Below, piece by piece: positions 1-64,000 of a stretch of 64,000 nucleotides of DNA (position 1 is the stretch's first letter; every line of letters begins with the position of its first letter). The notes beneath the pieces are model-generated. The model ran no database searches. It saw only the letters and a program-made list of their open reading frames with translations, and was not told the origin of the DNA. The DNA is from Blastochloris tepida (lineage in GTDB: Bacteria; Pseudomonadota; Alphaproteobacteria; Rhizobiales; Xanthobacteraceae): contig NZ_AP018907.1 of the NCBI RefSeq assembly GCF_003966715.1, positions 3,088,001 through 3,152,000 on the forward strand. Reading direction: 5' to 3'. Made by a program: the position numbers and the translations under genes.

Positions 1-169
1 AACCATCGACACCCTCGGCGCGGAAGCGCCCGACCCATTTGGCGACCGTCTTCGGCGTGGTGTTGTAGCGACGCGCGGCCTCGGCATTGGTCAGTCCGCC
101 ATCCACCACGGCGCCCACCATCACCTCTCGACCTTTCGGGGTCAGGCGAGCATTCTTGTGAGTGTCCAT
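1..169 (-). CDS. IS481-family transposase, N-terminal part (cut by window edge)
   Basis: Read from ATG at 169 the protein begins MDTHKNARLTPKGREVMV and runs through a helix-turn-helix (NAEAARRYNTTPKTVAKWV) before leaving the window after 56 codons. The opening and the 'SKAQAA..Y.VS..TVAKWV.RF.AEG' pattern are typical of IS481 transposases, whose N-terminal helix-turn-helix binds the element ends. The DDE catalytic domain is outside the window. A purine-rich GGAGGACCG lies just upstream of the ATG as ribosome binding site. Family is well supported; whether the full gene is intact cannot be seen. Confidence 0.8.
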   Translation of the reverse strand, partial: MDTHKNARLTPKGREVMVGAVVDGGLTNAEAARRYNTTPKTVAKWVGRFRAEGVDG

Positions 170-251
170 TCGGTCCTCCGCGAATCACTGACGTCTGGCG
201 ACATCAGCGTTCCCGGCCAGGGCCGAATGGACAACCTCCTGAAAGCCCACA
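1..251 (-). mobile_element. IS481-family insertion sequence, one end only
   Basis: The window opens inside a transposase gene read on the minus strand, and a probable element end lies near 251. Read on the minus strand the end begins TGTGGGCTTTCAGGAGG; IS481-family elements start with TGT and have imperfect terminal repeats, which fits. The other end lies outside the window, so completeness and target duplication cannot be judged. The end lies within a few bases of repeat A1 (255-420), so the element seems to have inserted at or next to that repeat. Confidence 0.7.
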
Positions 252-254
252 CCT

Positions 255-420
255 AGAGCGTGATCCGATCTGACTGCATCAGATCGGACGCTCTAAGCCT
301 TTGGTTTGTCGCATTCTCTTTCGCAAAACCGGTGCCCACTTTTGCGGAGAATGCCCTAAGTCTTTGGTTTGTCGCATTTTCTTTCGCGCAACCGGTATCC
401 ACTTGTGCGGAAAATGCTCT
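255..420. repeat. Intergenic palindromic repeat, family A (copy A1, with module 1 doubled)
   Basis: Two modules are seen. A short palindrome, CCGATCTGA...TCAGATCGG, lies at 264-290. It is followed by two tandem copies of a hairpin module running from GCATTCTCTTTCGCAAAACC to GGAGAATGC (around 311-352) and from GCATTTTCTTTCGCGCAACC to GGAAAATGC (around 373-417). The second hairpin copy is identical, in inverted orientation, to the module at 41987-42040. Other copies: 14879-14979, 20672-20776, 30928-30980, plus fragments. Confidence 0.85.
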
Positions 421-836
421 AAGGCCGGCGTTCAGGCGCCCGGCTCGGCGAAGACCCCGGTTTCGCGCGCGGATTCGCCAGCGCGTTTGCCCTCTCCCGC
501 CATCTCCATCGTTCGCCCGCCACCGATCGCGCCGCCACCGATCGCGCCGCCACTGCCGGCAGGTCGCGAGCGAGCCATGTTGAATCGGCGTTTCCCGCGC
601 AAGGACGGAGGCTTAAGCGCGTGCTCGGCTGTAATTAGCGCGCAGGCCGCCGAGATTCCGCGCCGGGCACCTTGATTGTTCCCAGATCCGCCCGATAATC
701 GGCCACAAAAGTTCAAGCGCGCTTCAGCGCGATCAGCGACATTTTAATCGTTTTGCATCGCAATATTTCCGTGTTTCACAATGTTTTTGACGTTGATTTT
801 GCATTTTCCAGAGGACAACCTTGGGCAACCGGTCGC
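421..836. other. Intergenic region, no gene recognised
   Basis: This gap between repeat A1 and the LuxR-type gene holds no ORF with recognisable protein features. It contains two direct repeats of CACCGATCGCGCCGCCA near 521-553 and an AT-richer segment at 730-800 (TTTTAATCG, GCAATATTTCC, TTTCACAATG) that probably contains the promoter of the downstream gene. No clear -35/-10 pair can be fixed. Confidence 0.4.
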
Positions 837-1547
837 ATGTCTAACTCCGATCCGCTTGCGCCGGTCCGACCGGACATGTCCAGCGAGGCGGCGCAACGTT
901 TCCAGCGGCTGCTCGATCGGGTTGCCGCAAGTATCCGGTTCGAGATCTACGCTGTCGGCGGGGCGCCGGTCGCGTGGCGCAGCATCCGCAAAGGCACGCT
1001 CCTGGCCACCAACGTGCCGGACGATTTCCGCACCCGCTACATCGAGAACCGCGAATACGAGCGCGACCCGCTGATCGTGGTCCTGCGGGCCGCAAGCCGA
1101 CCGGTTCGCACCGCCGACATCCGCGCCGCGGCCGAGGCCGAGCCGGCGCTGATGCCGAACTTCGTCGCCATCGGCGAGGCGCTGGGGACCGCCGTGGTGG
1201 CGGTTCCGTTGCGGTTCCGGGGGCGGCTCGGCGGCGGCGTGATCTTCCGGCGCCGCGAGCCCGAATTCACCGATGCCGAGGTGGAATATCTGGAGCTGGT
1301 GGCGCCGGCCCTGCACCTCGCCGCGCTCGATCTGCCGGCGGCCGCGCCCACCAACGACCTGACGGCACGCGAACGCGAATGCCTAGCCTGGACCTCGGTC
1401 GGCAAGACCGCCTGGGAAATCGGCAGCATTCTCGGCATTTCCGAGCACACCGCGGTGGCCCACCTGAATGCGGCGGTGCGCAAGCTCGGCGCCGCCTCCC
1501 GCGCCCATGCTGTCGCCGAGGCGCTTCGCCGCGGCCTGATCGAATAG
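837..1547 (+). CDS. LuxR-family transcriptional regulator with degenerate autoinducer-binding domain
   Basis: A 236-residue protein with two parts. Residues about 20-160 match the autoinducer-binding fold. Residues about 172-232 are a LuxR/GerE helix-turn-helix (LTARERECLAW, then KTAWEIGSILGISEHTAVAH). Of the six classical ligand-pocket residues of TraR/LuxR, the Tyr and Asp-Pro pair are present (YIENREYERDPL). The first Trp is Phe (FRTRY) and the second Trp is missing (RPVRTADI), so classical acyl-homoserine lactone binding is doubtful. No luxI-type gene is nearby. ATG at 837 was chosen because the domain starts soon after; an in-frame ATG at 753 would add 28 residues of no recognisable content. 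Targets are unknown. Confidence 0.8.
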   Translation: MSNSDPLAPVRPDMSSEAAQRFQRLLDRVAASIRFEIYAVGGAPVAWRSIRKGTLLATNVPDDFRTRYIENREYERDPLIVVLRAASRPVRTADIRAAAEAEPALMPNFVAIGEALGTAVVAVPLRFRGRLGGGVIFRRREPEFTDAEVEYLELVAPALHLAALDLPAAAPTNDLTARERECLAWTSVGKTAWEIGSILGISEHTAVAHLNAAVRKLGAASRAHAVAEALRRGLIE

Positions 1548-1915
1548 ACGATTGCCGAAGGACCGGCCGCGATCAGGGCCTGCCGCCCGCGGCGACCGCC
1601 GAGGCTGCGTCCGGAAACCATGGGAAAACCTTAAGGTCCGGCCGCGAACTTTATCGCCACGCGCGGGTTGCATGTCTGGCATGCTACGATACTATAACTC
1701 CCGCAAGTTGCATACCGATATTGGTCGTAACAGACGAACGTATCGTTTCCCGGCCGAAACCCGCTGAATACGCGCCCGAAGAAACTCCAGGGTGGTGTAA
1801 TGTTACTAGAAATGGGAATGTTTCGACAGTCGGCTATCCGCCATCGTTCGCTTCAGGATAGCGGGTTGATTCGCGGCCGGTTCAGCGGGCAGGCGCGTGG
1901 GCGGAGTGACAGGGG
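1548..1915. other. Intergenic region, no gene recognised
   Basis: About 370 bases between the LuxR-type gene and the membrane protein. Positions 1680-1850 are clearly AT-richer than the surroundings (ATGCTACGATACTATAAC near 1681, GGTGTAATGTTACTAG near 1793) and are likely promoter DNA. No ORF here shows protein features, and no strong terminator hairpin with a T-run is seen after the LuxR gene. Confidence 0.4.
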
Positions 1916-2761
1916 ATGCGCGCGGACTGTGGCGAGTCCGGAGTTCCGGACAGCGTAAATGGCGCGGCAGGAGACGCACGGGTGCTGTCGATGGTGAAGC
2001 CGGTGAGTGGTGCCGTGCCGCTGTCGCCGGGCCTCGTCGACGATGAGACGGTCAATGATGCCCTGGCCCAGGTGCTGGCCAGCGGTCGGCTGCGCAGCGC
2101 CGTGCAGTTGCGGCGCTTCCTCGCCTTCGTGGTCGAGGAGAGCCTGGCTGGCCGCGGCGACAAGCTGAAGGCCTACACCATCGCCACGCGCGCCCTCGGC
2201 CGGCCCAGCGATTTCGATCCGGGCAAGGACCCGATCGTGCGAGTGGAGGCGACGCGGCTGCGCGCCGCCCTCACCGCCTATTATGCCGACGAGGGCCGCG
2301 ACGCCGCGCTGCGTTTCCACATGCTGCCGGGCTCGTACCGGCCGCTGGTCGAGACGCGCGAGGGGCTCGGCATCTCGGTCGAGGTGCCGGCGGCGGCATC
2401 GCCGGAGGCCGAGCCGGCCGAACCCGCGGTAACGGCGGCCGAAGCGCCCGCCGATGCGGAGCGCGACAAGCGGCTGGTCGTGTGGCTGGCCAGTGCCGCG
2501 CTTGCCGTCTCGGTGATCTGCACCAGCCTCGCCGGATTCGGCGTCTATATGCTGAACCAGCACATCATGGTGATCCATGGCGGGCCGAGCCTGACCGAAA
2601 CCCTGCCGCTTCCCCCCTTTCTGGCGCCCGGCGCACCGGCGCCGACCGCCCCCGCGGCCAACGGCCCCACCGGCAGCGTTCCAGCGGCGGGAGCGCCCGC
2701 TGCCACCGCGTCTCCTGCCGCTGCGTCTCCTGCCGGCGCGCCCGCCCCCGCCAAGCGCTGA
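1916..2761 (+). CDS. Membrane-anchored protein with N-terminal winged-helix-like domain and Ala/Pro-rich tail
   Basis: 281 residues. Residues about 45-145 carry a pattern (LRRFLAFVVEESLAGRGDKL, GRPSDFDPGKDPIVRVEATR, LPGSYRP) known from the N-terminus of many alphaproteobacterial proteins annotated as adenylate-cyclase-like or TPR regulators, where it is thought to be a winged-helix module. No cyclase or TPR domain follows. Instead there is one membrane segment (about 188-211), then a short tail rich in Ala and Pro. The likely topology is cytoplasmic N-terminus and periplasmic tail. ATG at 1916 has GGAG nine bases upstream; an ATG at 1991 is an alternative start. It lies upstream of gyrB but is separated from it by 333 bases. 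Function is unknown. Confidence 0.65.
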   Translation: MRADCGESGVPDSVNGAAGDARVLSMVKPVSGAVPLSPGLVDDETVNDALAQVLASGRLRSAVQLRRFLAFVVEESLAGRGDKLKAYTIATRALGRPSDFDPGKDPIVRVEATRLRAALTAYYADEGRDAALRFHMLPGSYRPLVETREGLGISVEVPAAASPEAEPAEPAVTAAEAPADAERDKRLVVWLASAALAVSVICTSLAGFGVYMLNQHIMVIHGGPSLTETLPLPPFLAPGAPAPTAPAANGPTGSVPAAGAPAATASPAAASPAGAPAPAKR

Positions 2762-3094
2762 CGGCACGCCCCACTGCAGGCCGCGCCGCCCGCCTTCGCC
2801 GCAGCCGGCGGGTTCGGGCCGGCGCGATCCTCGGACGTTGGAACCACACCGGATTTGTGGCGGACGGGGCGCCGATGCTGGGCCGCTGCGGCCGCACGCC
2901 GGCTGACGGGGCGTGCGCTCCATCGCCCGCGCCCGCCCGCAGGTGTGGCACAATGGCGGCATCCACTTTTGCGCAAAGCGCCCTAATCTTTTGAAAACGC
3001 CTGAAAAAGCACGCGCCGATTTCGCATGAATTCGCCCGCGCGACTGCCTATAGTCCGCCTGCCGATTCCTCGAAAGCCAGGACCGTTTACGTAA
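2762..3094. other. Intergenic region upstream of gyrB, with a family A repeat fragment
   Basis: Contains a decayed half of repeat family A at about 2959-2990 (ATCCACTTTTGCGCAAAGC, then GCCCTAATC). Further on, a TATAGT at 3049-3054 could be the -10 element of the gyrB promoter, but no convincing -35 accompanies it. No gene is recognised. Confidence 0.45.
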
Positions 3095-5521
<2,427 letters not shown>

Positions 5522-5598
5522 GAAGGCTTCCGGCTCGCCGGGAACGCGCATGATCGCGCAGATCGGCGAAGGCCGGCGATGATCCGAGGGCGGTGCGC

Positions 5599-6468
5599 AT
5601 GAAGATCGCTCTGCTGCTTCTGATCGTGCTGTTGATACCGGTGGGTCTCGTCGGCTCTCTCTATCTGACGCAGGACGGGCTCATCTATCCGCGCATCGTC
5701 AACGACGTGCCGCCGCCCAGCGCGGCAGCGGCACGCTTCGAGGCCGTGCATCTGTCCACGCCCGATGGTGCGGAGCTGACCGGCGTCGCGTTCCCGCCCG
5801 AGGGGCCGGAGCGGCCGGGCGTGGCGGCCGCGCCGCGCACCGTGCTGGTGCTCGCCTTCGGCGGCAACGCCCATGACGTGGTGGGCTTTGCCACCTTCCT
5901 CAAGAACACCGTGTTTCCGCAGCCGGGCGTCGCCGTGGCCGGCGTCAGCTATCGCGGCTATGCGAATGCGCTCGGCACCGCGAGCACCGGCGCGCCCTCG
6001 GAGCGCGCGCTCAAGGCCGACGCGCTGCTGGTCCATGACGCCATGGTCGAGCGGTTCAGGCCGGACGCGGTGGTGGCGATCGGCTATTCGCTCGGCTCGG
6101 CGGTGGCGACGTACCTTGCGAGCCAGCGTCCGCTGGCGGGGCTGGTGCTGGTGGCGCCGCCGGCCTCGATCCGCCGGCTGGCCCAGGAGCAGTATCCGCT
6201 CGTGCCGGTGTCGCTGCTGCTCAAGAGCCCGTGGGCGACCGAGGACATCCTGCCCGCTCTGACCCTGCCGGTCACCGCGCTCTACGCTCCGGCCGACGAG
6301 CTGGTGCCGGCCGCGCACATCGAGGTGCTGCGGCAGGCCAATCCGCGGATGACGGTGGTGGCGCTCGAGGATGCCAGCCACGGCACCATCCTCGACCATC
6401 CGCGCCTGCCCCAGGTGCTGCGCGACAGCCTCGCCGCCGCGCTCGCCGCGCCGGTGCCGGCGCGCTGA
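5599..6468 (+). CDS. Alpha/beta-fold serine hydrolase, membrane-anchored or secreted
   Basis: 289 residues. An N-terminal hydrophobic segment (2-22) acts as signal anchor, so the enzyme faces the periplasm. The catalytic triad can be placed: Ser164 in GYSLG, Asp233 in APADELVPAAH and His261 in ASHGTILD. The oxyanion-hole region is FGGNAHD. The layout resembles ABHD12/13/17-like lysophospholipase or thioesterase-type hydrolases; substrate is unknown. ATG at 5599 was chosen over GTG at 5593 because GAGGG at 5586-5590 sits eight bases from the ATG but only two from the GTG. It may be cotranscribed with gyrB. Confidence 0.8.
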   Translation: MKIALLLLIVLLIPVGLVGSLYLTQDGLIYPRIVNDVPPPSAAAARFEAVHLSTPDGAELTGVAFPPEGPERPGVAAAPRTVLVLAFGGNAHDVVGFATFLKNTVFPQPGVAVAGVSYRGYANALGTASTGAPSERALKADALLVHDAMVERFRPDAVVAIGYSLGSAVATYLASQRPLAGLVLVAPPASIRRLAQEQYPLVPVSLLLKSPWATEDILPALTLPVTALYAPADELVPAAHIEVLRQANPRMTVVALEDASHGTILDHPRLPQVLRDSLAAALAAPVPAR

Positions 6469-6652
6469 CGCCCTTGCCTCGCTGGCGCCGGGCTGGTACA
6501 CAGGCGCTGGCGAAGATTGAAATTCGCGTTTTCTATCAACATCATACGGCGCGCTGGCGACGCGCTTCCAGGATGCGCCCCATACGGTGCATCTCCATCC
6601 GCGCAGGAGCGGCCGTTCGGCACGTCGTCCTGTCGCGCATTGCGAGCCCGGC

Positions 6653-7267
6653 ATGACCTTGCGCTTTCATCGCGGCGACCTGCCCGATCTGTCGCACTAT
6701 GGCGCCTCCGTCGCCATCGATACCGAAACCATGGGGCTGATGCCGCACCGCGACCGGCTGTGCGTGGTGCAGCTTTCGCCGGGCGACGGTTCCGCCGACA
6801 TCGTGCAGATTCCGCCCGGCGCGGCGCGGCCCGACAATCTGGTCCGCCTGCTGGCCGATCCCAAGGTGCTGAAGATCTTCCACTTCGCACGTTTCGACCT
6901 GGCGGTGCTGGAGCACGCCTTCGGCGTCATGCCGCAGCCGGTCTACTGCACCAAGATCGCCTCGCGCCTTACCCGCACCTATACCGACAAGCACGGGCTC
7001 AAGGACCTCGTGCGCGACATGCTGGGCATCGACGTGTCCAAGCAGCAGCAGAGCTCGGACTGGGGCGCCGACACCCTGACCGATCCGCAGATCGCCTATG
7101 CGGCAACCGACGTGCTGCATCTGCATGCGCTGAAGGACCGGCTCGACGGCCTGCTCGCCCGCGAGGGCCGCACCGCGCTGGCGCAGGCGTGTTTCGACTT
7201 CCTGCCGACACGCGCCCGCCTCGATCTCGCCGGCTGGCCGGACCAGGATATCTTCGCCCATTCCTGA
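6653..7267 (+). CDS. rnd: Ribonuclease D-type 3'-5' exonuclease, short form
   Basis: 204 residues forming only the DEDDy exonuclease domain. The metal-binding residues are Asp23 and Glu25 (AIDTETMG), Asp82 (FHFARFDLAVL), and Tyr149/Asp153 (YAATDVLHL). The family trims the 3' ends of tRNA precursors and other structured RNAs. The HRDC domains of E. coli RNase D are absent. This short form is common in alphaproteobacteria, where a longer RNase D usually exists elsewhere, so the symbol is provisional. ATG at 6653 places the conserved domain near the N-terminus; upstream in-frame sequence looks non-coding. Confidence 0.85.
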   Translation: MTLRFHRGDLPDLSHYGASVAIDTETMGLMPHRDRLCVVQLSPGDGSADIVQIPPGAARPDNLVRLLADPKVLKIFHFARFDLAVLEHAFGVMPQPVYCTKIASRLTRTYTDKHGLKDLVRDMLGIDVSKQQQSSDWGADTLTDPQIAYAATDVLHLHALKDRLDGLLAREGRTALAQACFDFLPTRARLDLAGWPDQDIFAHS

Positions 7268-7347
7268 GCGCACCTGAGCGTCGGCGTGCGGGACGTGCGG
7301 GCGACGGCGGCGCCGCAGTCGGCTATGGTGGCCGCGTCGAAGGTGGG

Positions 7348-7473
7348 TGATGCGGTTTCCGGCCGATCAGGCCTTCGAGCCGTATTCCGATCGCCGAAAA
7401 TCCCGTTCCCGGACAAGGGGTTTTCGGCGAGGCTGTTTCCGGTATCCCGAAGGGATCAACCGGAAACCGAATG
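7348..7473. repeat. Intergenic palindromic repeat, family B (copy B1, most complete)
   Basis: About 125 bases with inverted ends: TGATGCGGTTTCCGGCCGAT at the left, and GATCAACCGGAAACCGAATG at the right, which is its approximate inverse. Inside is a hairpin, TCGCCGAAAATCCC...GGGGTTTTCGGCGA. Other copies or parts: 11758-11840, 16893-17085 (two elements), 27347-27395, 34924-35065, 35105-35187, 36465-36543, 57543-57682, and a fragment near 63112-63155. Confidence 0.85.
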
Positions 7474-7501
7474 ATCAGGCCGGCCGAGCGAGGCAGAACG
7501 C

Positions 7502-8227
7502 GTGACGATGTCCCAGACCGCAGGCTCGAGACGGTTGCCGCCGGGCCGGCAACTCGACGCCGTGTTCGACCAGCGCCGCGACATCGACGCGGTGTTCCGC
7601 ACGGCGCTGCGCCACAGCCGCCGCGTGCGCATGCTGCGCGTGCTGGTGCCGCTGGTGGCGGTGGTGCTGATCCTGCTGCCGCTCGCCTATTCGGCCATCC
7701 GCTCGATCGCCATCACCGTGCCGCTGGGCGATTTCGGCCGGCTGGTGCTGTCGGGGTCGAAGCTGACCATGGAGGCGCCGCGGCTTGCCGGCTTCACCAA
7801 GGACAACCAGGCCTATGAGGTCACCGCCAAGCGGGCCCAGCAGGACGTCACACAGCCGCATCTGGTCGAGCTGGAGGAGATCCGGGCCAAGGTCGATCTG
7901 GCGGACAAGGGCCGCGCCGACCTGACCGCCGAGCACGGCCAGTTCGACGCCAAGACCGAGCTTCTGACCCTGAGCCGCGGCATCTTCCTCAAATCGAGCG
8001 AGGGCTATGAGGGCCGGCTGACGGAAGCGAAGATCGACGTGCGGGCCGGCACCATCGTCTCGAACAAGCCGGTCGAGCTGAAATTCCTGCAGGGCGACCT
8101 GCGGGCCGACAGCATGGATCTGCGCGACAAGGGCCAGATCGTGCGCTTCGAGGGCGGCGTGGTGCTGAACGTGATGCTGCCGCAATCGGCTGGCACGGCC
8201 GGGGAAGCTTCGGGAGCGCTCCGCTGA
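7502..8227 (+). CDS. lptC: LPS export system protein LptC
   Basis: 241 residues. A cytoplasmic, Arg-rich N-terminus (1-40) is followed by one membrane helix (about 43-66), then a periplasmic beta-jellyroll. LptC links the LptB2FG ATPase to LptA and passes lipopolysaccharide from the inner membrane to the periplasmic bridge. Identification rests on topology, size and position directly before lptA and lptB. GTG at 7502 has GAGG eight bases upstream; the ATG at 7508 would be too far from it. The stop overlaps the lptA start (TGATG), indicating translational coupling. The cytoplasmic extension is longer than in E. coli LptC (191 residues). Confidence 0.85.
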   Translation: MTMSQTAGSRRLPPGRQLDAVFDQRRDIDAVFRTALRHSRRVRMLRVLVPLVAVVLILLPLAYSAIRSIAITVPLGDFGRLVLSGSKLTMEAPRLAGFTKDNQAYEVTAKRAQQDVTQPHLVELEEIRAKVDLADKGRADLTAEHGQFDAKTELLTLSRGIFLKSSEGYEGRLTEAKIDVRAGTIVSNKPVELKFLQGDLRADSMDLRDKGQIVRFEGGVVLNVMLPQSAGTAGEASGALR

Positions 8228-8988
8228 TGCGCGGGTTCACATCTCTGGCCGGCGTTCCGCTGGCCCTTCTCGCCGCGCTTGCGGCCCTCACCCTGGCGCC
8301 GCCGGCCGGCGCGCAGCAGGGCAACGTGCCCAATGCGCTGCAGGGGTTCGCCAAGAATCGCGACAAGCCGGTGCGGATCGAGGCCGCGAGCCTCGAGGTG
8401 CGCGAGCGCGACAAGGCCGCGGTGTTCGCCGGCAATGTGGTGGTCCAGCAGGGCGATACCACCATGCGCTCCAAGCAGCTCGTGGTCCATTACGACCTCG
8501 ATGCCGGCAAGGAGAAAGGCCCGGCGCAATCCCAGGGCCAGACGCAGGACAAATCCAAGTCCGCGAAGCCTTCGGCCACGGCGCAGCCGGCGGCCAAGGC
8601 CGGCGGCGAATCCGTCGCCCCGCGGCAGATCAAGCGGCTGGAGGCCACCGGCGGGGTGATCGTGTCGACCCAGGAGCAGACCGCCACCGGCGACACCGGC
8701 CTGTTCGAGATGGCCACCAATACCGTGACGCTGTCGGGCAATGTCGTGCTGACGCAGGGGCCGAACGTGCTGCGCGGCGAGCGCCTGATCGTCGACCTCA
8801 ATTCCGGCGTCTCGCGCATCGAGGCCGGCAAGGGCGGCACCGGCCGCGTCCAGGGCCTGTTCGTGCCGGGCAGCGAGAAGTCCGGCAAGCAGGATGGCAA
8901 GCAGGAGACCAAGCCGCAATCGCCCGCCATTCCGCAGCCCCAGCCGCCGCGGGCGCCGACGCCGCTCGGCCCTGCGCGCGGCAATTGA
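8227..8988 (+). CDS. lptA: LPS transport periplasmic protein LptA
   Basis: 253 residues. A signal peptide (about 1-31, ending GAQ) is followed by an OstA-like beta-jellyroll that begins PVRIEAASLEVRERDKAAVF. The domain is interrupted around residues 95-133 by a low-complexity Gln/Lys/Ser-rich insert, then resumes (RLEATGGVIVSTQEQTATGD). The C-terminal 40 residues are a charged, Pro/Gln-rich tail. LptA polymerises into the bridge that carries lipopolysaccharide across the periplasm. The insert and tail make it longer than E. coli LptA (185). It is in an operon with lptC (overlapping) and lptB (40 bases downstream). Confidence 0.9.
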   Translation: MRGFTSLAGVPLALLAALAALTLAPPAGAQQGNVPNALQGFAKNRDKPVRIEAASLEVRERDKAAVFAGNVVVQQGDTTMRSKQLVVHYDLDAGKEKGPAQSQGQTQDKSKSAKPSATAQPAAKAGGESVAPRQIKRLEATGGVIVSTQEQTATGDTGLFEMATNTVTLSGNVVLTQGPNVLRGERLIVDLNSGVSRIEAGKGGTGRVQGLFVPGSEKSGKQDGKQETKPQSPAIPQPQPPRAPTPLGPARGN

Positions 8989-9028
8989 GCCGCGGTTCCC
9001 GACATTGCGTCCGGCGGGCTGAACGCTT

Positions 9029-10147
<1,119 letters not shown>

Positions 10148-10224
10148 AGGAAGCGCCCAAGGAGCGGAAGCAAGGTTCGTACCAGACCCCTCCTCCTGTG
10201 TCGTGTTGAAGGCCGATAATCGCC

Positions 10225-11760
10225 ATGGCGCTTTCGCAAAAGCTCGAACTTCGCCAGAGCCAGTCGCTGGTGATGACGCCGCAGCTCATGCAGGCGATCA
10301 AGCTTCTGCAACTCTCCCATCTCGACCTCTCCGCCTATGTCGACGCCGAGCTGGAACGCAACCCGCTGCTGGAGCGGGCGGAGGAGCCGGAATTCTCGAC
10401 CCCCGCCGAGGCCGCAGGCGCCGAGCCCGAGCCGCCGCCCGCCCCCGAGGACCAGCGCGCCGGCGACTGGCTCGAATCCCCGCTTGGCTCGCGCGAGGCG
10501 ATCGAGGCGCGGCTCGATACCGACCTCGGCAACGTGTTCCAGGATGACGGGCCGGCCGAACCTCACCACACCACCTCCGAGCCGGTGGGCTATTCGGAAT
10601 GGGCCTCGGTCGGCGCCGGCGGCCGCCTCGAGGAGGATTCGGACCTCGACGCCTATGTCTCGGCCGCGACCTCGCTCGCCGACCACCTGTCCGAGCAGCT
10701 CGCGCTGGCCGAGCCGGACCCGCGGCGGCGGCTGATCGGCCAGTATCTCATCGACCTCGTCGACGAGGCCGGCTACCTCACCGCCGATCTCGCCGAGGTG
10801 GCGGCCAAGCTCGGCGCGCCCGAGGAGACGGTGGCGGACGTGCTGGCGGTGATCCAGACCTTCGAGCCCTCGGGCGTCGCCGCCCGCTCGCTGGCCGAAT
10901 GCCTCGCTTTGCAGCTCAAGGACCGCGACCGCTTCGACCCGGCGATGGCCGCGCTGGTCGACAATCTGCCGCTCCTCGCCAAGCGCGACTTCGCCGCGCT
11001 CCGGAAACTGTGCGAAGTCGACGACGAGGACCTCGTCGACATGGTGGCCGAGCTGAAGCGGCTCGACCCCAAGCCGGGGCTCGCCTTCGGCGGCGGCCCG
11101 GTGACGCCGATCGTGCCGGACGTGTTCGTGCGTCCGGCGCCCGACGGCGGCTGGCAGGTCGATCTCAACACCGACACCCTGCCGCGCCTCCTGATCAACC
11201 AGAGCTATTTCGGCCGCGTCGCTCCGGCGGCCAAGGACGCCAAGGACAAGACCTTCCTCGCCGACTGCCTGCAGACCGCGACCTGGCTCACCCGCGCCCT
11301 CGACCAGCGGGCCAAGACCATCCTCAAGGTGGCGATGGAGATCACCCGCCAGCAGGACGCCTTCCTCGCCCACGGCGTGGAGCATTTGCGCCCGCTGGTG
11401 CTCAAGACCGTGGCCGACGCCATCTCGATGCATGAATCGACGGTGTCGCGCGTCACCTCCAACAAATACATGGCGACGCCGCGCGGCATCTTCGAGATGA
11501 AATACTTCTTCACCTCGGCGATCGCGGCGGCCGGCGGCGGCGATGCGCATTCGGCGGAGGCCGTGCGCCACCGAATCAAGCAGATGATCGACGCCGAGAG
11601 CGCCGCCGACGTGCTGTCCGACGACACCATCGTCAAGCGGCTGCGCGAGGCCGGCATCGACATCGCCCGGCGCACCGTCGCCAAGTATCGGGAAGGCATG
11701 CGCATTCCCTCCTCCGTCCAGCGCCGGCGCGAGAAGCAGAGCGCGGCCGCCGTATCGTGA
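10225..11760 (+). CDS. rpoN: RNA polymerase sigma-54 factor
   Basis: 511 residues. Region I is the Gln/Leu-rich activator-contact segment (QKLELRQSQSLVMTPQLMQA). Region II is acidic (30-160). The core-binding domain follows, then the DNA-binding region with helix-turn-helix and the RpoN box ARRTVAKYRE near residue 485. It directs transcription that depends on enhancer-binding ATPases, for example for nitrogen control. Placement after lptB and before hpf/ptsN is the classical order. The stop codon TGA (11758-11760) is also the first three bases of a family B repeat. Confidence 0.97.
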   Translation: MALSQKLELRQSQSLVMTPQLMQAIKLLQLSHLDLSAYVDAELERNPLLERAEEPEFSTPAEAAGAEPEPPPAPEDQRAGDWLESPLGSREAIEARLDTDLGNVFQDDGPAEPHHTTSEPVGYSEWASVGAGGRLEEDSDLDAYVSAATSLADHLSEQLALAEPDPRRRLIGQYLIDLVDEAGYLTADLAEVAAKLGAPEETVADVLAVIQTFEPSGVAARSLAECLALQLKDRDRFDPAMAALVDNLPLLAKRDFAALRKLCEVDDEDLVDMVAELKRLDPKPGLAFGGGPVTPIVPDVFVRPAPDGGWQVDLNTDTLPRLLINQSYFGRVAPAAKDAKDKTFLADCLQTATWLTRALDQRAKTILKVAMEITRQQDAFLAHGVEHLRPLVLKTVADAISMHESTVSRVTSNKYMATPRGIFEMKYFFTSAIAAAGGGDAHSAEAVRHRIKQMIDAESAADVLSDDTIVKRLREAGIDIARRTVAKYREGMRIPSSVQRRREKQSAAAVS

Positions 11761-11840
11761 TGCGAAATCCCGTTTCCGAACCGGGATTCTCGCCGAGCCG
11801 GCTTCCGGGCTCCCGAAGGGATCGGCCGGAAACCGAATGA
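11758..11840. repeat. Family B repeat, shortened copy (B2), starting at the rpoN stop
   Basis: Begins TGATGCGAAATCCCG, where TGA is the rpoN stop, contains the hairpin half GGGATTCTCGCCGA, and ends GGCCGGAAACCGAATGA. About 40 bases of the full element are missing. Confidence 0.75.
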
Positions 11841-11953
11841 CGAAGCTGCTGCGCAGGTTCACCCGGATTCCGCTGCCGCCAATTGTAGGCTAAATCACCT
11901 GTGGCCATCGGACTTCGTGCCCCGATGGCGTGGTGCCTTGGAGACAAACAAAA

Positions 11954-12535
11954 ATGACATTGAGAGTGTCCGGCAAGAACCTCGACATCGGCGATGCCCT
12001 GCGCAGCCGCATCGAGGCGCGTATCGCCGAAGCGATCGACAAGTACTTCGACCGCGGCTGGTCCGGCCGCGCCATCGTCGAGCGCGAAGGCACCTTCTTC
12101 CGCACGGATTGCATCCTGCACCTGTCGTCGGGCGTCGAGTTGCAGTCGCATGCCACGGCGGCGGACGCCTACCAGAGCTGCGACCTCGCCTGCGAGCGCA
12201 TCGAGAAGCGGCTGCGCCGCTACAAGCGCAAGCTGCGCGAGGAGCATGGCGGCGAGCGCTCGATGCCGATGGCGCCGATGTACCTGCTGCAGGCGCCGGC
12301 CGAGGACGAGGACGTCGAGGCCGAGACCGGGCCGGACGGCGATCACCCGGTGGTGGTGGCCGAGACCAAGACCGCGGTCGGCCAGCTCTCGGTGGCGGAA
12401 GCGGTGGTCGAGCTCGACATCACCGGCGCGCCGGTGGTGATCTTCCGCCATGCCACGTCGGGGCGGATCAACGTGGTCTACCGCCGACCGGATGGTAATA
12501 TCGGATGGGTCGACCCTCCGGCGGAGCCCCATTGA
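11954..12535 (+). CDS. hpf: Ribosome hibernation promoting factor, long form
   Basis: 193 residues. The N-terminal S30AE domain (1-105, MTLRVSGKNLDIGDALR...IEKRLRRYKRKLRE) binds the decoding centre of idle ribosomes. A linker rich in Glu/Asp follows, and the C-terminal domain (about 135-190, VFRHATSGRINVVYRRPDGN) mediates 100S dimer formation. Both domains present means the long form, able to dimerise ribosomes alone. ATG at 11954 follows GGAG at 11940-11943. It is located between rpoN and ptsN as in many proteobacteria, suggesting a stationary-phase/nitrogen stress role. Confidence 0.93.
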   Translation: MTLRVSGKNLDIGDALRSRIEARIAEAIDKYFDRGWSGRAIVEREGTFFRTDCILHLSSGVELQSHATAADAYQSCDLACERIEKRLRRYKRKLREEHGGERSMPMAPMYLLQAPAEDEDVEAETGPDGDHPVVVAETKTAVGQLSVAEAVVELDITGAPVVIFRHATSGRINVVYRRPDGNIGWVDPPAEPH

Positions 12536-12620
12536 CCGTGGCCGGCGCCGCGCCTATCGTCCGCCGCCTTCGCAACCGGGGCGGTCATCGCGCCCCGCTT
12601 CCTGCACGACCGGGCCGGCC

Positions 12621-13082
12621 ATGCCGCTGAGCGATCTCGTCGCACCGAACGCGGTGTATCCGTCGCTTCGGGTCAATTCCAAGAAGCAGGCGCTGCAGGA
12701 ACTCGCCGAGCGGGCGGCCGAACTCACCGGCCGCTCGGAGCGGGAGATCTTCGAAACCCTCCTGCAGCGCGAGCGGCTGGGCTCGACCGGCGTCGGCAAC
12801 GGCATCGCCATCCCGCACGGCAAGATGGCCAAGATGGACCGGCTGTTCGGCCTGTTCGCGCGGCTGGAGAAGCCGATCGACTTCGAGGCCCTCGACGGCG
12901 AACCGGTCGATCTCATCTTTCTGCTGCTGGCCCCCGAATCGGCAGGCGCCGACCACCTCAAGGCGCTCGCCCGCATCGCCCGCCTGCTGCGCGACCAGGA
13001 CATCGCCCAGCGGCTGCGCGCCTCGCGCGACGCCCAGGCGCTCTATGTGGTGCTGACCCAGCCACAGACGACCACGGCGTGA
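12621..13082 (+). CDS. ptsN: PTS nitrogen regulatory protein EIIA(Ntr)
   Basis: 153 residues forming one EIIA fructose/mannitol-type domain. The phosphorylated histidine is His66 in GIAIPHGKM. In proteobacteria EIIA(Ntr) receives phosphate from the PtsP-Npr chain and regulates potassium uptake, carbon and nitrogen balance rather than transporting sugar. ATG at 12621 gives the family's usual length (about 150). It follows hpf by 85 bases, presumably in the same transcript, and ends 28 bases before the convergent sppA gene. Confidence 0.93.
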   Translation: MPLSDLVAPNAVYPSLRVNSKKQALQELAERAAELTGRSEREIFETLLQRERLGSTGVGNGIAIPHGKMAKMDRLFGLFARLEKPIDFEALDGEPVDLIFLLLAPESAGADHLKALARIARLLRDQDIAQRLRASRDAQALYVVLTQPQTTTA

Positions 13083-13110
13083 CGGACGCTTCGGTGTCCC
13101 GTCCGCCCGC

Positions 13111-13995
13111 TCACAGCCCGTAACGCGACCACAGCGCGCGCGCCTCGATCGCCGACACCAGATCGGCGGCGAGGCCGGCGCCCGGGGCCGCCGGGGCGGC
13201 GCTGAAGCCCGGCAGGCGGCGGCCGAACAGCGTGCGCTCGGCGGTGATCAGCGGCGTTGACACATCGTCGCCGAAGCGGGCGCGCAGCACCGTGCGGGCA
13301 TCGCCGAAGCCATCGATCAGGCCGAACGCCTGGGCGCGCTCCGCTTCCCAGTATTCGCCGGTGAACAGCGCGTCGTCGGGCTCCTTCAGCCGCTCGCCGC
13401 GGCGCGCCTTCACCAGCGCGATGAACTTGGCGTGGATGGCGCGCTGGATGGTCTTCAGCCGCTCGACATCGTCGGGGTCTTCGGGCCGGAACGGATCGAG
13501 CATCGATTTGCGCTCGCCGGCGGTGTAGACGCGGCGCTCGACGCCGATCCTCTCCATCAGCCGGTCGAAGCCGAAGGTGGCGCCGATCACCCCGATCGAG
13601 CCGATGATCGAGGACGGGTCGGCGAAGATCTCGTCGCCGGCACAGGCGATCATGTAGCCGCCCGAGGCCGCGACATCCTCGACGAACACCAGCACCGGCA
13701 GGCCGGCGTCCTCGGCCAGCATGCGGATGCGGCGGTGGATCAGGTGCGACTGCACCGCCGAGCCGCCCGGCGAATTGATGACGATCGCCACCGCCTTGGC
13801 GTCGGCGACATCGAACGCCCGCTCCAGCATGCGCGCCACGCCGACCATGGTGATGCCCGGCGACAGCGGCGTGGAAAATCCGATCACCCCGGTGAGCCGC
13901 ACCACCGGCACCACCGGAATCTCGGGCGGGCGCAGCGGCACGGGCAGATAGGGGCGCAGGCGTTGCAGCAGCCGGTTGGCGAGACTTGCAGTCAT
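13111..13995 (-). CDS. sppA: S49-family signal peptide peptidase SppA, short form
   Basis: 294 residues. The serine nucleophile is Ser111 (VAASGGYMIACAGDEIFA) and the general base Lys163 (ERKSMLDPF). These are at the family's usual spacing and form the Ser/Lys dyad that cuts leftover signal peptides in the membrane. This is the single-domain type, about half of E. coli SppA. The N-terminus has no clear membrane helix: residues 1-30 are Arg/Pro-rich with moderate hydrophobicity, so membrane association may be peripheral. It lies 58 bases downstream of the methyltransferase gene on the same strand and may be cotranscribed. Confidence 0.9.
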   Translation of the reverse strand: MTASLANRLLQRLRPYLPVPLRPPEIPVVPVVRLTGVIGFSTPLSPGITMVGVARMLERAFDVADAKAVAIVINSPGGSAVQSHLIHRRIRMLAEDAGLPVLVFVEDVAASGGYMIACAGDEIFADPSSIIGSIGVIGATFGFDRLMERIGVERRVYTAGERKSMLDPFRPEDPDDVERLKTIQRAIHAKFIALVKARRGERLKEPDDALFTGEYWEAERAQAFGLIDGFGDARTVLRARFGDDVSTPLITAERTLFGRRLPGFSAAPAAPGAGLAADLVSAIEARALWSRYGL

Positions 13996-14053
13996 TGTCG
14001 ATACATAAGGCCAAGGATGCGTCAGGCCAAGGGCGTGAGGTGTCGACGGCCGC

Positions 14054-14818
14054 TCAGGCCGGCAGAGCGGCGCCGGACCGCAGCACGGCGTCCGCCGCCT
14101 CGCTCGGCCGGCCCGCCACATCCGCCAGCACCAAAGCCGGCAACAGCGCCAGCGGCGTTCGCCGCCCCTTGCGGGCGCGCACCAGCACGCGGCTGGCCGG
14201 GGCGCCCGGCCGCGGATGCACCGGCACGATCTCGATCGCTCCCCAGCGCACGTCGAGGTCGGCCAGCACGCCGGCCAGCGCATCGGCCCGCTCGATCAGC
14301 GTCAGCGTGCCGCCGGGCGTCAGCAGCCGCAGCGCCGCGGCGATCCAGTCGCCGCGCGGCCGCTCCGGCAGATGGGCGCGGCGCTTGTCGGGATCGGGCG
14401 AGGCGGCGTGGCGGCCGGGATCGAGGAAGGGCGGGTTGCACAGCACCTGGTCGAAGCGGTCGGCCGGAAGCTCCGGCGGACCATTGGCGCGACCGATATC
14501 GCCAATGTCGGCGGCCGCCGCCGAAACCCGGTCGTCGAGGCCATTGCGGCGGGCATTCTCCGCCGCCAGCGCGGCGAGGCCCGGGTCGATCTCCACCAGC
14601 ACCATCGACAGGCCCGGCACGCGGGCCGCCACCGCCAGTCCGGCGGTGCCGATGCCGGCGCCAAGATCGGCGGCCCGCTCGCCCGGCGCGGCGGGAACGG
14701 CGGCGGCGAGCAGGATGGCGTCATGACCGGCACGGTGGCCGCGCGCCGGCTGCAGCAGCCGGAGCCGGCCGCCGAGAACGGCGTCGTCGGTGAGTGCGGG
14801 CGGGGCGGACTCCAGCAT
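14054..14818 (-). CDS. TrmN6-like (YfiC-family) N6-adenine methyltransferase
   Basis: 254 residues with a Rossmann methyltransferase fold. The SAM-binding motif is DLGAGIGTAG (51-60), the acidic motif VEIDPG (75-80), and the catalytic CNPPF (127-131), typical of enzymes that methylate exocyclic amines. The pattern GGRLRLLQPARGHRAGHDAILLAAA matches the YfiC/TrmN6 group, which makes m6A37 in tRNA1(Val). RNA rather than protein as substrate is inferred from family only. Upstream is repeat A2. Confidence 0.82.
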   Translation of the reverse strand: MLESAPPALTDDAVLGGRLRLLQPARGHRAGHDAILLAAAVPAAPGERAADLGAGIGTAGLAVAARVPGLSMVLVEIDPGLAALAAENARRNGLDDRVSAAAADIGDIGRANGPPELPADRFDQVLCNPPFLDPGRHAASPDPDKRRAHLPERPRGDWIAAALRLLTPGGTLTLIERADALAGVLADLDVRWGAIEIVPVHPRPGAPASRVLVRARKGRRTPLALLPALVLADVAGRPSEAADAVLRSGAALPA

Positions 14819-14878
14819 CGTCGTGCCGATCTGATCGTGCCGCCGATGTAGCAGAAGCCGGTGTCGCGATCATCTGCC

Positions 14879-14979
14879 AGAGCATTTTCCGCAAAATTGG
14901 GAACCGGTTTTGCGAAAGAAAATGCGACGACTCGAAAACTTGGCGCGTCCGGTCTGACGTAGCCAGACCGGATCACGCC
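14879..14979. repeat. Family A repeat (copy A2)
   Basis: Hairpin module AGAGCATTTTCCGCAAAATT...TTGCGAAAGAAAATGC (14879-14926) is followed by the short palindrome module GGTCTGACGTAGCCAGACC (14951-14969). This is the same module order as A5 at 41987-42085. It lies between two minus-strand genes. Confidence 0.85.
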
Positions 14980-14992
14980 CCGAGAAAACGGA

Positions 14993-15577
14993 TCAATCCC
15001 GGTCCTGCACGAAGGCGCGCGCCCGCAGCAGCGTCACCTTCCGGCCGAGCCGCCCGATGAGGCGGCGCGCCGCCGCCGGCCCCTCAGGGTGGCGGCCCAC
15101 GGCATCATAGAGGCGGCGGTGGATCAACAGCCCCTGCTCCGGCCGCACCCGACCGGACAGCAGGCGGGCGATGGCGCTCGCCTGCTCGGCGAGGCGGGCC
15201 GCGGCGCCATCGGCGTCGATGGCATAGCGGAAGGCGGCGGCCGTGCGGTCGAGGGTGCCGCGCCGCTCGGCGGCGGCGATGAACGCCTCGGCGGCGCCGG
15301 TCCAGCCGTCCTCCAGCACCACGTCGGGCCGCAGGAACAGCAGCCACTGCGCGCGCGCCGCCGCCGCCGCCCGCTTCAGCCGGGCGCCGGGATCGGCCGG
15401 CCCCTCGATCAGCGTACAGCCGGCGGCGTCCGCCACCTTCAGCGTGTCGTCGCGCGAGCCGGCGTCGGCCACCACCACCTCCCGCACCACACCGGCCGAC
15501 ACCGCCGGCACCAGCGCCGCAAAGCACGGCACCAGCACGCGTTCGCTGTTGTCCGTCGGGATGATGACGCTGATCAC
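14993..15577 (-). CDS. Small family 2-like glycosyltransferase
   Basis: 194 residues. The opening VISVIIPTDN, then EVVVADAGSRDDTLKVA and WLLFLRPDVVLEDGW give a GT-A nucleotide-sugar fold, where FLRPD stands in for the usual DxD-like motif. Only the first half of a typical GT2 is present, with an Ala/Arg-rich C-terminus and no membrane segment. This resembles the short TIGR04283-type transferases; donor and acceptor are unknown. GTG at 15577 was chosen because GGAGGCGAGGGC lies just upstream; the ORF extends further but without domain content. It is divergent from the radical SAM gene. Confidence 0.72.
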   Translation of the reverse strand: MISVIIPTDNSERVLVPCFAALVPAVSAGVVREVVVADAGSRDDTLKVADAAGCTLIEGPADPGARLKRAAAAARAQWLLFLRPDVVLEDGWTGAAEAFIAAAERRGTLDRTAAAFRYAIDADGAAARLAEQASAIARLLSGRVRPEQGLLIHRRLYDAVGRHPEGPAAARRLIGRLGRKVTLLRARAFVQDRD

Positions 15578-15743
15578 GCTGCCCTCGCCTCCATGCTCCC
15601 GATTACCGCCCGAAGCGACAGGTGGCAAACCGCCCGCGCCTTGCGCAAGCGCAGAAATTGGGCGGCGGGCGGCGGCCCCGCCTAGGTCGGCGGAGCTACG
15701 ACCATGTTCTTGTTTTGTTCGCCCGATTGCGATAGCGTTGATC

Positions 15744-16895
15744 ATGGCTCGAATCGTCGGCAACCGCCCCCTCGCACCCGCCTGGAGCAATGACCGGGCG
15801 ATCGACGGTGCCCGCGCCCAGCGCGCCAGCGTCGATGGCGAACGGCGGCGCGGCCGCGGCGCCGTCTCCAATGCGTCCGGCCGGTTCGAGCGCGAAATGC
15901 GCGTCGAGGCCGACGACGGCTGGCGCTCGCTGGAGGATCTGCCGCCCTTCGTCACCGAGGTCACCGAGGAGAAGGCGCGGCGCATCATCACCCGCAACGA
16001 CTCGCCCGACATCGCCTTCGACCGCTCGATCAATCCCTATCGCGGCTGCGAGCACGGCTGCGTCTACTGCTTCGCGCGCCCGACCCACGCTTACATGGGC
16101 CTGTCGCCGGGGCTCGATTTCGAATCGAAGCTGTTCGCCAAGCCCGATGCCGCGACGCTGCTCGAGCGCGAGCTGACGGCGCCGGGCTATGAGCCCAAGA
16201 CCCTGGCGCTCGGCACCAACACAGATCCCTATCAGCCGATCGAGCGGCGCTACCAGATCACCCGCGCGCTTCTCGAGGTGCTGGCGCGCGCCGACCACCC
16301 GGCCGCCATCGTCACCAAGTCGGCGCTGATCCGGCGCGACATCGACATCCTGGCACCGATGGCGGCGAAGGGGCTGGCCAAGGTGGCGATCTCGCTCACC
16401 ACCATGGATGCAAGGCTCGCCCGCACCATGGAGCCACGGGCGCCGACGCCCGCTCTGCGGCTCGAAACCATCAAGGCGCTGGCGGAGGCCGGCATTCCAG
16501 TGGCGGTGATGGTGGCGCCGATCATCCCCGCCCTCAATGATGCCGAGATCGAGCGCATCCTCGATGCCGCCAAGGCCAATGGCGCGAGCGAGGCGGGCTA
16601 TGTGATGCTGCGCCTGCCGCACGAGCTCAAGGATCTGTTCCGCGAGTGGCTGGTGCTGAATCATCCCGACCGCTATCGCCACGTGCTGTCGCTGGTGCGC
16701 GAGATGCGCGGCGGCAAGGACTATGACGCGACCTGGGGCAAGCGCGAGCGCGGCGAGGGCCCGTATGCCTGGATGATCGGCCGCCGGTTCGAGACCGCCT
16801 GCGCCCGGCTCGGCCTCAACCGCCGCTCCCTGAAGCTGCGCACCGACCTGTTCGTGCGGCCGGCACGCTGCGGCGAGCAGCTTTCGCTGTTCTGA
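15744..16895 (+). CDS. PA0069-family radical SAM protein
   Basis: 383 residues. The iron-sulfur motif CxxxCxxC is Cys102, Cys106, Cys109 (YRGCEHGCVYCFARPTHAY). Further family marks are ALGTNTDPYQPIERRYQITR and VMVAPIIPALND. Related proteins are named after PA0069 or grouped with spore photoproduct lyase-like enzymes, but the reaction is unknown. Residues 1-65 are a basic, poorly conserved lead. ATG at 15744 gives the usual length. The stop codon TGA (16893-16895) is also the left edge of a family B repeat. Confidence 0.88.
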   Translation: MARIVGNRPLAPAWSNDRAIDGARAQRASVDGERRRGRGAVSNASGRFEREMRVEADDGWRSLEDLPPFVTEVTEEKARRIITRNDSPDIAFDRSINPYRGCEHGCVYCFARPTHAYMGLSPGLDFESKLFAKPDAATLLERELTAPGYEPKTLALGTNTDPYQPIERRYQITRALLEVLARADHPAAIVTKSALIRRDIDILAPMAAKGLAKVAISLTTMDARLARTMEPRAPTPALRLETIKALAEAGIPVAVMVAPIIPALNDAEIERILDAAKANGASEAGYVMLRLPHELKDLFREWLVLNHPDRYRHVLSLVREMRGGKDYDATWGKRERGEGPYAWMIGRRFETACARLGLNRRSLKLRTDLFVRPARCGEQLSLF

Positions 16896-17085
16896 TCCGG
16901 TTTCCGGTCGATCTCTTCGGGATACCGGAAACGGTCTCCCTCTGACGCGCAGACTCGCGTCGTACGGTTTCCGGTTGGTCCCTTCGGGACGCCGGAAACG
17001 GTCTCGGCGAAAATCCCTCGTCCGATAGCGGGATTTTCGGCGATCGGGATGCGGCTCGAAGGCTTGATCAGCCGGAAACCGCATC
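16893..17085. repeat. Two family B repeat elements in tandem (B3)
   Basis: The first, shortened element starts TGATCCGGTTTCCGGTCGAT (its TGA ends the radical SAM gene) and closes at TACCGGAAACGG. The second runs from about 16974 (CGGTTTCCGGTTGGTC) to GATCAGCCGGAAACCGCATC (ending about 17085), with the internal hairpin CGGCGAAAATCCC...GGGATTTTCGGCG at 17008-17043. The second is inverted relative to B1. Confidence 0.8.
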
Positions 17086-17109
17086 ACGCACGCGCAACAC
17101 GACGGCTGA

Positions 17110-18324
<1,215 letters not shown>

Positions 18325-18371
18325 GCGCGATTTCGGCCATCGGGGTCTGATCTCCGAGAACCGCACGATCA

Positions 18372-18416
18372 AACGCGAAGGGCGGCGCCGACATGCTCGG
18401 CGCCGCCCTTCGCGTT
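18372..18416. terminator. Bidirectional terminator hairpin between ccrM and ccoG
   Basis: A perfect 20-base-pair stem (AACGCGAAGGGCGGCGCCGA and its exact complement) with a five-base loop (CATGC), placed between two convergent genes. No long T-run follows on either strand, so action may be Rho-independent only in part. Its symmetry and position support termination in both directions. Confidence 0.75.
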
Positions 18417-18431
18417 CAGCCGGAGACTCGC

Positions 18432-19883
18432 TCAGCGCGCGACGAAATGGTCGTGCACGCTGGCGCGGGCGCCGCTCTCGTCGACGATGCGGAACGTGAC
18501 GTCAGACGAGCGCGCAAGGCCTGCTGTCGCATCGGCCGGCACCGTCACCAGCACCCGCAGCTCGCGCGTGGTGTCCGGGCCGATGGCGACGCGCGGCGCC
18601 TCGCCCACCGGCGTGTCGATGCCCACCACCTCGATGTGCGGCCGCGGCACGCCCTCCACCGCCAGCGTGAAGGTGCGCGGGTTCGGCTGCTTGTTGAGCA
18701 GCCGCACGGTGTAGCCGTTGCGCACCGCGCCGTCCGACAGCGCCACGAACAGCGGATTGCGGTCGTGCAGCACATTGAGGCTGGTGGTGGTGCGGGTGGC
18801 GAGCGACCACATCATCACCGCCGTGACCAGCACGATGGCGCCGACATAGATCAGCGTGCGCGGCCGCAGCGGCCGGTAGACCGGGGCTTCGCCGCGGGCG
18901 CGGCGCTGGCAGTTGTCGTCGGTGTCGTAGGCGATCAGGCCGGTCGGGCGGCCGACCTTTTCCATCACCCGGTCGCAGGCGTCGATGCACAGGCCGCACA
19001 TGATGCAGTCGAGCTGCGCGCCCTTGCGGATGTCGATGCCGGTGGGACACACCGCCATGCACTGGCCGCAATCGACGCAATCGCCGGCCGGCTTGCCTTC
19101 GGCACGGAGCTTCTTCGCCTCCTTGACGTGGGCGCGCGGCTCGCCGCGATCGTAGCGATAGGTGACGTTGAGCGCCCATTCGTCGGTGAGCGCCGCCTGG
19201 ATGCGCGGCCACGGGCACATATAGACGCACACCTGCTCGCGCATGAAGCCGGCCAGCGAGTAGGTGGTGAAGGTGAGGATGCCGATCCACACATAGGCGA
19301 CGGTCGGCGCCTGTCCGGTGGCGATCTGCTTGATCAGGGTCGGCGCGTCGGCGAAGTAGAGAACCCAGGCGCCGCCGGTCCACCACGCGATCATCAGCCA
19401 CAGCCAGTGCTTCAGCACGATCTCGCCGACCCGCCACGCGGTGATCGGCTCGTGGTCCTTCTTGATGCGCTCGCGCCGGTCGCCTTCCACCCAGCGCTCG
19501 ATGCCGTAGAACAGATCCGTCCACACCGTCTGCGGGCAGAGATAGCCGCACCACAGCCGGCCGGCGACCGAGTTCATCAGGAACAGCACCAAGGCCGCCA
19601 GGATCAGCAGGCCGGTGATGTAGTAGACCTCCTGCGGCCAGATCTCGATGTCGAAGAAATAGAACCGCCGGCTGGGGAAATCGATCAGCACCGCCTGGTT
19701 CGGCGCGCCCGGCCCGCGGTCCCAGCGCACGAACGGCAGGAAATAGTAGACGCCGAGGCAGAAGGCCAACAGCCACCATTTGATCCTGCGGAAGGTGCCC
19801 TGGACGCTCTGCGGATAGATCTTCTTGTGCGGAACGTAGAGCGGAAGCTCGTCGACCGGATCGGGAGCCGCGTGCATGTTCAT
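18432..19883 (-). CDS. ccoG: Cytochrome c oxidase accessory protein CcoG (RdxA/FixG)
   Basis: 483 residues with five or so membrane helices (about 36-54, 88-106, 157-180, 195-212, 335-355). Two ferredoxin-type 4Fe-4S motifs are at Cys269/272/275/279 and Cys293/296/299/303. A WCGYLCPQTVW motif lies at 111-121, and CVYMCPWPRIQ around 219. The C-terminal third is an Ig-like periplasmic domain. CcoG is a copper-handling/redox assembly factor for the cbb3 oxidase. ATG at 19883 is preceded by AAGGAT. Usually it starts ccoGHIS; here ccoH, ccoI and ccoS are not in the window. Confidence 0.93.
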   Translation of the reverse strand: MNMHAAPDPVDELPLYVPHKKIYPQSVQGTFRRIKWWLLAFCLGVYYFLPFVRWDRGPGAPNQAVLIDFPSRRFYFFDIEIWPQEVYYITGLLILAALVLFLMNSVAGRLWCGYLCPQTVWTDLFYGIERWVEGDRRERIKKDHEPITAWRVGEIVLKHWLWLMIAWWTGGAWVLYFADAPTLIKQIATGQAPTVAYVWIGILTFTTYSLAGFMREQVCVYMCPWPRIQAALTDEWALNVTYRYDRGEPRAHVKEAKKLRAEGKPAGDCVDCGQCMAVCPTGIDIRKGAQLDCIMCGLCIDACDRVMEKVGRPTGLIAYDTDDNCQRRARGEAPVYRPLRPRTLIYVGAIVLVTAVMMWSLATRTTTSLNVLHDRNPLFVALSDGAVRNGYTVRLLNKQPNPRTFTLAVEGVPRPHIEVVGIDTPVGEAPRVAIGPDTTRELRVLVTVPADATAGLARSSDVTFRIVDESGARASVHDHFVAR

Positions 19884-20092
19884 GTGGGCATCCTTGGGAG
19901 CATCCGTGCGGAGAAAGACCCCGGCAACGTGACGGATCCTGCGCCGCCAGATCTGGCGGCGAGCGCCGCGCGCACAGGCCTCTCGCGCGATCGTGATGCG
20001 AGAGCGGGGGGCCGGCTTGGGGAACCTCGCCGGCGTGTTTCGGTTAACCGGCCGGCTGCGGGGCAAGCACCGAAAGACCGAGGAGATCGTCC

Positions 20093-20674
20093 GTGAAGCC
20101 TTCTTCCGACCAATCGGTATCCCGACTGTCGCTGCGCGCCGCCACCGTCCTGTCGGCGGCCCTCGTCGCGGCCGTGACCGGTTCCCTCACGCCGGCCCGC
20201 GCCGATACGGTCAGATCCGCGCCCCTCGCCGAACCGACTCCGTCGTTCCGGCAGGAGGTGCTGTTCGGCTCGACCTTCAAGATCGCAGCGGCCCGGCTGG
20301 CGCTGGAGAAGTCGCAAAATCCGGCGGTGCGGCAATTGGCCGAGTCGGTGATCGCCGAACAGGTGCCGCTGCGCAACGAGCTGCTCGTCAACTCGCATCT
20401 TCTGCCGCCGACCCTGCCGGGCGGCGCCCAGGTGCCGGGCGGGACGAACTTCACCAGCCGCGACCGTGTCGCCATCCTGCAGCAGCTCAAGGACCTGGAC
20501 GCGGCCGGCTTCGATGCGGCGTTCGGACCGCTGATGGCATCGGCCTACGATGCGACGCTGGTGCAGTTCACCAACTACGCGCTCTATGGCGACAATGGCC
20601 GCATGTACGTTTTCGCCAACCGGGCGCTGCCGAAGATCAAGGCGGCGTATCAGCGCGTGCGGGGCGCGAACTAG
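20093..20674 (+). CDS. DUF4142-type secreted protein
   Basis: 193 residues. A signal peptide (about 1-38, ending ARADT) is followed by a helical ferritin-like bundle with the DUF4142 pattern (FKIAAARLALEKSQNPAVRQLAESVIAEQ...). Family function is unknown; members are predicted periplasmic or outer-membrane associated. GTG at 20093 has AGGAG at 20081-20085, seven bases upstream. It is encoded opposite to and between ccoG and ccoNOQP, so it is not part of their operon. Its stop TAG (20672-20674) merges with the start of repeat A3. Confidence 0.75.
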   Translation: MKPSSDQSVSRLSLRAATVLSAALVAAVTGSLTPARADTVRSAPLAEPTPSFRQEVLFGSTFKIAAARLALEKSQNPAVRQLAESVIAEQVPLRNELLVNSHLLPPTLPGGAQVPGGTNFTSRDRVAILQQLKDLDAAGFDAAFGPLMASAYDATLVQFTNYALYGDNGRMYVFANRALPKIKAAYQRVRGAN

Positions 20675-20776
20675 AGCGATCTCGGCAAAACCGGGAACCG
20701 GTTTTGCGAAAGAGAATGCGACAAACCAAGAACCTGGAGCGTCCGCTTGATCCAATCGGATCGGCGGACGCTCAAA
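20672..20776. repeat. Family A repeat (copy A3), starting at a stop codon
   Basis: TAGAGCGATCTCGGCAAAAC, GAACCGGTTTTGCGAAAGAG, then AATGCGAC forms the hairpin module. GAGCGTCCGCTTGATCC...GGATCGGCGGACGCTC forms the short palindrome module (20738-20774). The initial TAG ends the DUF4142 gene. Confidence 0.8.
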
Positions 20777-21014
20777 CGCGTTTCCCAAATCAGCAGAGTC
20801 CAAACCAGTGGAGCCCGGCGCCGCGCGCGACAGTGATGCACAGCAAGGCGCCGGTGTTTCCAGCCTGCCGCGTGTGAGCGGCTGACGCGGGAAGGACCGC
20901 TCAGGCTGAACGCGCCGCTCACGCACGGCCCACCCTTGCGGGCTGCGGCCTTCTCCCTGCCCCGCCGGCCGGTGCGGAACGGCGGCGTGGCGCCACGGCG
21001 CCCCGCCCGAAATG
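20777..21014. other. Gap between DUF4142 gene and ccoP
   Basis: No gene recognised. It is GC-rich, with an inverted repeat around GCACGGCCCACCCTTGCGGG (20935-20955) that may help end transcription of the cco operon, but no T-run follows. Confidence 0.35.
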
Positions 21015-21884
21015 TCATTTGCCGCCGCCGAGTGCGTGCACATAGACCGTGAGTGCCTTGATGGTCGGTTCGTCCAGCCGGCTCTTCCACGTCGGCATCA
21101 CGCCGGCCCGGGCGTTGGTGATGGTGGCGATGATGCTGTCGCGGTCGCCGCCATAGAGCCAGATCCTGTCGGTGAGATTGGGCGCGCCAAGCTCGGGATT
21201 GCCCTTGCCCTCATCGCCATGACACACCGCGCAATTGTCGGCGAAGAGCTGCTTGCCCTTGTCGAGGTCGGCGCCCGGCGTCTGGCCGGAGATCGACAGC
21301 ACGAAGTCGGCAATCGTTCCGATCTCGTCCTTGGTCAGGATGGTGTCCTTGCCAAAGGCCGGCATGGTGTTCACGCGCGTGTCGGGATCGTCGCTGCGGA
21401 CGCCGTGGGTAATGGTGAAGTGGATGGCATCGAGCGTGCCGCCCCACAGCCAGTCGTCGTCATTGAGGTTGGGATAGCCCTTCGAGCCGGTGGCGCCGAG
21501 CCCGTGGCAGGGAGCGCAATTGTCGCCGAAGGCGGCCTTGCCCTGGGCCATCGCGAACGCCAGCAGATCCGGCGACTTGCGGATGTCCTCCAGCGAGGCC
21601 TCGGCCAGTGCGCGGCCGGCTTCGCCGCGGCGCGCGGCCAGCGCGGCCATGTCCTGGGCCAGCGCGGCGCGCGAGGAATAGCCCAGCACGCCCTTGGTGT
21701 GGCTGGAGATCAGCGGCCATGCCGGATAGACGATCCAGTAGCCGATCGCCCACACGATGCAGGCATAGAAGATCCACAGCCACCAGCGCGGCAGCGGCGT
21801 GTTGAGCTCCTGGATGCCGTCCCATTCATGGCCGGTGGTGGCCATGCCGGTAACGGCGTCGATGTCCTTGTTCTCGGTGGCCAT
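21015..21884 (-). CDS. ccoP: cbb3-type cytochrome c oxidase subunit III (diheme cytochrome c)
   Basis: 289 residues. One membrane helix (about 33-54) is followed by a periplasmic part with two c-type heme sites, CAPCH (123-127) and CAVCH (218-222), and Met ligand candidates at 174 and near the C-terminus (GVMPTWK). CcoP passes electrons from soluble cytochromes to CcoO/CcoN. Length and layout match the family. Last gene of ccoNOQP, with three bases between its start and the ccoQ stop. Confidence 0.96.
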   Translation of the reverse strand: MATENKDIDAVTGMATTGHEWDGIQELNTPLPRWWLWIFYACIVWAIGYWIVYPAWPLISSHTKGVLGYSSRAALAQDMAALAARRGEAGRALAEASLEDIRKSPDLLAFAMAQGKAAFGDNCAPCHGLGATGSKGYPNLNDDDWLWGGTLDAIHFTITHGVRSDDPDTRVNTMPAFGKDTILTKDEIGTIADFVLSISGQTPGADLDKGKQLFADNCAVCHGDEGKGNPELGAPNLTDRIWLYGGDRDSIIATITNARAGVMPTWKSRLDEPTIKALTVYVHALGGGK

Positions 21885-21887
21885 GGA

Positions 21888-22040
21888 TCAATCCTCCCGG
21901 AACGGGATGTTCGCGGCATCGTCAAAGCGGGCGCGGTTCTTCGGCCACAGCGCATAGACGACGATGCCCAGGAAGATCGCGACGAAATAGACGAGGCCCC
22001 AAGTCTGGGCGAAGGCCGCAAACGCGGAATAGGTTTCCAT
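21888..22040 (-). CDS. ccoQ: cbb3-type cytochrome oxidase subunit CcoQ
   Basis: 50 residues: METYSAFAAFAQTWG, one membrane helix (about 11-31), then a charged tail beginning WPKNRARFDDAA. CcoQ stabilises the oxidase complex. It lies between ccoO (five bases before) and ccoP (three bases after), exactly where the family expects it. The size and the Trp-Pro-Lys-Asn transition after the helix are typical. Confidence 0.93.
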   Translation of the reverse strand: METYSAFAAFAQTWGLVYFVAIFLGIVVYALWPKNRARFDDAANIPFRED

Positions 22041-22045
22041 GGCGT

Positions 22046-22780
22046 TCACCGGAAGTTGGCCTTGTTGTCGTAGAGTTTGAAGTCGACCAGCGTGCCGAGC
22101 ATCTGCAGATAGGCGATCAGCGCGTCGCCCTCGCTGAGGCGGTCGGGATTGCGGTCGAAATCGCGCGCCACGGCTTTCGGGTAACGTGCCTGCAGGGCGG
22201 CGGCGGCCGGATCGTCCGGCATGGTCTGCGCCTTGAGATCGGCTTCCGCATTGGTGATCTGCTCGTCGCTGTAGGGCACGCCGAGCGCGCGCAGCGTCTG
22301 CATGTGTTCGGCGATGTCGCTCGCATTGAGCTCGTTGCGGAACAGGAACGGATAGCCCGGCATGATCGAGGCCGGCACGATGGCCCGCGGATTGATGAGG
22401 TGCTCGCGGTGCCACTCGTCGGAATACTTGCCGCCGACACGGGCGAGATCGGGGCCGGTGCGCTTGGAGCCCCACTGGAAGGGGTGGTCGTACATCGACT
22501 CCGCGGCCAGCGAATAATGACCGTACCGCTCGACCTCGTCGCGCAGCGGCCGAATTTGCTGCGAGTGGCAATTGTAGCAGCCTTCGCGGATGTAGATGTT
22601 GCGGCCGGCGAGTTCGAGCGGCGAATAGGGACGCATCCCCTCCACCTTCTCGATCGTGCTCTTGAGGTAGAACAGCGGGGCGATCTCGACGAGGCCACCG
22701 ATGGCGACCACGAACAGGATGCCGAGCAGAAGAAGGATCGAGTTCTTCTCGAGAACCTGATGCTTGGCCCAGACGGACAT
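22046..22780 (-). CDS. ccoO: cbb3-type cytochrome c oxidase subunit II (monoheme cytochrome c)
   Basis: 244 residues. One N-terminal membrane helix (about 14-38) is followed by a cytochrome c domain with CYNCH at 68-72 ([21 protein letters not shown], a very conserved CcoO stretch). The Met ligand is probably in IMPGYPFLF. It accepts electrons from CcoP and hands them to CcoN. Ten bases after the ccoN stop, same operon. Confidence 0.97.
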
Positions 22781-22790
22781 GCGCGCCTCC

Positions 22791-24443
22791 TCACTCGGCC
22801 GGCTGGAGGGCGGGACGGGTGGTGGCCGGCACCTCGGCTTCGCCGTGGCGCACGGTCATCCACAGATTGTAGGCCATGATGACGCTGCCGATGACGAACA
22901 GCAGCCCGCCGATCGCCCGGATCACATAGAAGGGGTGCATCGCCTCGACGGTCTCGATGAACGAGTATTCGAGGAAGCCGAGCCCGGTGTAGGCCCGCCA
23001 CATCAGGCCCTGCAGGATGCCCGCCACCCACATCGCGGTGATGTAGAGCACGATGCCGAGCGTCGCGATCCAGAAGTGCCAGTTGACCAGCTTCAGCGAA
23101 TAGAGCTGCTTCTTGTTCCACAGCCACGGCACCAGACAGTAGAGGGTGCCGAACGACACGAAGCCGACCCAGCCCAGCGCGCCCGAATGCACGTGGCCGA
23201 CGGTCCAATCGGTGTAGTGACTGAGCGAGTTGACCGCCTTGATCGACATCAGCGGCCCCTCGAAGGTCGACATGCCGTAGAAGGCGACCGACACCACCAG
23301 CATGCGCAGCACGGGGTCGGTGCGCAGCTTGTCCCAGGCGCCCGACAGCGTCATCAGCCCGTTGATCATGCCGCCCCAGGACGGCATCCACAGCATGATC
23401 GAGAAGGTCATGCCGAGCGTCTGCGCCCAGTCGGGCAGCGACGTGTAGTGGAGGTGGTGCGGGCCGGCCCAGATGTAGAGGAAGATCAGCGCCCAGAAGT
23501 GGATGATCGACAGCCGGTAGGAATAGACCGGCCGCTCGGCCCGCTTGGGCACGAAGTAGTACATCATCGCCAGGAAGCCGGCGGTGAGGAAGAAGCCCAC
23601 CGCATTGTGGCCGTACCACCACTGAAACATCGCATCCTGCACGCCGGCCCAGGCGATGTAGGACTTGGTGCCGAGCCAGGACACCGGCAGCGTCGCGTTG
23701 TTGCCGAGGTGCAGCATCGCGATGGTGACGATGAACGCCAGATAGAACCAGTTGGCGACGTAGATGTGCGGCTCCTTGCGCTTCCACAGCGTCGCCAGGA
23801 ACACCAGGAGATAGGCCACCCAGACGATGGTCAGCCACAGGTCGGCGTACCATTCGGGCTCGGCATATTCCTTGGATTGGGTGACGCCGAAGAGATAGCC
23901 GGTGCCGGCGACGAGAATGAAGAAGTTGTAGCCCAGCACCACGAACCACGGCGCCATGTCGCCGGCCAGCCGCGCCCGGCAGGTCTTCTGCACGACATAG
24001 AACGACGACGCGATCAGCGCGTTGCCGCCGAAGGCGAAAATCACCACCGAGGTGTGGAACGGACGGAGCCGGCCGAAATTGGTCCAGGGCAGATCGAGGT
24101 TCAGCGCCGGAAAGGCGAGCTGCCACGCCAGAATGTCGCCGACCAGGAAGCCGACGACGCCCCACACCACCGCGGCGACGGTGGCGAACTTGACCGGCCC
24201 CCAATTGTAATTGGGCTTGCCGTCGATCTCGGCGCGGAAGTCGCGCGTGCCGGAGGCGTAGCGGTTGAAGATCGCAGCCACCCCGCCGACCGCCGCCGCG
24301 GCGGCGAGCAGCGCATGGAAGGTCATCACCGAATCCGCGGTACTGGCCGCGACATAGATGCACAGCAGGAGGCCGGCCGAGAGTGCCAGCACGGCCCCTG
24401 CTTCGCCGAACGTGATGGATGAGCGGCTGGTTGCGACTGCCAT
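22791..24443 (-). CDS. ccoN: cbb3-type cytochrome c oxidase subunit I (catalytic)
   Basis: 550 residues, about twelve membrane helices and an extended N-terminus with extra hydrophobic segments (15-70). Heme-copper ligands are visible in [30 protein letters not shown] (the Tyr-His pair region), [20 protein letters not shown] and [13 protein letters not shown]. This subunit reduces oxygen at a heme b3-CuB centre with high affinity. First gene of ccoNOQP; an FNR/FixK-type promoter lies just upstream. Confidence 0.97.
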
Positions 24444-24504
24444 TGTCTACCCCGTAGCCCCGGTCCGGCCTTGCCGGCCGATTGTTTCGACCGCGTCTGG
24501 TTGC

Positions 24505-24545
24505 ATTATAGGGGGCTCCCGCGCGTCGGCATTGGAGCATATCAA
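24505..24545 (-). promoter_or_regulatory. FNR/FixK-type promoter of ccoNOQP
   Basis: On the minus strand, TTGATATGCTCCAA (24545-24532) matches the FNR/FixK consensus TTGAT-N4-ATCAA fully in the left half and at three of five bases in the right. TATAAT, a perfect -10, lies at 24510-24505. If transcription starts about seven bases after it, near 24498, the site is centred near -40.5, the class II activator position. The predicted leader to the ccoN ATG is about 55 bases. Confidence 0.8.
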
Positions 24546-24785
24546 AAATTTCGCCTGCGAATTATTCCTAATAAACAAAATCCGTCCGGTTTCACCCCTA
24601 TTGTCGGCATATGCCCCATGCGCCTGCGCCCCAACTCGCGGCCGGGCCCCGAAGGCCTTGACCGATGAGGCAGGAACGCGCGACAGGAACAAGCGACGGA
24701 TCGGGATGTTTCCGGAGGTGCTGTCCGGGACCTGTCCCGCTAGGTTGGCACCTTATCTTTGTTCCAGTGCGGTCGAGGGTTAAGC

Positions 24786-26132
24786 ATGACCGATACGCCG
24801 ATTCTGCTCGCCGAACGCACGGTCCCCCGCTACACGTCGTACCCGACCGCTCCGCACTTCTCGGCCGATGTCGGCCCGGATCAGTACGGCGGCTGGCTCG
24901 AGGCACTGCCGCCCGACGCCACGCTGTCGATCTATCTGCACGTGCCGTTCTGCGCGTCGATGTGCTGGTATTGCGGCTGCCACACCAAGGTGGTGCGGCG
25001 GCGCGAGCCGGTGGAAGCCTATGCCCGGCGCCTGGTGCGCGAGGTGGAGCTGATCGGCGAGCGGGCCGGCGGCCGGCGCGTCGTCCACATCCATTGGGGC
25101 GGCGGCACGCCCAACATGCTCGGCGGCGCCGAGATGCTGAAGGTCACCGAGGCGCTGAAGGCGGCATTCCGGTTCGACGCCATGACCGAGCACGCCGTCG
25201 AGCTTGATCCGCGTCAGGTGACTCCGGCGCTGGTGGAGACGCTGGCGAAGATGGGCGTCACCCGCGCCAGCCTCGGCGTGCAGGACTTCTCGGTCCATGT
25301 GCAGGAGGCCATCGGCCGGGTGCAGCCCTACAATGTCGTCGAGCAGGCGGTGGCGCTGCTGCGCGGCGTCGGCATCGACAAGCTCAATGTCGACCTGATG
25401 TACGGCCTGCCCAAGCAGACGCTGCGTGATGTGCGCCGCACCGTGCTGCTGGCCGAGGCGCTGAAGCCCAACCGGCTGGCGCTGTTCGGCTATGCCCACG
25501 TGCCGTGGTTCAAGTCGCACCAGAAGCTGATCCACGACACCGATCTGCCGAGCCCGGCCGACCGGCTGGAGCAGGCCGAGACCGCGCACGAGACGCTGGC
25601 CGGCGTCGGCTATGTGCCGATCGGCCTCGACCATTTCGCCCGGCCCGACGACGAGCTGGCGGTTGCCGCCCGCACCGGCCGGCTGCACCGCAATTTCCAG
25701 GGCTACACCACCGACGAGGCCGACGCGCTGCTCGGCATCGGCGCCTCGTCGATCGGCCGGGTGCCGCAGGGCTTCATCCAGAATGCGCCCGACATCGCCG
25801 GCTGGAGCCGGGCGATCGACGCCGGCACGCTCGCCACCGTGCGCGGCATCGCCGTGTCGGCCGACGACAAGCTGCGCGCCAGCATCATCGAGCGGCTGAT
25901 GTGCGACTTCTCGGTCGATCTCGACAAGATCGCGGCCTCCGCCGGGGCCGACGACCTGACCTTCGGCGAGGAGCTGACGGCGCTGGCGCCGCTCGCCTCG
26001 CAGGGGCTGATCGAGATCGCCGGCCGCCACATCGCCGTCACCGAGGCCGGACGGCCGTTCGTGCGGCTCGCCGCGGCGGCGTTCGACACCTATCTCGCCA
26101 AGGGCAAGGCGCGCCACTCGCTGGCGGTATGA
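24786..26132 (+). CDS. hemN: Oxygen-independent coproporphyrinogen III dehydrogenase
   Basis: 448 residues. Radical SAM motif CxxxCxxC at Cys56/60/63, with the extra Cys65 (HVPFCASMCWYCGC) characteristic of true HemN. Other marks are HWGGGTPNML, ELDPRQVTPALV, YGLPKQT and FGYAHVPWFKSHQK; the C-terminal HemN domain starts near 355. It makes protoporphyrinogen without oxygen, supplying heme during microaerobic growth. ATG at 24786 places the SYPTAPHF motif near the N-terminus. Divergent from ccoN; the shared 340-base gap holds the FNR/FixK site. The stop TGA is followed by CCGGGTTCCGGG, like a family B repeat edge. Confidence 0.95.
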   Translation: MTDTPILLAERTVPRYTSYPTAPHFSADVGPDQYGGWLEALPPDATLSIYLHVPFCASMCWYCGCHTKVVRRREPVEAYARRLVREVELIGERAGGRRVVHIHWGGGTPNMLGGAEMLKVTEALKAAFRFDAMTEHAVELDPRQVTPALVETLAKMGVTRASLGVQDFSVHVQEAIGRVQPYNVVEQAVALLRGVGIDKLNVDLMYGLPKQTLRDVRRTVLLAEALKPNRLALFGYAHVPWFKSHQKLIHDTDLPSPADRLEQAETAHETLAGVGYVPIGLDHFARPDDELAVAARTGRLHRNFQGYTTDEADALLGIGASSIGRVPQGFIQNAPDIAGWSRAIDAGTLATVRGIAVSADDKLRASIIERLMCDFSVDLDKIAASAGADDLTFGEELTALAPLASQGLIEIAGRHIAVTEAGRPFVRLAAAAFDTYLAKGKARHSLAV

Positions 26133-26165
26133 TCCGGGTTCCGGGCCGGTCGCCCGCGAGCCACT

Positions 26166-26777
26166 TCAGAGGTACCGCCGCAGCTCCGCCGCGGCGGCAT
26201 CGGCCGGCCGCTTGAGATCGAACGGCGCGACGAAGCGGCCCTCCTTGTCCAGCAGATAGACCACCGCGGTGTGGTCCATGGTGTAGCCGCCATCCTTCAG
26301 CGGCACCTTCCTGGCATAGACGCGATAGGCGCGCACGATCGCGGCCGTTGCCGCCGCATCGCCGCTGAGCCCGAGAATGCGCGGGTGGAAGGCGCCGATA
26401 TAGCTCGCCAGCACCTGCGGCGTGTCGCGCTCGGGATCGACGCTGACGAACAGCGCCTGCACCTTCCCGGCGTCCGGCCCGAGCCGCTCCAGCACCTCCG
26501 AGACGTCGGCGAGCGTGGTCGGGCAGATGTCCGGGCAGTGGGTGAAGCCGAAGAACAGCAGCACCGGCATGCCCTTGAAGTCGGCCTCCGTCACGGTACG
26601 GCCGTCATGGGCGGTAAGGCGGAACGGCCCGCCGACCGCGGCGTCGGTGGGGGAGGACGTCCCGCTGCCGTTCAGCCACACCCCGGCGCCGATGCCGGCG
26701 GCGATGGCGACGAGAAAGAGGCCGACGAGAATCGCGATCGTGCGCGGCGGGAGGGAGCGTGTGGGTTCCAGGACCAT
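26166..26777 (-). CDS. SCO1/SenC-family copper chaperone
   Basis: 203 residues. A membrane anchor (about 12-34) is followed by a thioredoxin-like domain with the copper-binding CxxxC at Cys81/Cys85 (GFTHCPDICPTTLADV) and the third ligand His169 (YTMDHTAVVYLL). SCO proteins deliver copper to or reduce the CuA site of aa3 oxidases, and support cbb3 in some bacteria. ATG at 26777 was chosen so that the signal anchor sits at the N-terminus. A 58-residue membrane protein is encoded 19 bases upstream and is probably in the same operon. Confidence 0.92.
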   Translation of the reverse strand: MVLEPTRSLPPRTIAILVGLFLVAIAAGIGAGVWLNGSGTSSPTDAAVGGPFRLTAHDGRTVTEADFKGMPVLLFFGFTHCPDICPTTLADVSEVLERLGPDAGKVQALFVSVDPERDTPQVLASYIGAFHPRILGLSGDAAATAAIVRAYRVYARKVPLKDGGYTMDHTAVVYLLDKEGRFVAPFDLKRPADAAAAELRRYL

Positions 26778-26796
26778 GGGCGGCAGCCTCGACCGG

Positions 26797-26973
26797 TCAG
26801 AAGCAGGCGGCGATGCCGGCGGCGACCACCTCGAAGAACACCGCGCCGCCCTGGGTGGCCCACAACAGCCCGGCGGCGAAGGCCAGCGCGGCAATGGCGA
26901 CGGCGATCGCGAGCGGCAGCCATCCCGGCCGGGCCGATGACGGTGAGGGCGTGGGCGCGCCGGTCTGCATCAT
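26797..26973 (-). CDS. Small single-pass membrane protein upstream of SCO1
   Basis: 58 codons starting ATG ATG CAG (alternative start at 26970). The order is: a Pro/Ser-rich N-terminus of about 17 residues (MMQTGAPTPSPSSARPG), a hydrophobic helix (WLPLAIAVAIAALAFAAGLL), a short Gly/Thr stretch, and a second mildly hydrophobic end (FFEVVAAGIAACF). No family is recognised. Codon choice is GC-rich at third positions like real genes here, and it ends 19 bases before the SCO1 start. A helper role in oxidase copper assembly is only inferred from position. Confidence 0.55.
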   Translation of the reverse strand: MMQTGAPTPSPSSARPGWLPLAIAVAIAALAFAAGLLWATQGGAVFFEVVAAGIAACF

Positions 26974-27140
26974 TCAACTATGGGGGCCGCGTGCCGTTGC
27001 GTCCATATCTTCGCCGGTCGCGGGCCGCTTTGGCGAGATCCCCGTCGTTTACGCCGGGGGCAGTCCTGCCACCGGCGTTCCGGCCGGCTTTCCCGGTGCG
27101 GCCAAAGGTCGTAGCTGCATCCTCCGGGTTGGAGGAAACG

Positions 27141-27338
27141 ATGCCGCACCGCGCTCTTGATCCAAGGTTGATCGGTCTTTCGGATCTCGGGGCGACCGAC
27201 GAGGAGCGTCTGATCACGCAAATCGACAAGACGATCGAGCTTGCAGCAGGGCTGCTGGAGGACATGGAGCTGAGCGAGACGTCGATCGCCCTGCGCTACG
27301 CCCTGCTGCAGCTCCGGTTCGAGACCAGCCGTCAATAG
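27141..27338 (+). CDS. Small helical protein of unknown function
   Basis: 65 residues starting MPHRALDPRLIGLSDLGATD. The protein is acidic and predicted helical (TQIDKTIELAAGLLEDMELS, then SIALRYALLQLRFE), with no signal peptide or membrane segment. A strong ribosome binding site, TTGGAGGAAACG, precedes the ATG at 27141, arguing that this is a real gene. It lies just before the LuxR-type gene, separated by about 190 bases containing a family B fragment (27347-27395). No family recognised. Confidence 0.6.
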   Translation: MPHRALDPRLIGLSDLGATDEERLITQIDKTIELAAGLLEDMELSETSIALRYALLQLRFETSRQ

Positions 27339-27526
27339 CCGGCTGGGTGCACCGTTTCCGCGATCCCCATAAGGATCATCCGGAAGCCGGATTGCTGCGC
27401 CCTGCAACCGGAGCTCGCTGGGGACAGTGATCGGCCTGGTAGAATGGCGCCGCGCCTGCAAACCTCCGTTGTCCGCGCCGCCGCCCATGCTGTAGGATGC
27501 CGCCCTTGCGACAGCAGGGTGACGGC

Positions 27527-28294
27527 ATGTTCGATGACGCCTTCGAAAGCTCGGTCAGCGAACTCAGGGAGGTGCGTTCGGAAGCCGCCCTGTTCGAGTT
27601 TCTCAAGCGCCTGATTGCGCGCTACGGTCTCCAGCACGCCGTCTATCACGCCATCACCCTGCCCACGGTTCAGCAGGCGAACCCCGTCACCATCCTGACC
27701 TATCCGGCGCAATGGGTGGAACGCTATGTCGGGCAGAACTATTTCTCGGTCGATCCGGTCATCAGTGCGTCAGCGACCAGCCTTTTACCGGTCGATTGGG
27801 CGGAGCTCGACCGGCGCGGCCCCGGCGCCAAGCAGGTCTTCGACGAGGCGGCGGAATTCGGCATCGGCCCTCATGGCCTGTCATTCCCGATCCGCGGCGT
27901 GAGCGGCGAGCGCGCCTTGTTCACGATCACCAGCGGCGTTGCCGATGCCGAATGGGCCAGACTGAAGCACGCCTATCTGCGGGACTTTCACGTCCTGTCC
28001 CACCTCATACATGACCGGGTTCTCGGCTTCGAGCGGTCGGAGAATACGATCCTGCGGTCGCTGTCGGCACGCGAGCGGCAGTGTCTGTGCTGGGCGGCAA
28101 TGGGCAAGACCAACAAGGAGATTGCCCGCGAGTTGGACATTTCCGAGCGGGTGGTGCGCGCCTATTTCGAAAGCGCGCGGTTCAAGCTGAACTGCACCAA
28201 CCGCGCACATCTGATCTCGCGGGCCTTCAATCTGAGGCTCATCGATCCGGAGATCGCGTCCGGCCGCACCACCATCTATGCGGAGGCGGTGTAA
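27527..28294 (+). CDS. LuxR-family autoinducer-binding regulator without adjacent synthase (LuxR solo)
   Basis: 255 residues. The N-terminal autoinducer domain retains the diagnostic pocket residues: Trp and Tyr in QWVERYVGQNY, Asp-Pro in SVDPV, Trp in PVDWAEL, and the Gly in GIGPHGLSFP. The C-terminal GerE helix-turn-helix is LSARERQCLCWAAMGKTNKE, IARELDISERVVRAYFESAR. Such proteins bind acyl-homoserine lactones (or related signals) and act on DNA. No luxI homologue is visible in the window. ATG at 27527 was preferred since CAGGGTGACGGC sits just before; an in-frame ATG at 27497 would add ten residues. Confidence 0.85.
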   Translation: MFDDAFESSVSELREVRSEAALFEFLKRLIARYGLQHAVYHAITLPTVQQANPVTILTYPAQWVERYVGQNYFSVDPVISASATSLLPVDWAELDRRGPGAKQVFDEAAEFGIGPHGLSFPIRGVSGERALFTITSGVADAEWARLKHAYLRDFHVLSHLIHDRVLGFERSENTILRSLSARERQCLCWAAMGKTNKEIARELDISERVVRAYFESARFKLNCTNRAHLISRAFNLRLIDPEIASGRTTIYAEAV

Positions 28295-28449
28295 GACTTT
28301 CCGGCCCTGTTCCATTCGTGCCGAACCCGAGCGCGCGCCACGCCCCAACGGAATGCCACACCCGGCGGATGGCACGGTCGCGGCGGCACGCTCCCGCGGT
28401 TCGCGCCGGGCGATCGGCACACACCAGTTTGTCGGCAGGTTTGCTGGGT

Positions 28450-28525
28450 TTGGAGCGGGCGATGGGAATCGAACCCACGACACTCAGCTTGGGAAGCTGA
28501 TGTTCTACCACTGAACTACGCCCGC
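28450..28525 (-). tRNA. tRNA-Gly (anticodon CCC)
   Basis: On the minus strand GCGGGCG...CGCCCGC forms the seven-pair acceptor stem. The anticodon arm is TCAGC-TTCCCAA-GCTGA with CCC at positions 34-36, and the T arm contains GGGTTCGATTCCC. Discriminator T is followed by an encoded CCA. It reads GGG codons. Confidence 0.95.
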
Positions 28526-28755
28526 AGCGCCGGCGACATTAGCGAGGAAGGGCCGTCCGGGGCAAGAGGCAGCGGCAGGCGGACGTTCGAAACAACGGGA
28601 CAGCGGGGCTGCGGGGCAATGGCAATCGGGCCGGCGCCGTCGGCCGGCGGAGGCCAGATCGGCAAGGACCCGGCGAGCAAAGGCGCGCCTGACCTGGACC
28701 GGGCTTCCCGAGCGGGCGACGCCGGCCCCGCGCCATCCGGCCGGGGCAGACTCGG
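28526..28755. other. Gap between tRNA-Gly and dcd
   Basis: Very GC-rich, with no recognisable gene, promoter or strong hairpin. Confidence 0.35.
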
Positions 28756-29874
28756 TCAGCCCGAGACCGTGTCCGCCTTGAAGTGCTTGGACAGCTTCAG
28801 CCCCTGGGCCTGATAGTTGGAGCCGAGGCCCGCGCCATAGAGCGTCTGCGGCGGCTCGGTGAGGCGCTCATAGATCAGCCGGCCGACGATCTGGCCGTCC
28901 TCCAGGATGAACGGCACCTCGCGCGAGCGCACCTCCAGCACCGCGCGGGCGCCCGCGCCGCCGGCCGCCGCCCAGCCGAAGCCGGGATCGAAGAAGCCGG
29001 CATAATGGACGCGGAACTCGCCGACCAGGGGATCGAACGGCACCATCTCGGCGGCAAAGGCGGGCGGCACCTGCACGGCCTCCTTGGAAGCCAGGATGTA
29101 GAACTCGTCGGGGTCGAGCACGAGACCAAGCTTGCCGACCCGCCGGATCGGCTCCCAGAAATCGAGCACGTCGCAGGCGGCGCGCTGGTCGACATCGACG
29201 AGGCCGGTGTGGCGCTTGGCGCGGTAGCCGACGATGCCGTCGCGCGGGGCGAGGTCGATCGACACCGCAATGCCGCCCGAGCCGAGGTCCGGCTCCGGCG
29301 TGTCGACGAGGCGGTGGGCGGCCTGCAGCCGCGCCAACTCGTCCCGGTCCAGCACCGCCGAGCCGACCCGGAAGCGCAATTGCGACAGGCGCGAGCCGGT
29401 GCGCACCAGGATAGGGAAGGTGCGCGGCGAGACCTCCAAATAGAGCGGGCCGGTGTAGCCGGCCGGAATCTGGTCGAAGGCGCGCATGCCGTCGGCGATC
29501 ACCCGGGTGAACACGTCGAGCCGGCCGGTCGAGCTCTTGGGATTGGCGGCAGCGGCGACGGACGCCGGCAGCGCGAGATGCTCCAGCAATTCGACCAGAT
29601 AGACGCAGCCGGTCTCCAGCACCGCGCCGGGCGCGAGATCGACCGCGTGCAGCGCCAATGCCTCAAGACGCCGGTGAACCTCAACGTCGCGGCCGGGCAG
29701 GAAGCTCGCCCGCACCCGCCACGCCCGCGCCCCCAGACGCAGATCAAGGCTCGCCGGCTGGATCTGGTCGGGCGCGATCGCTGTCGCCGCGCGCACGTGC
29801 CCGCCCTCGACCAGCGCAACGATGCGATGGCCGGGCAGGATGCCGCTCGCGGCATCGAAATGGCTCGGCTGCAT
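28756..29874 (-). CDS. dcd: dCTP deaminase, two-domain fused type
   Basis: 372 residues, about twice the length of E. coli Dcd (193). Two Dcd/dUTPase-like domains occur in tandem. Domain 1 (about 25-185) has QPASLDLRLG, the phosphate-binding SSTGR (114-118) and the catalytic-type Glu147 (GPLYLEVSP). Domain 2 (about 205-372) has YILASKEAVQVPPAFAAEMV, GFFDPGFGW and VLEVRSREVPFILEDGQIVG, but the SSxxR motif is replaced by GEFRVHYAG. Dcd makes dUTP from dCTP for thymidylate synthesis. Fused forms are known in alphaproteobacteria; the second domain may have a structural role. Confidence 0.88.
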   Translation of the reverse strand: MQPSHFDAASGILPGHRIVALVEGGHVRAATAIAPDQIQPASLDLRLGARAWRVRASFLPGRDVEVHRRLEALALHAVDLAPGAVLETGCVYLVELLEHLALPASVAAAANPKSSTGRLDVFTRVIADGMRAFDQIPAGYTGPLYLEVSPRTFPILVRTGSRLSQLRFRVGSAVLDRDELARLQAAHRLVDTPEPDLGSGGIAVSIDLAPRDGIVGYRAKRHTGLVDVDQRAACDVLDFWEPIRRVGKLGLVLDPDEFYILASKEAVQVPPAFAAEMVPFDPLVGEFRVHYAGFFDPGFGWAAAGGAGARAVLEVRSREVPFILEDGQIVGRLIYERLTEPPQTLYGAGLGSNYQAQGLKLSKHFKADTVSG

Positions 29875-30140
29875 GCGTCACCCCCCAACGGCCTCCATCT
29901 AGCACACGCGGCCGGACAGGGAACGGGGGGACGCGAGAGCGTCACGTCACCCGTTGGGGTCCTCCGTCCGGCGAACCCGTCAATGCGGCCGCAACCGGTT
30001 TCCGCTCCCGACAACCTGCGCGGTGTTTGACAACGCCGGTAACATCGCCTTGATGACGCCGCGAGCGGCACCTGCCGCTATTCGCGCCAGTTGTCCGCGC
30101 CAAGCCGGCTGCCGGCGACATCGCGGCAGGGTGCGCGACC
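29875..30140. other. Divergent gap between dcd and a UbiC-like gene
   Basis: Probably holds both promoters; no element can be fixed with confidence, and no small gene is recognised. Confidence 0.35.
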
Positions 30141-30701
30141 TTGGACGAACCAGTTCGGAAGGCCGCCGAGACAGGAATGCGTTCCACCAGCACAGCAACC
30201 GACTGCACCCACCCGGAGGCCGCCCGACGGCTGAGCGAGCACCTGCTGGGCTCGCCGACGGCGACCGAGGGCCTGCTCGTGTGGTGCGAGGCGCGCGGCC
30301 TGTCGAGCGGCCCGATCACCGTGGTCCACCGCCGCCCGGCGACGCCGCCCGCGCTCGACGCCCAGGAGCAGGCCGAGCTGGCGCCGCAGACCGGCGAGCC
30401 GGTCGGCTACCGGTCGGTACTGCTGCTGCGCGGCGATCTGGTGCTGTCGGAGGCCGACAACTGGTTCCTGCCCCGCCGCCTGCCGGCGGCGATGGCGCGG
30501 GCGCTGGAGACCACCGACGTGCCGTTCGGCGCCATCGTCGCGCCGCTGCAGCCCTTCCGCCGCACCCTGCGGGTGGCGATCGCGTCCGACGCGCTCGATC
30601 CGGGCGTGGTGCTCGAACATCGCGCCGTGCTGCTCGACGCCCACGGGCGCCCGCTGGCGGTGGTGCGCGAGCGCTACCGCGCCGCCCTCATCGGGCAATA
30701 G
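30141..30701 (+). CDS. Chorismate lyase-like (UbiC/UTRA-fold) protein
   Basis: Up to 186 residues. The pattern YRSVLLLRGDLVLSEADNWF, then PFGAIVAPLQPFRRTLRV, and finally EHRAVLLDAHGRPLAVVRER follows the UbiC fold, in which a Glu on the final strands and an Arg bind the 4-hydroxybenzoate product. Whether it releases 4-hydroxybenzoate for ubiquinone is inferred only from fold. The ORF could begin at TTG 30141 or ATG 30177 (MRSTSTATDC); the latter is plausible since conserved features begin later. It stands alone, followed by a hairpin at 30824-30847. Confidence 0.65.
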   Translation: MDEPVRKAAETGMRSTSTATDCTHPEAARRLSEHLLGSPTATEGLLVWCEARGLSSGPITVVHRRPATPPALDAQEQAELAPQTGEPVGYRSVLLLRGDLVLSEADNWFLPRRLPAAMARALETTDVPFGAIVAPLQPFRRTLRVAIASDALDPGVVLEHRAVLLDAHGRPLAVVRERYRAALIGQ

Positions 30702-30818
30702 GCCGAAGCGCACGGGCGGCCCTTCCCGAACGGCGAGACGGTCACGGCGAGATTGTCACGGCAGGGGAAGTGCCGTCGCGGACGTCGGCAGTATGCCGAA
30801 GGCAGCATGCCCTCTTCA

Positions 30819-30847
30819 GCAAAAACGCCGGCCTCGTGGCCGGCGTT
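30819..30847 (-). terminator. Rho-independent terminator downstream of the polysaccharide export gene
   Basis: On the minus strand AACGCCGGCC-ACGA-GGCCGGCGTT is followed directly by TTT, making a run of five T. The stem is a perfect ten pairs with a four-base loop. It lies about 135 bases after the stop of the minus-strand Wza-like gene, with repeat A4 between. Confidence 0.75.
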
Positions 30848-30927
30848 CGCATGTCTTGATGAGCGCATGTCTCGATGGGCGCTGACGCGGAGATCACGCC
30901 GGGTGTCCGGAACTCCAACTCCTCGAA

Positions 30928-30980
30928 TTATCGCATTCCCGTTCGCAAAACCGGTTCCCACTTTCGCGGAGAATGCTCGC
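30928..30980. repeat. Family A repeat, hairpin module only (A4)
   Basis: TTATCGCATTCCCGTTCGCA to TTTCGCGGAGAATGCTCG; this is the same hairpin module and orientation as in A1. The short palindrome module is absent. It ends three bases before the stop codon (TCA, 30983-30985) of the minus-strand export gene. Confidence 0.75.
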
Positions 30981-30982
30981 GG

Positions 30983-32158
30983 TCACTGGCCCACGGTCTT
31001 GATCGCGTCGGCCTCCAGCACCGTGGTGATGTGCAGCCGCACGAACTGGAGGAACTTGGCCCACTCCACGCCCTCGGCGTTGGCGACGTAGATGATGTCC
31101 TTGTCGCGCAGCGGCACCTTGCGGGCGAGGAAGAAGCCGCCCGGATTGCGCAGGTTCAGCGAGTAGATCACCGGCACCTGATTGGTCTGCCACTTGGTCA
31201 GATCGGCGCCGATCCTCTCGGCCACCTCGCGCGATTCCAGCCGGTAGAGGAACACGTAGGACGGCTCGGCCCGGTCGTCGAGCAGACCGCCGGCCATGGC
31301 CATGCCCTCGGCGAGGTTCATCTGCTCCTTGTCGAACTTGAACTGGCCATTGGCGCCCGACGCGCCGAAAGCCATGAAGGCGGGCGCCTGCCGCGAAACG
31401 ATCAGCGTGTCTTCCGGCTGTATATAGATGTTGTTCGACGGCTCCTTGATCAGCGTGCCGTAGCCGACCGAGGCCTCGCGGCCGCCACGCTGCAGGGTGA
31501 TCCAGGTGTCGTAGTCCTGGCCCTTGGGGCCGCCGGCCCGCGCCAGGGCGTCGAGGATGCGGTCGCCGGCGCTGGTCAGCGGATACTTGATGGGCGAGTT
31601 GACCTCGCCGAGCACGCTGACCTGCGAGGAGCGCTGGTTGGTCACCGCCACCACCACCTGCGGATCGATCGCGCGGTCGCGCAGGCGCGCCTCAATGATG
31701 CCCTGCACTTCCGCCGGGCCGCGATTGGCCGCCGGGATGCGCCCGGCATAGGGTACCGAAATGAAGCCGGAGCGGTCCACCACCTGATCGGGAATGGTGA
31801 CGAAGTTGCCGGGACGCACACTCGCCTCGGCCGGGATGAACAGGCCGCCCTGCTGGGCTTCGAAGATCGTCACCGACACGACGTCGCCGATGCCGATCGG
31901 GATTTCCGAGGGCGGCCGGCGATCCTTGAAGGTGCCGGCAAAGGTGCCGCTGCCGCGGGTTGACAGCACGGCCGCAACGTGTGCGTTCAATTCGATGAGG
32001 TCGTAAGGCAGGCCACTCTGGTCGCCAACGGCCTCCGACTTGACGTAGGCTCCGTTGGGACCGGCCGCCGGCAGCACGTAGCAGCCGCCGGCGAGAAGCG
32101 CGAACCCAAGAACCGCGACCAGCCGACCGGGCCGGGGATGCCGCCAATTGTTGGTCAT
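30983..32158 (-). CDS. Wza/KpsD-type polysaccharide export lipoprotein
   Basis: 391 residues. Signal peptide with lipobox LLAGGC (Cys26 lipidated). Then the polysaccharide-export (PES) domain (GIGDVVSVTIFEAQQGGLF, near 90-180), followed by SLBB-like domains (SVLGEVNSPIKYPLTSAGDR; GGPKGQDYDTWITLQRGGRE; YIQPEDTLIVSR). Such proteins form the outer-membrane channel for capsule or exopolysaccharide. ATG at 32158 follows GGAGGCTCCCGC. No Wzc-type kinase is adjacent, but a WcaJ-type sugar transferase lies 1.1 kb away. Confidence 0.9.
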   Translation of the reverse strand: MTNNWRHPRPGRLVAVLGFALLAGGCYVLPAAGPNGAYVKSEAVGDQSGLPYDLIELNAHVAAVLSTRGSGTFAGTFKDRRPPSEIPIGIGDVVSVTIFEAQQGGLFIPAEASVRPGNFVTIPDQVVDRSGFISVPYAGRIPAANRGPAEVQGIIEARLRDRAIDPQVVVAVTNQRSSQVSVLGEVNSPIKYPLTSAGDRILDALARAGGPKGQDYDTWITLQRGGREASVGYGTLIKEPSNNIYIQPEDTLIVSRQAPAFMAFGASGANGQFKFDKEQMNLAEGMAMAGGLLDDRAEPSYVFLYRLESREVAERIGADLTKWQTNQVPVIYSLNLRNPGGFFLARKVPLRDKDIIYVANAEGVEWAKFLQFVRLHITTVLEADAIKTVGQ

Positions 32159-32703
32159 GCGGGAGCCTCCGAAAAAGGTACGAGACACTTAGCGTTGCCC
32201 ACGGATGCTGCCAAGCTTGTTTATGGTCATTTGCCACCTAACCTGCTGGAATCCCCGCGACTGTGGCACAATTACAACGTGGGTTGAGCATCCATTGGTT
32301 GTGGCGACAGCCCCAACCTGCGGCACCGGTCTGAATCGGTAGGGGATCTGCGCGGACGCCCCGGCGCCTTGCATCGGGCCGTGTTTTCGGCAACCCTTGG
32401 TTCAGGTGCATCCTCGCGCTGGGGCAGATGATACGGTAACCGCAAGACCTCTTCATGACCCTGGGGTAGACTTATCGAAATTTCCTGATCCAGGGGCTTG
32501 GAGACCCAGGGGGTTGGGGATTCAGGGGCTTGGGGGGAGGCTTTGGGAGGACTATCCAAGGCTTTGCGGACTCCGCACCCGGTATCGAAGGGGGAACCAC
32601 ACGGTTTCCGGCCGACCAGGCCGGAGGACGCAGAACGGTCTTCAAACGACGGTCTTCAAACCTGGACGGCGGCGGCATCTCCGCGTCCACCACCACGGAT
32701 GCC
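32159..32703. other. Long intergenic region with G-rich repeats
   Basis: 545 bases between the export gene and a secreted-protein gene. At 32491-32555 the direct repeat CAGGGGCTTGG occurs twice (32491-32501, 32523-32533) among five runs of four or more G on the plus strand, a layout that can form G-quadruplexes. Positions 32586-32650 contain a decayed family B edge (CACGGTTTCCGGCCGACCAG). The promoters of both flanking genes must lie here but cannot be fixed. Confidence 0.5.
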
Positions 32704-33276
32704 ATGATCGGGTTCCTCACCCCCGGCCGCGCCGCGGCCTGCAGTCTCGCAATGGTGCTGACCACGGCCGCGGCGACCCTTGCCCCGGCCGGCAGAACTC
32801 TGGCCGCAGAGGGCACTTGGCGGCTGCTGCGCACGCCCGATCCGCGCGGCGGCGCCGATCTGGTGAGCAGCGTCAAGATCGCCGACACGCTGCGCTCGGG
32901 GCCGGACTTCGCCGCGATGATGGTGCGCTGCGGCCATGGCGGCCTCGATGTGGTGCTGGCGCTGATCGTGCCGATCCCGCCGCGCGACCGGCCGCAGATC
33001 GAATGGCGGCTGGACGACCGCCCGCCGGTCAAGGCGAAGGCCGCCGTGCTGCTGCCGCCGACCACGGTGGGGCTGATGCCGGAGGACGCCGCAGTGTTCC
33101 TGCAGGCCGCCACCCGCGCCCGCCGCGCCGCCTTCCGCATTGTCAATGACGGCGCCGAGGTCACTGCCGGCGAGGTGGATCTCGGCGACTTCCCGGCGAT
33201 GATCCAGGATCTGTCGGTGCAGTGCCGGCTGGCGTCGGAGTTCGGGTCCGCACCAGCGCCGCGGCCCGCTCAATAG
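32704..33276 (+). CDS. Secreted protein of unknown function within a polysaccharide locus
   Basis: 190 residues. A signal peptide (about 1-35, ending TLAAEG) is followed by a mostly beta domain of about 150 residues (WRLLRTPDPRGGADLVSSVK, MMVRCGHGGLDVVLALIVP, IEWRLDDRPPVKAKA, PEDAAVFLQAATRARRAAFR, ending LSVQCRLA). Two cysteines (VRCGHG, VQCRLA) could form a disulfide. The strand pattern recalls small periplasmic proteins such as VasI/IalB types, but no family is claimed. ATG at 32704 is set by the signal peptide. Its last seven bases overlap the end of the convergent sugar transferase gene. Confidence 0.6.
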   Translation: MIGFLTPGRAAACSLAMVLTTAAATLAPAGRTLAAEGTWRLLRTPDPRGGADLVSSVKIADTLRSGPDFAAMMVRCGHGGLDVVLALIVPIPPRDRPQIEWRLDDRPPVKAKAAVLLPPTTVGLMPEDAAVFLQAATRARRAAFRIVNDGAEVTAGEVDLGDFPAMIQDLSVQCRLASEFGSAPAPRPAQ

Positions 33277-34736
33277 GCGCAGGGTTTCAGCAGCACGCGG
33301 ACGGTCGCCGCCAGGATGCGGATGTCGAGCCAGATCGACCAGTTGTTGATGTACCACAGGTCGTGCTCGACCCGGCGCTCCATCAGTGACAGATGCGGAG
33401 TCTCGCCACGATAGCCATTCACCTGCGCCCAGCCGGTGAGGCCCGGCTTCATGTGGTGGCGCAGGGCGTAGTTGGCGATGCGGCGGGTGTACTCGTTGTT
33501 GTGGGCGACGGCATGCGGCCGCGGCCCGACGATCGACATCTCGCCGGTCAGCACGTTCCACAGCTGCGGCAGCTCGTCGATGCTGGTGCGGCGCAGCCAG
33601 CGGCCGAGACGGGTGACACGAACGTCGTTGCGAACGGCCTGCCGGATCACCGCGCCGTCCTCGGCGGCGGTCATCGTGCGGAACTTCCAGATCCGGAACA
33701 CCCGGCCGTTGAAGCCGTTGCGGCGCTGACGGAACAGCGCGGGCCCCGGTGAATCGAGCCGGATCAGCGCCGCCACGCCCAGCATCAGCGGCATCAGCGC
33801 CATCAGCAGGGCGGTTGCGGCAAGGATGTCGAAGGTCCGCTTCTGCAGCCGCTCGCCGAGACCGAGCGGTGCCCGCTGCACCTCGATCGAGGTGAGCGCC
33901 TTCCAACCGGAAGAGCGCGCCATGATGCCTTCGAGCGAGCGGTCGGCCAGCAGCCGCACCGGCAGCGGCACCCGCGCGAGCTCGTCGAGAACCGCGTGGA
34001 TGCGCTGCTGGTCCTGCCAGGGCATGACCAGCAGGATCTCGTCGGCGGCGAGCTGCCGGCAGGTCTCGATCAGGAGATCGAGGGTGCGCCGCTCGACCTC
34101 GCCCAGCCCGGACCGTCCGGGCGACGCGGCTAGCAGAGTGAACGAGCTCACGACGTCGATCGCCCGCGTGTCGAGCCGTTCCTTGAGGTTGCGGCCGGCG
34201 AGTTCGTCCGGATCGGCAAGCACGACGACGCCGCGGCCGATCAGCCGCGTTCCGCCGCGCGACCGCGACAGCCGCCGGAACGTCAGGCGCAGCACGGCCA
34301 GCGCCGCCGGCACGACGGTGGCGAACACCAGCACGAAGCCGCGCGAATAGTCGGCGCCGGACTTCATCACGAAGGCGATCATGCTCATGGTGACGAGCGC
34401 CAGCACCCAGCTTCCCAGCGTCGCCATCAGCTCGTGCGACAGGCTCGCCCGCCCGCCGGGACCCTGGACGCGGCGCAAGCCCCGCATAAGCGCATAGAGA
34501 ATCGCCGCGCAGACCGAGATGCCGGCGATCTCGTCATATTCGGGGGCGCTGCCCAGCACGAAGGCGGAGTAGGCCACGCCCGCGGCGAGGCCGAGCAGCA
34601 CGATCGTCCCGAACTCGGCCAGATCCAGCAGGATGCGGGCCGCCGGCGCCGAGATCCGGAACGGGCTCGGCGTGCACCCGGTTGCAGCGTCGTCGATGAG
34701 CGCAAATCGCTGCGTGTGGTCGGATCTGCTCGACAT
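33270..34736 (-). CDS. Polyprenyl glycosylphosphotransferase (WcaJ/ExoY family)
   Basis: 488 residues. N-terminal membrane bundle (four hydrophobic segments between about 30 and 165), a Rossmann-like middle domain (about 175-300), another membrane helix, and the catalytic C-terminus with KRTFDI, FRQRRNGFNGRVFRIWKFRT, RRTSIDELPQLWNVLTGEMS, VGPRPHA and KPGLTGWAQVNGYRG. The enzyme starts repeat-unit assembly by moving a sugar-1-phosphate (often glucose) from UDP-sugar to undecaprenyl phosphate. ATG at 34736 was chosen; upstream in-frame ATGs at 34775 and 34808 are possible. Together with the Wza-like gene it indicates exopolysaccharide synthesis. Confidence 0.9.
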   Translation of the reverse strand: MSSRSDHTQRFALIDDAATGCTPSPFRISAPAARILLDLAEFGTIVLLGLAAGVAYSAFVLGSAPEYDEIAGISVCAAILYALMRGLRRVQGPGGRASLSHELMATLGSWVLALVTMSMIAFVMKSGADYSRGFVLVFATVVPAALAVLRLTFRRLSRSRGGTRLIGRGVVVLADPDELAGRNLKERLDTRAIDVVSSFTLLAASPGRSGLGEVERRTLDLLIETCRQLAADEILLVMPWQDQQRIHAVLDELARVPLPVRLLADRSLEGIMARSSGWKALTSIEVQRAPLGLGERLQKRTFDILAATALLMALMPLMLGVAALIRLDSPGPALFRQRRNGFNGRVFRIWKFRTMTAAEDGAVIRQAVRNDVRVTRLGRWLRRTSIDELPQLWNVLTGEMSIVGPRPHAVAHNNEYTRRIANYALRHHMKPGLTGWAQVNGYRGETPHLSLMERRVEHDLWYINNWSIWLDIRILAATVRVLLKPCAY

Positions 34737-34923
34737 GATCTCGATTTCCGGCCGCGATTGCGGGGCCCTTGGCATAGGCGCCACGCGGCAGACGTCAACG
34801 CATCTCATGTGCGCCTGGGGCTTGCCAGGGTGGATGGGAACGCATGCATGGGTGCCGCGCCATGCGGCATTCGGACGGAACTCGGCCGTCATGTGGCATC
34901 CGGCGCTTCTGCACCGAATCCGT
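34737..34923. other. Upstream region of the sugar transferase gene
   Basis: No separate gene is recognised. In-frame ATG codons at 34775 and 34808 could extend the sugar transferase. GGGTGGATGGGAACGCATGC near 34830 has no clear promoter match. Confidence 0.3.
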
Positions 34924-35187
34924 CTTCCGGTTTCCAGCCGATAGGGCCTTCGAGCGGTCGTCCGACCGCCGAAGTTCCCGTTATCGAAAGGCTCCTGCAG
35001 AACCAGGGCTTTCGGCGGGACCGCTTCCGGAACCCCGCAGGAATCGGGAGGAAGCCGAATCATGCGGACTGCGACTGCCTAAGCTGGAGTTTGGAATTCG
35101 CCGCGCCAAAAGATCCCCTCTCCGAACAAAGGTTTTCGGCGAGTCCGTTTCGGGGGATCACGAAACGATGATCCGCAAACCGGATCA
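34924..35187. repeat. Two family B repeats (B6 and B7), the second ending at a stop codon
   Basis: B6, 34924-35065: TTCCGGTTTCCAGCCGATAG to GGGAGGAAGCCGAATCA, with inner part CGACCGCCGAAGTTCCCGTT. B7, 35105-35187: GCCAAAAGATCCCCTC, ACAAAGGTTTTCGGCGAG, ending CCGCAAACCGGATCA, where TCA is the complement of the stop codon of the following minus-strand esterase gene. Confidence 0.75.
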
Positions 35188-36297
35188 CCGCCGCCACAGG
35201 CCGGCGGCGCGCAGCGCGCGGGCGATAGTGCCCGACACGCCGGGCAGCGCCTCAGGCGGCGGCGGGCGCTCGCCCGTCCTCGACGCCGGGTGCAGCGTCA
35301 CCTCCCCGGTCAGGCCGAAGAACTTGGCGATGTGGAAACTCGAGGCGATGCCGACATCGAGCAAAAACGGGCCGGCGGCGCCGTGCGGCGCCTCGACGCC
35401 CTTGATCGCCAGCGGCGTGCCGTGGGCCATGCCCTCCACCAGCACATCCTCGATCATCACCTCGCCACCCGGACCGTGCCAAAGCCGGCGGGGGTGGCCG
35501 TCCAGCCGGTCGGTCGCGTCCGGCGCATCCGGCAGGCCGTGCAGGTCGGTCCACTGCTTGGTGATCTCGCCGGCATTGAGCGGCGCCACCACGTCGTCGG
35601 CGTCGCCGTGCCAGACTGCGACGCGGGGCCACGGTCCGCGGTGGCGGGAGGCCGCGCGCACCAGATCGCCCCAGTCACGCGCCGGGCGCGTGCGGCCGCC
35701 CTTCATCGCCTCCAGCGCCTGCGGCACGCCGTCGGCGCAGCCATAGGGCAGGCCGGCGATGACGGCCCCGGCGGCGAACACCTCGGGATAGGTGGCGAGC
35801 ATCACGCTGGTCATGGCGCCGCCGGCCGACAGGCCGGTGACGAACACCCGCTGGCGGTCGAGGTCGTGATCGAGGATGATGCGCTCGACCATCTGGCGGA
35901 TCGAGGCGCACTCGCCACGGTCACGCCGGATGTCGCTGGAACGGAACCAGTTGAAGCAGTTGCGCGGATTGTTGAGGCGGGTCTGCTCGGGCGCCAGCAC
36001 CACGAAGCCGTAGCGGTCGGCCAGCGTCGACCAGCCGGCGCCGATGTCGTAGGCGGCGGCGTTCTGGGTGCAGCCGTGCAGCACCACCACCAGCCCGGGC
36101 CGCTCGGCGAGGCCCGCCGGAACGTGGACGAACATGCGCAGCCGGCCGGGATTGCTGCCGAAATCCCTGATCTCGACCAGCCGGCTGCCGGTCGGCAGCG
36201 GCGGGCGCGGCACCAGCGGCTGGCCGTCGAGCCCCAGCCATTTGCGGCGCTGGGCGGCGAGGCCGGCCGCCAGGTCTTCCAGTCCACGCAGCGGCAT
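35185..36297 (-). CDS. PHB depolymerase-family esterase
   Basis: 370 residues. Esterase PHB-type alpha/beta hydrolase: LVVVLHGCTQNAAAYDIGAG (oxyanion), PEQTRLNNPRNCFNWF, the nucleophile elbow GLSAGGAM (Ser near 174), then VWHGDADDVV (Asp) and a late His (GMAHGTPLAI). Family members cleave poly-3-hydroxybutyrate or feruloyl-type esters. The leader is not a clear signal peptide, so it could be an intracellular enzyme; the substrate is not proven. ATG at 36297 has CAGGAG seven bases upstream. The stop is formed at a family B repeat edge. Confidence 0.82.
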   Translation of the reverse strand: MPLRGLEDLAAGLAAQRRKWLGLDGQPLVPRPPLPTGSRLVEIRDFGSNPGRLRMFVHVPAGLAERPGLVVVLHGCTQNAAAYDIGAGWSTLADRYGFVVLAPEQTRLNNPRNCFNWFRSSDIRRDRGECASIRQMVERIILDHDLDRQRVFVTGLSAGGAMTSVMLATYPEVFAAGAVIAGLPYGCADGVPQALEAMKGGRTRPARDWGDLVRAASRHRGPWPRVAVWHGDADDVVAPLNAGEITKQWTDLHGLPDAPDATDRLDGHPRRLWHGPGGEVMIEDVLVEGMAHGTPLAIKGVEAPHGAAGPFLLDVGIASSFHIAKFFGLTGEVTLHPASRTGERPPPPEALPGVSGTIARALRAAGLWRR

Positions 36298-36464
36298 CGG
36301 GGTCTCCTGCTGTTCCAAGGCGGGCAACGGCGGGATGACGGAATAGTTTCGTTGCAGTGCAAAAAGAGCCTGCGCCGGCCAGATGCCGGCCGGGACGATC
36401 GCGCCGCCGACCAGCCTCCCCGCGGCCCCGACCGAGCGCTCCGCGACCGCAACACCAGTGTCGC

Positions 36465-36543
36465 TGAAAAACCCTTGATTTGGGAGGGATTTTTGGGTGG
36501 CCGGCAGAGGGGTCTCAGGCCCGACCGGCCGGAAGCCGCATCA
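36465..36543. repeat. Family B repeat part (B8) at the end of the kinase gene
   Basis: AACCCTTGATTTGGGAGGGA, then TCTCAGGCCCGACCGGCCGG, ending AAGCCGCATCA. Read on the minus strand it starts TGATGCGGCTTCCGGCCGGT; this TGA is the stop of the histidine kinase. The internal hairpin is poorly preserved. Confidence 0.65.
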
Positions 36544-38943
36544 CGCCGCCGAACTGACCGGCGGCGACGGATCCGGGGCGCCTTCGGCCGGCAGCGGCGC
36601 GTCGATCGCCACCCGCAGACCGCCGCCGGAATAATCCACCTTCACCTCGGCGCGAAGCTGGCCGGGGAGAATCTTCTGCAGGAGCTGCGTGCCGAAACCG
36701 GCGTGCTTGGGCGCAGCCGGCGGCTGGCCGCCGGTCTCGACCCAATCGATCCTGAGCCGCCGTCCCGACGCGCCGGCCTCGACCCGCCACGTGACGTCGA
36801 TGCGCCCGTCGGGCACCGAAAGGGCGCCGTATTTGGCGGAGTTGGTCACCAGCTCGTGCACCGCCAGGCCGAAGGTCACCACCGTTCCCGGCGGCATCAG
36901 CACCTGCGGGCCGTCGAAATGGAGCTGGTGGGCGCGGTCGGCATAGGGCTCGAATTCCAGCCGGAACAGGTCTGAGAGCTGGGCGCCCGCCCAGCCGCTG
37001 TCGATCAGCAGCGAGTGGGTGCGCCCGAGCGCCACCAGCCGCTCGCTGAACACCTCGCGGAACTCCTCCAGGCTGCGCACCGAGCGCAGGCTGATGCCGG
37101 CGATCGCCTGGGCGACGCTGAGGATGTTCTTCACCCGGTGGTGCAGCTCGCGGATGAGCAGCGCCTGGCGGTCGTGGGCGAGCTTGCGCTCGGTGATGTC
37201 GCCGGTGAAGCCGACCGCCTGCACGATGCCGGCAGCGTTGCGCACGCCTTCGGCGGCGCCGATCAGCCAGCGGGTCTGGCCGTCCGGCCGGACGACGCGG
37301 AACTCGGCGCGGAACAGCCCGCCCGGGGTGAACGCCTTGCGGAACTCGGCGGCGCAGCGGTCGCGGTCCTCCGGGTGGATGGCGGCGATGAAGTCGGCTT
37401 CCGTCGCAATCCTGGCGTCGGCGGGCAGGCCGAGCATCTCGGCCAGCGCCGGATCGTGCACGAAGCCGCCATCGACGACATCGAGCGCGAAGGCGGCGAG
37501 GCCGCCGGCCCGCAGCGCCACCCGCATGCGCGCCGACTCGGCGCGCTCGGCCGCCTCGGCGGCGACCAGATCGGTGACGTCGGCGGCGATTCCAGCGAAG
37601 CGCCCCGGCACATCCGCCACCGGAAAGCCGTGGTCGCGGATCCAGCGGATGCTGCCATCGGGGTGGATGATGCGGTACTGCAGGTCGCGGCCGGCGGCGA
37701 TCATGCTCCAGCTGTCGCGCAGGCGCTCGCGGTCGTCCGGATGCACTGCCGCCGACCATTCGTTGGCATCGTGATAGAGCGCCTCGGCGCTGCGGCCCCA
37801 CAGCCGCACATAGGCCGGGCTGACATAGATGAAGCGCCGGGCTTCCGGCTCGGCGATCCAGAACACGTCGCCGATGGCGGCGGCGATCTGTTCGAACCGC
37901 CGCTCGCTCTCCTGCAGCGACTGGACCAGATGATTGCGGTCGGCGAGGGTGGCCGCCAGCTTGCGGGCGGCGGCACGCTCCATCACCTGCGCCGCGCGTT
38001 CGCGGCGGGCGGTGCCGAAGGCGACCGCGCCGAGCACGCTGACGATGACGCCGCCTATGCCGAGCAGCATCACGCCCCAGGCCAGACGGGTGCGGAAGGG
38101 CGCGAGCACGTCGTCCTTCGACACCGCGGCGGCGACCACCAGCGGCGCGCGGTCGAGCCGGCGATAGGCCACCAGCAGCGGCACGCCGGCCGGCGACGTC
38201 GATTCTAGACGTCCCGCCGCCGCCTGCATCGCGCCCGGCGGAAGCAGGTGGCCGGGACCGGTCGGAGCGCCATTCTCCGGCAGCGGCCAGCGCATCACCA
38301 CCGCGCCGTCGTTGTCATAGATGCCGATCGCCGCGTCCGGCCCGAGCGTCAGCCGCTCGAAGAACGACTTGAAATGGTCGGCGTGGATCGAGACCTGCAC
38401 GACGCCGAGGAACGCGCCGTCCTTCACGATGGCGCGGTTGTAGCCGAAGAACCACACCCGGCTGAACTGGCCGAACATCAGCGGCGAGATCAATACGCGC
38501 GTGCCGCTATGCAGCCGCTGGAAATAATCGCTGTCGGCGAAGCTGGCGGCCGGCGGGACGGGGCGGAAGGAACTGGCGAGGACGTTGCCCTCGGCATCGA
38601 GGACCCACAGCGAGCCGATCTGCGGCACCGGCTCGAGGCGGTCGAGAAAGCGCGGCCAGCCTGGGCCGGTGACGTGGTCGAGGCCATCCCGGATCGCAGC
38701 ATCGGCGACCTCGGCGGTGAGGATCTCGCTGATCTCGATCATCCGGCTCGCCTGCTCGGCGAGCACGTGGGCGGTGGTCTCGGCCTCGGACCAGCCCTTC
38801 TCCAGGGTGACGTCATAGTCGCGGTAGCCACCCAGGGCGAAGAAGGCCACGGCGACCGCCACCACGGCGATGACCGCGCCGAGCAGCCACACCTGGGCGG
38901 CCGAGGCAAATCTCTCCGCCGAGCGGAACCTCCGGATCTTCAT
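36541..38943 (-). CDS. HWE-family sensor histidine kinase with dCache and PAS domains
   Basis: 800 residues. Membrane helix (about 17-38), an extracytoplasmic Cache-type sensor (about 45-290, WVLDAEGNVLASS, DSDYFQRLHSG, FFGYNRAIVKDGAFLGVVQV), a second helix (about 295-318), then a coiled coil. Two PAS domains follow (about 355-470 and 480-600), then the HWE dimerisation region with His in IRELHHRVKNIL. The ATPase starts with AVHELVTNSAKYGALS and has the DWVETGG motif; the His and Trp-x-Glu marks define the HWE class. No response regulator is adjacent, so its partner and signal are unknown. ATG at 38943 puts the first helix near the N-terminus. Confidence 0.9.
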   Translation of the reverse strand: MKIRRFRSAERFASAAQVWLLGAVIAVVAVAVAFFALGGYRDYDVTLEKGWSEAETTAHVLAEQASRMIEISEILTAEVADAAIRDGLDHVTGPGWPRFLDRLEPVPQIGSLWVLDAEGNVLASSFRPVPPAASFADSDYFQRLHSGTRVLISPLMFGQFSRVWFFGYNRAIVKDGAFLGVVQVSIHADHFKSFFERLTLGPDAAIGIYDNDGAVVMRWPLPENGAPTGPGHLLPPGAMQAAAGRLESTSPAGVPLLVAYRRLDRAPLVVAAAVSKDDVLAPFRTRLAWGVMLLGIGGVIVSVLGAVAFGTARRERAAQVMERAAARKLAATLADRNHLVQSLQESERRFEQIAAAIGDVFWIAEPEARRFIYVSPAYVRLWGRSAEALYHDANEWSAAVHPDDRERLRDSWSMIAAGRDLQYRIIHPDGSIRWIRDHGFPVADVPGRFAGIAADVTDLVAAEAAERAESARMRVALRAGGLAAFALDVVDGGFVHDPALAEMLGLPADARIATEADFIAAIHPEDRDRCAAEFRKAFTPGGLFRAEFRVVRPDGQTRWLIGAAEGVRNAAGIVQAVGFTGDITERKLAHDRQALLIRELHHRVKNILSVAQAIAGISLRSVRSLEEFREVFSERLVALGRTHSLLIDSGWAGAQLSDLFRLEFEPYADRAHQLHFDGPQVLMPPGTVVTFGLAVHELVTNSAKYGALSVPDGRIDVTWRVEAGASGRRLRIDWVETGGQPPAAPKHAGFGTQLLQKILPGQLRAEVKVDYSGGGLRVAIDAPLPAEGAPDPSPPVSSAA

Positions 38944-39378
38944 CGCTTCCCCGCCCCCGGTTGCGACGCAACCGGCACCCCCTCCACTTAAAACTGTGAC
39001 GGAAAACGAGCGCAATGGAAACTACATCTTTGGTTGCGGTAGTTCCTTATTAGAGGTTGCAATATCGCCAGGACAAGGCGTTCCGTGTGCGCGCTGGCGG
39101 CAATTGTGACCTTGAGGTTAATGCCGCGCCCAAATAATCCGGTAATCTCATTACTAGGGTTTGATCCAATTCTTTAACGTATGGGAAGTTTCTGCGTGAA
39201 TTGCGCGAAATAACGAAAATTGTGCGCGTGGCGGGCAATAATCCGGAGCAAATTGCGCAATCCTGGGTTGCCGCGACGGGCCGGCACGGTGCCGCGCCGC
39301 ACGCGTCCAACGCCCGTTCACCCAGAGCATTTCTCCGCTCAGGCTCGCTCCGCAAAGCCCGCGCCGGAAAGCTCGCCG
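38944..39378. other. AT-rich intergenic region with repeated AATTGYGCG words
   Basis: 435 bases with no recognised gene, clearly AT-richer than the neighbours at 39020-39260. AATTGCGCG (39199), AATTGTGCGCG (39218) and AATTGCGCA (39251) occur in a cluster, possibly protein-binding sites. The kinase promoter is expected near 38960-39060. Confidence 0.4.
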
Positions 39379-41190
<1,812 letters not shown>

Positions 41191-41193
41191 GGA

Positions 41194-41682
41194 TCAGGCT
41201 CGGGTGCGTTGCAGGCGTCGCAGGGTGCGGTCGAGCTCGGACAGGAAGGCCGAGCGGTCGCGCGGGGTGAAGGGCGGCGGGCCGGACGTCGCTTCGCCGG
41301 CCGAGCGCAGATCGGTCATCAGGTCGCGCATCGCCACCGCCATGCCGATCGAGTCCCTGGTGAACGGCCGGCCGTTGGGGGCGATCACCGCCGCGCCATT
41401 GGCGACGCAGCGGGCGGCGAGCGGGATATCGGCGGTGATCACCACCGCATCGGGGCCTGCACGCTCGGCGATCCAGTCGTCGGCGGCATCCGGGCCGTCG
41501 CCGACCACCACCCGCTCGATATCCGGGCTCGGCGGCACCCGCAGCGGGCTGTTGGCCACTACGACGACCGCGAGATTGAAGCGCTCGGCGACGCGATAGA
41601 CCTCGTCCTTCACCGGACAGGCGTCGGCGTCGACAAGGATGCGCAAGGGATCGGTCTGTGCGGGCTGTGTGGTCTGTTCCAT
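41194..41682 (-). CDS. YaiI/YqxD (UPF0178, DUF188) family protein
   Basis: 162 residues. PIN-like fold with [60 protein letters not shown] and [16 protein letters not shown]. Acidic residues are placed as in metal-dependent nucleases, but activity is not established for the family. ATG at 41682 was chosen for the typical length; an upstream in-frame ATG at 41721 lies inside the hairpin region and is unlikely. It is cotranscribed with the ABC-F gene (three-base gap). Confidence 0.85.
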
Positions 41683-41726
41683 GGGCCGCAGCGTGATAGC
41701 GGCCCGGCGGCGGCGATGCAAAGGCG

Positions 41727-41750
41727 AAGGGCCGCCCTCGGGCGGCCCTT
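41727..41750 (-). terminator. Hairpin between the 25-codon ORF and the YaiI gene
   Basis: AAGGGCCGCC-CTCG-GGCGGCCCTT, a perfect ten-pair stem with a four-base loop. It starts 26 bases after the stop of the minus-strand 25-codon ORF and ends 45 bases before the YaiI ATG. The T-run after the stem is weak on both strands (CGCCTTTGC on minus, CCTTTG on plus), so it could be a terminator or an attenuator. Confidence 0.6.
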
Positions 41751-41775
41751 CCTTTGTCGAACCGGGACCGGCCGC

Positions 41776-41853
41776 TCAGGCCGTGCGGACCGCCGCCGAG
41801 GCGAGGATCCAGGCCGAATGCGCCGCCGGCCGCGGCGAGGGACAATGAGACAC
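41776..41853 (-). CDS. 25-residue small ORF with near-perfect Shine-Dalgarno
   Basis: GTG at 41853 opens 25 codons encoding MSHCPSPRPAAH followed by SAWILASAAVRTA, then TGA. On the minus strand AAGGAGGTGATCC (41868-41856), fully complementary to the 3' end of 16S rRNA, lies with its AGGAGG seven bases before the start. Such a strong site would be hard to keep by chance. The peptide is followed by a hairpin and then by the YaiI gene, as expected of either an independent small gene or a leader peptide. Hydrophobic in its second half, but too short for a membrane span call. No family known to me. Confidence 0.55.
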   Translation of the reverse strand: MSHCPSPRPAAHSAWILASAAVRTA

Positions 41854-41986
41854 TGGATCACCTCCTTTCGGTTGTTGACGACGGAAAATATGTAGGGAGA
41901 CTGCCCGGCTTTGCCACTGGCCGGCGTTCGGCCGCGCATTTCTCCCCCTCCCACGCGGGCTTCGCAGGATCACGAAGAGGATTACC

Positions 41987-42085
41987 AGAGCATTTTCCGC
42001 ACAAGTGGATACCGGTTGCGCGAAAGAAAATGCGACAAACCAGAAACTTAGAGCGTCCGATCTGATGCAGTCAGATCGGACGCTC
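41987..42085. repeat. Family A repeat (A5), complete with both modules
   Basis: Hairpin module AGAGCATTTTCCGCACAAGT...GCGCGAAAGAAAATGCGAC (41987-42035), then TTAGAGCGTCCGATCTGA-TGCAG-TCAGATCGGACGCTC (palindrome, 42048-42084). The hairpin module is identical over more than 50 bases to the inverted module in A1. Confidence 0.85.
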
Positions 42086-42131
42086 CAAGATCCCGCGCCA
42101 GCGATCAGAAGCCCGCCATCACGAGTCCGCC

Positions 42132-42980
42132 ATGTCCGTTCACGCCTCCCTGTCGCCCGCGTCCGCCGAGGTCCGCCGCCTGAGCGCGCCCGACATCCGC
42201 TCCCGCAAGGGCGGCGAGCCGATCGTGGCGCTCACCGCCTACCACGCCCACACCGCCCGCATCGCCGATGCCTCCTGCGACGTCATCCTGGTCGGCGACT
42301 CGCTCGGCATGGTGATGCACGGGCTGGAATCGACCGTGCCGGTCACGCTCGACATGATGATCCTGCAGGCGCAGGCGGTGATGCGCGGCTCCAGGCGCGC
42401 GCTGGTGGTGGTCGACATGCCGTTCGGCAGCTACGAGGCCTCGCGCGAGGAGGCGTTCCACAGCTGCGTGCGGGTGATGAAGGAGACCGGCTGCGGCGCG
42501 GTGAAGCTGGAGGGCGGGCGCCGCATGGCCGAGACCATCCGCTTCCTGGTCGAGCGCGGCATTCCGGTGATGGCCCATATCGGCCTCACCCCGCAGTCGA
42601 TCAATGTGCTGGGCGGCTTCCGCGCCCAGGGCCGCGAGGAGGCCGACTGGGGGCCGATCGAGGACGATGCCCGCGCGGTCGCCGAGGCCGGCGCCTTCGC
42701 CATGGTGATCGAGGCGGTGGCCGAGCCGCTCGCCCGCAAGATCACCGCCGAGGTGCCGTGCCCAACCATCGGGATTGGCGCCTCGCCGGCCTGCGACGGC
42801 CAGGTGCTGGTGATGGAGGACATGCTGGGCCTCACCCCGCGGGTGCCGAAATTCGTCAAGCGATTCGGCGACCTCGGGCCGGGCATCGCCGCGGCCATCG
42901 AGGCCTATGCCAGCGAGGTGCGCGCGCGCACCTTCCCCGGCCCCGAGCACACCTATGCGATGAAGAAGCCGGCGAAGTGA
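42132..42980 (+). CDS. panB: 3-methyl-2-oxobutanoate hydroxymethyltransferase
   Basis: 282 residues, usual length about 265. TIM barrel with [66 protein letters not shown] and [19 protein letters not shown]. Metal ligands Asp (VGDSLG) and the catalytic Glu ([10 protein letters not shown]) are present. It makes ketopantoate for coenzyme A. Residues 1-20 are a variable lead. No other pantothenate gene is adjacent. Confidence 0.96.
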
Positions 42981-43137
42981 AGGGCGCGTCTGCCTCCTGC
43001 CGTCCCGGGCAAGCGGCCTCGCTCGCGCTCGACCGGAACGACGATGACACGATGAGTACCGGCGGGAATGGTTTTCGCCTATACCTGTGCCGCCGTTCCT
43101 GCCGCCTCTCCTGCCGCCCTCAGCCTGCGGATCTGCC

Positions 43138-43731
43138 ATGACGCTGCTCGTTCTCGGCCTCGTGCTGTTCTTCGCCCCCCATCTGCTGCCGACCTTTCGG
43201 CCGCTGCGCGGGCGCCTCGTCGCCGCGCTCGGCGGCAATGAGAACGTCTACAAGGCCGTCCATGGCGCGGTGGTGATGACCGGCCTGGTGCTGATCGTCG
43301 TGGGCTTCGGCGACTATCGCGCAGCGGGCATGATCCCGGTGTGGACCCCGCCGGTGTGGACGCAGCATCTGGCGCTGACGCTGATGCTGCCCTCCTTCAT
43401 CGTGTTCGCGGCCATGCCGCCGCGCCCGAGCCTGCTGCGCTACCGGATCAAGCATCCGATGCTGGCCGGCATCAAGATCTGGGCGCTCGCCCATCTTCTC
43501 GCCAATGGCGACCTCGGCTCGATCGCCCTGTTCGGCTCGTTCCTGGCGTTCGGCGTCTATGACCGCATCTCGGTCAAGCGCCGCGGCCTGAAGGTGCCGG
43601 ACAACCCCGGCGGCTGGACCAGGGCCGACACCATTTCGGTGATCGCCGGCACGTTGCTGTGGCTCGCCTTCCTGTTCGGCGTGCACCATTGGCTGATCGG
43701 GGTGCCGGTGCTGCCCGGCGTCGGGGCTTGA
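43138..43731 (+). CDS. NnrU-family membrane protein
   Basis: 197 residues with five or six membrane helices (1-20, 40-60, 70-90, 115-135, 170-190). Family marks are FFAPHLLPTFRPLRGRLVAA, KHPMLAGIKIWALAHLLANG and SFLAFGVYDRISVKRR. NnrU-like proteins are linked to nitric oxide metabolism in denitrifiers and resemble the isoprenoid enzyme 15-cis-zeta-carotene isomerase; in this genome neither nitrite nor nitric oxide reductase genes are near, so the role is open. ATG at 43138 was chosen at the first helix. Confidence 0.8.
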   Translation: MTLLVLGLVLFFAPHLLPTFRPLRGRLVAALGGNENVYKAVHGAVVMTGLVLIVVGFGDYRAAGMIPVWTPPVWTQHLALTLMLPSFIVFAAMPPRPSLLRYRIKHPMLAGIKIWALAHLLANGDLGSIALFGSFLAFGVYDRISVKRRGLKVPDNPGGWTRADTISVIAGTLLWLAFLFGVHHWLIGVPVLPGVGA

Positions 43732-43810
43732 CCGGAACGGCCGGTTCTGCCACGGCCTCGCCACGACCCCAGCTTAAGGCCAGACGGCCGATCGGGAGTT
43801 CATTGGGCCG

Positions 43811-44542
43811 ATGTCCGACATTTTCCAGGAAGTCGAGGAGGAAGTCCGCCGCGAGAAGCTGCGGGCGCTGTGGGACAAATATGGCGGCCTCGTGCTCGCC
43901 CTGGCTGTCGCCATCGTCATCGGGGTGGCGGGCTGGCGCGGCTGGGAGTGGTGGCAGCACCGCCAGGCCGAGGCCGCGGGCGTGCGCTTCGAGGCGGCGC
44001 TGCGGCTTGCCGCCGAGGGCAAGACGGCCGAGTCCGAGGCCGCGCTGGCCTCGCTTCAGGCCGAGGGGCCGGGCGGCTATGCCCTGCTGGCGCGCCTGAC
44101 GCGCGCCGACGTGCTGTCGGCCACCGACAGGGCGGCGGCGGTCGCCGCCTACGACGCCATCGCCGCCGACACCGGCGCGCCGGCCCTGATCCGCGACCTC
44201 GCCCAGGTGCGGGCCGGGCTGCTCCTGATCGATGGCGCCCCGTACGCCGACATGAAATCGCGCCTGGAGCCGCTGGCCGCGGCCGAGGGCGCCTATCGCC
44301 ACACCGCGCGCGAGCTGCTGGCCGCCTCGGCCTGGAAGGCCGGCGAGCGCCCCGAGGCCACGAAGTGGACCGACAGGCTGCTGAGCGATCCGCAGGCAAG
44401 CTCCAGCCTGCGGCTGCGCGGCGAGATCCTGCGCGAGCTTCTGTCCTCCGCCGGCGCGCCCAAGGCGGCCAAGGCTGAACCGGCCAAGGCCGAACCGGCC
44501 AAGACCGAGCCGGCAAAGACCGAACCGGCAAAGGCGAATTGA
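43811..44542 (+). CDS. YfgM-like TPR membrane protein
   Basis: 243 residues. A cytoplasmic start MSDIFQEVEEEVRREKLRAL is followed by one membrane helix (about 26-46), then periplasmic TPR-like helices (AGVRFEAALRLAAEGKTAES, DRAAAVAAYDAIAADTGAPA). The C-terminus consists of five repeats of the type (A)EPAK(A/T) (about 218-243). E. coli YfgM binds the SecYEG translocon and periplasmic chaperones; the same neighbours (BamB-like slot, der) follow here. Substrate details are inferred from the family. Confidence 0.8.
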   Translation: MSDIFQEVEEEVRREKLRALWDKYGGLVLALAVAIVIGVAGWRGWEWWQHRQAEAAGVRFEAALRLAAEGKTAESEAALASLQAEGPGGYALLARLTRADVLSATDRAAAVAAYDAIAADTGAPALIRDLAQVRAGLLLIDGAPYADMKSRLEPLAAAEGAYRHTARELLAASAWKAGERPEATKWTDRLLSDPQASSSLRLRGEILRELLSSAGAPKAAKAEPAKAEPAKTEPAKTEPAKAN

Positions 44543-44546
44543 GACG

Positions 44547-44885
44547 ATGATGCGCAGGCGATCATTTCCGGCGGTGCGTCTCGCGCTGCTCGTCGCCGCC
44601 ACCCTGGCGGTGGCCGGCTGCGAGACGATGGAGAAGCTCAACCCGTTCGACGAGCGCAAGGCGCCGCTGCCCGGCGACCGCAAGCCGCTGTTTCCGGAAG
44701 GGGTGCCGGGCGTGAACTATGGCGAGCCGCCGCCCCAGCCGGCCAATGCCCCGCCGCCGGCGGTCGAGCAGCCGCCCGAGGCGGCGACCCAGGACGCGCC
44801 GGCCGCGGGCAAGACCAAGAAGCGCGCCAAGGCCAAGCAGCAGCAAGAACAGCAGCAGGAAGCGCCGCCGGCTTTGGAGGATTGA
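44547..44885 (+). CDS. Small lipoprotein at the bamB position
   Basis: 112 residues. Lipobox AVAGC (Cys25), then a short motif ETMEKLNPFDERKAPLPGDR and PLFPEGVPGVNYGEPP, and a low-complexity tail rich in Pro, Ala, Lys and Gln (KTKKRAKAKQQQEQQQEA). In E. coli the slot between yfgM and der holds bamB; here no beta-propeller follows. The LPGDRKPLFPEGVPGV stretch recalls segments seen in alphaproteobacterial proteins at this locus. Four bases after the YfgM-like stop. Function is unknown. Confidence 0.65.
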   Translation: MMRRRSFPAVRLALLVAATLAVAGCETMEKLNPFDERKAPLPGDRKPLFPEGVPGVNYGEPPPQPANAPPPAVEQPPEAATQDAPAAGKTKKRAKAKQQQEQQQEAPPALED

Positions 44886-44899
44886 GGGCTGGGGCTGGT

Positions 44900-45045
44900 C
44901 CGCCTCCTTATTCCCTTTCCCGTCGCGGGAAGGGTGGCGAGGTCGAGCCGGGTAAGGGGTTTCTTCAGGCCACTCGATTTCACCCCTCACCCGCCTCGCG
45001 ATCCTTGATCGCTCGGCACCCTCTCCCACAAGGGGAGAGGGAAGA
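44900..45045. repeat. Unrelated intergenic palindromic repeat (family C)
   Basis: CCCTTTCCCGTCGCGGGAAGGG (44921-44942) is a hairpin, and CCCTCTCCCACAAGGGGAGAGGG (45021-45043) another, with CACCCCTCACCCGCCTCGCG between. This kind of 'CCCTCTCCC-ACAA-GGGGAGAGGG' element is frequent between genes in rhizobia and relatives. Only one copy is visible in this window. Confidence 0.6.
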
Positions 45046-45092
45046 GACTCCGAGACGGAGACCGTCTCAGCCAATTTCGTCAGGAAGCGCCG

Positions 45093-46460
45093 ATGTTCAC
45101 CCTCGCCATCGTCGGCCGGCCCAATGTCGGCAAGTCGACGCTGTTCAACCGGCTGGTCGGCAAGCGCCTTGCCCTGGTCGATGACCGGCCGGGCGTGACG
45201 CGCGACCGCCGCGAAGGCGAGGGCCGGCTGGGCGACCTCAGCTTCACCATCGTCGATACCGCCGGCCTCGAGGAGGCCGACACCGCGAGCCTGGAGGGGC
45301 GCATGCGCGCCCAGACCGAGGCGGCGATCCGCGACGCCGACGCCATCTTGTTCGTCATCGACGCCCGCGCCGGCCTGACGCCGACCGACCGCGCCTTCGC
45401 CGACCTGGTGCGCCGCGCCGGCCGGCCGGTGATCCTGATCGCCAACAAGAGCGAGGGCCGCAAGGGCGGCGCGGCCGCGGTGGAGGGCTTCGAACTCGGG
45501 CTCGGCACGCCGATTCCGCTGTCGGCTGAGCATGGCGAGGGCCTCTCGGACCTCTATGACGCCATTTGCGAGACCCTGCCGGACGCCACCCGTCTTCGCC
45601 CCGACGACGAGGAGGATGAGGCGGAGACCGGCGAGGCGCCCGATCCGTCCCGGCCGATCAAGGTGGCGGTGATCGGCCGGCCCAATGCCGGCAAATCGAC
45701 CCTGATCAACGCGCTGCTCGGCGAGGACCGGCTGCTCACGGGGCCTGAGGCCGGCATCACCCGCGACGCCATCGCGGTGGACCTCAATTTCAACGGCCGC
45801 GCCTTCCAGGTGTGGGACACCGCCGGCCTGCGGCGGCGCGCCCGCATCGAGGACAAGCTGGAAAAACTGTCGGTGGCCGACGCGCTGCGCGCGGTGCGCT
45901 TCGCCGAGGTGGTGGTGGTGCTGATGGACGCCACCAAGCCGTTCGAGGAGCAGGACACCCGCATCGCCGATCTCGCTGTGCGCGAGGGCCGGGCGGTGGT
46001 GATCGGCTTCACCAAATGGGATCTGGTGCCGGCCAAGGCCGGCGCCATCAAGCGGCTGCGCGAGGACACCGACCACGCCCTGCCCCAGATCCGCGGCGTG
46101 CCGATCGCGGCGGTCTCCGCCCAGCAGGGCCAGGGGCTCGACCGGCTGATGGACGCGGTGGTCGCGGCCTACGCGGTGTGGAACAAGCGCGTCGCCACCG
46201 CCCGCATCAACCGCTGGCTGGAGGGCGTGCTGGAGCAGCACCCGCCGCCGGCGGTCAGCGGCCGGCGCATCAAGATCCGCTACGCGACGCAAGCCAAGGC
46301 GCGCCCGCCGAGCTTCGTGCTGTTCGGCACCCGGCTCGACGCCCTGCCGGAGAGCTACACGCGCTACCTCGTCAATTCGCTGCGCGAGACCTTCGAGCTG
46401 CCCGGCACGCCGATCCGCGTCACCTATCGCGAGCCGAAGAACCCCTACGACAAGGGGTGA
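45093..46460 (+). CDS. der: Ribosome-associated GTPase Der (EngA)
   Basis: 455 residues. Two G domains in tandem: the first with [27 protein letters not shown] and NKSEG; the second with [27 protein letters not shown] and FTKWD. A KH-like C-terminal domain (about 355-455) follows. The first G domain has NKSE rather than NKxD, which is common in Der. It is needed for 50S subunit assembly. The order YfgM, lipoprotein, der is the usual one. Confidence 0.96.
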
Positions 46461-46672
46461 GCGGGGGGCGCCGGTTGGGCGGGAGAGCCGTATCACGAGG
46501 ATACGCCGTGCCGGAGCGGCCGCTGGATCTGTCGCGGCGCATCGGCCGGCCGGCGGCGTGGCGCGTGGGTTCCCTTCCCCTCGCCGCTTCGCGGCTCGGC
46601 CGGGAACGACCGGCGGCACGCCGCCCCGCCTCCAGCCTTGGCTGAAGCTTATGGCGGCGGCTTGAGAGCCCC
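46461..46672. other. Gap between convergent der and ubiD
   Basis: No gene recognised. CGCCGCTTCGCGGCTCGGCC (46581-46600) forms a weak hairpin that may serve as a shared terminator. Confidence 0.4.
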
Positions 46673-48172
46673 CTACTTCAGACCCAGCTTTGCCCAAATC
46701 GCATCGACCACCGCCTCGGTGTCCGACGACATCTTCAGCACCCGGCCGTATTCGCGCTCGGTCTCGGTGCCGATCTTGGTGGTGGCGTCGATGCCGAGCT
46801 TGCCGCCGAGCCCGGCCTTGGGCGAGGCGAAGTCGAGATAGTCGATCGGCGTGTCGGTGAGCACCAGCAGGTCACGCGAGGGGTCGGAGCGGGTCGCCAC
46901 CGCCCACATCACGTCCGACCAGTCGCGCGCCTTCACATCGGCATCCACCGCGATGATCAGCTTGGTCATGGTGAACTGCGGCAGCACGCTCCACAGCGCC
47001 ATCATCAGCCGCCGCGCATGACCGGGATAGGATTTCTTGAACGCCACCACGGCGATGCGGTAGGAGCACGCCTCCGGCGGCAGCCAGACGTCGACGATCT
47101 CCGGGAACTGCCGTTTCACCACCGGAATGAACATCTCGTTCATCGCCGCCCCCATCACCGAGGGCTCGTCGGGCGCGCGGCCGGTGAAGGTGGAGAGATA
47201 GAGCGGCTTCGCCTTGCGGGTGATGGCGGTGACCCGCATCACCGGGAACTCCTCCACCGAATTGTAGTAGCCGGTATGGTCGCCGTAGGGGCCTTCCGGC
47301 GCGGTCTCGGTGGCCGACACCACGCCCTCGATCACGATCTCGGCATCGGCCGGCACCATCAGCGGCACGCTGACCGCCTTGGTCAGGCGCGGCCGTTCGC
47401 CGCGCACCAGCCCGGCGAAGGTGAGCTCAGAGATGCCCTCGGGCAGCGGCATCACCGCCGACAGCATGGTGCCTGGGTCGGTGCCGATCGCCAGCGCCAC
47501 CGGCATGTCGCGCCCCTGCGCCTGCCAACGGCGGAAATGCTGGGCGCCGCCGCGCATGGAGAGCCAGCGCATGATCAGCCGGTCCGGCCCCAGCACCTGG
47601 ACGCGGTAGACCCCAACATTGGCGTGGGTGGCCTCGAACTCGCCGGGCGGGCAGGTGATCACCAGCGGCCAGGTGATCAGCGGCGCCGGCTCGTCCGGCC
47701 AGCAGGTCTGCACCGGGATCTGGGTGACGTCGACGTCCGCCCCGGTGATCACCACCTCCTGCACCGGTGCCGAGGAGGTCTCGGCCGGGCGGGTGCGCAG
47801 CGCGGCGCGGGCGAGCGGCAGCCGATCTATCAGATCGCGCAACGAGTTCGGCGCCGAGGGGCTGCGCAGCTCGGCCAGGGCTTCGCCGAGCGGGCGCAGA
47901 TCCTCCGGCCCGATGCCGAAGCCCAGCGCCACCCGCTCCACCGTGCCGAACAGGTTGGTCACCAGCGGAATGGTGGAGATGGTGCCGTCGGCGCGGATCG
48001 GGCGCTCGAACACCAGCACCGGCCCGCCCTTCTCGATCACCCGGCGGTGGATCTCGGTCACCGTATGGACGGTGGAGATCGGCTCCTTGATGCGGTGGAG
48101 CTGGCCCTTTCCCTCCAGGAAGGTCAGGAAGGCGGGCAGGTCGCGAAAGGGGGGCAGGCTGCGGATGGGCAC
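46673..48172 (-). CDS. ubiD: UbiD-family prFMN-dependent decarboxylase
   Basis: 499 residues. Typical UbiD features are FRDLPAFLTFLEGKGQLHRI, TNLFGTVERVALGFGI, ETAPEGPYGDHTGYYN, LPPEACSYRIAVVAFKKSYP, VDADVKARDW and GLGGKLGIDATTKIG. UbiD removes the carboxyl group from 3-polyprenyl-4-hydroxybenzoate using prenylated FMN made by UbiX. GTG at 48172 was chosen because AGAGGATCACCCC precedes it and the protein then starts at PIRSLPPFRD. It is divergent from ubiTUV, so a decarboxylation and hydroxylation block for ubiquinone sits here. Confidence 0.93.
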   Translation of the reverse strand: MPIRSLPPFRDLPAFLTFLEGKGQLHRIKEPISTVHTVTEIHRRVIEKGGPVLVFERPIRADGTISTIPLVTNLFGTVERVALGFGIGPEDLRPLGEALAELRSPSAPNSLRDLIDRLPLARAALRTRPAETSSAPVQEVVITGADVDVTQIPVQTCWPDEPAPLITWPLVITCPPGEFEATHANVGVYRVQVLGPDRLIMRWLSMRGGAQHFRRWQAQGRDMPVALAIGTDPGTMLSAVMPLPEGISELTFAGLVRGERPRLTKAVSVPLMVPADAEIVIEGVVSATETAPEGPYGDHTGYYNSVEEFPVMRVTAITRKAKPLYLSTFTGRAPDEPSVMGAAMNEMFIPVVKRQFPEIVDVWLPPEACSYRIAVVAFKKSYPGHARRLMMALWSVLPQFTMTKLIIAVDADVKARDWSDVMWAVATRSDPSRDLLVLTDTPIDYLDFASPKAGLGGKLGIDATTKIGTETEREYGRVLKMSSDTEAVVDAIWAKLGLK

Positions 48173-48286
48173 GGGGTGATCCTCTGCGAAGACCTGAGGC
48201 CTTAGGCCGCGCGTTCGGGATTGGCAACTTGGTGCGCACAGGGCAATGCTGCCATGCCCGGTGAATCCCGTAATGGCGCGAAGGGA

Positions 48287-48300
48287 TTGATCTGTGCCAA
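48287..48300 (+). promoter_or_regulatory. FNR/FixK-like site upstream of ubiT
   Basis: TTGATCTGTGCCAA matches TTGAT-N4-ATCAA fully in the left half and three of five in the right. If this is a class II site, transcription would start near 48335, and TACACG at 48323-48328 would be the -10. That leaves a short leader to GTG 48354 or 48366 and argues against the GTG at 48294, which lies inside the site. Confidence 0.65.
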
Positions 48301-48353
48301 ACCGCCCGCTGCCGTTTGCGGGTACACGTCCGCCCCACCCGCCAACCATCAGT

Positions 48354-48923
48354 GTGACAGAGCCCGTGACCGACCTCCCCGTTCTGCACCCCTTTGTCCG
48401 CCTGCTCGCCAGGCCGCTGCCGCTGACGCCGCTCGAATGGGGCGTCGCCGCCAGCCTGACGCGCGTGTTCGCCCGGCACACCGGCATGTTCGACCGCCTG
48501 GGCGAGAACGCCTTCAAGCGCTACGGCATCGAGCCGACCGACCTGCCCTTCGCGTTCATCCTGACGCCCGATCCGGCCGGCCCGCGCATCGAGGCGGTGC
48601 GCAGCCTGAAGGGGCATGATGTCGCGGCCCGCATCGCCGGCCCGTTCCTGGTGCTGCTCGACATGGTGCGCGGCCGGCTCGACGGCGACGCGCTGTTCTT
48701 CTCGCGCGACATCGTGGTCGAGGGCGACATGGAGGCGGTGGTGGCGCTGCGCAATGCGCTCGACGCCGAGGCGGTCGACATCGTCGTCGAGACCGCCCAT
48801 GCCTTCGGCCCGGCCTCGGGCCTGGTGACGCACGGCGCCGACCTCGCCGAGCGCTTCGCCCGTACCTTCCTGGTCGCCGGCGGCGATCGCCAGGCGACAC
48901 CCCCCCGGGAGAGCACGCCATGA
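48354..48923 (+). CDS. ubiT: UbiT, SCP2-domain accessory factor for oxygen-independent ubiquinone synthesis
   Basis: 189 residues from GTG 48354 (GTG 48366 also possible). An SCP2 lipid-binding fold: PLPLTPLEWGVAASLTRVFA, HTGMFDRLGENAFKRYGI, AARIAGPFLVLLDMVRGRLD and DALFFSRDIVVEGDMEAVVA. E. coli UbiT (174 residues) is essential for making ubiquinone without oxygen and carries the lipid intermediates. The start is placed by the promoter argument given for 48287-48300. The stop TGA overlaps the ubiU start (ATGA). Confidence 0.88.
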   Translation: MTEPVTDLPVLHPFVRLLARPLPLTPLEWGVAASLTRVFARHTGMFDRLGENAFKRYGIEPTDLPFAFILTPDPAGPRIEAVRSLKGHDVAARIAGPFLVLLDMVRGRLDGDALFFSRDIVVEGDMEAVVALRNALDAEAVDIVVETAHAFGPASGLVTHGADLAERFARTFLVAGGDRQATPPRESTP

Positions 48924-49918
48924 GACCTGCCAAGGGATCGCTCGAACTCGTCTGCCCCGCCGGCACGCCCGCGGCGCTGGACGCCGCCGTCGCCGCCGGT
49001 GCCGACACCGTCTATTGCGGTTTCAATGACGAGACCAACGCCCGCAACTTCCCCGGCCTGAACTTCTCGCGCGCCGAGTTGGCCGACAGCATCGCCCGCG
49101 CCCATGCGCGCGGCTGCAACGTGCTGGTGGCGATCAACACCTTCCCGCGGGCCGGCGACATCGACCTGTGGCACCGCGCCATCGCCGACGCCGAAGCCGC
49201 GGGCGCCGACGCGGTGATCCTGGCCGATCTCGGCCTGCTCGCCCACGCCCGCGAGAAGCACCCCAATCTGCGCCTCCATTTGTCGGTGCAGGCGGCGGCG
49301 GCCAATCCGGACGCCATCCAGTTCTACGTCAAGCAGTTCGGCGTCGAGCGGGTGGTGCTGCCGCGCGTGGTCACCGTCGAGGAGATCGCCGCCATCCACC
49401 GCGAGATCACCTGCGAGACCGAGGTGTTCGTGTTCGGCGGCCTGTGCGTGATGGCCGAGGGGCGCTGCCTGCTCTCCAGCTATGCCACCGGCAAGTCGCC
49501 CAACATGCACGGCGCCTGCTCGCCGGCCGGCTGCATCTCCTACCGCGAGGAGGGCTCGACCTTCGTGTCGCGGCTGGGCGAGTTCACCATCAACCGGGTA
49601 ACCAAGGGCGAGCCCGCGGCCTATCCGACGCTGTGCAAGGGCCGCTTCGTCATCGACGGCAAGGCCACGCACGTGTTCGAGGACCCGGCGAGCCTCGATG
49701 CCTCCCAGCTTCTGCCCGGCCTCAAGGCGGCCGGCGTCAAGGCGCTGAAGATCGAGGGCCGGCAGAGAAGCCGCGCCTATGCCGACGCGGTGGTGAAGGC
49801 GTTCCGCCAGGCGGTCGATGCGCTCGACCGCGGCCTGGAGATCCGCGCCGGGGCGCTCGCGGCCCTCACCGAGGGCGGCGCCACCACCGGCGGCGCCTAC
49901 CGCAAGACGTGGCGCTGA
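48920..49918 (+). CDS. ubiU: UbiU, U32-family oxygen-independent hydroxylase subunit
   Basis: 332 residues, U32 peptidase-type fold. It begins LELVCPAGTPAALDAAVAAG and has the conserved cysteines for a 4Fe-4S cluster: GGLCVMAEGRCLLSSYATG, HGACSPAGCISYR and YPTLCKGRF. UbiU forms a heterodimer with UbiV, which hydroxylates the ubiquinone ring under anoxia using prephenate as oxygen donor. Overlaps ubiT by four bases and is 11 bases ahead of ubiV. Confidence 0.92.
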   Translation: MRPAKGSLELVCPAGTPAALDAAVAAGADTVYCGFNDETNARNFPGLNFSRAELADSIARAHARGCNVLVAINTFPRAGDIDLWHRAIADAEAAGADAVILADLGLLAHAREKHPNLRLHLSVQAAAANPDAIQFYVKQFGVERVVLPRVVTVEEIAAIHREITCETEVFVFGGLCVMAEGRCLLSSYATGKSPNMHGACSPAGCISYREEGSTFVSRLGEFTINRVTKGEPAAYPTLCKGRFVIDGKATHVFEDPASLDASQLLPGLKAAGVKALKIEGRQRSRAYADAVVKAFRQAVDALDRGLEIRAGALAALTEGGATTGGAYRKTWR

Positions 49919-49929
49919 GAGTTCCGCTC

Positions 49930-50850
49930 ATGAGTACCAACACGATGAAGCTGTCCCTCGGGCCGGTGCTGTTCAACTGGCCCAACGACATCTGGAGCGA
50001 TTTCTACGCCCGCGTCGCCGACGAGATGCCGGTCGAGCGCGTCTATGTCGGCGAGGTGGTGTGCTCCAAGCGCGAGCCGTTCCGCGAGCAGGCGATGGGT
50101 GAGGCGGTCGAGCGCCTGCAGCGCGCCGGCAAGGAGGTCGTGCTCTCCACCCTGGCGCTGGTCACCCTGCCGCGCGAACGCCACCGGGTGGTGGCGACCG
50201 CCGAGGACTGGACCGGTCTGGTCGAGGCCAACGACATCACCGCCGTCTCGGCGCTGGCCGGCCGGCCGTTCGCGGTCGGGCCGCTGGTCAATGTCTACAA
50301 TGAAGGCACGATGCGCACGCTCGCCGGCTTCGGCGCCAAGACCGTGTGCCTGCCGCCGGAGCTGCCGCTGACCTCGATCGCGGTGATCGCCAAGGCGGCG
50401 GCCGGCCTCGACGTCGACACCGAGCTGTTCGCCTTCGGCCGGGTGCCGCTCGCGGTCTCGGCGCGCTGCTACCACGCCCGCGTCCACGGCCTGCACAAGG
50501 ATTCCTGCCAGTTCATCTGCGCCCAGGATCTCGACGGCCTCGCCGTCGACACGCTGGACGGCGAGCGCTTCCTGGCGGTCAACGGCATCCAGACCATGTC
50601 GCAGACCTATGCCAACCTGCTGGCCGACGTGCCGGCGCTCAAGGCGGCGGGCGTCACCGCGCTGCGGCTGTCGCCGCACGCCTGCGACATGCTGGCGGTG
50701 GCCAAGCTCTTCCGCGAGGTCGCCGACGGCGCCCGCGACGGGGCGGAGGCCACCACCGCGCTGCAGGGGCTGATCGGCAACGCGCCGATGTCCAACGGCT
50801 TCCTGCACGCCATTCCAGGCGCCCGCTACCAGTTGCGCGCGCAGGCGTGA
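49930..50850 (+). CDS. ubiV: UbiV, U32-family oxygen-independent hydroxylase subunit
   Basis: 306 residues. It begins LSLGPVLFNWPNDIWSDFYA; the cluster cysteines are in YVGEVVCSKREPFRE and SARCYHARVHGLHKDSCQFIC (three Cys), as in E. coli UbiV. Partner of UbiU. GINGIQ-like (FLAVNGIQTMSQTYANLL) and ALRLSPHACDM are family stretches. The operon ubiTUV ends with a clear terminator 43 bases downstream. Confidence 0.92.
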   Translation: MSTNTMKLSLGPVLFNWPNDIWSDFYARVADEMPVERVYVGEVVCSKREPFREQAMGEAVERLQRAGKEVVLSTLALVTLPRERHRVVATAEDWTGLVEANDITAVSALAGRPFAVGPLVNVYNEGTMRTLAGFGAKTVCLPPELPLTSIAVIAKAAAGLDVDTELFAFGRVPLAVSARCYHARVHGLHKDSCQFICAQDLDGLAVDTLDGERFLAVNGIQTMSQTYANLLADVPALKAAGVTALRLSPHACDMLAVAKLFREVADGARDGAEATTALQGLIGNAPMSNGFLHAIPGARYQLRAQA

Positions 50851-50892
50851 GACGGGTCGCCCGCTGAACCCGCGGCGACAGATCGATCTCCG

Positions 50893-50929
50893 AAATGGCC
50901 GGGCCTCGTCCCGGCCATTTTGCTTTTGC
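50893..50929 (+). terminator. Rho-independent terminator of ubiTUV
   Basis: AAATGGCCGGG-CCTCGT-CCCGGCCATTT, an eleven-pair stem with six-base loop, followed by TGCTTTTG. Stem, loop and T-rich tail are all present. Confidence 0.85.
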
Positions 50930-50947
50930 CTGACGCGCGGACGCATT

Positions 50948-50979
50948 CCACACTTGTGTTGACTTCAACACTTGTGTGG
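50948..50979. promoter_or_regulatory. Palindromic operator upstream of hicAB
   Basis: CCACAC-TT-GTGTTGA-CT-TCAACAC-TT-GTGTGG is a 32-base dyad in which only the three TT/CT spacers break symmetry. A -35-like TTGACT (50959-50964) sits in its centre, so a bound repressor would block transcription. HicB proteins with helix-turn-helix domains usually repress their own operon in this way. Confidence 0.75.
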
Positions 50980-50993
50980 AACACTCTAATTTC

Positions 50994-51182
50994 GTGAACA
51001 CGCAAGAGTTCCGAAAGTGGCTGGCTGCCCAGGGCTGCACCTTCGAGACCAAGAAGGGCGGCTCGGGACATCTCATCGTCCGCCGCGGCGACCGCAAATC
51101 CGAACTGCCGATGCACGGCGGGCGCAAGGAGCTCGGCACGGGCCTCGTCAACGCGATCAAGAAGCAGTTGGGGTTGAAATGA
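50994..51182 (+). CDS. hicA: HicA-type mRNA interferase toxin
   Basis: 62 residues. It begins MNTQEFRKWLAAQGCTFETK and continues GGSGHLIVRRGDRKSELPMH, where the His of GHL is the likely catalytic residue of the double-stranded RNA-binding-like fold. It ends KELGTGLVNAIKKQLGL. HicA cleaves mRNA and stops translation unless bound by HicB. GTG at 50994 fits the family start (MxSxEFxxWL); GTG at 50976 would add six residues and lies within the operator. Confidence 0.88.
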   Translation: MNTQEFRKWLAAQGCTFETKKGGSGHLIVRRGDRKSELPMHGGRKELGTGLVNAIKKQLGLK

Positions 51183-51604
51183 TGCTCGAATACGGGATCA
51201 GGCTCACGCCCGACGACAACGGCACCCTTCTGGTGACCTGTCCGCAGCTTCCAATCGTCGCCACCTTCGGCGAGACCGAAGACGACGCCCGCCGGCACGC
51301 CGCCGAGGCGATCGAGACCGCCCTCGCCAGCATGATTGACGACGGCGAGCCGGTCCCCCGGCCCGTTCTTCAGGAAGATGTCACCATCCGCCTGCCGATG
51401 ATGACCACGCTGAAGGTCAATCTCTATTGGGCGTTGGCGGATGCCGGCATCACTCGCGCCGAACTGGCGCGCCGACTGGGCTGGAAGCGCGAGTCGGTCG
51501 ACCGGCTGTTCCGGCTCAACCACCGCTCCCGGCTGGAGCAGATCGAGGCGGCTTTCCAGGCGCTCGACCGCGCGCTGGAGGTCGAGGTCCGGCCGGCTGC
51601 GTGA
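51179..51604 (+). CDS. hicB: HicB-type antitoxin with C-terminal helix-turn-helix
   Basis: 141 residues. The N-terminal HicB fold (2-70: LEYGIRLTPDDNGTLLVTCP, ETEDDARRHAAEAIETALAS) has the degenerate RNase H shape that covers HicA. The C-terminus (about 82-135) is an XRE-like helix-turn-helix (LYWALADAGITRAELARRLG, WKRESVDRLFRLNHRSRLEQ). Overlaps hicA by four bases (ATGA), the usual toxin-first order for hicAB. The DNA-binding part presumably acts on the dyad at 50948-50979. Confidence 0.9.
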   Translation: MMLEYGIRLTPDDNGTLLVTCPQLPIVATFGETEDDARRHAAEAIETALASMIDDGEPVPRPVLQEDVTIRLPMMTTLKVNLYWALADAGITRAELARRLGWKRESVDRLFRLNHRSRLEQIEAAFQALDRALEVEVRPAA

Positions 51605-51784
51605 GGCCGCCCGCAGGCCGTTTCGGCTGATGCAGCGTCGCACGTCCGCCTCTCGCCCCGGGGCAAAAAACGTCCCGGTTGCGACTTTGCGTGCACTCAA
51701 GCCCGTGCCAGATTGCGCTTCCGTGATTGAACCAAATCTGCGGCTCGCGCGTCCAACCTGCGAGCGGACGACATCGGAGCTTGC

Positions 51785-52345
51785 ATGACGGCGAGTTCGG
51801 ACGAGGCGCTCATCCTGAGGATCGCCAATGGCGACCGGATGGCCATGCAGGTGCTGTTCGCCCGGCATCAGGTCAAGGTGTTCCGGTTCGTCCTGCGGCT
51901 GATCGGCAACGAGGCCGCGGCGGAGGACGTGATCAGCGAGGTGTTTCTCGACGTGTGGCGTAATGCCGGCCGCTTCGAGGCGCGCTCCAGCGTCTCGACC
52001 TGGCTCTTGGCCATCGCCCGCAACAAGGCCTACTCGGCGCTGCGGCGCCCCAGGTCGGAAGAGCTGGACGAGGCCAAGGCCGAGACGATCGAGGATACCG
52101 GCGATGACCCCGAAGTCGCTGCCCAGAAACGGGACAAGAGCGAGCTGCTTCGCGACTGCATCCAGCGGCTGTCGGTGGATCATCGCGAAGTGATCGATCT
52201 GGTCTACTACCATGAGAAAACGATCGAGGAGGTCGCCGAGATCGTCGGAATTCCGGAGAGCACCGTCAAGACGCGCATGTTCTATGCGCGCCGGAAGCTC
52301 TCCGAAATGCTGCAGGCGGCCGGAATCGATAGGGGTTGGCCATGA
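51785..52345 (+). CDS. ECF-type RNA polymerase sigma factor
   Basis: 186 residues. Region 2 (about 20-90: LFARHQVKVFRFVLRLIGNE, AEDVISEVFLDVWRNAGRFE) and region 4 (about 120-175: LRDCIQRLSVDHREVIDLVY, EEVAEIVGIPESTVKTRMFY) are intact, with no extra domains. Controlled by the overlapping anti-sigma gene (ATGA). Target promoters unknown; it probably also transcribes its own operon. The subtilase gene that follows marks a rarely described type of ECF locus. Confidence 0.92.
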   Translation: MTASSDEALILRIANGDRMAMQVLFARHQVKVFRFVLRLIGNEAAAEDVISEVFLDVWRNAGRFEARSSVSTWLLAIARNKAYSALRRPRSEELDEAKAETIEDTGDDPEVAAQKRDKSELLRDCIQRLSVDHREVIDLVYYHEKTIEEVAEIVGIPESTVKTRMFYARRKLSEMLQAAGIDRGWP

Positions 52346-53010
52346 CCGGGTTGAAGGACGAGCGCGTCGCAATCGATGAGCTGTTGCCGTGGTACGCCAC
52401 CGGCCGGCTTCCTGCCGCCGAGGCCGCCCGCGTCGAGGCCGCGCTTCGCGCCGACCCCGAGCTTGCGCGCCGGCTCGATCTGGTCCGCGACGAGTTCGGC
52501 GAGACCATCCGGCTCAATGAGCGGCTCGGCGCCCCGTCCACCCACGCGATCGAGACGCTGTTCGCCAAGATCGACGCCGAGCCGAAATATCCCCTGGCGA
52601 CGCCGGGTGGTCTCGCCTCGCGCCTGTCGGAATGGCTGGCGGCGCTGGCGCCGCGCACGCTGGCGCTGGCGGTCACCGCCGCGGCGCTGGCGCTGGTGGT
52701 GCAGGCCGGCATCATCGGCTCGCTCTTGATCGAGGACCGGCCGGCGGGCTTTTCCACCGCGTCCGCCCCGACCGCCGAGCCGCAGGGCGGCAGCTTCGTC
52801 TTGGTCGGCTTCACCGAGACGGCCACCGCCGCCCAGGTGCTGGCGTTCCTGAAGGCCAATAATGCCGTCATCGTCGATGGTCCGCGCGCCGGCGGCCTGT
52901 TCAAGCTGCGCGTATCGGCCGAGCGGCTGCCGCCCGAGGATCTCGACAAGCGCGTCAAGCGCCTTGCCGCCGACCGCACGCTGGTGCGGCTGGCGGCACC
53001 GGTGCAGTAA
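52342..53010 (+). CDS. Membrane anti-sigma factor with propeptide-like periplasmic domain
   Basis: 222 residues. The cytoplasmic part (1-100) is helical (IDELLPWYATGRLPAAEAAR, VEAALRADPELARRLDLVRD), the shape of an anti-sigma domain but without the zinc-binding His/Cys set. A membrane helix is at about 106-130. The periplasmic part (about 151-219) has the strand-helix-strand-strand-helix-strand order SFVLVGF, TAAQVLAFLKAN, AVIVDGP, LFKLRVS, DLDKRVKRLAAD, TLVRLAAP. This order matches the N-terminal (prodomain-like) region of the neighbouring subtilase (VLVEVG, TPAQIAGIERRL and so on). ATG at 52342 overlaps the sigma stop. Confidence 0.78.
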   Translation: MTGLKDERVAIDELLPWYATGRLPAAEAARVEAALRADPELARRLDLVRDEFGETIRLNERLGAPSTHAIETLFAKIDAEPKYPLATPGGLASRLSEWLAALAPRTLALAVTAAALALVVQAGIIGSLLIEDRPAGFSTASAPTAEPQGGSFVLVGFTETATAAQVLAFLKANNAVIVDGPRAGGLFKLRVSAERLPPEDLDKRVKRLAADRTLVRLAAPVQ

Positions 53011-53083
53011 ATTCGCGTGGACCGACGCAACGTGTGACAGTGACGACCAGGGCAACGCGCGCCGAGACAGCGAGGAGATGGCG

Positions 53084-54637
53084 ATGTCCCGACCCCGAAT
53101 CCGTGCGCTTCGGCGCTCTGCCATTGTCGCCATCGCCGTGCTGGCCCTGATTGGCCGGGCCGGCGAGTCCGCCGCCCAGACCAACTACGAACGAGAGAAT
53201 CCCTTCTCGGGCCGGTCCGGCGGCCACAGCGGCGGCAGCAATGCCACGGGCGTGGCGATCGGCATCGGCGCGGCCTTGGCGATCGGCGCCCTGATCGCCG
53301 CCTCCCAGTCCCAGGCGGCAACGCGGCCGGGCGGCGAGGAGGACGATTGGCGCGGCAATGTGCGAGACAATCCGCCGCCGCGCTCGTTCCATCACACGCC
53401 CACGCCGCCGCCCAATCCGCCCTCCCCGCCGTCGTCCGCCGCTCCGCCGCAGGCGCCGCGCTTCACCGTCGCCCGCGGCGAGACCCGGTTCGTGCCCAAT
53501 GAGGTGCTGGTCGAGGTCGGCCGCGGCGTCACACCGGCCCAGATCGCGGGCATCGAGCGGCGGCTGAAGCTGGTCCGGCTGTCAGAGGAGACCTTCGTGC
53601 TGGCCGGCCGCACCCTCTATCGCTACCGCATTGCCGACGGCGCCAGCGTGCCGGCGGTGCTGGCGGCGCTGTCGCGCGAGCGGCGGGTCGCCTCCGCCCA
53701 GCCCAACTACCGTTTCAGCACCCCGCGCGCGACCTTCAAGCTGGCCGCGGCCGGCGGGTCCGCCGCGATCATCGACCCCTCGCTGCTCTATGCGCCGCGG
53801 GCGCTTCGCCTGCCGGAGGCGCATCAGGTGGCGCGCGGCGACAAGGTGCTGGTGGCATTGATCGATTCCGCCGTCGATCCGGCCCATCCGGAGCTTGCCG
53901 GGGCGCTCGCCAAGAGCCTCGATGTCACCGGCACCGACGGGACGGCGGCGCCGCACAGCCACGGCACCGGCATGGCCGGCGCGCTCGCCGCCCGCGCCCA
54001 GCTCGTCGGCGTCGCGCCTGGGGCCTCGCTCATCGCCATCACCGCCTTCCGGCCGGAGGGCGAGGGGGCCGGCGGCACCACCGTCACCGTGCTGCGGGGG
54101 CTCGATGTGGCGTTCGCGGAAGGCGCGCGGGTGGTCAATATGAGCTTCGCCGGCCCGAATGATGCGCTGCTGGGCCGGGCGCTGGCGGGCGCGCACGCGC
54201 GCGGCCTGATCCTGGTGGCGGCGGCCGGCAATGCCGGGCCGAAATCGCCGCCGCTCTATCCGGCGGCCGACCGCAACGTGATCGCCGTCACCGCCACCGA
54301 CGCCGACGACAAGGTGTTCGATCAGGCCAATCGCGGCCGCCACGTCACCATCGCCGCGCCGGGCGTCGATGTGCTGGTACCGGGGCCGGAGGGCGCCTAC
54401 GCCTTCACCTCGGGTACTTCGGTTGCCGCCGCCCATGTGTCGGGCGTGGTGGCGCTGATGCTGGAGCGCGACCCGACGCTCTCGGCCGACGCGGTGCGTG
54501 CCGCGCTCGCCGCCTCGGCGCGCGACCTCGGCCGCAAGGGCCGCGACGACGTCTATGGCGCGGGCGAGGCCGATGCCAACGCCGCCGTGCGGCAGTTCGA
54601 CAAGCGCACCGCCACGCCCGCCGTGCCGCAAAGATAG
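53084..54637 (+). CDS. S8-family (subtilisin-like) serine protease of an ECF operon
   Basis: 517 residues. Signal peptide (about 1-31). A Gly/Ser-rich segment with a second hydrophobic stretch (52-75), a Pro-rich linker (95-125), a prodomain-like region (about 138-210), and the S8 catalytic domain: Asp261 (VALIDSAVD), His293 (HSHGTGM), Asn383 (AAGNAG) and Ser446 (SGTSVAAAHVSG). It is therefore a secreted or membrane-tethered active subtilase. ATG at 53084 has GAGGAG at a six-base distance; ATG at 53078 is too close. 73 bases after the anti-sigma gene. Ends one base before the convergent folK gene. Confidence 0.9.
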   Translation: MSRPRIRALRRSAIVAIAVLALIGRAGESAAQTNYERENPFSGRSGGHSGGSNATGVAIGIGAALAIGALIAASQSQAATRPGGEEDDWRGNVRDNPPPRSFHHTPTPPPNPPSPPSSAAPPQAPRFTVARGETRFVPNEVLVEVGRGVTPAQIAGIERRLKLVRLSEETFVLAGRTLYRYRIADGASVPAVLAALSRERRVASAQPNYRFSTPRATFKLAAAGGSAAIIDPSLLYAPRALRLPEAHQVARGDKVLVALIDSAVDPAHPELAGALAKSLDVTGTDGTAAPHSHGTGMAGALAARAQLVGVAPGASLIAITAFRPEGEGAGGTTVTVLRGLDVAFAEGARVVNMSFAGPNDALLGRALAGAHARGLILVAAAGNAGPKSPPLYPAADRNVIAVTATDADDKVFDQANRGRHVTIAAPGVDVLVPGPEGAYAFTSGTSVAAAHVSGVVALMLERDPTLSADAVRAALAASARDLGRKGRDDVYGAGEADANAAVRQFDKRTATPAVPQR

Positions 54638-54638
54638 T

Positions 54639-55142
54639 CTACCTGCCTCGCCGCACGATGCCGCCGGTATCGAGTTCGGCCAGCGCGTCGCCCACCCGCC
54701 GGCCGGCGATCACCCGGTCGGGAGCAATCTCGGCCAGCGGCACCAGCACGAAGGCGCGCTCGAACAGCCTCGGGTGCGGCAGCACGAGGCCCGGCTCGTC
54801 GAGGTTCAAATCGTCATAGGCGAGAATGTCGATGTCGATCGGCCGCGGCCCCCAGCGCGGCCCGGCCTCGCGCACCCGGCCGAGCCGGCGCTCGACGCCC
54901 AGCGCCGTCTCCAGCAGCGCCCGCGGCGTCAGCGTGGTTTCCACCAGCGCGCAGCGATTGACGAACATCGGCTGGTCGATGAGACCCCAGGGCGGCGTCA
55001 GCCAGTCGGAGGAGACGCGCAGAGGGCGCACGCCGCCCTCCGCCAGCAGCACCAGCGCCCGGTCGAGCGTCGCCGGCACGTCGCCGAGATTGCCGCCAAG
55101 CCCGAGGATCGCCTCGACGGACCGCGGCGGGCTCTCCGTCAT
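54639..55142 (-). CDS. folK: 2-amino-4-hydroxy-6-hydroxymethyldihydropteridine pyrophosphokinase
   Basis: 167 residues. HPPK marks: LGLGGNLGDVPATLDRAL, SSDWLTPPWGLIDQPMFVN, RALLETALGVERRLGR, RWGPRPIDIDILAYDDL and LPHPRLFERAFVLVPL. The enzyme pyrophosphorylates the pterin before it meets p-aminobenzoate. Last gene of folP-folB-folK on the minus strand; one base between its start and the folB stop region (55144). Confidence 0.95.
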   Translation of the reverse strand: MTESPPRSVEAILGLGGNLGDVPATLDRALVLLAEGGVRPLRVSSDWLTPPWGLIDQPMFVNRCALVETTLTPRALLETALGVERRLGRVREAGPRWGPRPIDIDILAYDDLNLDEPGLVLPHPRLFERAFVLVPLAEIAPDRVIAGRRVGDALAELDTGGIVRRGR

Positions 55143-55143
55143 G

Positions 55144-55527
55144 TCAGGACCGCGAGCGGCGGCGCACCAGCGTCACGCCGACATCGGCGAACACCGCTTC
55201 CAGCGGCGCGTTGGGCTTGTGCACGGTGACGCGCACGCCCTCGAGCTTGGCGAAGGCGGCGAGCAAAGCATCGGCCACCGCAGCGGCGGCGGCCTCCACC
55301 AGCTTGAAGCGCCGGCTGCAGAAGGCGTCGCGCGCCACCTCGACGATCGTGTCGTAGGAGGCGGTGTCCTCCAGCCGGTCGCCGGCTGCGGCGGTGGAAA
55401 GGTCGAGCTCCAGCACCAGATCGAGCACGAAGCGCTGGCCGAGCTTGGCCTCGAAGGCATGGCAGCCGTGGAAGGCGTGCAGCGTCAGGCCGGTGATGAA
55501 CAGCCGGTCCCCGGCATGCCCGCTCAT
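55144..55527 (-). CDS. folB: Dihydroneopterin aldolase
   Basis: 127 residues. T-fold enzyme: FITGLTLHAFHGCHAFEAKL, GQRFVLDLVLELDLSTAAAG, TASYDTIVEVARDAF and VRVTVHKPNAPLEAVFADVG. Catalytic Glu in HAFHGCHAFEAKLGQ and Lys in VHKPNAP are present. It makes the hydroxymethyl-pterin used by FolK. ATG overlaps the folP stop by two bases (ATGA). An upstream extension of the frame is a shadow of folP. Confidence 0.94.
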   Translation of the reverse strand: MSGHAGDRLFITGLTLHAFHGCHAFEAKLGQRFVLDLVLELDLSTAAAGDRLEDTASYDTIVEVARDAFCSRRFKLVEAAAAAVADALLAAFAKLEGVRVTVHKPNAPLEAVFADVGVTLVRRRSRS

Positions 55528-56390
55528 CGCGCGGCCTCGAGGGCAGCGGCCACCCGCAGCGCCTGCACCGTCTCGAACACGTCGTGCACCCGCACGATGC
55601 GCGCGCCCGCTGCCACCGCCGCCAGATTGGCGGCGAGCGAGCCGCCAAGCCGCCGCTCGACCGCAGCCGGCGACACCGCGTCGATGAAGCGCTTGCGCGA
55701 CAGGCCGATCAGCAGCGGCCGGCCGAACACCGTGAATTCGGCGAGCCGGGCGATGGCGGTGAGGCTCTGGGCCGGCGTCTTGCCGAAGCCGATGCCGGGA
55801 TCGAGCACGATGCACTCCGGCCGGATGCCGGCGCGCGCGGCGATCTCCAGCGAGCGGTCGAAGAAGCGCTCAATGTCGGTGACGATGTCGATGTCGGGCT
55901 CGACCGTCTCGCGGTTGTGCATCACCACCACCGGCACGCCGTGCTCGGCGGCGACGCGGGCCATGTCGGGGTCGCGCTGCAGGCCCCACACGTCGTTGAG
56001 CATGGCCGCGCCGGCCTCCAGCGCGCGGGCGGCCACCGCAGCCTTCATGGTGTCGACCGACACCGGAATGCCGAGGCCGACCGCCGCCGGCAGCACCGGG
56101 GCGAGCCGCGCCCATTCCGCCTCGGCCGAGACCGGCTGGGCATCGCCATAGGGGCGGGTGGATTCAGCGCCGATGTCGAGAATGTCGGCGCCCTCCGCCT
56201 GGATCGCGCGGGCGCGGGTGCTGGCGGCGTCGGGCGTATCGAACCGGCCGCCATCCGAGAATGAATCGGGCGTGACGTTGAGGATGCCCATCACCAGCGG
56301 CCGGCGCGCGGCGAGCGCGCGGTCGAACCAGGACGAGTCGGCCGCCCGAACCGGCGGCGCTGCGGAACCGGGAGGGCAAGCAAGCGACAT
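55524..56390 (-). CDS. folP: Dihydropteroate synthase
   Basis: 288 residues. TIM barrel with MGILNVTPDSFSDGG (pyrophosphate/pterin binding), LDIGAESTRPYGDAQPVSAE, SVDTMKAAVAARALEAGAAM, LNDVWGL, VVVMHNRE and the pABA-site LLIGLSRKRFID and DPGIGFGK. Target of sulfonamides. ATG at 56390 gives the expected N-terminus; a longer frame overlaps the upstream gap. First gene of folP-folB-folK, with coupled start/stop overlaps. Confidence 0.96.
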   Translation of the reverse strand: MSLACPPGSAAPPVRAADSSWFDRALAARRPLVMGILNVTPDSFSDGGRFDTPDAASTRARAIQAEGADILDIGAESTRPYGDAQPVSAEAEWARLAPVLPAAVGLGIPVSVDTMKAAVAARALEAGAAMLNDVWGLQRDPDMARVAAEHGVPVVVMHNRETVEPDIDIVTDIERFFDRSLEIAARAGIRPECIVLDPGIGFGKTPAQSLTAIARLAEFTVFGRPLLIGLSRKRFIDAVSPAAVERRLGGSLAANLAAVAAGARIVRVHDVFETVQALRVAAALEAAR

Positions 56391-56483
56391 GGCGCCGCTT
56401 TGCGGCTCCCTCGCGCCGAAGTCAAGCGGCCGATAAGGACGAGACTCGGCCGCTGCCGCGCCGCCGCCCAAGCACGCGCCGTT

Positions 56484-56511
56484 TCCACTTTTTCGGCGAA
56501 TGCTCTAAGCG
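56484..56511. repeat. Family A repeat fragment (A6)
   Basis: TTTCCACTTTTTCGGCGAAT followed by GCTCTAAG keeps only the right half of the hairpin module. It lies seven bases before the meaB ATG. Confidence 0.6.
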
Positions 56512-56517
56512 AAGGGC

Positions 56518-57519
56518 ATGACGAACCTCGCCCGCTCATCCGAATCCGCCGGCATCGGCGCGCTGGTTTCCGGCGTGCGCGCCCGCAACCGCGCCGCGGT
56601 GGCCCGCGCCATCACGCTGGTCGAGTCCAAGAAGCCGGCCCATCAGGCCGAGGCGCGCGCGCTGCTGAAGGAGCTTCTGCCCTTCACCGGCCGGGCGATC
56701 CGGGTCGGCATCACCGGCGTGCCGGGCGTCGGCAAATCGACCACCATCGACGTACTGGGCAGCCACCTCACCGCCAAGGGCCACCGTGTCGCGGTGCTGG
56801 CGGTCGATCCGTCCTCGACCCGCACCGGCGGCTCGATCCTCGGCGACAAGACGCGCATGGTGAATCTGTCCGCCGACGACAACGCCTTCATCCGGCCCTC
56901 GCCCTCGGCCGGCACGCTGGGCGGCGTCGCCGCCAAGACCCGCGAGACCATGCTGGTGTGCGAGGCGGCGGACTACGACGTCATCCTGATCGAGACGGTG
57001 GGCATCGGCCAGTCGGAAACCGCGGTGGCCGACCTCACCGACACCTTCGTCGCGTTGATGCTGCCCGGTGCCGGCGACGAGCTGCAGGGCATCAAGAAGG
57101 GCCTCTTGGAGCTTGCCGACCTGATCGCCGTCAACAAGGCCGACGGCGACAATGTCGTGCGCGCCCGCGCCGCGGCGGCCGAGTACAAGGCGGCGCTGCA
57201 CATCCTCACCCCGGCGTCGACGGTGTGGCAGCCGCCGGTGATCACCTATTCGGCGGCGACCGGCGATGGGATCGCGCTTCTGTGGTCGCACATCCTCGAC
57301 CATCGGGCGAAGGCCGAGGCCGCCGGCGACCTGCAGGCGAAACGCCGGGCCCAGCAGGTCAAATGGATGTGGGCGATGGTCGACGACCGGCTGAAGGCGA
57401 AGATCCAGTCAGACCCCGCGGTGCGCGCCCGGGTGCCGGCGCTGGAGAAGGCGGTCGCCGAAGGCACCATGCCGGTGTCGCTCGCCGCCGAGGAGATCGC
57501 GGCGCTGCTGGGATTCTAG
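56518..57519 (+). CDS. meaB: Methylmalonyl-CoA mutase-associated GTPase MeaB
   Basis: 333 residues. G3E-type GTPase: [20 protein letters not shown] (Walker A), [48 protein letters not shown] and NKADGD. It protects and reloads B12-dependent methylmalonyl-CoA mutase. A C-terminal helical dimerisation arm (about 285-333) is present. The mutase genes are not in the window. Its stop TAG is also the start of a family A fragment (TAGAGCG). Confidence 0.95.
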
Positions 57520-57682
57520 AGCGCTATCCGATCTGACCGCGTCATACGGTTTCCGGCTGATCAAGCCTTCGAGCCGTATTCCGATCGCCGAGAATCCCGT
57601 TATCGAGAATCTCTTGAGGACCTGGGGGGGTCGGCAAGACCGTTTCCGGTATCCCGAAGGGATCAACCACAAAGCCGTCTCA
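57517..57682. repeat. Family A fragment joined to a nearly complete family B repeat (B9)
   Basis: TAGAGCGCTATCCGATCTGA (57517-57536) resembles the outer module of family A. CATACGGTTTCCGGCTGATC to GATCAACCACAAAGCCGTCT is family B (57543-57682), with CGCCGAGAATCCC near 57588. The leading TAG ends meaB; the closing TCA is the complement of the stop of the next minus-strand gene. Confidence 0.8.
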
Positions 57683-58798
57683 CGCCGCGGACGGCGGGCG
57701 CACCGAGGGGTCGCGCACCTGCCAGAAGCGGATGATGCGGCCGGCGGTCTCGCGCGACATCTTGGTGTAGGCGTCGAACGCCTGGGCCAGCGCCGCCTCG
57801 GTGCTGCCGCGGTCGTCGCGCGCCCGCAGCACGTCGCGCAAAGCGAGCCAGCTGATGCCGTTGGCCTTGGCCACCACCACCAACGGATCGATCGTGTCGA
57901 GGTCGAACAGGCGCTTGGCCACGGCGAGGCCAAGGTCGCACATCAGACTGATGGTGGCGAGCACGTGGGCGGCCTGGCGGCGGCGAGCGAAATCGCGAAG
58001 CTGGCGCTCGTCGAGCCGGCCGTGGTCGCGCAGCGCCTGCACCTCCAGCATCGCCTGCGCCAGATCCGAGTCCTCGTCGAGCAGCAGCGCGGCGAAACGG
58101 TCGGCGGCGTCGTGGGCGGCGCGGCGGATGCGGCTGGCATCATGGAAGCAATGCGCCGCGTTGAGCTTGCGCACCACCGTCTCGGTGGCCTGGGCCAGCA
58201 GCGCCGGATAGCAGTCGTCGGGCAAATCCGGCCGGGTGCCGATCACCTCCTGCAGGTCGGAATCGCCCTTGGAACGGTCGATCAGCCGGTGGAAGCCGGC
58301 GCGGGAGAATCGGGCGCCGTCATTGGCCGCGACGACGCGGATAACCTCGTTATCGCCATGCTCCACCAGCGCGTCGGTGACGGCGGCGCCGAGCGTCTCG
58401 CGCCGGGCGATCGCCAGCATGTGCTCGCGGCCATGGTTCTCGACCACGCACACCAGATCCTCGTCGCGCAGCACCTGCGAATGCAGCAGCACCGGCTGGG
58501 CGACCTGGATGTCCGGATCGAGGGCGAGCCCGCGCACGATGCCGTGCGGCGCCTGCGGCAGGCGGGCGATCCGCTCCGACAATTCCGCCCGCGCCGCCGC
58601 CTCGATGTTGCTGACGAGACGCTGGAACACCGAATTGAACAGCGCGGCCTGTTCGTCGGTCAGGCTGGGCTCGGAAGAGATGAACAGGTCGGTCACGCTG
58701 CGCAGGGCATCGACGCGCTGGGTGTGGGAACTGCGGGTCAGCACCGAGTCGAGGTCGGCGAGCAGTGGAGCCTTGGCAGCGGACAATGACAGGGACAT
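57680..58798 (-). CDS. DUF2336 family protein
   Basis: 372 residues, almost wholly alpha-helical, without signal peptide or membrane segment. The DUF2336 pattern (LLADLDSVLTRSSHTQRVDA, RIARLPQAPHGIVRGLALDP, HGREHMLAIARRETLGAAVT) is reminiscent of HEAT-like repeats; the C-terminal third (RRQAAHVLATISLMCDLGLA, VAKANGISWLALRDVLRARD) is typical for the family. Common in alphaproteobacteria, function unknown. Transcribed divergently from gnnA. Its stop is formed at the edge of repeat B9. Confidence 0.8.
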   Translation of the reverse strand: MSLSLSAAKAPLLADLDSVLTRSSHTQRVDALRSVTDLFISSEPSLTDEQAALFNSVFQRLVSNIEAAARAELSERIARLPQAPHGIVRGLALDPDIQVAQPVLLHSQVLRDEDLVCVVENHGREHMLAIARRETLGAAVTDALVEHGDNEVIRVVAANDGARFSRAGFHRLIDRSKGDSDLQEVIGTRPDLPDDCYPALLAQATETVVRKLNAAHCFHDASRIRRAAHDAADRFAALLLDEDSDLAQAMLEVQALRDHGRLDERQLRDFARRRQAAHVLATISLMCDLGLAVAKRLFDLDTIDPLVVVAKANGISWLALRDVLRARDDRGSTEAALAQAFDAYTKMSRETAGRIIRFWQVRDPSVRPPSAA

Positions 58799-59090
58799 GG
58801 CACTCCACGCTGGATCGGAACTGGCTGGATCGGGACCGGCTAAATCGGGGCCGGTTGGATCGGACCTGGGTCAGCCAGCCACCCTAATCGCGGTCGCCGA
58901 ATAAAGAGTTACCGTAATGCCAAGGAAGGGGTGATTCGCCTGTCGCCAGCGGACGTTAGGGCAGCGCGATTGCAACCGGCACAACTCGTCGGATGCATAC
59001 GAAACCGGTAATGTGGCGCAACGAGTCGTGATCGCAAACGTGGCGAACCGGCCGGCTTCCTGTGTCGCGCCGCCGTTTCCAGCGTGTTAG
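58799..59090. other. Divergent gap between the DUF2336 and gnnA-like genes
   Basis: No gene recognised. It begins with short GGATCGG(A/G) direct repeats (58811-58865, four copies of roughly GGATCGGRCY/GGNCCGG) and has an AT-richer stretch at 58895-58925 (AATAAAGAGTTACCGTAATG). Confidence 0.4.
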
Positions 59091-60137
59091 ATGCGCCAGA
59101 AGTCGGAAGTCATGTTCGAGGTCGAGAAGGTGATGGCGTCACAGACGGTGCGTCCGGACGGAGACCGGGTGCGAATCGGCGTGGTCGGCTGCGGCGTCAT
59201 GGGGCGCAACCATGCGCGGGTGCTCTCGGAGATTGCCGCCGCCGATCTGGTGGCGATCGCCGATCCGGACCTCGCGGCCGCCGCGCCGATCGCCGCCCAG
59301 CTCGGCACCCAGGCGGTCGCCGACATCGAGGCGCTGATCGCGCTGGGCTGCGAGGCGCTGGTGATCGCCGCCCCCACCCACCTGCACCACACGCTGGCGA
59401 CGCAGGCGATCGAGCGCGGCATACACGTCCTGATCGAGAAGCCGATCGCCTCCAACCCCGAGGAGGGGCGCGACCTGGTGCAGAAGGCGGCCCGCGCCGG
59501 CGTCACCCTGATGGTCGGCCATGTCGAGCGCTTCAATCAGGCGGTCCAGACGGTCAAGGAGGCGATCCGCGACGAGGACATCCTGTCGATCGCCATCACC
59601 CGCGTCGGGCCGTTCCCGCCGCGCATGTCGAATGTCGGCGTGGTGATCGATCTCGCCGTGCACGACATCGACCTGATCCGCTGGCTGACCGAATCCGACA
59701 TCGTCGAGGTCCAGCCGCAGCTTTCCAACGCGGTGGCCGAGCGCGAGGACATCGCGCTGCTGCAGTTCCGCACCGCCTCGGGCGTGCTGGCGCACATCAA
59801 CACCAACTGGCTCACCCCGTTCAAGGCGCGTCACATCCACGTCGCCACCCGCGACAAGTACGTCATCGGCGACCTGATCACCCGTCAGGTGACCGAATGT
59901 TCCGGCTACCGCCCCGACGGCAGCTATTCGATGCGCCATCTGCCGGTCGGCCACACCGAGCCGCTGCGTCTCGAGCTCAACAGCTTCCTGACGGCGCTGA
60001 GCAGCGGCACCTCGCCCGGCGTCACCGGCGAGGAGGGCGTGATCAGCCTCGACATCGCCATGCGCTGCCTCGCCGGCTCGTCGACCGCACCCGCGGTGTC
60101 CGACTTCGCCTCTGCCAAGGTGCGGCAGGCGCGCTGA
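59091..60137 (+). CDS. Gfo/Idh/MocA-type UDP-sugar 3-dehydrogenase (GnnA/WlbA-like)
   Basis: Up to 348 residues. NAD-binding Rossmann fold VRIGVVGCGVMGRNHARVLS, then EKPIA (Lys117) and GHVERFNQAV, and a C-terminal domain with DLAVHDIDLIRWL. It best fits the enzymes that oxidise UDP-N-acetylglucosamine at C3 (GnnA) or UDP-GlcNAc-uronic acid (WlbA). Pairing with a DegT aminotransferase 158 bases downstream suggests synthesis of 3-amino sugars, such as 2,3-diamino-2,3-dideoxyglucose for lipid A. Starts at 59112 or 59133 are also possible. Confidence 0.78.
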   Translation: MRQKSEVMFEVEKVMASQTVRPDGDRVRIGVVGCGVMGRNHARVLSEIAAADLVAIADPDLAAAAPIAAQLGTQAVADIEALIALGCEALVIAAPTHLHHTLATQAIERGIHVLIEKPIASNPEEGRDLVQKAARAGVTLMVGHVERFNQAVQTVKEAIRDEDILSIAITRVGPFPPRMSNVGVVIDLAVHDIDLIRWLTESDIVEVQPQLSNAVAEREDIALLQFRTASGVLAHINTNWLTPFKARHIHVATRDKYVIGDLITRQVTECSGYRPDGSYSMRHLPVGHTEPLRLELNSFLTALSSGTSPGVTGEEGVISLDIAMRCLAGSSTAPAVSDFASAKVRQAR

Positions 60138-60295
60138 GCGGGGCCGGTGCGCAGATCGGGCACCGGGCGGCCGGCATCAGCGGCAATTCCGCGCCGGTGC
60201 GCTTTTTTCGCAAGACAAGCGCGCCGGAAAAAGACGACAAACCAACAGGCTGGGCAGGTCGATTCGGGCGTCGGGTTCCTCTGTCCAGAACATGG

Positions 60296-61441
60296 ATGCA
60301 CGACATGACCGAGCCTGCCGCGATTCCCTTCATCGATCTCGGCGCCCAGCGCCGCCGCCTCGGCGCGGCCGTCGATCAGGCGGTGGCGCGGGTCATCGAT
60401 CACGGCCAGTACATTCTCGGGCCGGAGGTGCGCGAGCTGGAGAGCCGGCTCGCCGCCTTCTGCGGCGCCAAGCACGCCTTGAGCTGCGCCTCGGGCACCG
60501 ACGCGCTGATGCTGGTGCTGCTGGCGCAGGGCATCCGGCCGGGCGATGCGGTGTTCTGCCCCTCCTTCACCTTCTGCGCCACCGCCGAGGTGGTGGCGCT
60601 GGTGGGGGCGACGCCGCTGTTCGTCGATGTCGAGGCGGCGACCTTCAACATGAGCCCCCAGGGGCTTGAGCGCGGCATCGCCACCGCCAAGCGGCTGGGC
60701 CTCAAGCCGGCGCTGGTCATCCCGGTCGACCTGTTCGGCCTGCCGGCGGACTATGACGCGATCCTGCCGATCGCCGAGCGCCACGGCCTCAAGGTGCTGT
60801 CCGACGCCGCCCAGAGCTTCGGCGCCAGCCATCGCGGCCGCAAGGTCGGCACGTTCGGGCTTGCCACCGCCACCAGCTTCTTCCCGGCCAAGCCGCTCGG
60901 CTGCTATGGCGACGGCGGTGCCGTGTTCACCGACGACGACCAGCTGATCGAGGTGCTGCGCTCGCTGCGCGTCCACGGCATGGGGTCGGACAAATACGAC
61001 AATGTCCGCCTCGGCATGACCGGGCGGCTCGACACCATCCAGGCGGCGGTGCTGCTCGAGAAGCTGAAGATCTTCGACGACGAGATCGCCGCCCGCGACC
61101 GCGCCGCCGCCGCCTACAATGCCGCGCTCAAGGACCTCGCCATCGTGCCGCGCGTGCCCGAGGGGCTCACCTCGGTGTGGGCGCAGTACACCCTGCGCCT
61201 GCGGCCCGGCCGGCGCGACAGGCTCGCCGCCGACCTGCGCCCGCAGGGAATCCCGACCGCGATCTATTATCCCAAGGCGCTGCACCAGCAGGTGGCCTAC
61301 CGCCACTTCCCGGTCGCCGACGGCGGTCTGGCGGTGACCGAGAGGCTGGTCGACGAGGTGATCTCGCTGCCGATGCACGGCTATCTAGACGACGCGACGC
61401 AGGCGCGCATCATCGAGGCGGTGCGCCGGGCGCTGGCGTAA
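60296..61441 (+). CDS. DegT/DnrJ/EryC1 aminotransferase (GnnB-like)
   Basis: 381 residues from ATG 60296 (MHDMTEP; ATG at 60305 also possible). PLP-dependent sugar aminotransferase: DHGQYILGPEVRELES, CASGTDALMLVLLAQGI, DLFGLPADYDAI, SDAAQSFGASHRGRKVGTFG, and Lys199 in SFFPAKPLGCYGDGGA. The C-terminal IYYPKALHQQVAYRHFPV is typical. It would add an amino group to the keto sugar made by the preceding oxidoreductase (UDP-GlcNAc3N in the GnnA/GnnB pair). The 158-base gap holds no gene. Confidence 0.82.
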   Translation: MHDMTEPAAIPFIDLGAQRRRLGAAVDQAVARVIDHGQYILGPEVRELESRLAAFCGAKHALSCASGTDALMLVLLAQGIRPGDAVFCPSFTFCATAEVVALVGATPLFVDVEAATFNMSPQGLERGIATAKRLGLKPALVIPVDLFGLPADYDAILPIAERHGLKVLSDAAQSFGASHRGRKVGTFGLATATSFFPAKPLGCYGDGGAVFTDDDQLIEVLRSLRVHGMGSDKYDNVRLGMTGRLDTIQAAVLLEKLKIFDDEIAARDRAAAAYNAALKDLAIVPRVPEGLTSVWAQYTLRLRPGRRDRLAADLRPQGIPTAIYYPKALHQQVAYRHFPVADGGLAVTERLVDEVISLPMHGYLDDATQARIIEAVRRALA

Positions 61442-61469
61442 CGGCATCCTGCAACGCTAGGCTCGCCGC

Positions 61470-63032
61470 ATGCTCAAGGGCATCCTCTCCGTCGGCGGCT
61501 TCACGCTCCTCTCCCGCGTCACCGGCTTCGTGCGCGACGTGGTGCTGGCGGCCGTGCTTGGCGCCGGGCCGCTCAACGACGCCTTCCTGGTGGCGCTGCG
61601 CCTGCCCAACCATTTCCGCGCCATCTTCGCCGAGGGCGCGTTCAACGCCGCCTTCGTGCCGGCCTATGCGAGAGCCCGCGAGGAGGAGGGCGAGGAGGCG
61701 GCGCGCACCTTCGCCGGCCGCATCCTCACGTTGCTGGTGCTGGCGACCGGGCTCATCACCGCGCTGGCCATGGTGTTCACCCCGCAGGTGATCGACCTGC
61801 TGGCGCCGGGCTTTGCCGGCGATGCCGGCCGTTTCGATCTCGCGGTGGCGCTGACCCGCATCACCTTCCCCTATCTCGTGTTCATCTCCGTCGTCACCCT
61901 GCTTGGCGGCATGCTGAACGCGCACAAGCGCTTTGCCGCGGCGGCCGGCGCACCGATCCTGCTCAATGCCGCGATCGTCGCGGCGCTGGCCGCGGCCGCG
62001 CTGTTTCCGACCGCCGCCCACGCCGCGGCCTGGGGCGTGTTCGTTGCCGGCATCGCCGAACTCGCCCTCCTGATGGCCGATGCGCGCCGCGCCGGCATCC
62101 TGCCGCCCTTCCGCCGGCCGCGCTGGAACGGCGCGGTCGCCCGCTTCTTCAAGGCGCTGGGGCCGGCGACCATCGGCTCGATGGGCACGCAGATCGCGCT
62201 GTTCGCCGACACCATCATCGCCTCGCTGCTGCCGGTCGGGGCGCTGTCGGCGCTCTATTTCGCCGACCGCCTGCAGCAATTGCCGATCGGCGTCATCGGC
62301 ATCGCCGCCGGCACCGTGCTGCTGCCGGAGATGTCGCGGCGGCTCGCGGTCGGCGACGAGGCGGGCGCCGCCGCGGCCCAGCGCCGGGTGATCGCCATCA
62401 CGCTGCTCCTGGCGGTGCCGTGCCTCGCGGTGTTTCTGATCATCCCGCATCTGGTGATGAAGGCGCTGTTCGCGCGCGGTGCCTTCACCAATGCCGATGC
62501 GGTGGTGGCCGGCCAGACGCTCGCGGCCTACGCGACCGGCCTTCTGCCCTTCGTGGTGCTGCGGGCGTTCGTGGCGCCGTTCCATGCCCGGCGCGACACC
62601 TTCACGCCGATGGTGGCGGCGTTCGCCGGGGTGTTCGTCAATGTGGCGCTGAAGGTGGCGCTGATGGCGCCGCTGGCGCAGATCGGCCTCGCGCTCGGCA
62701 CCGCGGCCGGCGCCTGGATCAATGTCGGCCTCCTCGCCGTGCTGGCGGTGCGCCGCGGCTTTCCCGGCCTCGACCGCGGCACGGTGGCGACCGCGGCTCG
62801 GATCTTCGCCGCCGGCGGCGCGCTGGCGCTGGTGCTGGTGTTCGCCGAGGCGCCGCTGCGCACCGCGCTCGCCGGCCTGCCGCTGCATGACGAGCTGACG
62901 CTGGTCGTGCTCGGGATCGTCGGTGCGCTGGTCTATATCGGCGTGGTGCTGGCGCTGTTCGGTCGGCGTCGGCTGCGGGCGCTGCTGGGGCGGCGGGCGG
63001 CGCCGTCCAGCCCCTCGATCACGGAAAGGTGA
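61470..63032 (+). CDS. murJ: Lipid II flippase MurJ
   Basis: 520 residues with about fourteen membrane helices. MOP-superfamily features: SRVTGFVRDVVLAAVLGAGP, NDAFLVALRLPNHFRAIFAE, GAFNAAFVPAYARAREEEGE, LFADTIIASLLPVGALSALY and YADRLQQLPIGV-like (FADRLQQLPIGVIGIAAGTV). Moves lipid II across the inner membrane for peptidoglycan synthesis. 28 bases after the aminotransferase gene, so possibly cotranscribed with gnnB. Confidence 0.95.
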   Translation: MLKGILSVGGFTLLSRVTGFVRDVVLAAVLGAGPLNDAFLVALRLPNHFRAIFAEGAFNAAFVPAYARAREEEGEEAARTFAGRILTLLVLATGLITALAMVFTPQVIDLLAPGFAGDAGRFDLAVALTRITFPYLVFISVVTLLGGMLNAHKRFAAAAGAPILLNAAIVAALAAAALFPTAAHAAAWGVFVAGIAELALLMADARRAGILPPFRRPRWNGAVARFFKALGPATIGSMGTQIALFADTIIASLLPVGALSALYFADRLQQLPIGVIGIAAGTVLLPEMSRRLAVGDEAGAAAAQRRVIAITLLLAVPCLAVFLIIPHLVMKALFARGAFTNADAVVAGQTLAAYATGLLPFVVLRAFVAPFHARRDTFTPMVAAFAGVFVNVALKVALMAPLAQIGLALGTAAGAWINVGLLAVLAVRRGFPGLDRGTVATAARIFAAGGALALVLVFAEAPLRTALAGLPLHDELTLVVLGIVGALVYIGVVLALFGRRRLRALLGRRAAPSSPSITER

Positions 63033-63413
63033 CCGAAGGTCAGCCCCGATCGAACCGCATGGCCAGTTGCGGTAGAAACCGACCGGACGGGCCGTGACCC
63101 CTTTCGCGGGCTCGCCGGAAATCCTCTGTCCGGGCAGGGGGTTTTCGCAGCCTGGCACACCGCGGCCGGCCTGATCGTCCCGCCGCCGCCCGTTGCGGCG
63201 TGCCTGCTGGGCGGGCACGTTTCGCCTCGCCGGGGTGTCCGGCGCATCGGCCATCGCTGGCGTTGATGGATTGGCAGCAATAGATCGCGTTTGATTGTCG
63301 TCGCGTCCCGGTGCCATAGGAAGGTCAGGACGCCGTCAGGCATACTGTCTTGAATAGGCGCCGTCCGTCCTGCGCGATCAGGCATTCTTTCGGGCGGCGG
63401 CAGGGGAAGCCAC
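63033..63413. other. Intergenic region before the efflux adaptor gene
   Basis: 381 bases with no recognised gene. A decayed family B part is at 63112-63155 (TCGCCGGAAATCCTCTGTCC, then GGGGGTTTTCGC). A promoter for the adaptor is likely at 63240-63400; CTTGAATAGG near 63351 is not a convincing box. Confidence 0.4.
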
Positions 63414-64000
63414 ATGCAATTCAGGAGCGCCGGCCCGCGCGGCCTCGGCATCGCCGTCTTGACTGTCGTCGCGGTCGGTCTACTCGCCGGCTGCGGCCAG
63501 AGCCCGCCGCCGGCAGCGCCGCCGGCACCCGCCGTCACCGTGGCCAATCCGGTGCGCAAGGTGGTCTCCGAGACCGACGAATTCGTCGGCCGCTTCATTG
63601 CGGTCGACGCGGTCGAGGTGCGGGCGCGGGTGTCGGGTTATCTCGACGCGGTGCATTTCACCGACGGTCAGCTCGTCAAGCAGGGCGACCTGCTGTTCAC
63701 CATAGACCGGCGGCCGTTCGAGACGACGCTGGCCCAGGCCAAGGCCAATCTGGCCCAGGCCAAGGCCAACCTCGCCTTCACGGAGACCGACCTCAACCGC
63801 GCCCAGCAGCTGGTGCGCGACAAGACCATCACCGAGCAGACCTTCGACCAGCGGATCCAGGCCAAGCGGGTCGCCGAGGCCAATGTGGCGGCACAGGAAG
63901 CGGCGGTGCAGCAGGCCGAGCTCGACCTGACCTTCACCGAGCTGCGCGCCCCGGTCTCCGGCCGCATCGGCGACCGCCGGGTGTCGCCCGGCAACCTCGT
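63414..64000 (+). CDS. RND efflux periplasmic adaptor (membrane fusion protein), N-terminal part
   Basis: Cut by the window end after 195 codons. Signal peptide with lipobox LLAGC (Cys27 lipidated), then the beta-barrel/lipoyl start PVRKVVSETDEFVGRFIAVD, AVEVRARVSGYLDAVHFTDG and QLVKQGDLLFTIDRRPFETT. The alpha-hairpin consists of repeats (LAQAKANLAQAKANLAFTET, AEANVAAQEAAVQQAELDLT), followed by FTELRAPVSGRIGDRRVSPG. It belongs to the AcrA/MexA group that joins an RND pump to an outer-membrane channel. The ATG at 63414 has CAGGGGAAGC upstream. A pump gene is expected beyond the window. Confidence 0.9.
   Translation, partial: MQFRSAGPRGLGIAVLTVVAVGLLAGCGQSPPPAAPPAPAVTVANPVRKVVSETDEFVGRFIAVDAVEVRARVSGYLDAVHFTDGQLVKQGDLLFTIDRRPFETTLAQAKANLAQAKANLAFTETDLNRAQQLVRDKTITEQTFDQRIQAKRVAEANVAAQEAAVQQAELDLTFTELRAPVSGRIGDRRVSPGNL

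Follow-up and report, generated by a model that had tools for sequence, protein, structure and literature searches.

The membrane anti-sigma factor of a three-gene operon in a Blastochloris relative ends in a periplasmic domain that is, on profile comparison, almost certainly homologous to the prodomain of an S8 subtilase, and a subtilase with just such a prodomain is encoded by the next gene. Four lines of evidence place a prodomain-like domain in the anti-sigma: homology at the profile level, matches to a curated Pfam family, the predicted structure and a comparison of loci. What speaks for a functional link is that the genes are linked, that the catalytic residues are conserved and that a juxtamembrane motif is conserved too. 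The domain is likely to bind the subtilase, and the subtilase may cleave the anti-sigma.

ECF anti-sigmas are very common, and for few of them is the sensed signal known. Here the sensor domain itself would name the likely ligand, the protease of the same operon, and if true this would provide a general rule for the operon type and would add protease maturation to the signals that are read across the membrane. S1P of SREBP is a eukaryotic subtilase that serves as site-1 protease, and the operon, if correctly read, would provide a bacterial parallel. The domain represents the reuse of a prodomain, perhaps as a receptor.

Organisation of the operon

The window (the whole stretch of 64,000 nucleotides that was analysed) contains the genes for the ECF sigma factor, the anti-sigma and the S8 subtilase in that order, all on the (+) strand (Table 1). 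The earlier note had described overlapping sigma and anti-sigma genes followed by an S8 protease gene, which the gene coordinates confirm, and the short motifs that it had quoted lie where it had placed them, in both the anti-sigma (VLVGF at 153-157, LFKLRV at 186-191) and the subtilase (VLVEVG at 143-148, TPAQIAGIE and LYRYRI). The sigma factor belongs to the NCBIfam subfamily NF009168, scoring 303.5 bits against a cut-off of 236.

Table 1. Coordinates of genes, domains and sites of the operon within the window
Feature	Position	Strand	Remarks
ECF-type promoter-like site TGAACC-N16-CGTC	51728..51753	+	upstream of sigma gene
ECF sigma factor, 186 aa	51785..52345	+	Sigma70_r2/r4_2; NF009168
Membrane anti-sigma factor, 222 aa	52342..53010	+	ATG start overlaps sigma stop (ATGA); weak zf-HC2
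N-terminal anti-sigma domain, residues 1-80	52342..52581	+	four predicted helices between 3 and 79
Hydrophobic helix, residues 104-129, taken as transmembrane segment	52651..52728	+	predicted helix and hydrophobic sequence
[YF]xTAS motif, residues 137-141	52750..52764	+	conserved; linker predicted disordered
Subtilase-prodomain-like C-terminal domain of anti-sigma, residues 150-222	52789..53007	+	
S8 subtilase zymogen, 519 aa, ATG start	53078..54637	+	Peptidase_S8 E 4.7e-41
Subtilase prodomain, residues 133-215	53474..53722	+	
Subtilase catalytic domain, residues 254-496	53837..54565	+	D263, H295, N385, S448

The predicted architecture of the anti-sigma is that of a class I membrane anti-sigma, with an N-terminal anti-sigma domain, encoded beside the ECF sigma, followed by a single transmembrane helix. 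Homologues numbered 220 among 8000 candidates scored. The zf-HC2 match at residues 11-36 is weak (E 0.0015, below cut-off) and relatives of the protein score above the cut-off; since the window anti-sigma is without cysteine, it has no zinc site. Within the putative transmembrane helix, Q121 is kept at 90%. Residues 131-144 form a linker that is predicted to be disordered (pLDDT<50), most positions of which near the [YF]xTAS motif carry only 0.8-1.4 bits; the motif itself is conserved ([YF]137 87%, T139 77%, A140 86%, S141 72%) and we regard it as a candidate site-1 cleavage or recognition site. The C-terminal domain has a G180-P181 signature (98% each), and 150 of 202 anti-sigmas stop exactly four residues past residue 218, that is, after beta4.

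The subtilase begins with a signal-like helix at residues 7-25. Across 200 aligned subtilases, the catalytic Asp and His are invariant (200/200 each), Ser is found in 191 of the 191 sequences with a letter at that position (9 missing), and the oxyanion Asn in 191 of 193 (7 missing, 2 with other residues), so that the sequence bears the signature expected of an active S8 subtilase (Asp-His-Ser and oxyanion Asn). An M50 protease is also encoded in the genome.

Homology of the anti-sigma domain and the subtilase prodomain

Comparison of the two window proteins by BLASTP returned nothing significant: the best match (E 0.69) falls outside the two regions of interest, which align (anti-sigma 153-166 against subtilase 143-156) at no better than E 20. 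Profile-profile alignment of 202 anti-sigmas against 197 subtilases with hhalign gave a probability of 94.75, an E of 5.5e-8 (one comparison) and a score of 39.2; 150 column-shuffled profiles had a mean of 9.4 (s.d. 1.9, maximum 22.2) and a reversed profile scored 13.5. Sliding windows scored highly only where they overlapped the subtilase prodomain in one profile and the anti-sigma C-terminal domain in the other, and the full-length profile alignment with prodomains includes the Pro that closes beta4. An earlier hhalign run with close relatives only had been too weak on its own (global probability 8; local 56, E 1.1e-4), the signal rising after 81 anti-sigmas and 79 subtilases from surveyed loci were added.

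Of 43 anti-sigmas scanned, the window's own included, 11 match the curated family PF22148 at E<=1, the best of them at 6e-6; the window protein is not among the 11. Its 21-bit cut-off was passed by L123 (21.8), G037/L122 (22.8) and G712/L145 = L167 (26.4 and 24.7). Across 299 genomes PF22148 has 27 matches, only 2 of which fall in anti-sigmas, hence the domain lies far from the core of the family. No Pfam match was listed for the C-terminal region of the window anti-sigma at a limit of E 10, where HMMER filters drop most matches >0.1. Run against the sequences of the PDB, the anti-sigma profile produced three matches that we rejected, the best (E 0.66) being at chance level.

AlphaFold predicts the same order of elements, beta-alpha-beta-beta-alpha-beta, for both domains: E151-157, H163-172, E176-179, E186-192, H198-209 and E215-221 in the anti-sigma (pLDDT blocks 88-94, final two residues 76), and E138-147, H153-162, E165-173, E178-185, H191-198 and E204-215 in the subtilase (pLDDT blocks 95-98, last 84). 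The top fold match of the anti-sigma domain is a subtilase prodomain (VIA-align 2), and the listed fold matches also include the inhibitor POIA1 (PDB 1v5i, 1itp). Thus, the likeness in sequence that the earlier note had seen by eye was borne out by profiles, and the strand-helix order that it had given for the periplasmic end agrees with the predicted fold. Its proposed search with I9-type profiles failed to identify the domain: Inhibitor I9 (PF05922) had no match in the window anti-sigma at a limit of E 10, and it was absent among the 25 of 38 families listed when the 43 anti-sigmas were scanned at E<=1. The anti-sigma chain closes with beta4, and the S8 domain is encoded by the next gene; the domain is thus neither joined to a catalytic domain on its own chain nor followed by a C-terminal tail for the active site, and we describe it as prodomain-like and not as a propeptide of the anti-sigma.

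Conservation across genomes

Among 249 genomes of the host's order there are 77 sigma places, 68 of them with an anti-sigma bearing the domain; a subtilase lies alongside in 65 of these 68, and the other three, at contig ends, are undecidable. Nine orphan sigma paralogs have neither such an anti-sigma nor a subtilase. Judged by the anti-sigma, 71 of the 249 sampled genomes possess the operon type. Triads of sigma, anti-sigma and subtilase were also found outside the class. Within the class, the loci whose gene context was surveyed do not include the matches G178, G274 and G081. The domain HMM was built from an alignment that contained the order and class loci, and so the calls of the domain at these loci rest equally on the alignments.

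The association is looser at its margins. The domain occurs with no subtilase within about 3 kb at L119, and without a subtilase at L223 and L225. Close subtilase paralogs lack ECF genes in 7 of 7 cases with full context, of 12 opened. At ECF26-like pairs the subtilase adjoins an anti-sigma with a different periplasmic domain (L181-L187, the 7 opened of the subtilase places weaker than 1e-128, with a presumed ECF26 assignment; also L232 and L236). The earlier note had asked whether homologous loci conserve the protease but not the domain. The domain persists wherever the sigma has an anti-sigma, nearly always with the protease. Related subtilases do occur where no ECF gene is present, or next to ECF26-like pairs whose periplasmic domain is a different one.

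L235 is without the domain by HMM, and by eye its tail resembles a diverged copy; recoding it gives 8/11 against 2/22. In a mirror-tree comparison of 73 loci, made with no null, the partial r of the C-domain was 0.35 against the catalytic domain (cytoplasmic domain 0.27) and 0.04 against the subtilase prodomain (cytoplasmic domain 0.22). These correlations are small and mixed, and we do not count them as evidence.

Relation to known systems

Relative to other subtilase prodomains (PF22148 Fervidolysin_NPro-like, pro-Tk-subtilisin, subtilisin propeptide), the anti-sigma version is similar in strand and helix order and in profile alignment, but is membrane-tethered, has the G180-P181 signature and is without an active-site tail. 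According to PMC5014341, RsiV, the anti-sigma-V of Bacillus subtilis, is both receptor and inhibitor of lysozyme; it too belongs to the ECF anti-sigmas and seizes an enzyme with its extracytoplasmic domain, so that the presence of the enzyme is turned into transcription, as we propose here. However, RsiV binds lysozyme at the active-site pocket and its binding is proven, whereas here the proposed partner is a protease from the anti-sigma's own operon, to whose prodomain the domain is homologous, and binding is proposed.

PMC6180224 describes the ECF26 pair RpoE6-EcfR6 of Sinorhizobium meliloti, with a divergent serine protease gene, SMa0142, whose expression rises on sigma overexpression. This is likewise a linkage of ECF, anti-sigma and serine protease genes in Alphaproteobacteria, but the arrangement is divergent and the loci that resemble it (L181-L187) have another periplasmic domain in the anti-sigma. 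In ECF54, according to PMC8999054, a subtilase likewise lies near the ECF gene, the context being subtilase, CHAT or carboxypeptidase with no anti-sigma, and proteolytic control has been proposed. The RseA-DegS-RseP pathway of sigma-E also has a transmembrane anti-sigma that is cut at a periplasmic site 1 and then at site 2. Unlike the subtilase, DegS (mentioned in PMC8103513) is an HtrA protease that acts through a PDZ domain, with no prodomain mimic. A literature search of titles and beginnings of abstracts, with subscription papers mostly outside its scope, found no description of an anti-sigma with a subtilase prodomain, and protease terms led to no relevant passage in PMC3420878 (Bradyrhizobium ECFs) or PMC7406223.

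Proposed mechanism and alternatives

We put it a little short of an even prospect that the domain is a decoy prodomain, which docks the mature subtilase and offers it the juxtamembrane motif for cleavage. Several observations count against it: the three loci with the domain but no subtilase, the close subtilase paralogs that lack ECF genes, the different periplasmic domain at ECF26-like pairs, the distance of the domain from the core of PF22148, and the fact that profiles are needed to relate the two window proteins. On this reading the anti-sigma would retain its sigma factor at the inner membrane, its periplasmic side being a decoy relative of the partner's prodomain. The subtilase would be transcribed together with the other two genes and leave the cytoplasm as a zymogen, its own prodomain folding it and then being removed, whereupon the mature enzyme may dock on the decoy as it did on its prodomain. 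In known propeptides a C-terminal tail beyond beta4 fills the active site. Since the decoy stops some five residues short of this blocking tail, the docked active site would be partly open; strict propeptide-type inhibition is less likely for the same reason. A ferredoxin-like topology brings the beginning of beta1 next to the point where beta4 finishes, which would lead the [YF]xTAS linker in close to the active site. The docked subtilase may then cut the linker as site 1, RseP-type site-2 proteolysis would free the sigma, and a sigma-driven operon may provide positive feedback. The fuller reading of sigma release gated by the subtilase, with the anti-sigma as a dedicated receptor derived from a duplicated prodomain, the export, folding and self-activation of the protease as the signal, and the docked protease as the site-1 protease that cuts [YF]xTAS, is more tentative; we consider it possible rather than probable.

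It is very improbable that two unrelated ferredoxin-like folds came to lie in adjacent genes by chance, considering that the profile score exceeds all 150 shuffles and is specific to the prodomain, that PF22148 matches three anti-sigmas above its cut-off and that the fold comparison ranks a subtilase prodomain first. A domain that derives from a prodomain could nevertheless be an ancient sensor of ferredoxin-like fold that responds to a different ligand, with the subtilase merely a target gene of the sigma, which we think somewhat unlikely. The response of SMa0142 to RpoE6, the ECF26-like loci L181-L187 that link a subtilase to an ECF pair without a prodomain-like domain, and the three loci with the domain but no subtilase are consistent with it, but it explains neither the homology of the sensor to the prodomain of its linked protease nor why domain and subtilase occur together both within the class and beyond it.

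Alternatively, the domain, tethered to the membrane, might inhibit the subtilase in trans or assist its folding, matching the dose of protease to that of anti-sigma, with another signal and another site-1 protease releasing the sigma. Binding to subtilisin in trans is a property of known propeptides and of POIA1, a free inhibitor that resembles a propeptide, stand-alone PF22148 proteins adjoin subtilases elsewhere (L147, L152, L153), and the genes here are adjacent and on the same strand. Yet the anti-sigma ends at beta4 (150/202 at the same point), short of the active-site tail, the subtilase retains a prodomain of its own, and the conservation of the juxtamembrane motif would be left unexplained; we judge this role unlikely.

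Upstream region of the sigma gene

Of 81 regions upstream of sigma genes, 8 contain the pattern TGAAC-N14..18-CGTC, which was picked after the window's site had been seen; 200 shuffles gave a mean of 0.56 and at most 3. The GGAAC form occurs in 0/81. With a promoter-like site in only 8 of 81 regions, autoregulation is not established for the group. One of the eight, at L078, is placed at -8, an improbable position; the eight also include the window and B. sulfoviridis (L001).

The operon and its surroundings

The sigma, anti-sigma and subtilase genes form a same-strand operon, and their anti-sigma and subtilase products are respectively 91% and 92% identical to those of Blastochloris sulfoviridis. 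The anti-sigma matches zf-HC2 weakly and has no cysteine; a hydrophobic helix (residues 104-129) is followed by a linker, predicted to be disordered, and the C-terminal domain. In the subtilase, a signal-like helix and a long stretch of predicted disorder precede the prodomain, which is followed by the S8 catalytic domain. A promoter-like TGAACC-N16-CGTC site starts 57 bases upstream of the sigma gene. Of 81 upstream regions, 8 carry this pattern, against a mean of 0.56 after shuffling, and autoregulation therefore fits some members only. Elsewhere in the window, the SCP2 and U32 genes, with the UbiD-like gene, resemble a ubiT-ubiU-ubiV cluster for oxygen-independent ubiquinone synthesis.

Coordinates of features in the window and at some surveyed loci
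Feature	Position	Strand	Remarks
UbiD-like gene	46673-48517		strand opposite to SCP2/U32 genes; by eye
SCP2 gene, then two U32 peptidase-family genes	48294-50850
HicB-like antitoxin gene	51176-51604		directly upstream of sigma gene; PF15919, 32.3 bits (cut-off 27)
ECF sigma gene	51785-52345	+	NCBIfam NF009168, 303.5 bits (cut-off 236)
Anti-sigma gene	52342-53010	+	222 aa; ATGA overlap with sigma gene
Subtilase gene	53078-54637	+	519 aa; 67 bases after anti-sigma gene
folK-, folB-, folP-like genes	54639-56471	-	after subtilase gene, convergent; by eye
L152, small protein	G725 contig 121, 4419-4631
L153, small protein	G702 contig 18, 3325-3555
L147, small protein	G604 contig 125, 34795-34971
L223, caspase-like C14 gene	G734, 3453-4307	-	PF00656, E 2.2e-39

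Homology of the anti-sigma domain and the subtilase prodomain

Judged by sequence comparison, the anti-sigma C-terminal domain (residues 150-222) is almost certainly homologous to the subtilase prodomain. Between the two window proteins alone the similarity is not significant, BLASTP recovering the stretch noticed previously at E 20 only, so the likeness lies beyond proof by eye; profiles from close relatives only were suggestive (local E 1.1e-4, probability 56). Comparison of 202 anti-sigmas with 197 subtilases gave a probability of 94.75, E 5.5e-8 and a score of 39.2 over 65 aligned columns, against a maximum of 22.2 for 150 column-shuffled versions and 13.5 for a reversed profile. When windows were slid along both proteins, the match sat on the prodomain and the C-terminal domain, and windows missing both scored at most 14.8.

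The Pfam Fervidolysin N-terminal prodomain family, PF22148, provided an independent test. At E<=1 it matched 11 of 43 varied anti-sigmas (best 6e-6) and 18 of 41 linked subtilases (best 2.5e-7); its own cut-off was exceeded by three anti-sigmas (L123, G037/L122 and G712/L145, the latter identical to L167) and was not reached by the window anti-sigma. L167 emerged from a PF22148 search of 299 phylum genomes, independent of our alignments, and is again an operon of sigma, zinc-type anti-sigma and subtilase. The 27 matches in that search were two anti-sigmas, three small stand-alone proteins and 22 others, classed by frame length alone (at least 511 aa each). Profiles, shuffles and PF22148 in relatives thus bear out the resemblance proposed in the earlier note.

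The three small proteins (L152, L153, L147) look exported, consist of barely more than the prodomain or carry it at their end, and are encoded immediately adjacent to a large subtilase gene; the subtilases neighbouring L152 and L153 also have their own prodomain match. They are stand-alone prodomains that perhaps act as inhibitors or chaperones in trans.

Distribution of the triad

A search with sigma alone (249 order genomes, E<=1e-30) found 77 places in 67 genomes. A domain-bearing anti-sigma adjoins 68 of these (in G302 its gene is split across two contigs), and a subtilase is adjacent at 65 of the 68: at 64 it was in the same fetched stretch, and in G302 its gene precedes sigma (L180). The three undecidable places are in G387, G452 and G326 contig 280, whose contigs end 974, 240 and 341 bases past the anti-sigma frame. 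In the survey of loci suggested earlier, every anti-sigma partnered with this sigma carries the domain, nearly always with the protease adjacent. At the other nine places (L157-L165) sigma paralogs of 50-56% identity, within the window's own family, have neither a domain-bearing anti-sigma nor a subtilase beside them; several lie, by eye, near ccdA-like and thioredoxin-like genes.

The anti-sigma profile matched in 13 of 289 class and 71 of 249 order genomes, own genome counted in each; it missed one triad, L166 (G454). Setting aside the own genome, we examined 71 order loci from 70 genomes, one of which contributed two; every locus carries the domain, and in 66 the fetched stretch also contains a subtilase. 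Four of the rest (L065, L077, L086, L094) are truncated by contig ends, and L119 has no subtilase within about 3 kb. The nine class loci examined, of 12 matches beyond the own genome, are all full triads. Gene order varies: the subtilase is upstream of sigma in L066, L076, L093 and on plasmid pRX1 of Methylocapsa polymorpha, and divergent from the anti-sigma in L114, L117 and L129.

With 12 distant anti-sigmas as query, matches were obtained in 64 of 299 phylum genomes. We opened all 10 full-length matches new to the survey: eight are triads, two in the same order and six outside the class, the latter from five genomes of four families (G610 twice, G653, G703, G731, G777). The other two, L223 (G734) and L225 (G714), have the domain and lack a subtilase. 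Among the 23 best partial matches, anti-sigmas without the domain by HMM, a subtilase is nearby in two (L232, L236). The association of domain and subtilase in these phylum loci has a Fisher p of 1.3e-4, relatedness being uncorrected. A caspase-like C14 gene lies next to the anti-sigma in L223 and, by eye only, near that in L225.

Subtilases outside the triad

Against an obligate pairing, subtilases with the same prodomain also occur outside triads. A subtilase search (E<=1e-40) matched 100 of 249 order genomes; of 12 strong loci opened (L168-L179), seven with full context have no ECF gene, and none was found in the remaining sequence of the five truncated by contig ends. At seven weaker matches (L181-L187) the subtilase is divergent from a neighbouring ECF pair of another kind, in whose anti-sigma a different periplasmic domain, with cysteines, takes the place of the prodomain-like one; an ECF-linked subtilase is thus possible without a prodomain-bearing anti-sigma. 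Protease kept without the domain, which the earlier note took to tell against a mimic, is found at L181-L187; anti-sigmas paired with the sigma surveyed above all carry the domain. L232 and L236 likewise have a subtilase divergent from the ECF pair and another periplasmic domain with conserved Cys. All nine look like the ECF26 arrangement of S. meliloti (RpoE6, EcfR6 and the serine protease gene SMa0142), in which, according to PMC6180224, RpoE6 overexpression raises SMa0142.

Possible mechanism

Binding of the domain to the partner subtilase is, in our view and with some reserve, probable: nothing explains more plainly why a prodomain-like domain should track a subtilase. Linker cleavage and sigma release as a consequence of that binding are a more doubtful proposal, one outcome among several. 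With its triad residues and oxyanion Asn preserved (D 200/200, H 200/200, S 191/191 present, N 191/193), the subtilase is expected to be proteolytically active. The standout motif of the linker is [YF]xTAS at 137-141 (87, 77, 86, 72%), with variable flanks; the domain's signature is G180-P181 (98% each), and F157 is conserved at 99%. The anti-sigma stops directly after beta4, exactly four residues past residue 218 in 150 of 202, and its end aligns near subtilase QPNY in the 202 versus 197 profile alignment, which would place it some five residues short of where known propeptides reach the S1 pocket. A ferredoxin-like topology would set the start of beta1 beside the end of beta4, so a subtilase docked in the manner of a prodomain complex would have the linker close to its active site.

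No description of an anti-sigma with a subtilase prodomain was found in the literature searched. The nearest precedent is the anti-sigma RsiV, described in PMC5014341 as at once the receptor for an enzyme and its inhibitor. The genome also encodes an M50 site-2 protease.
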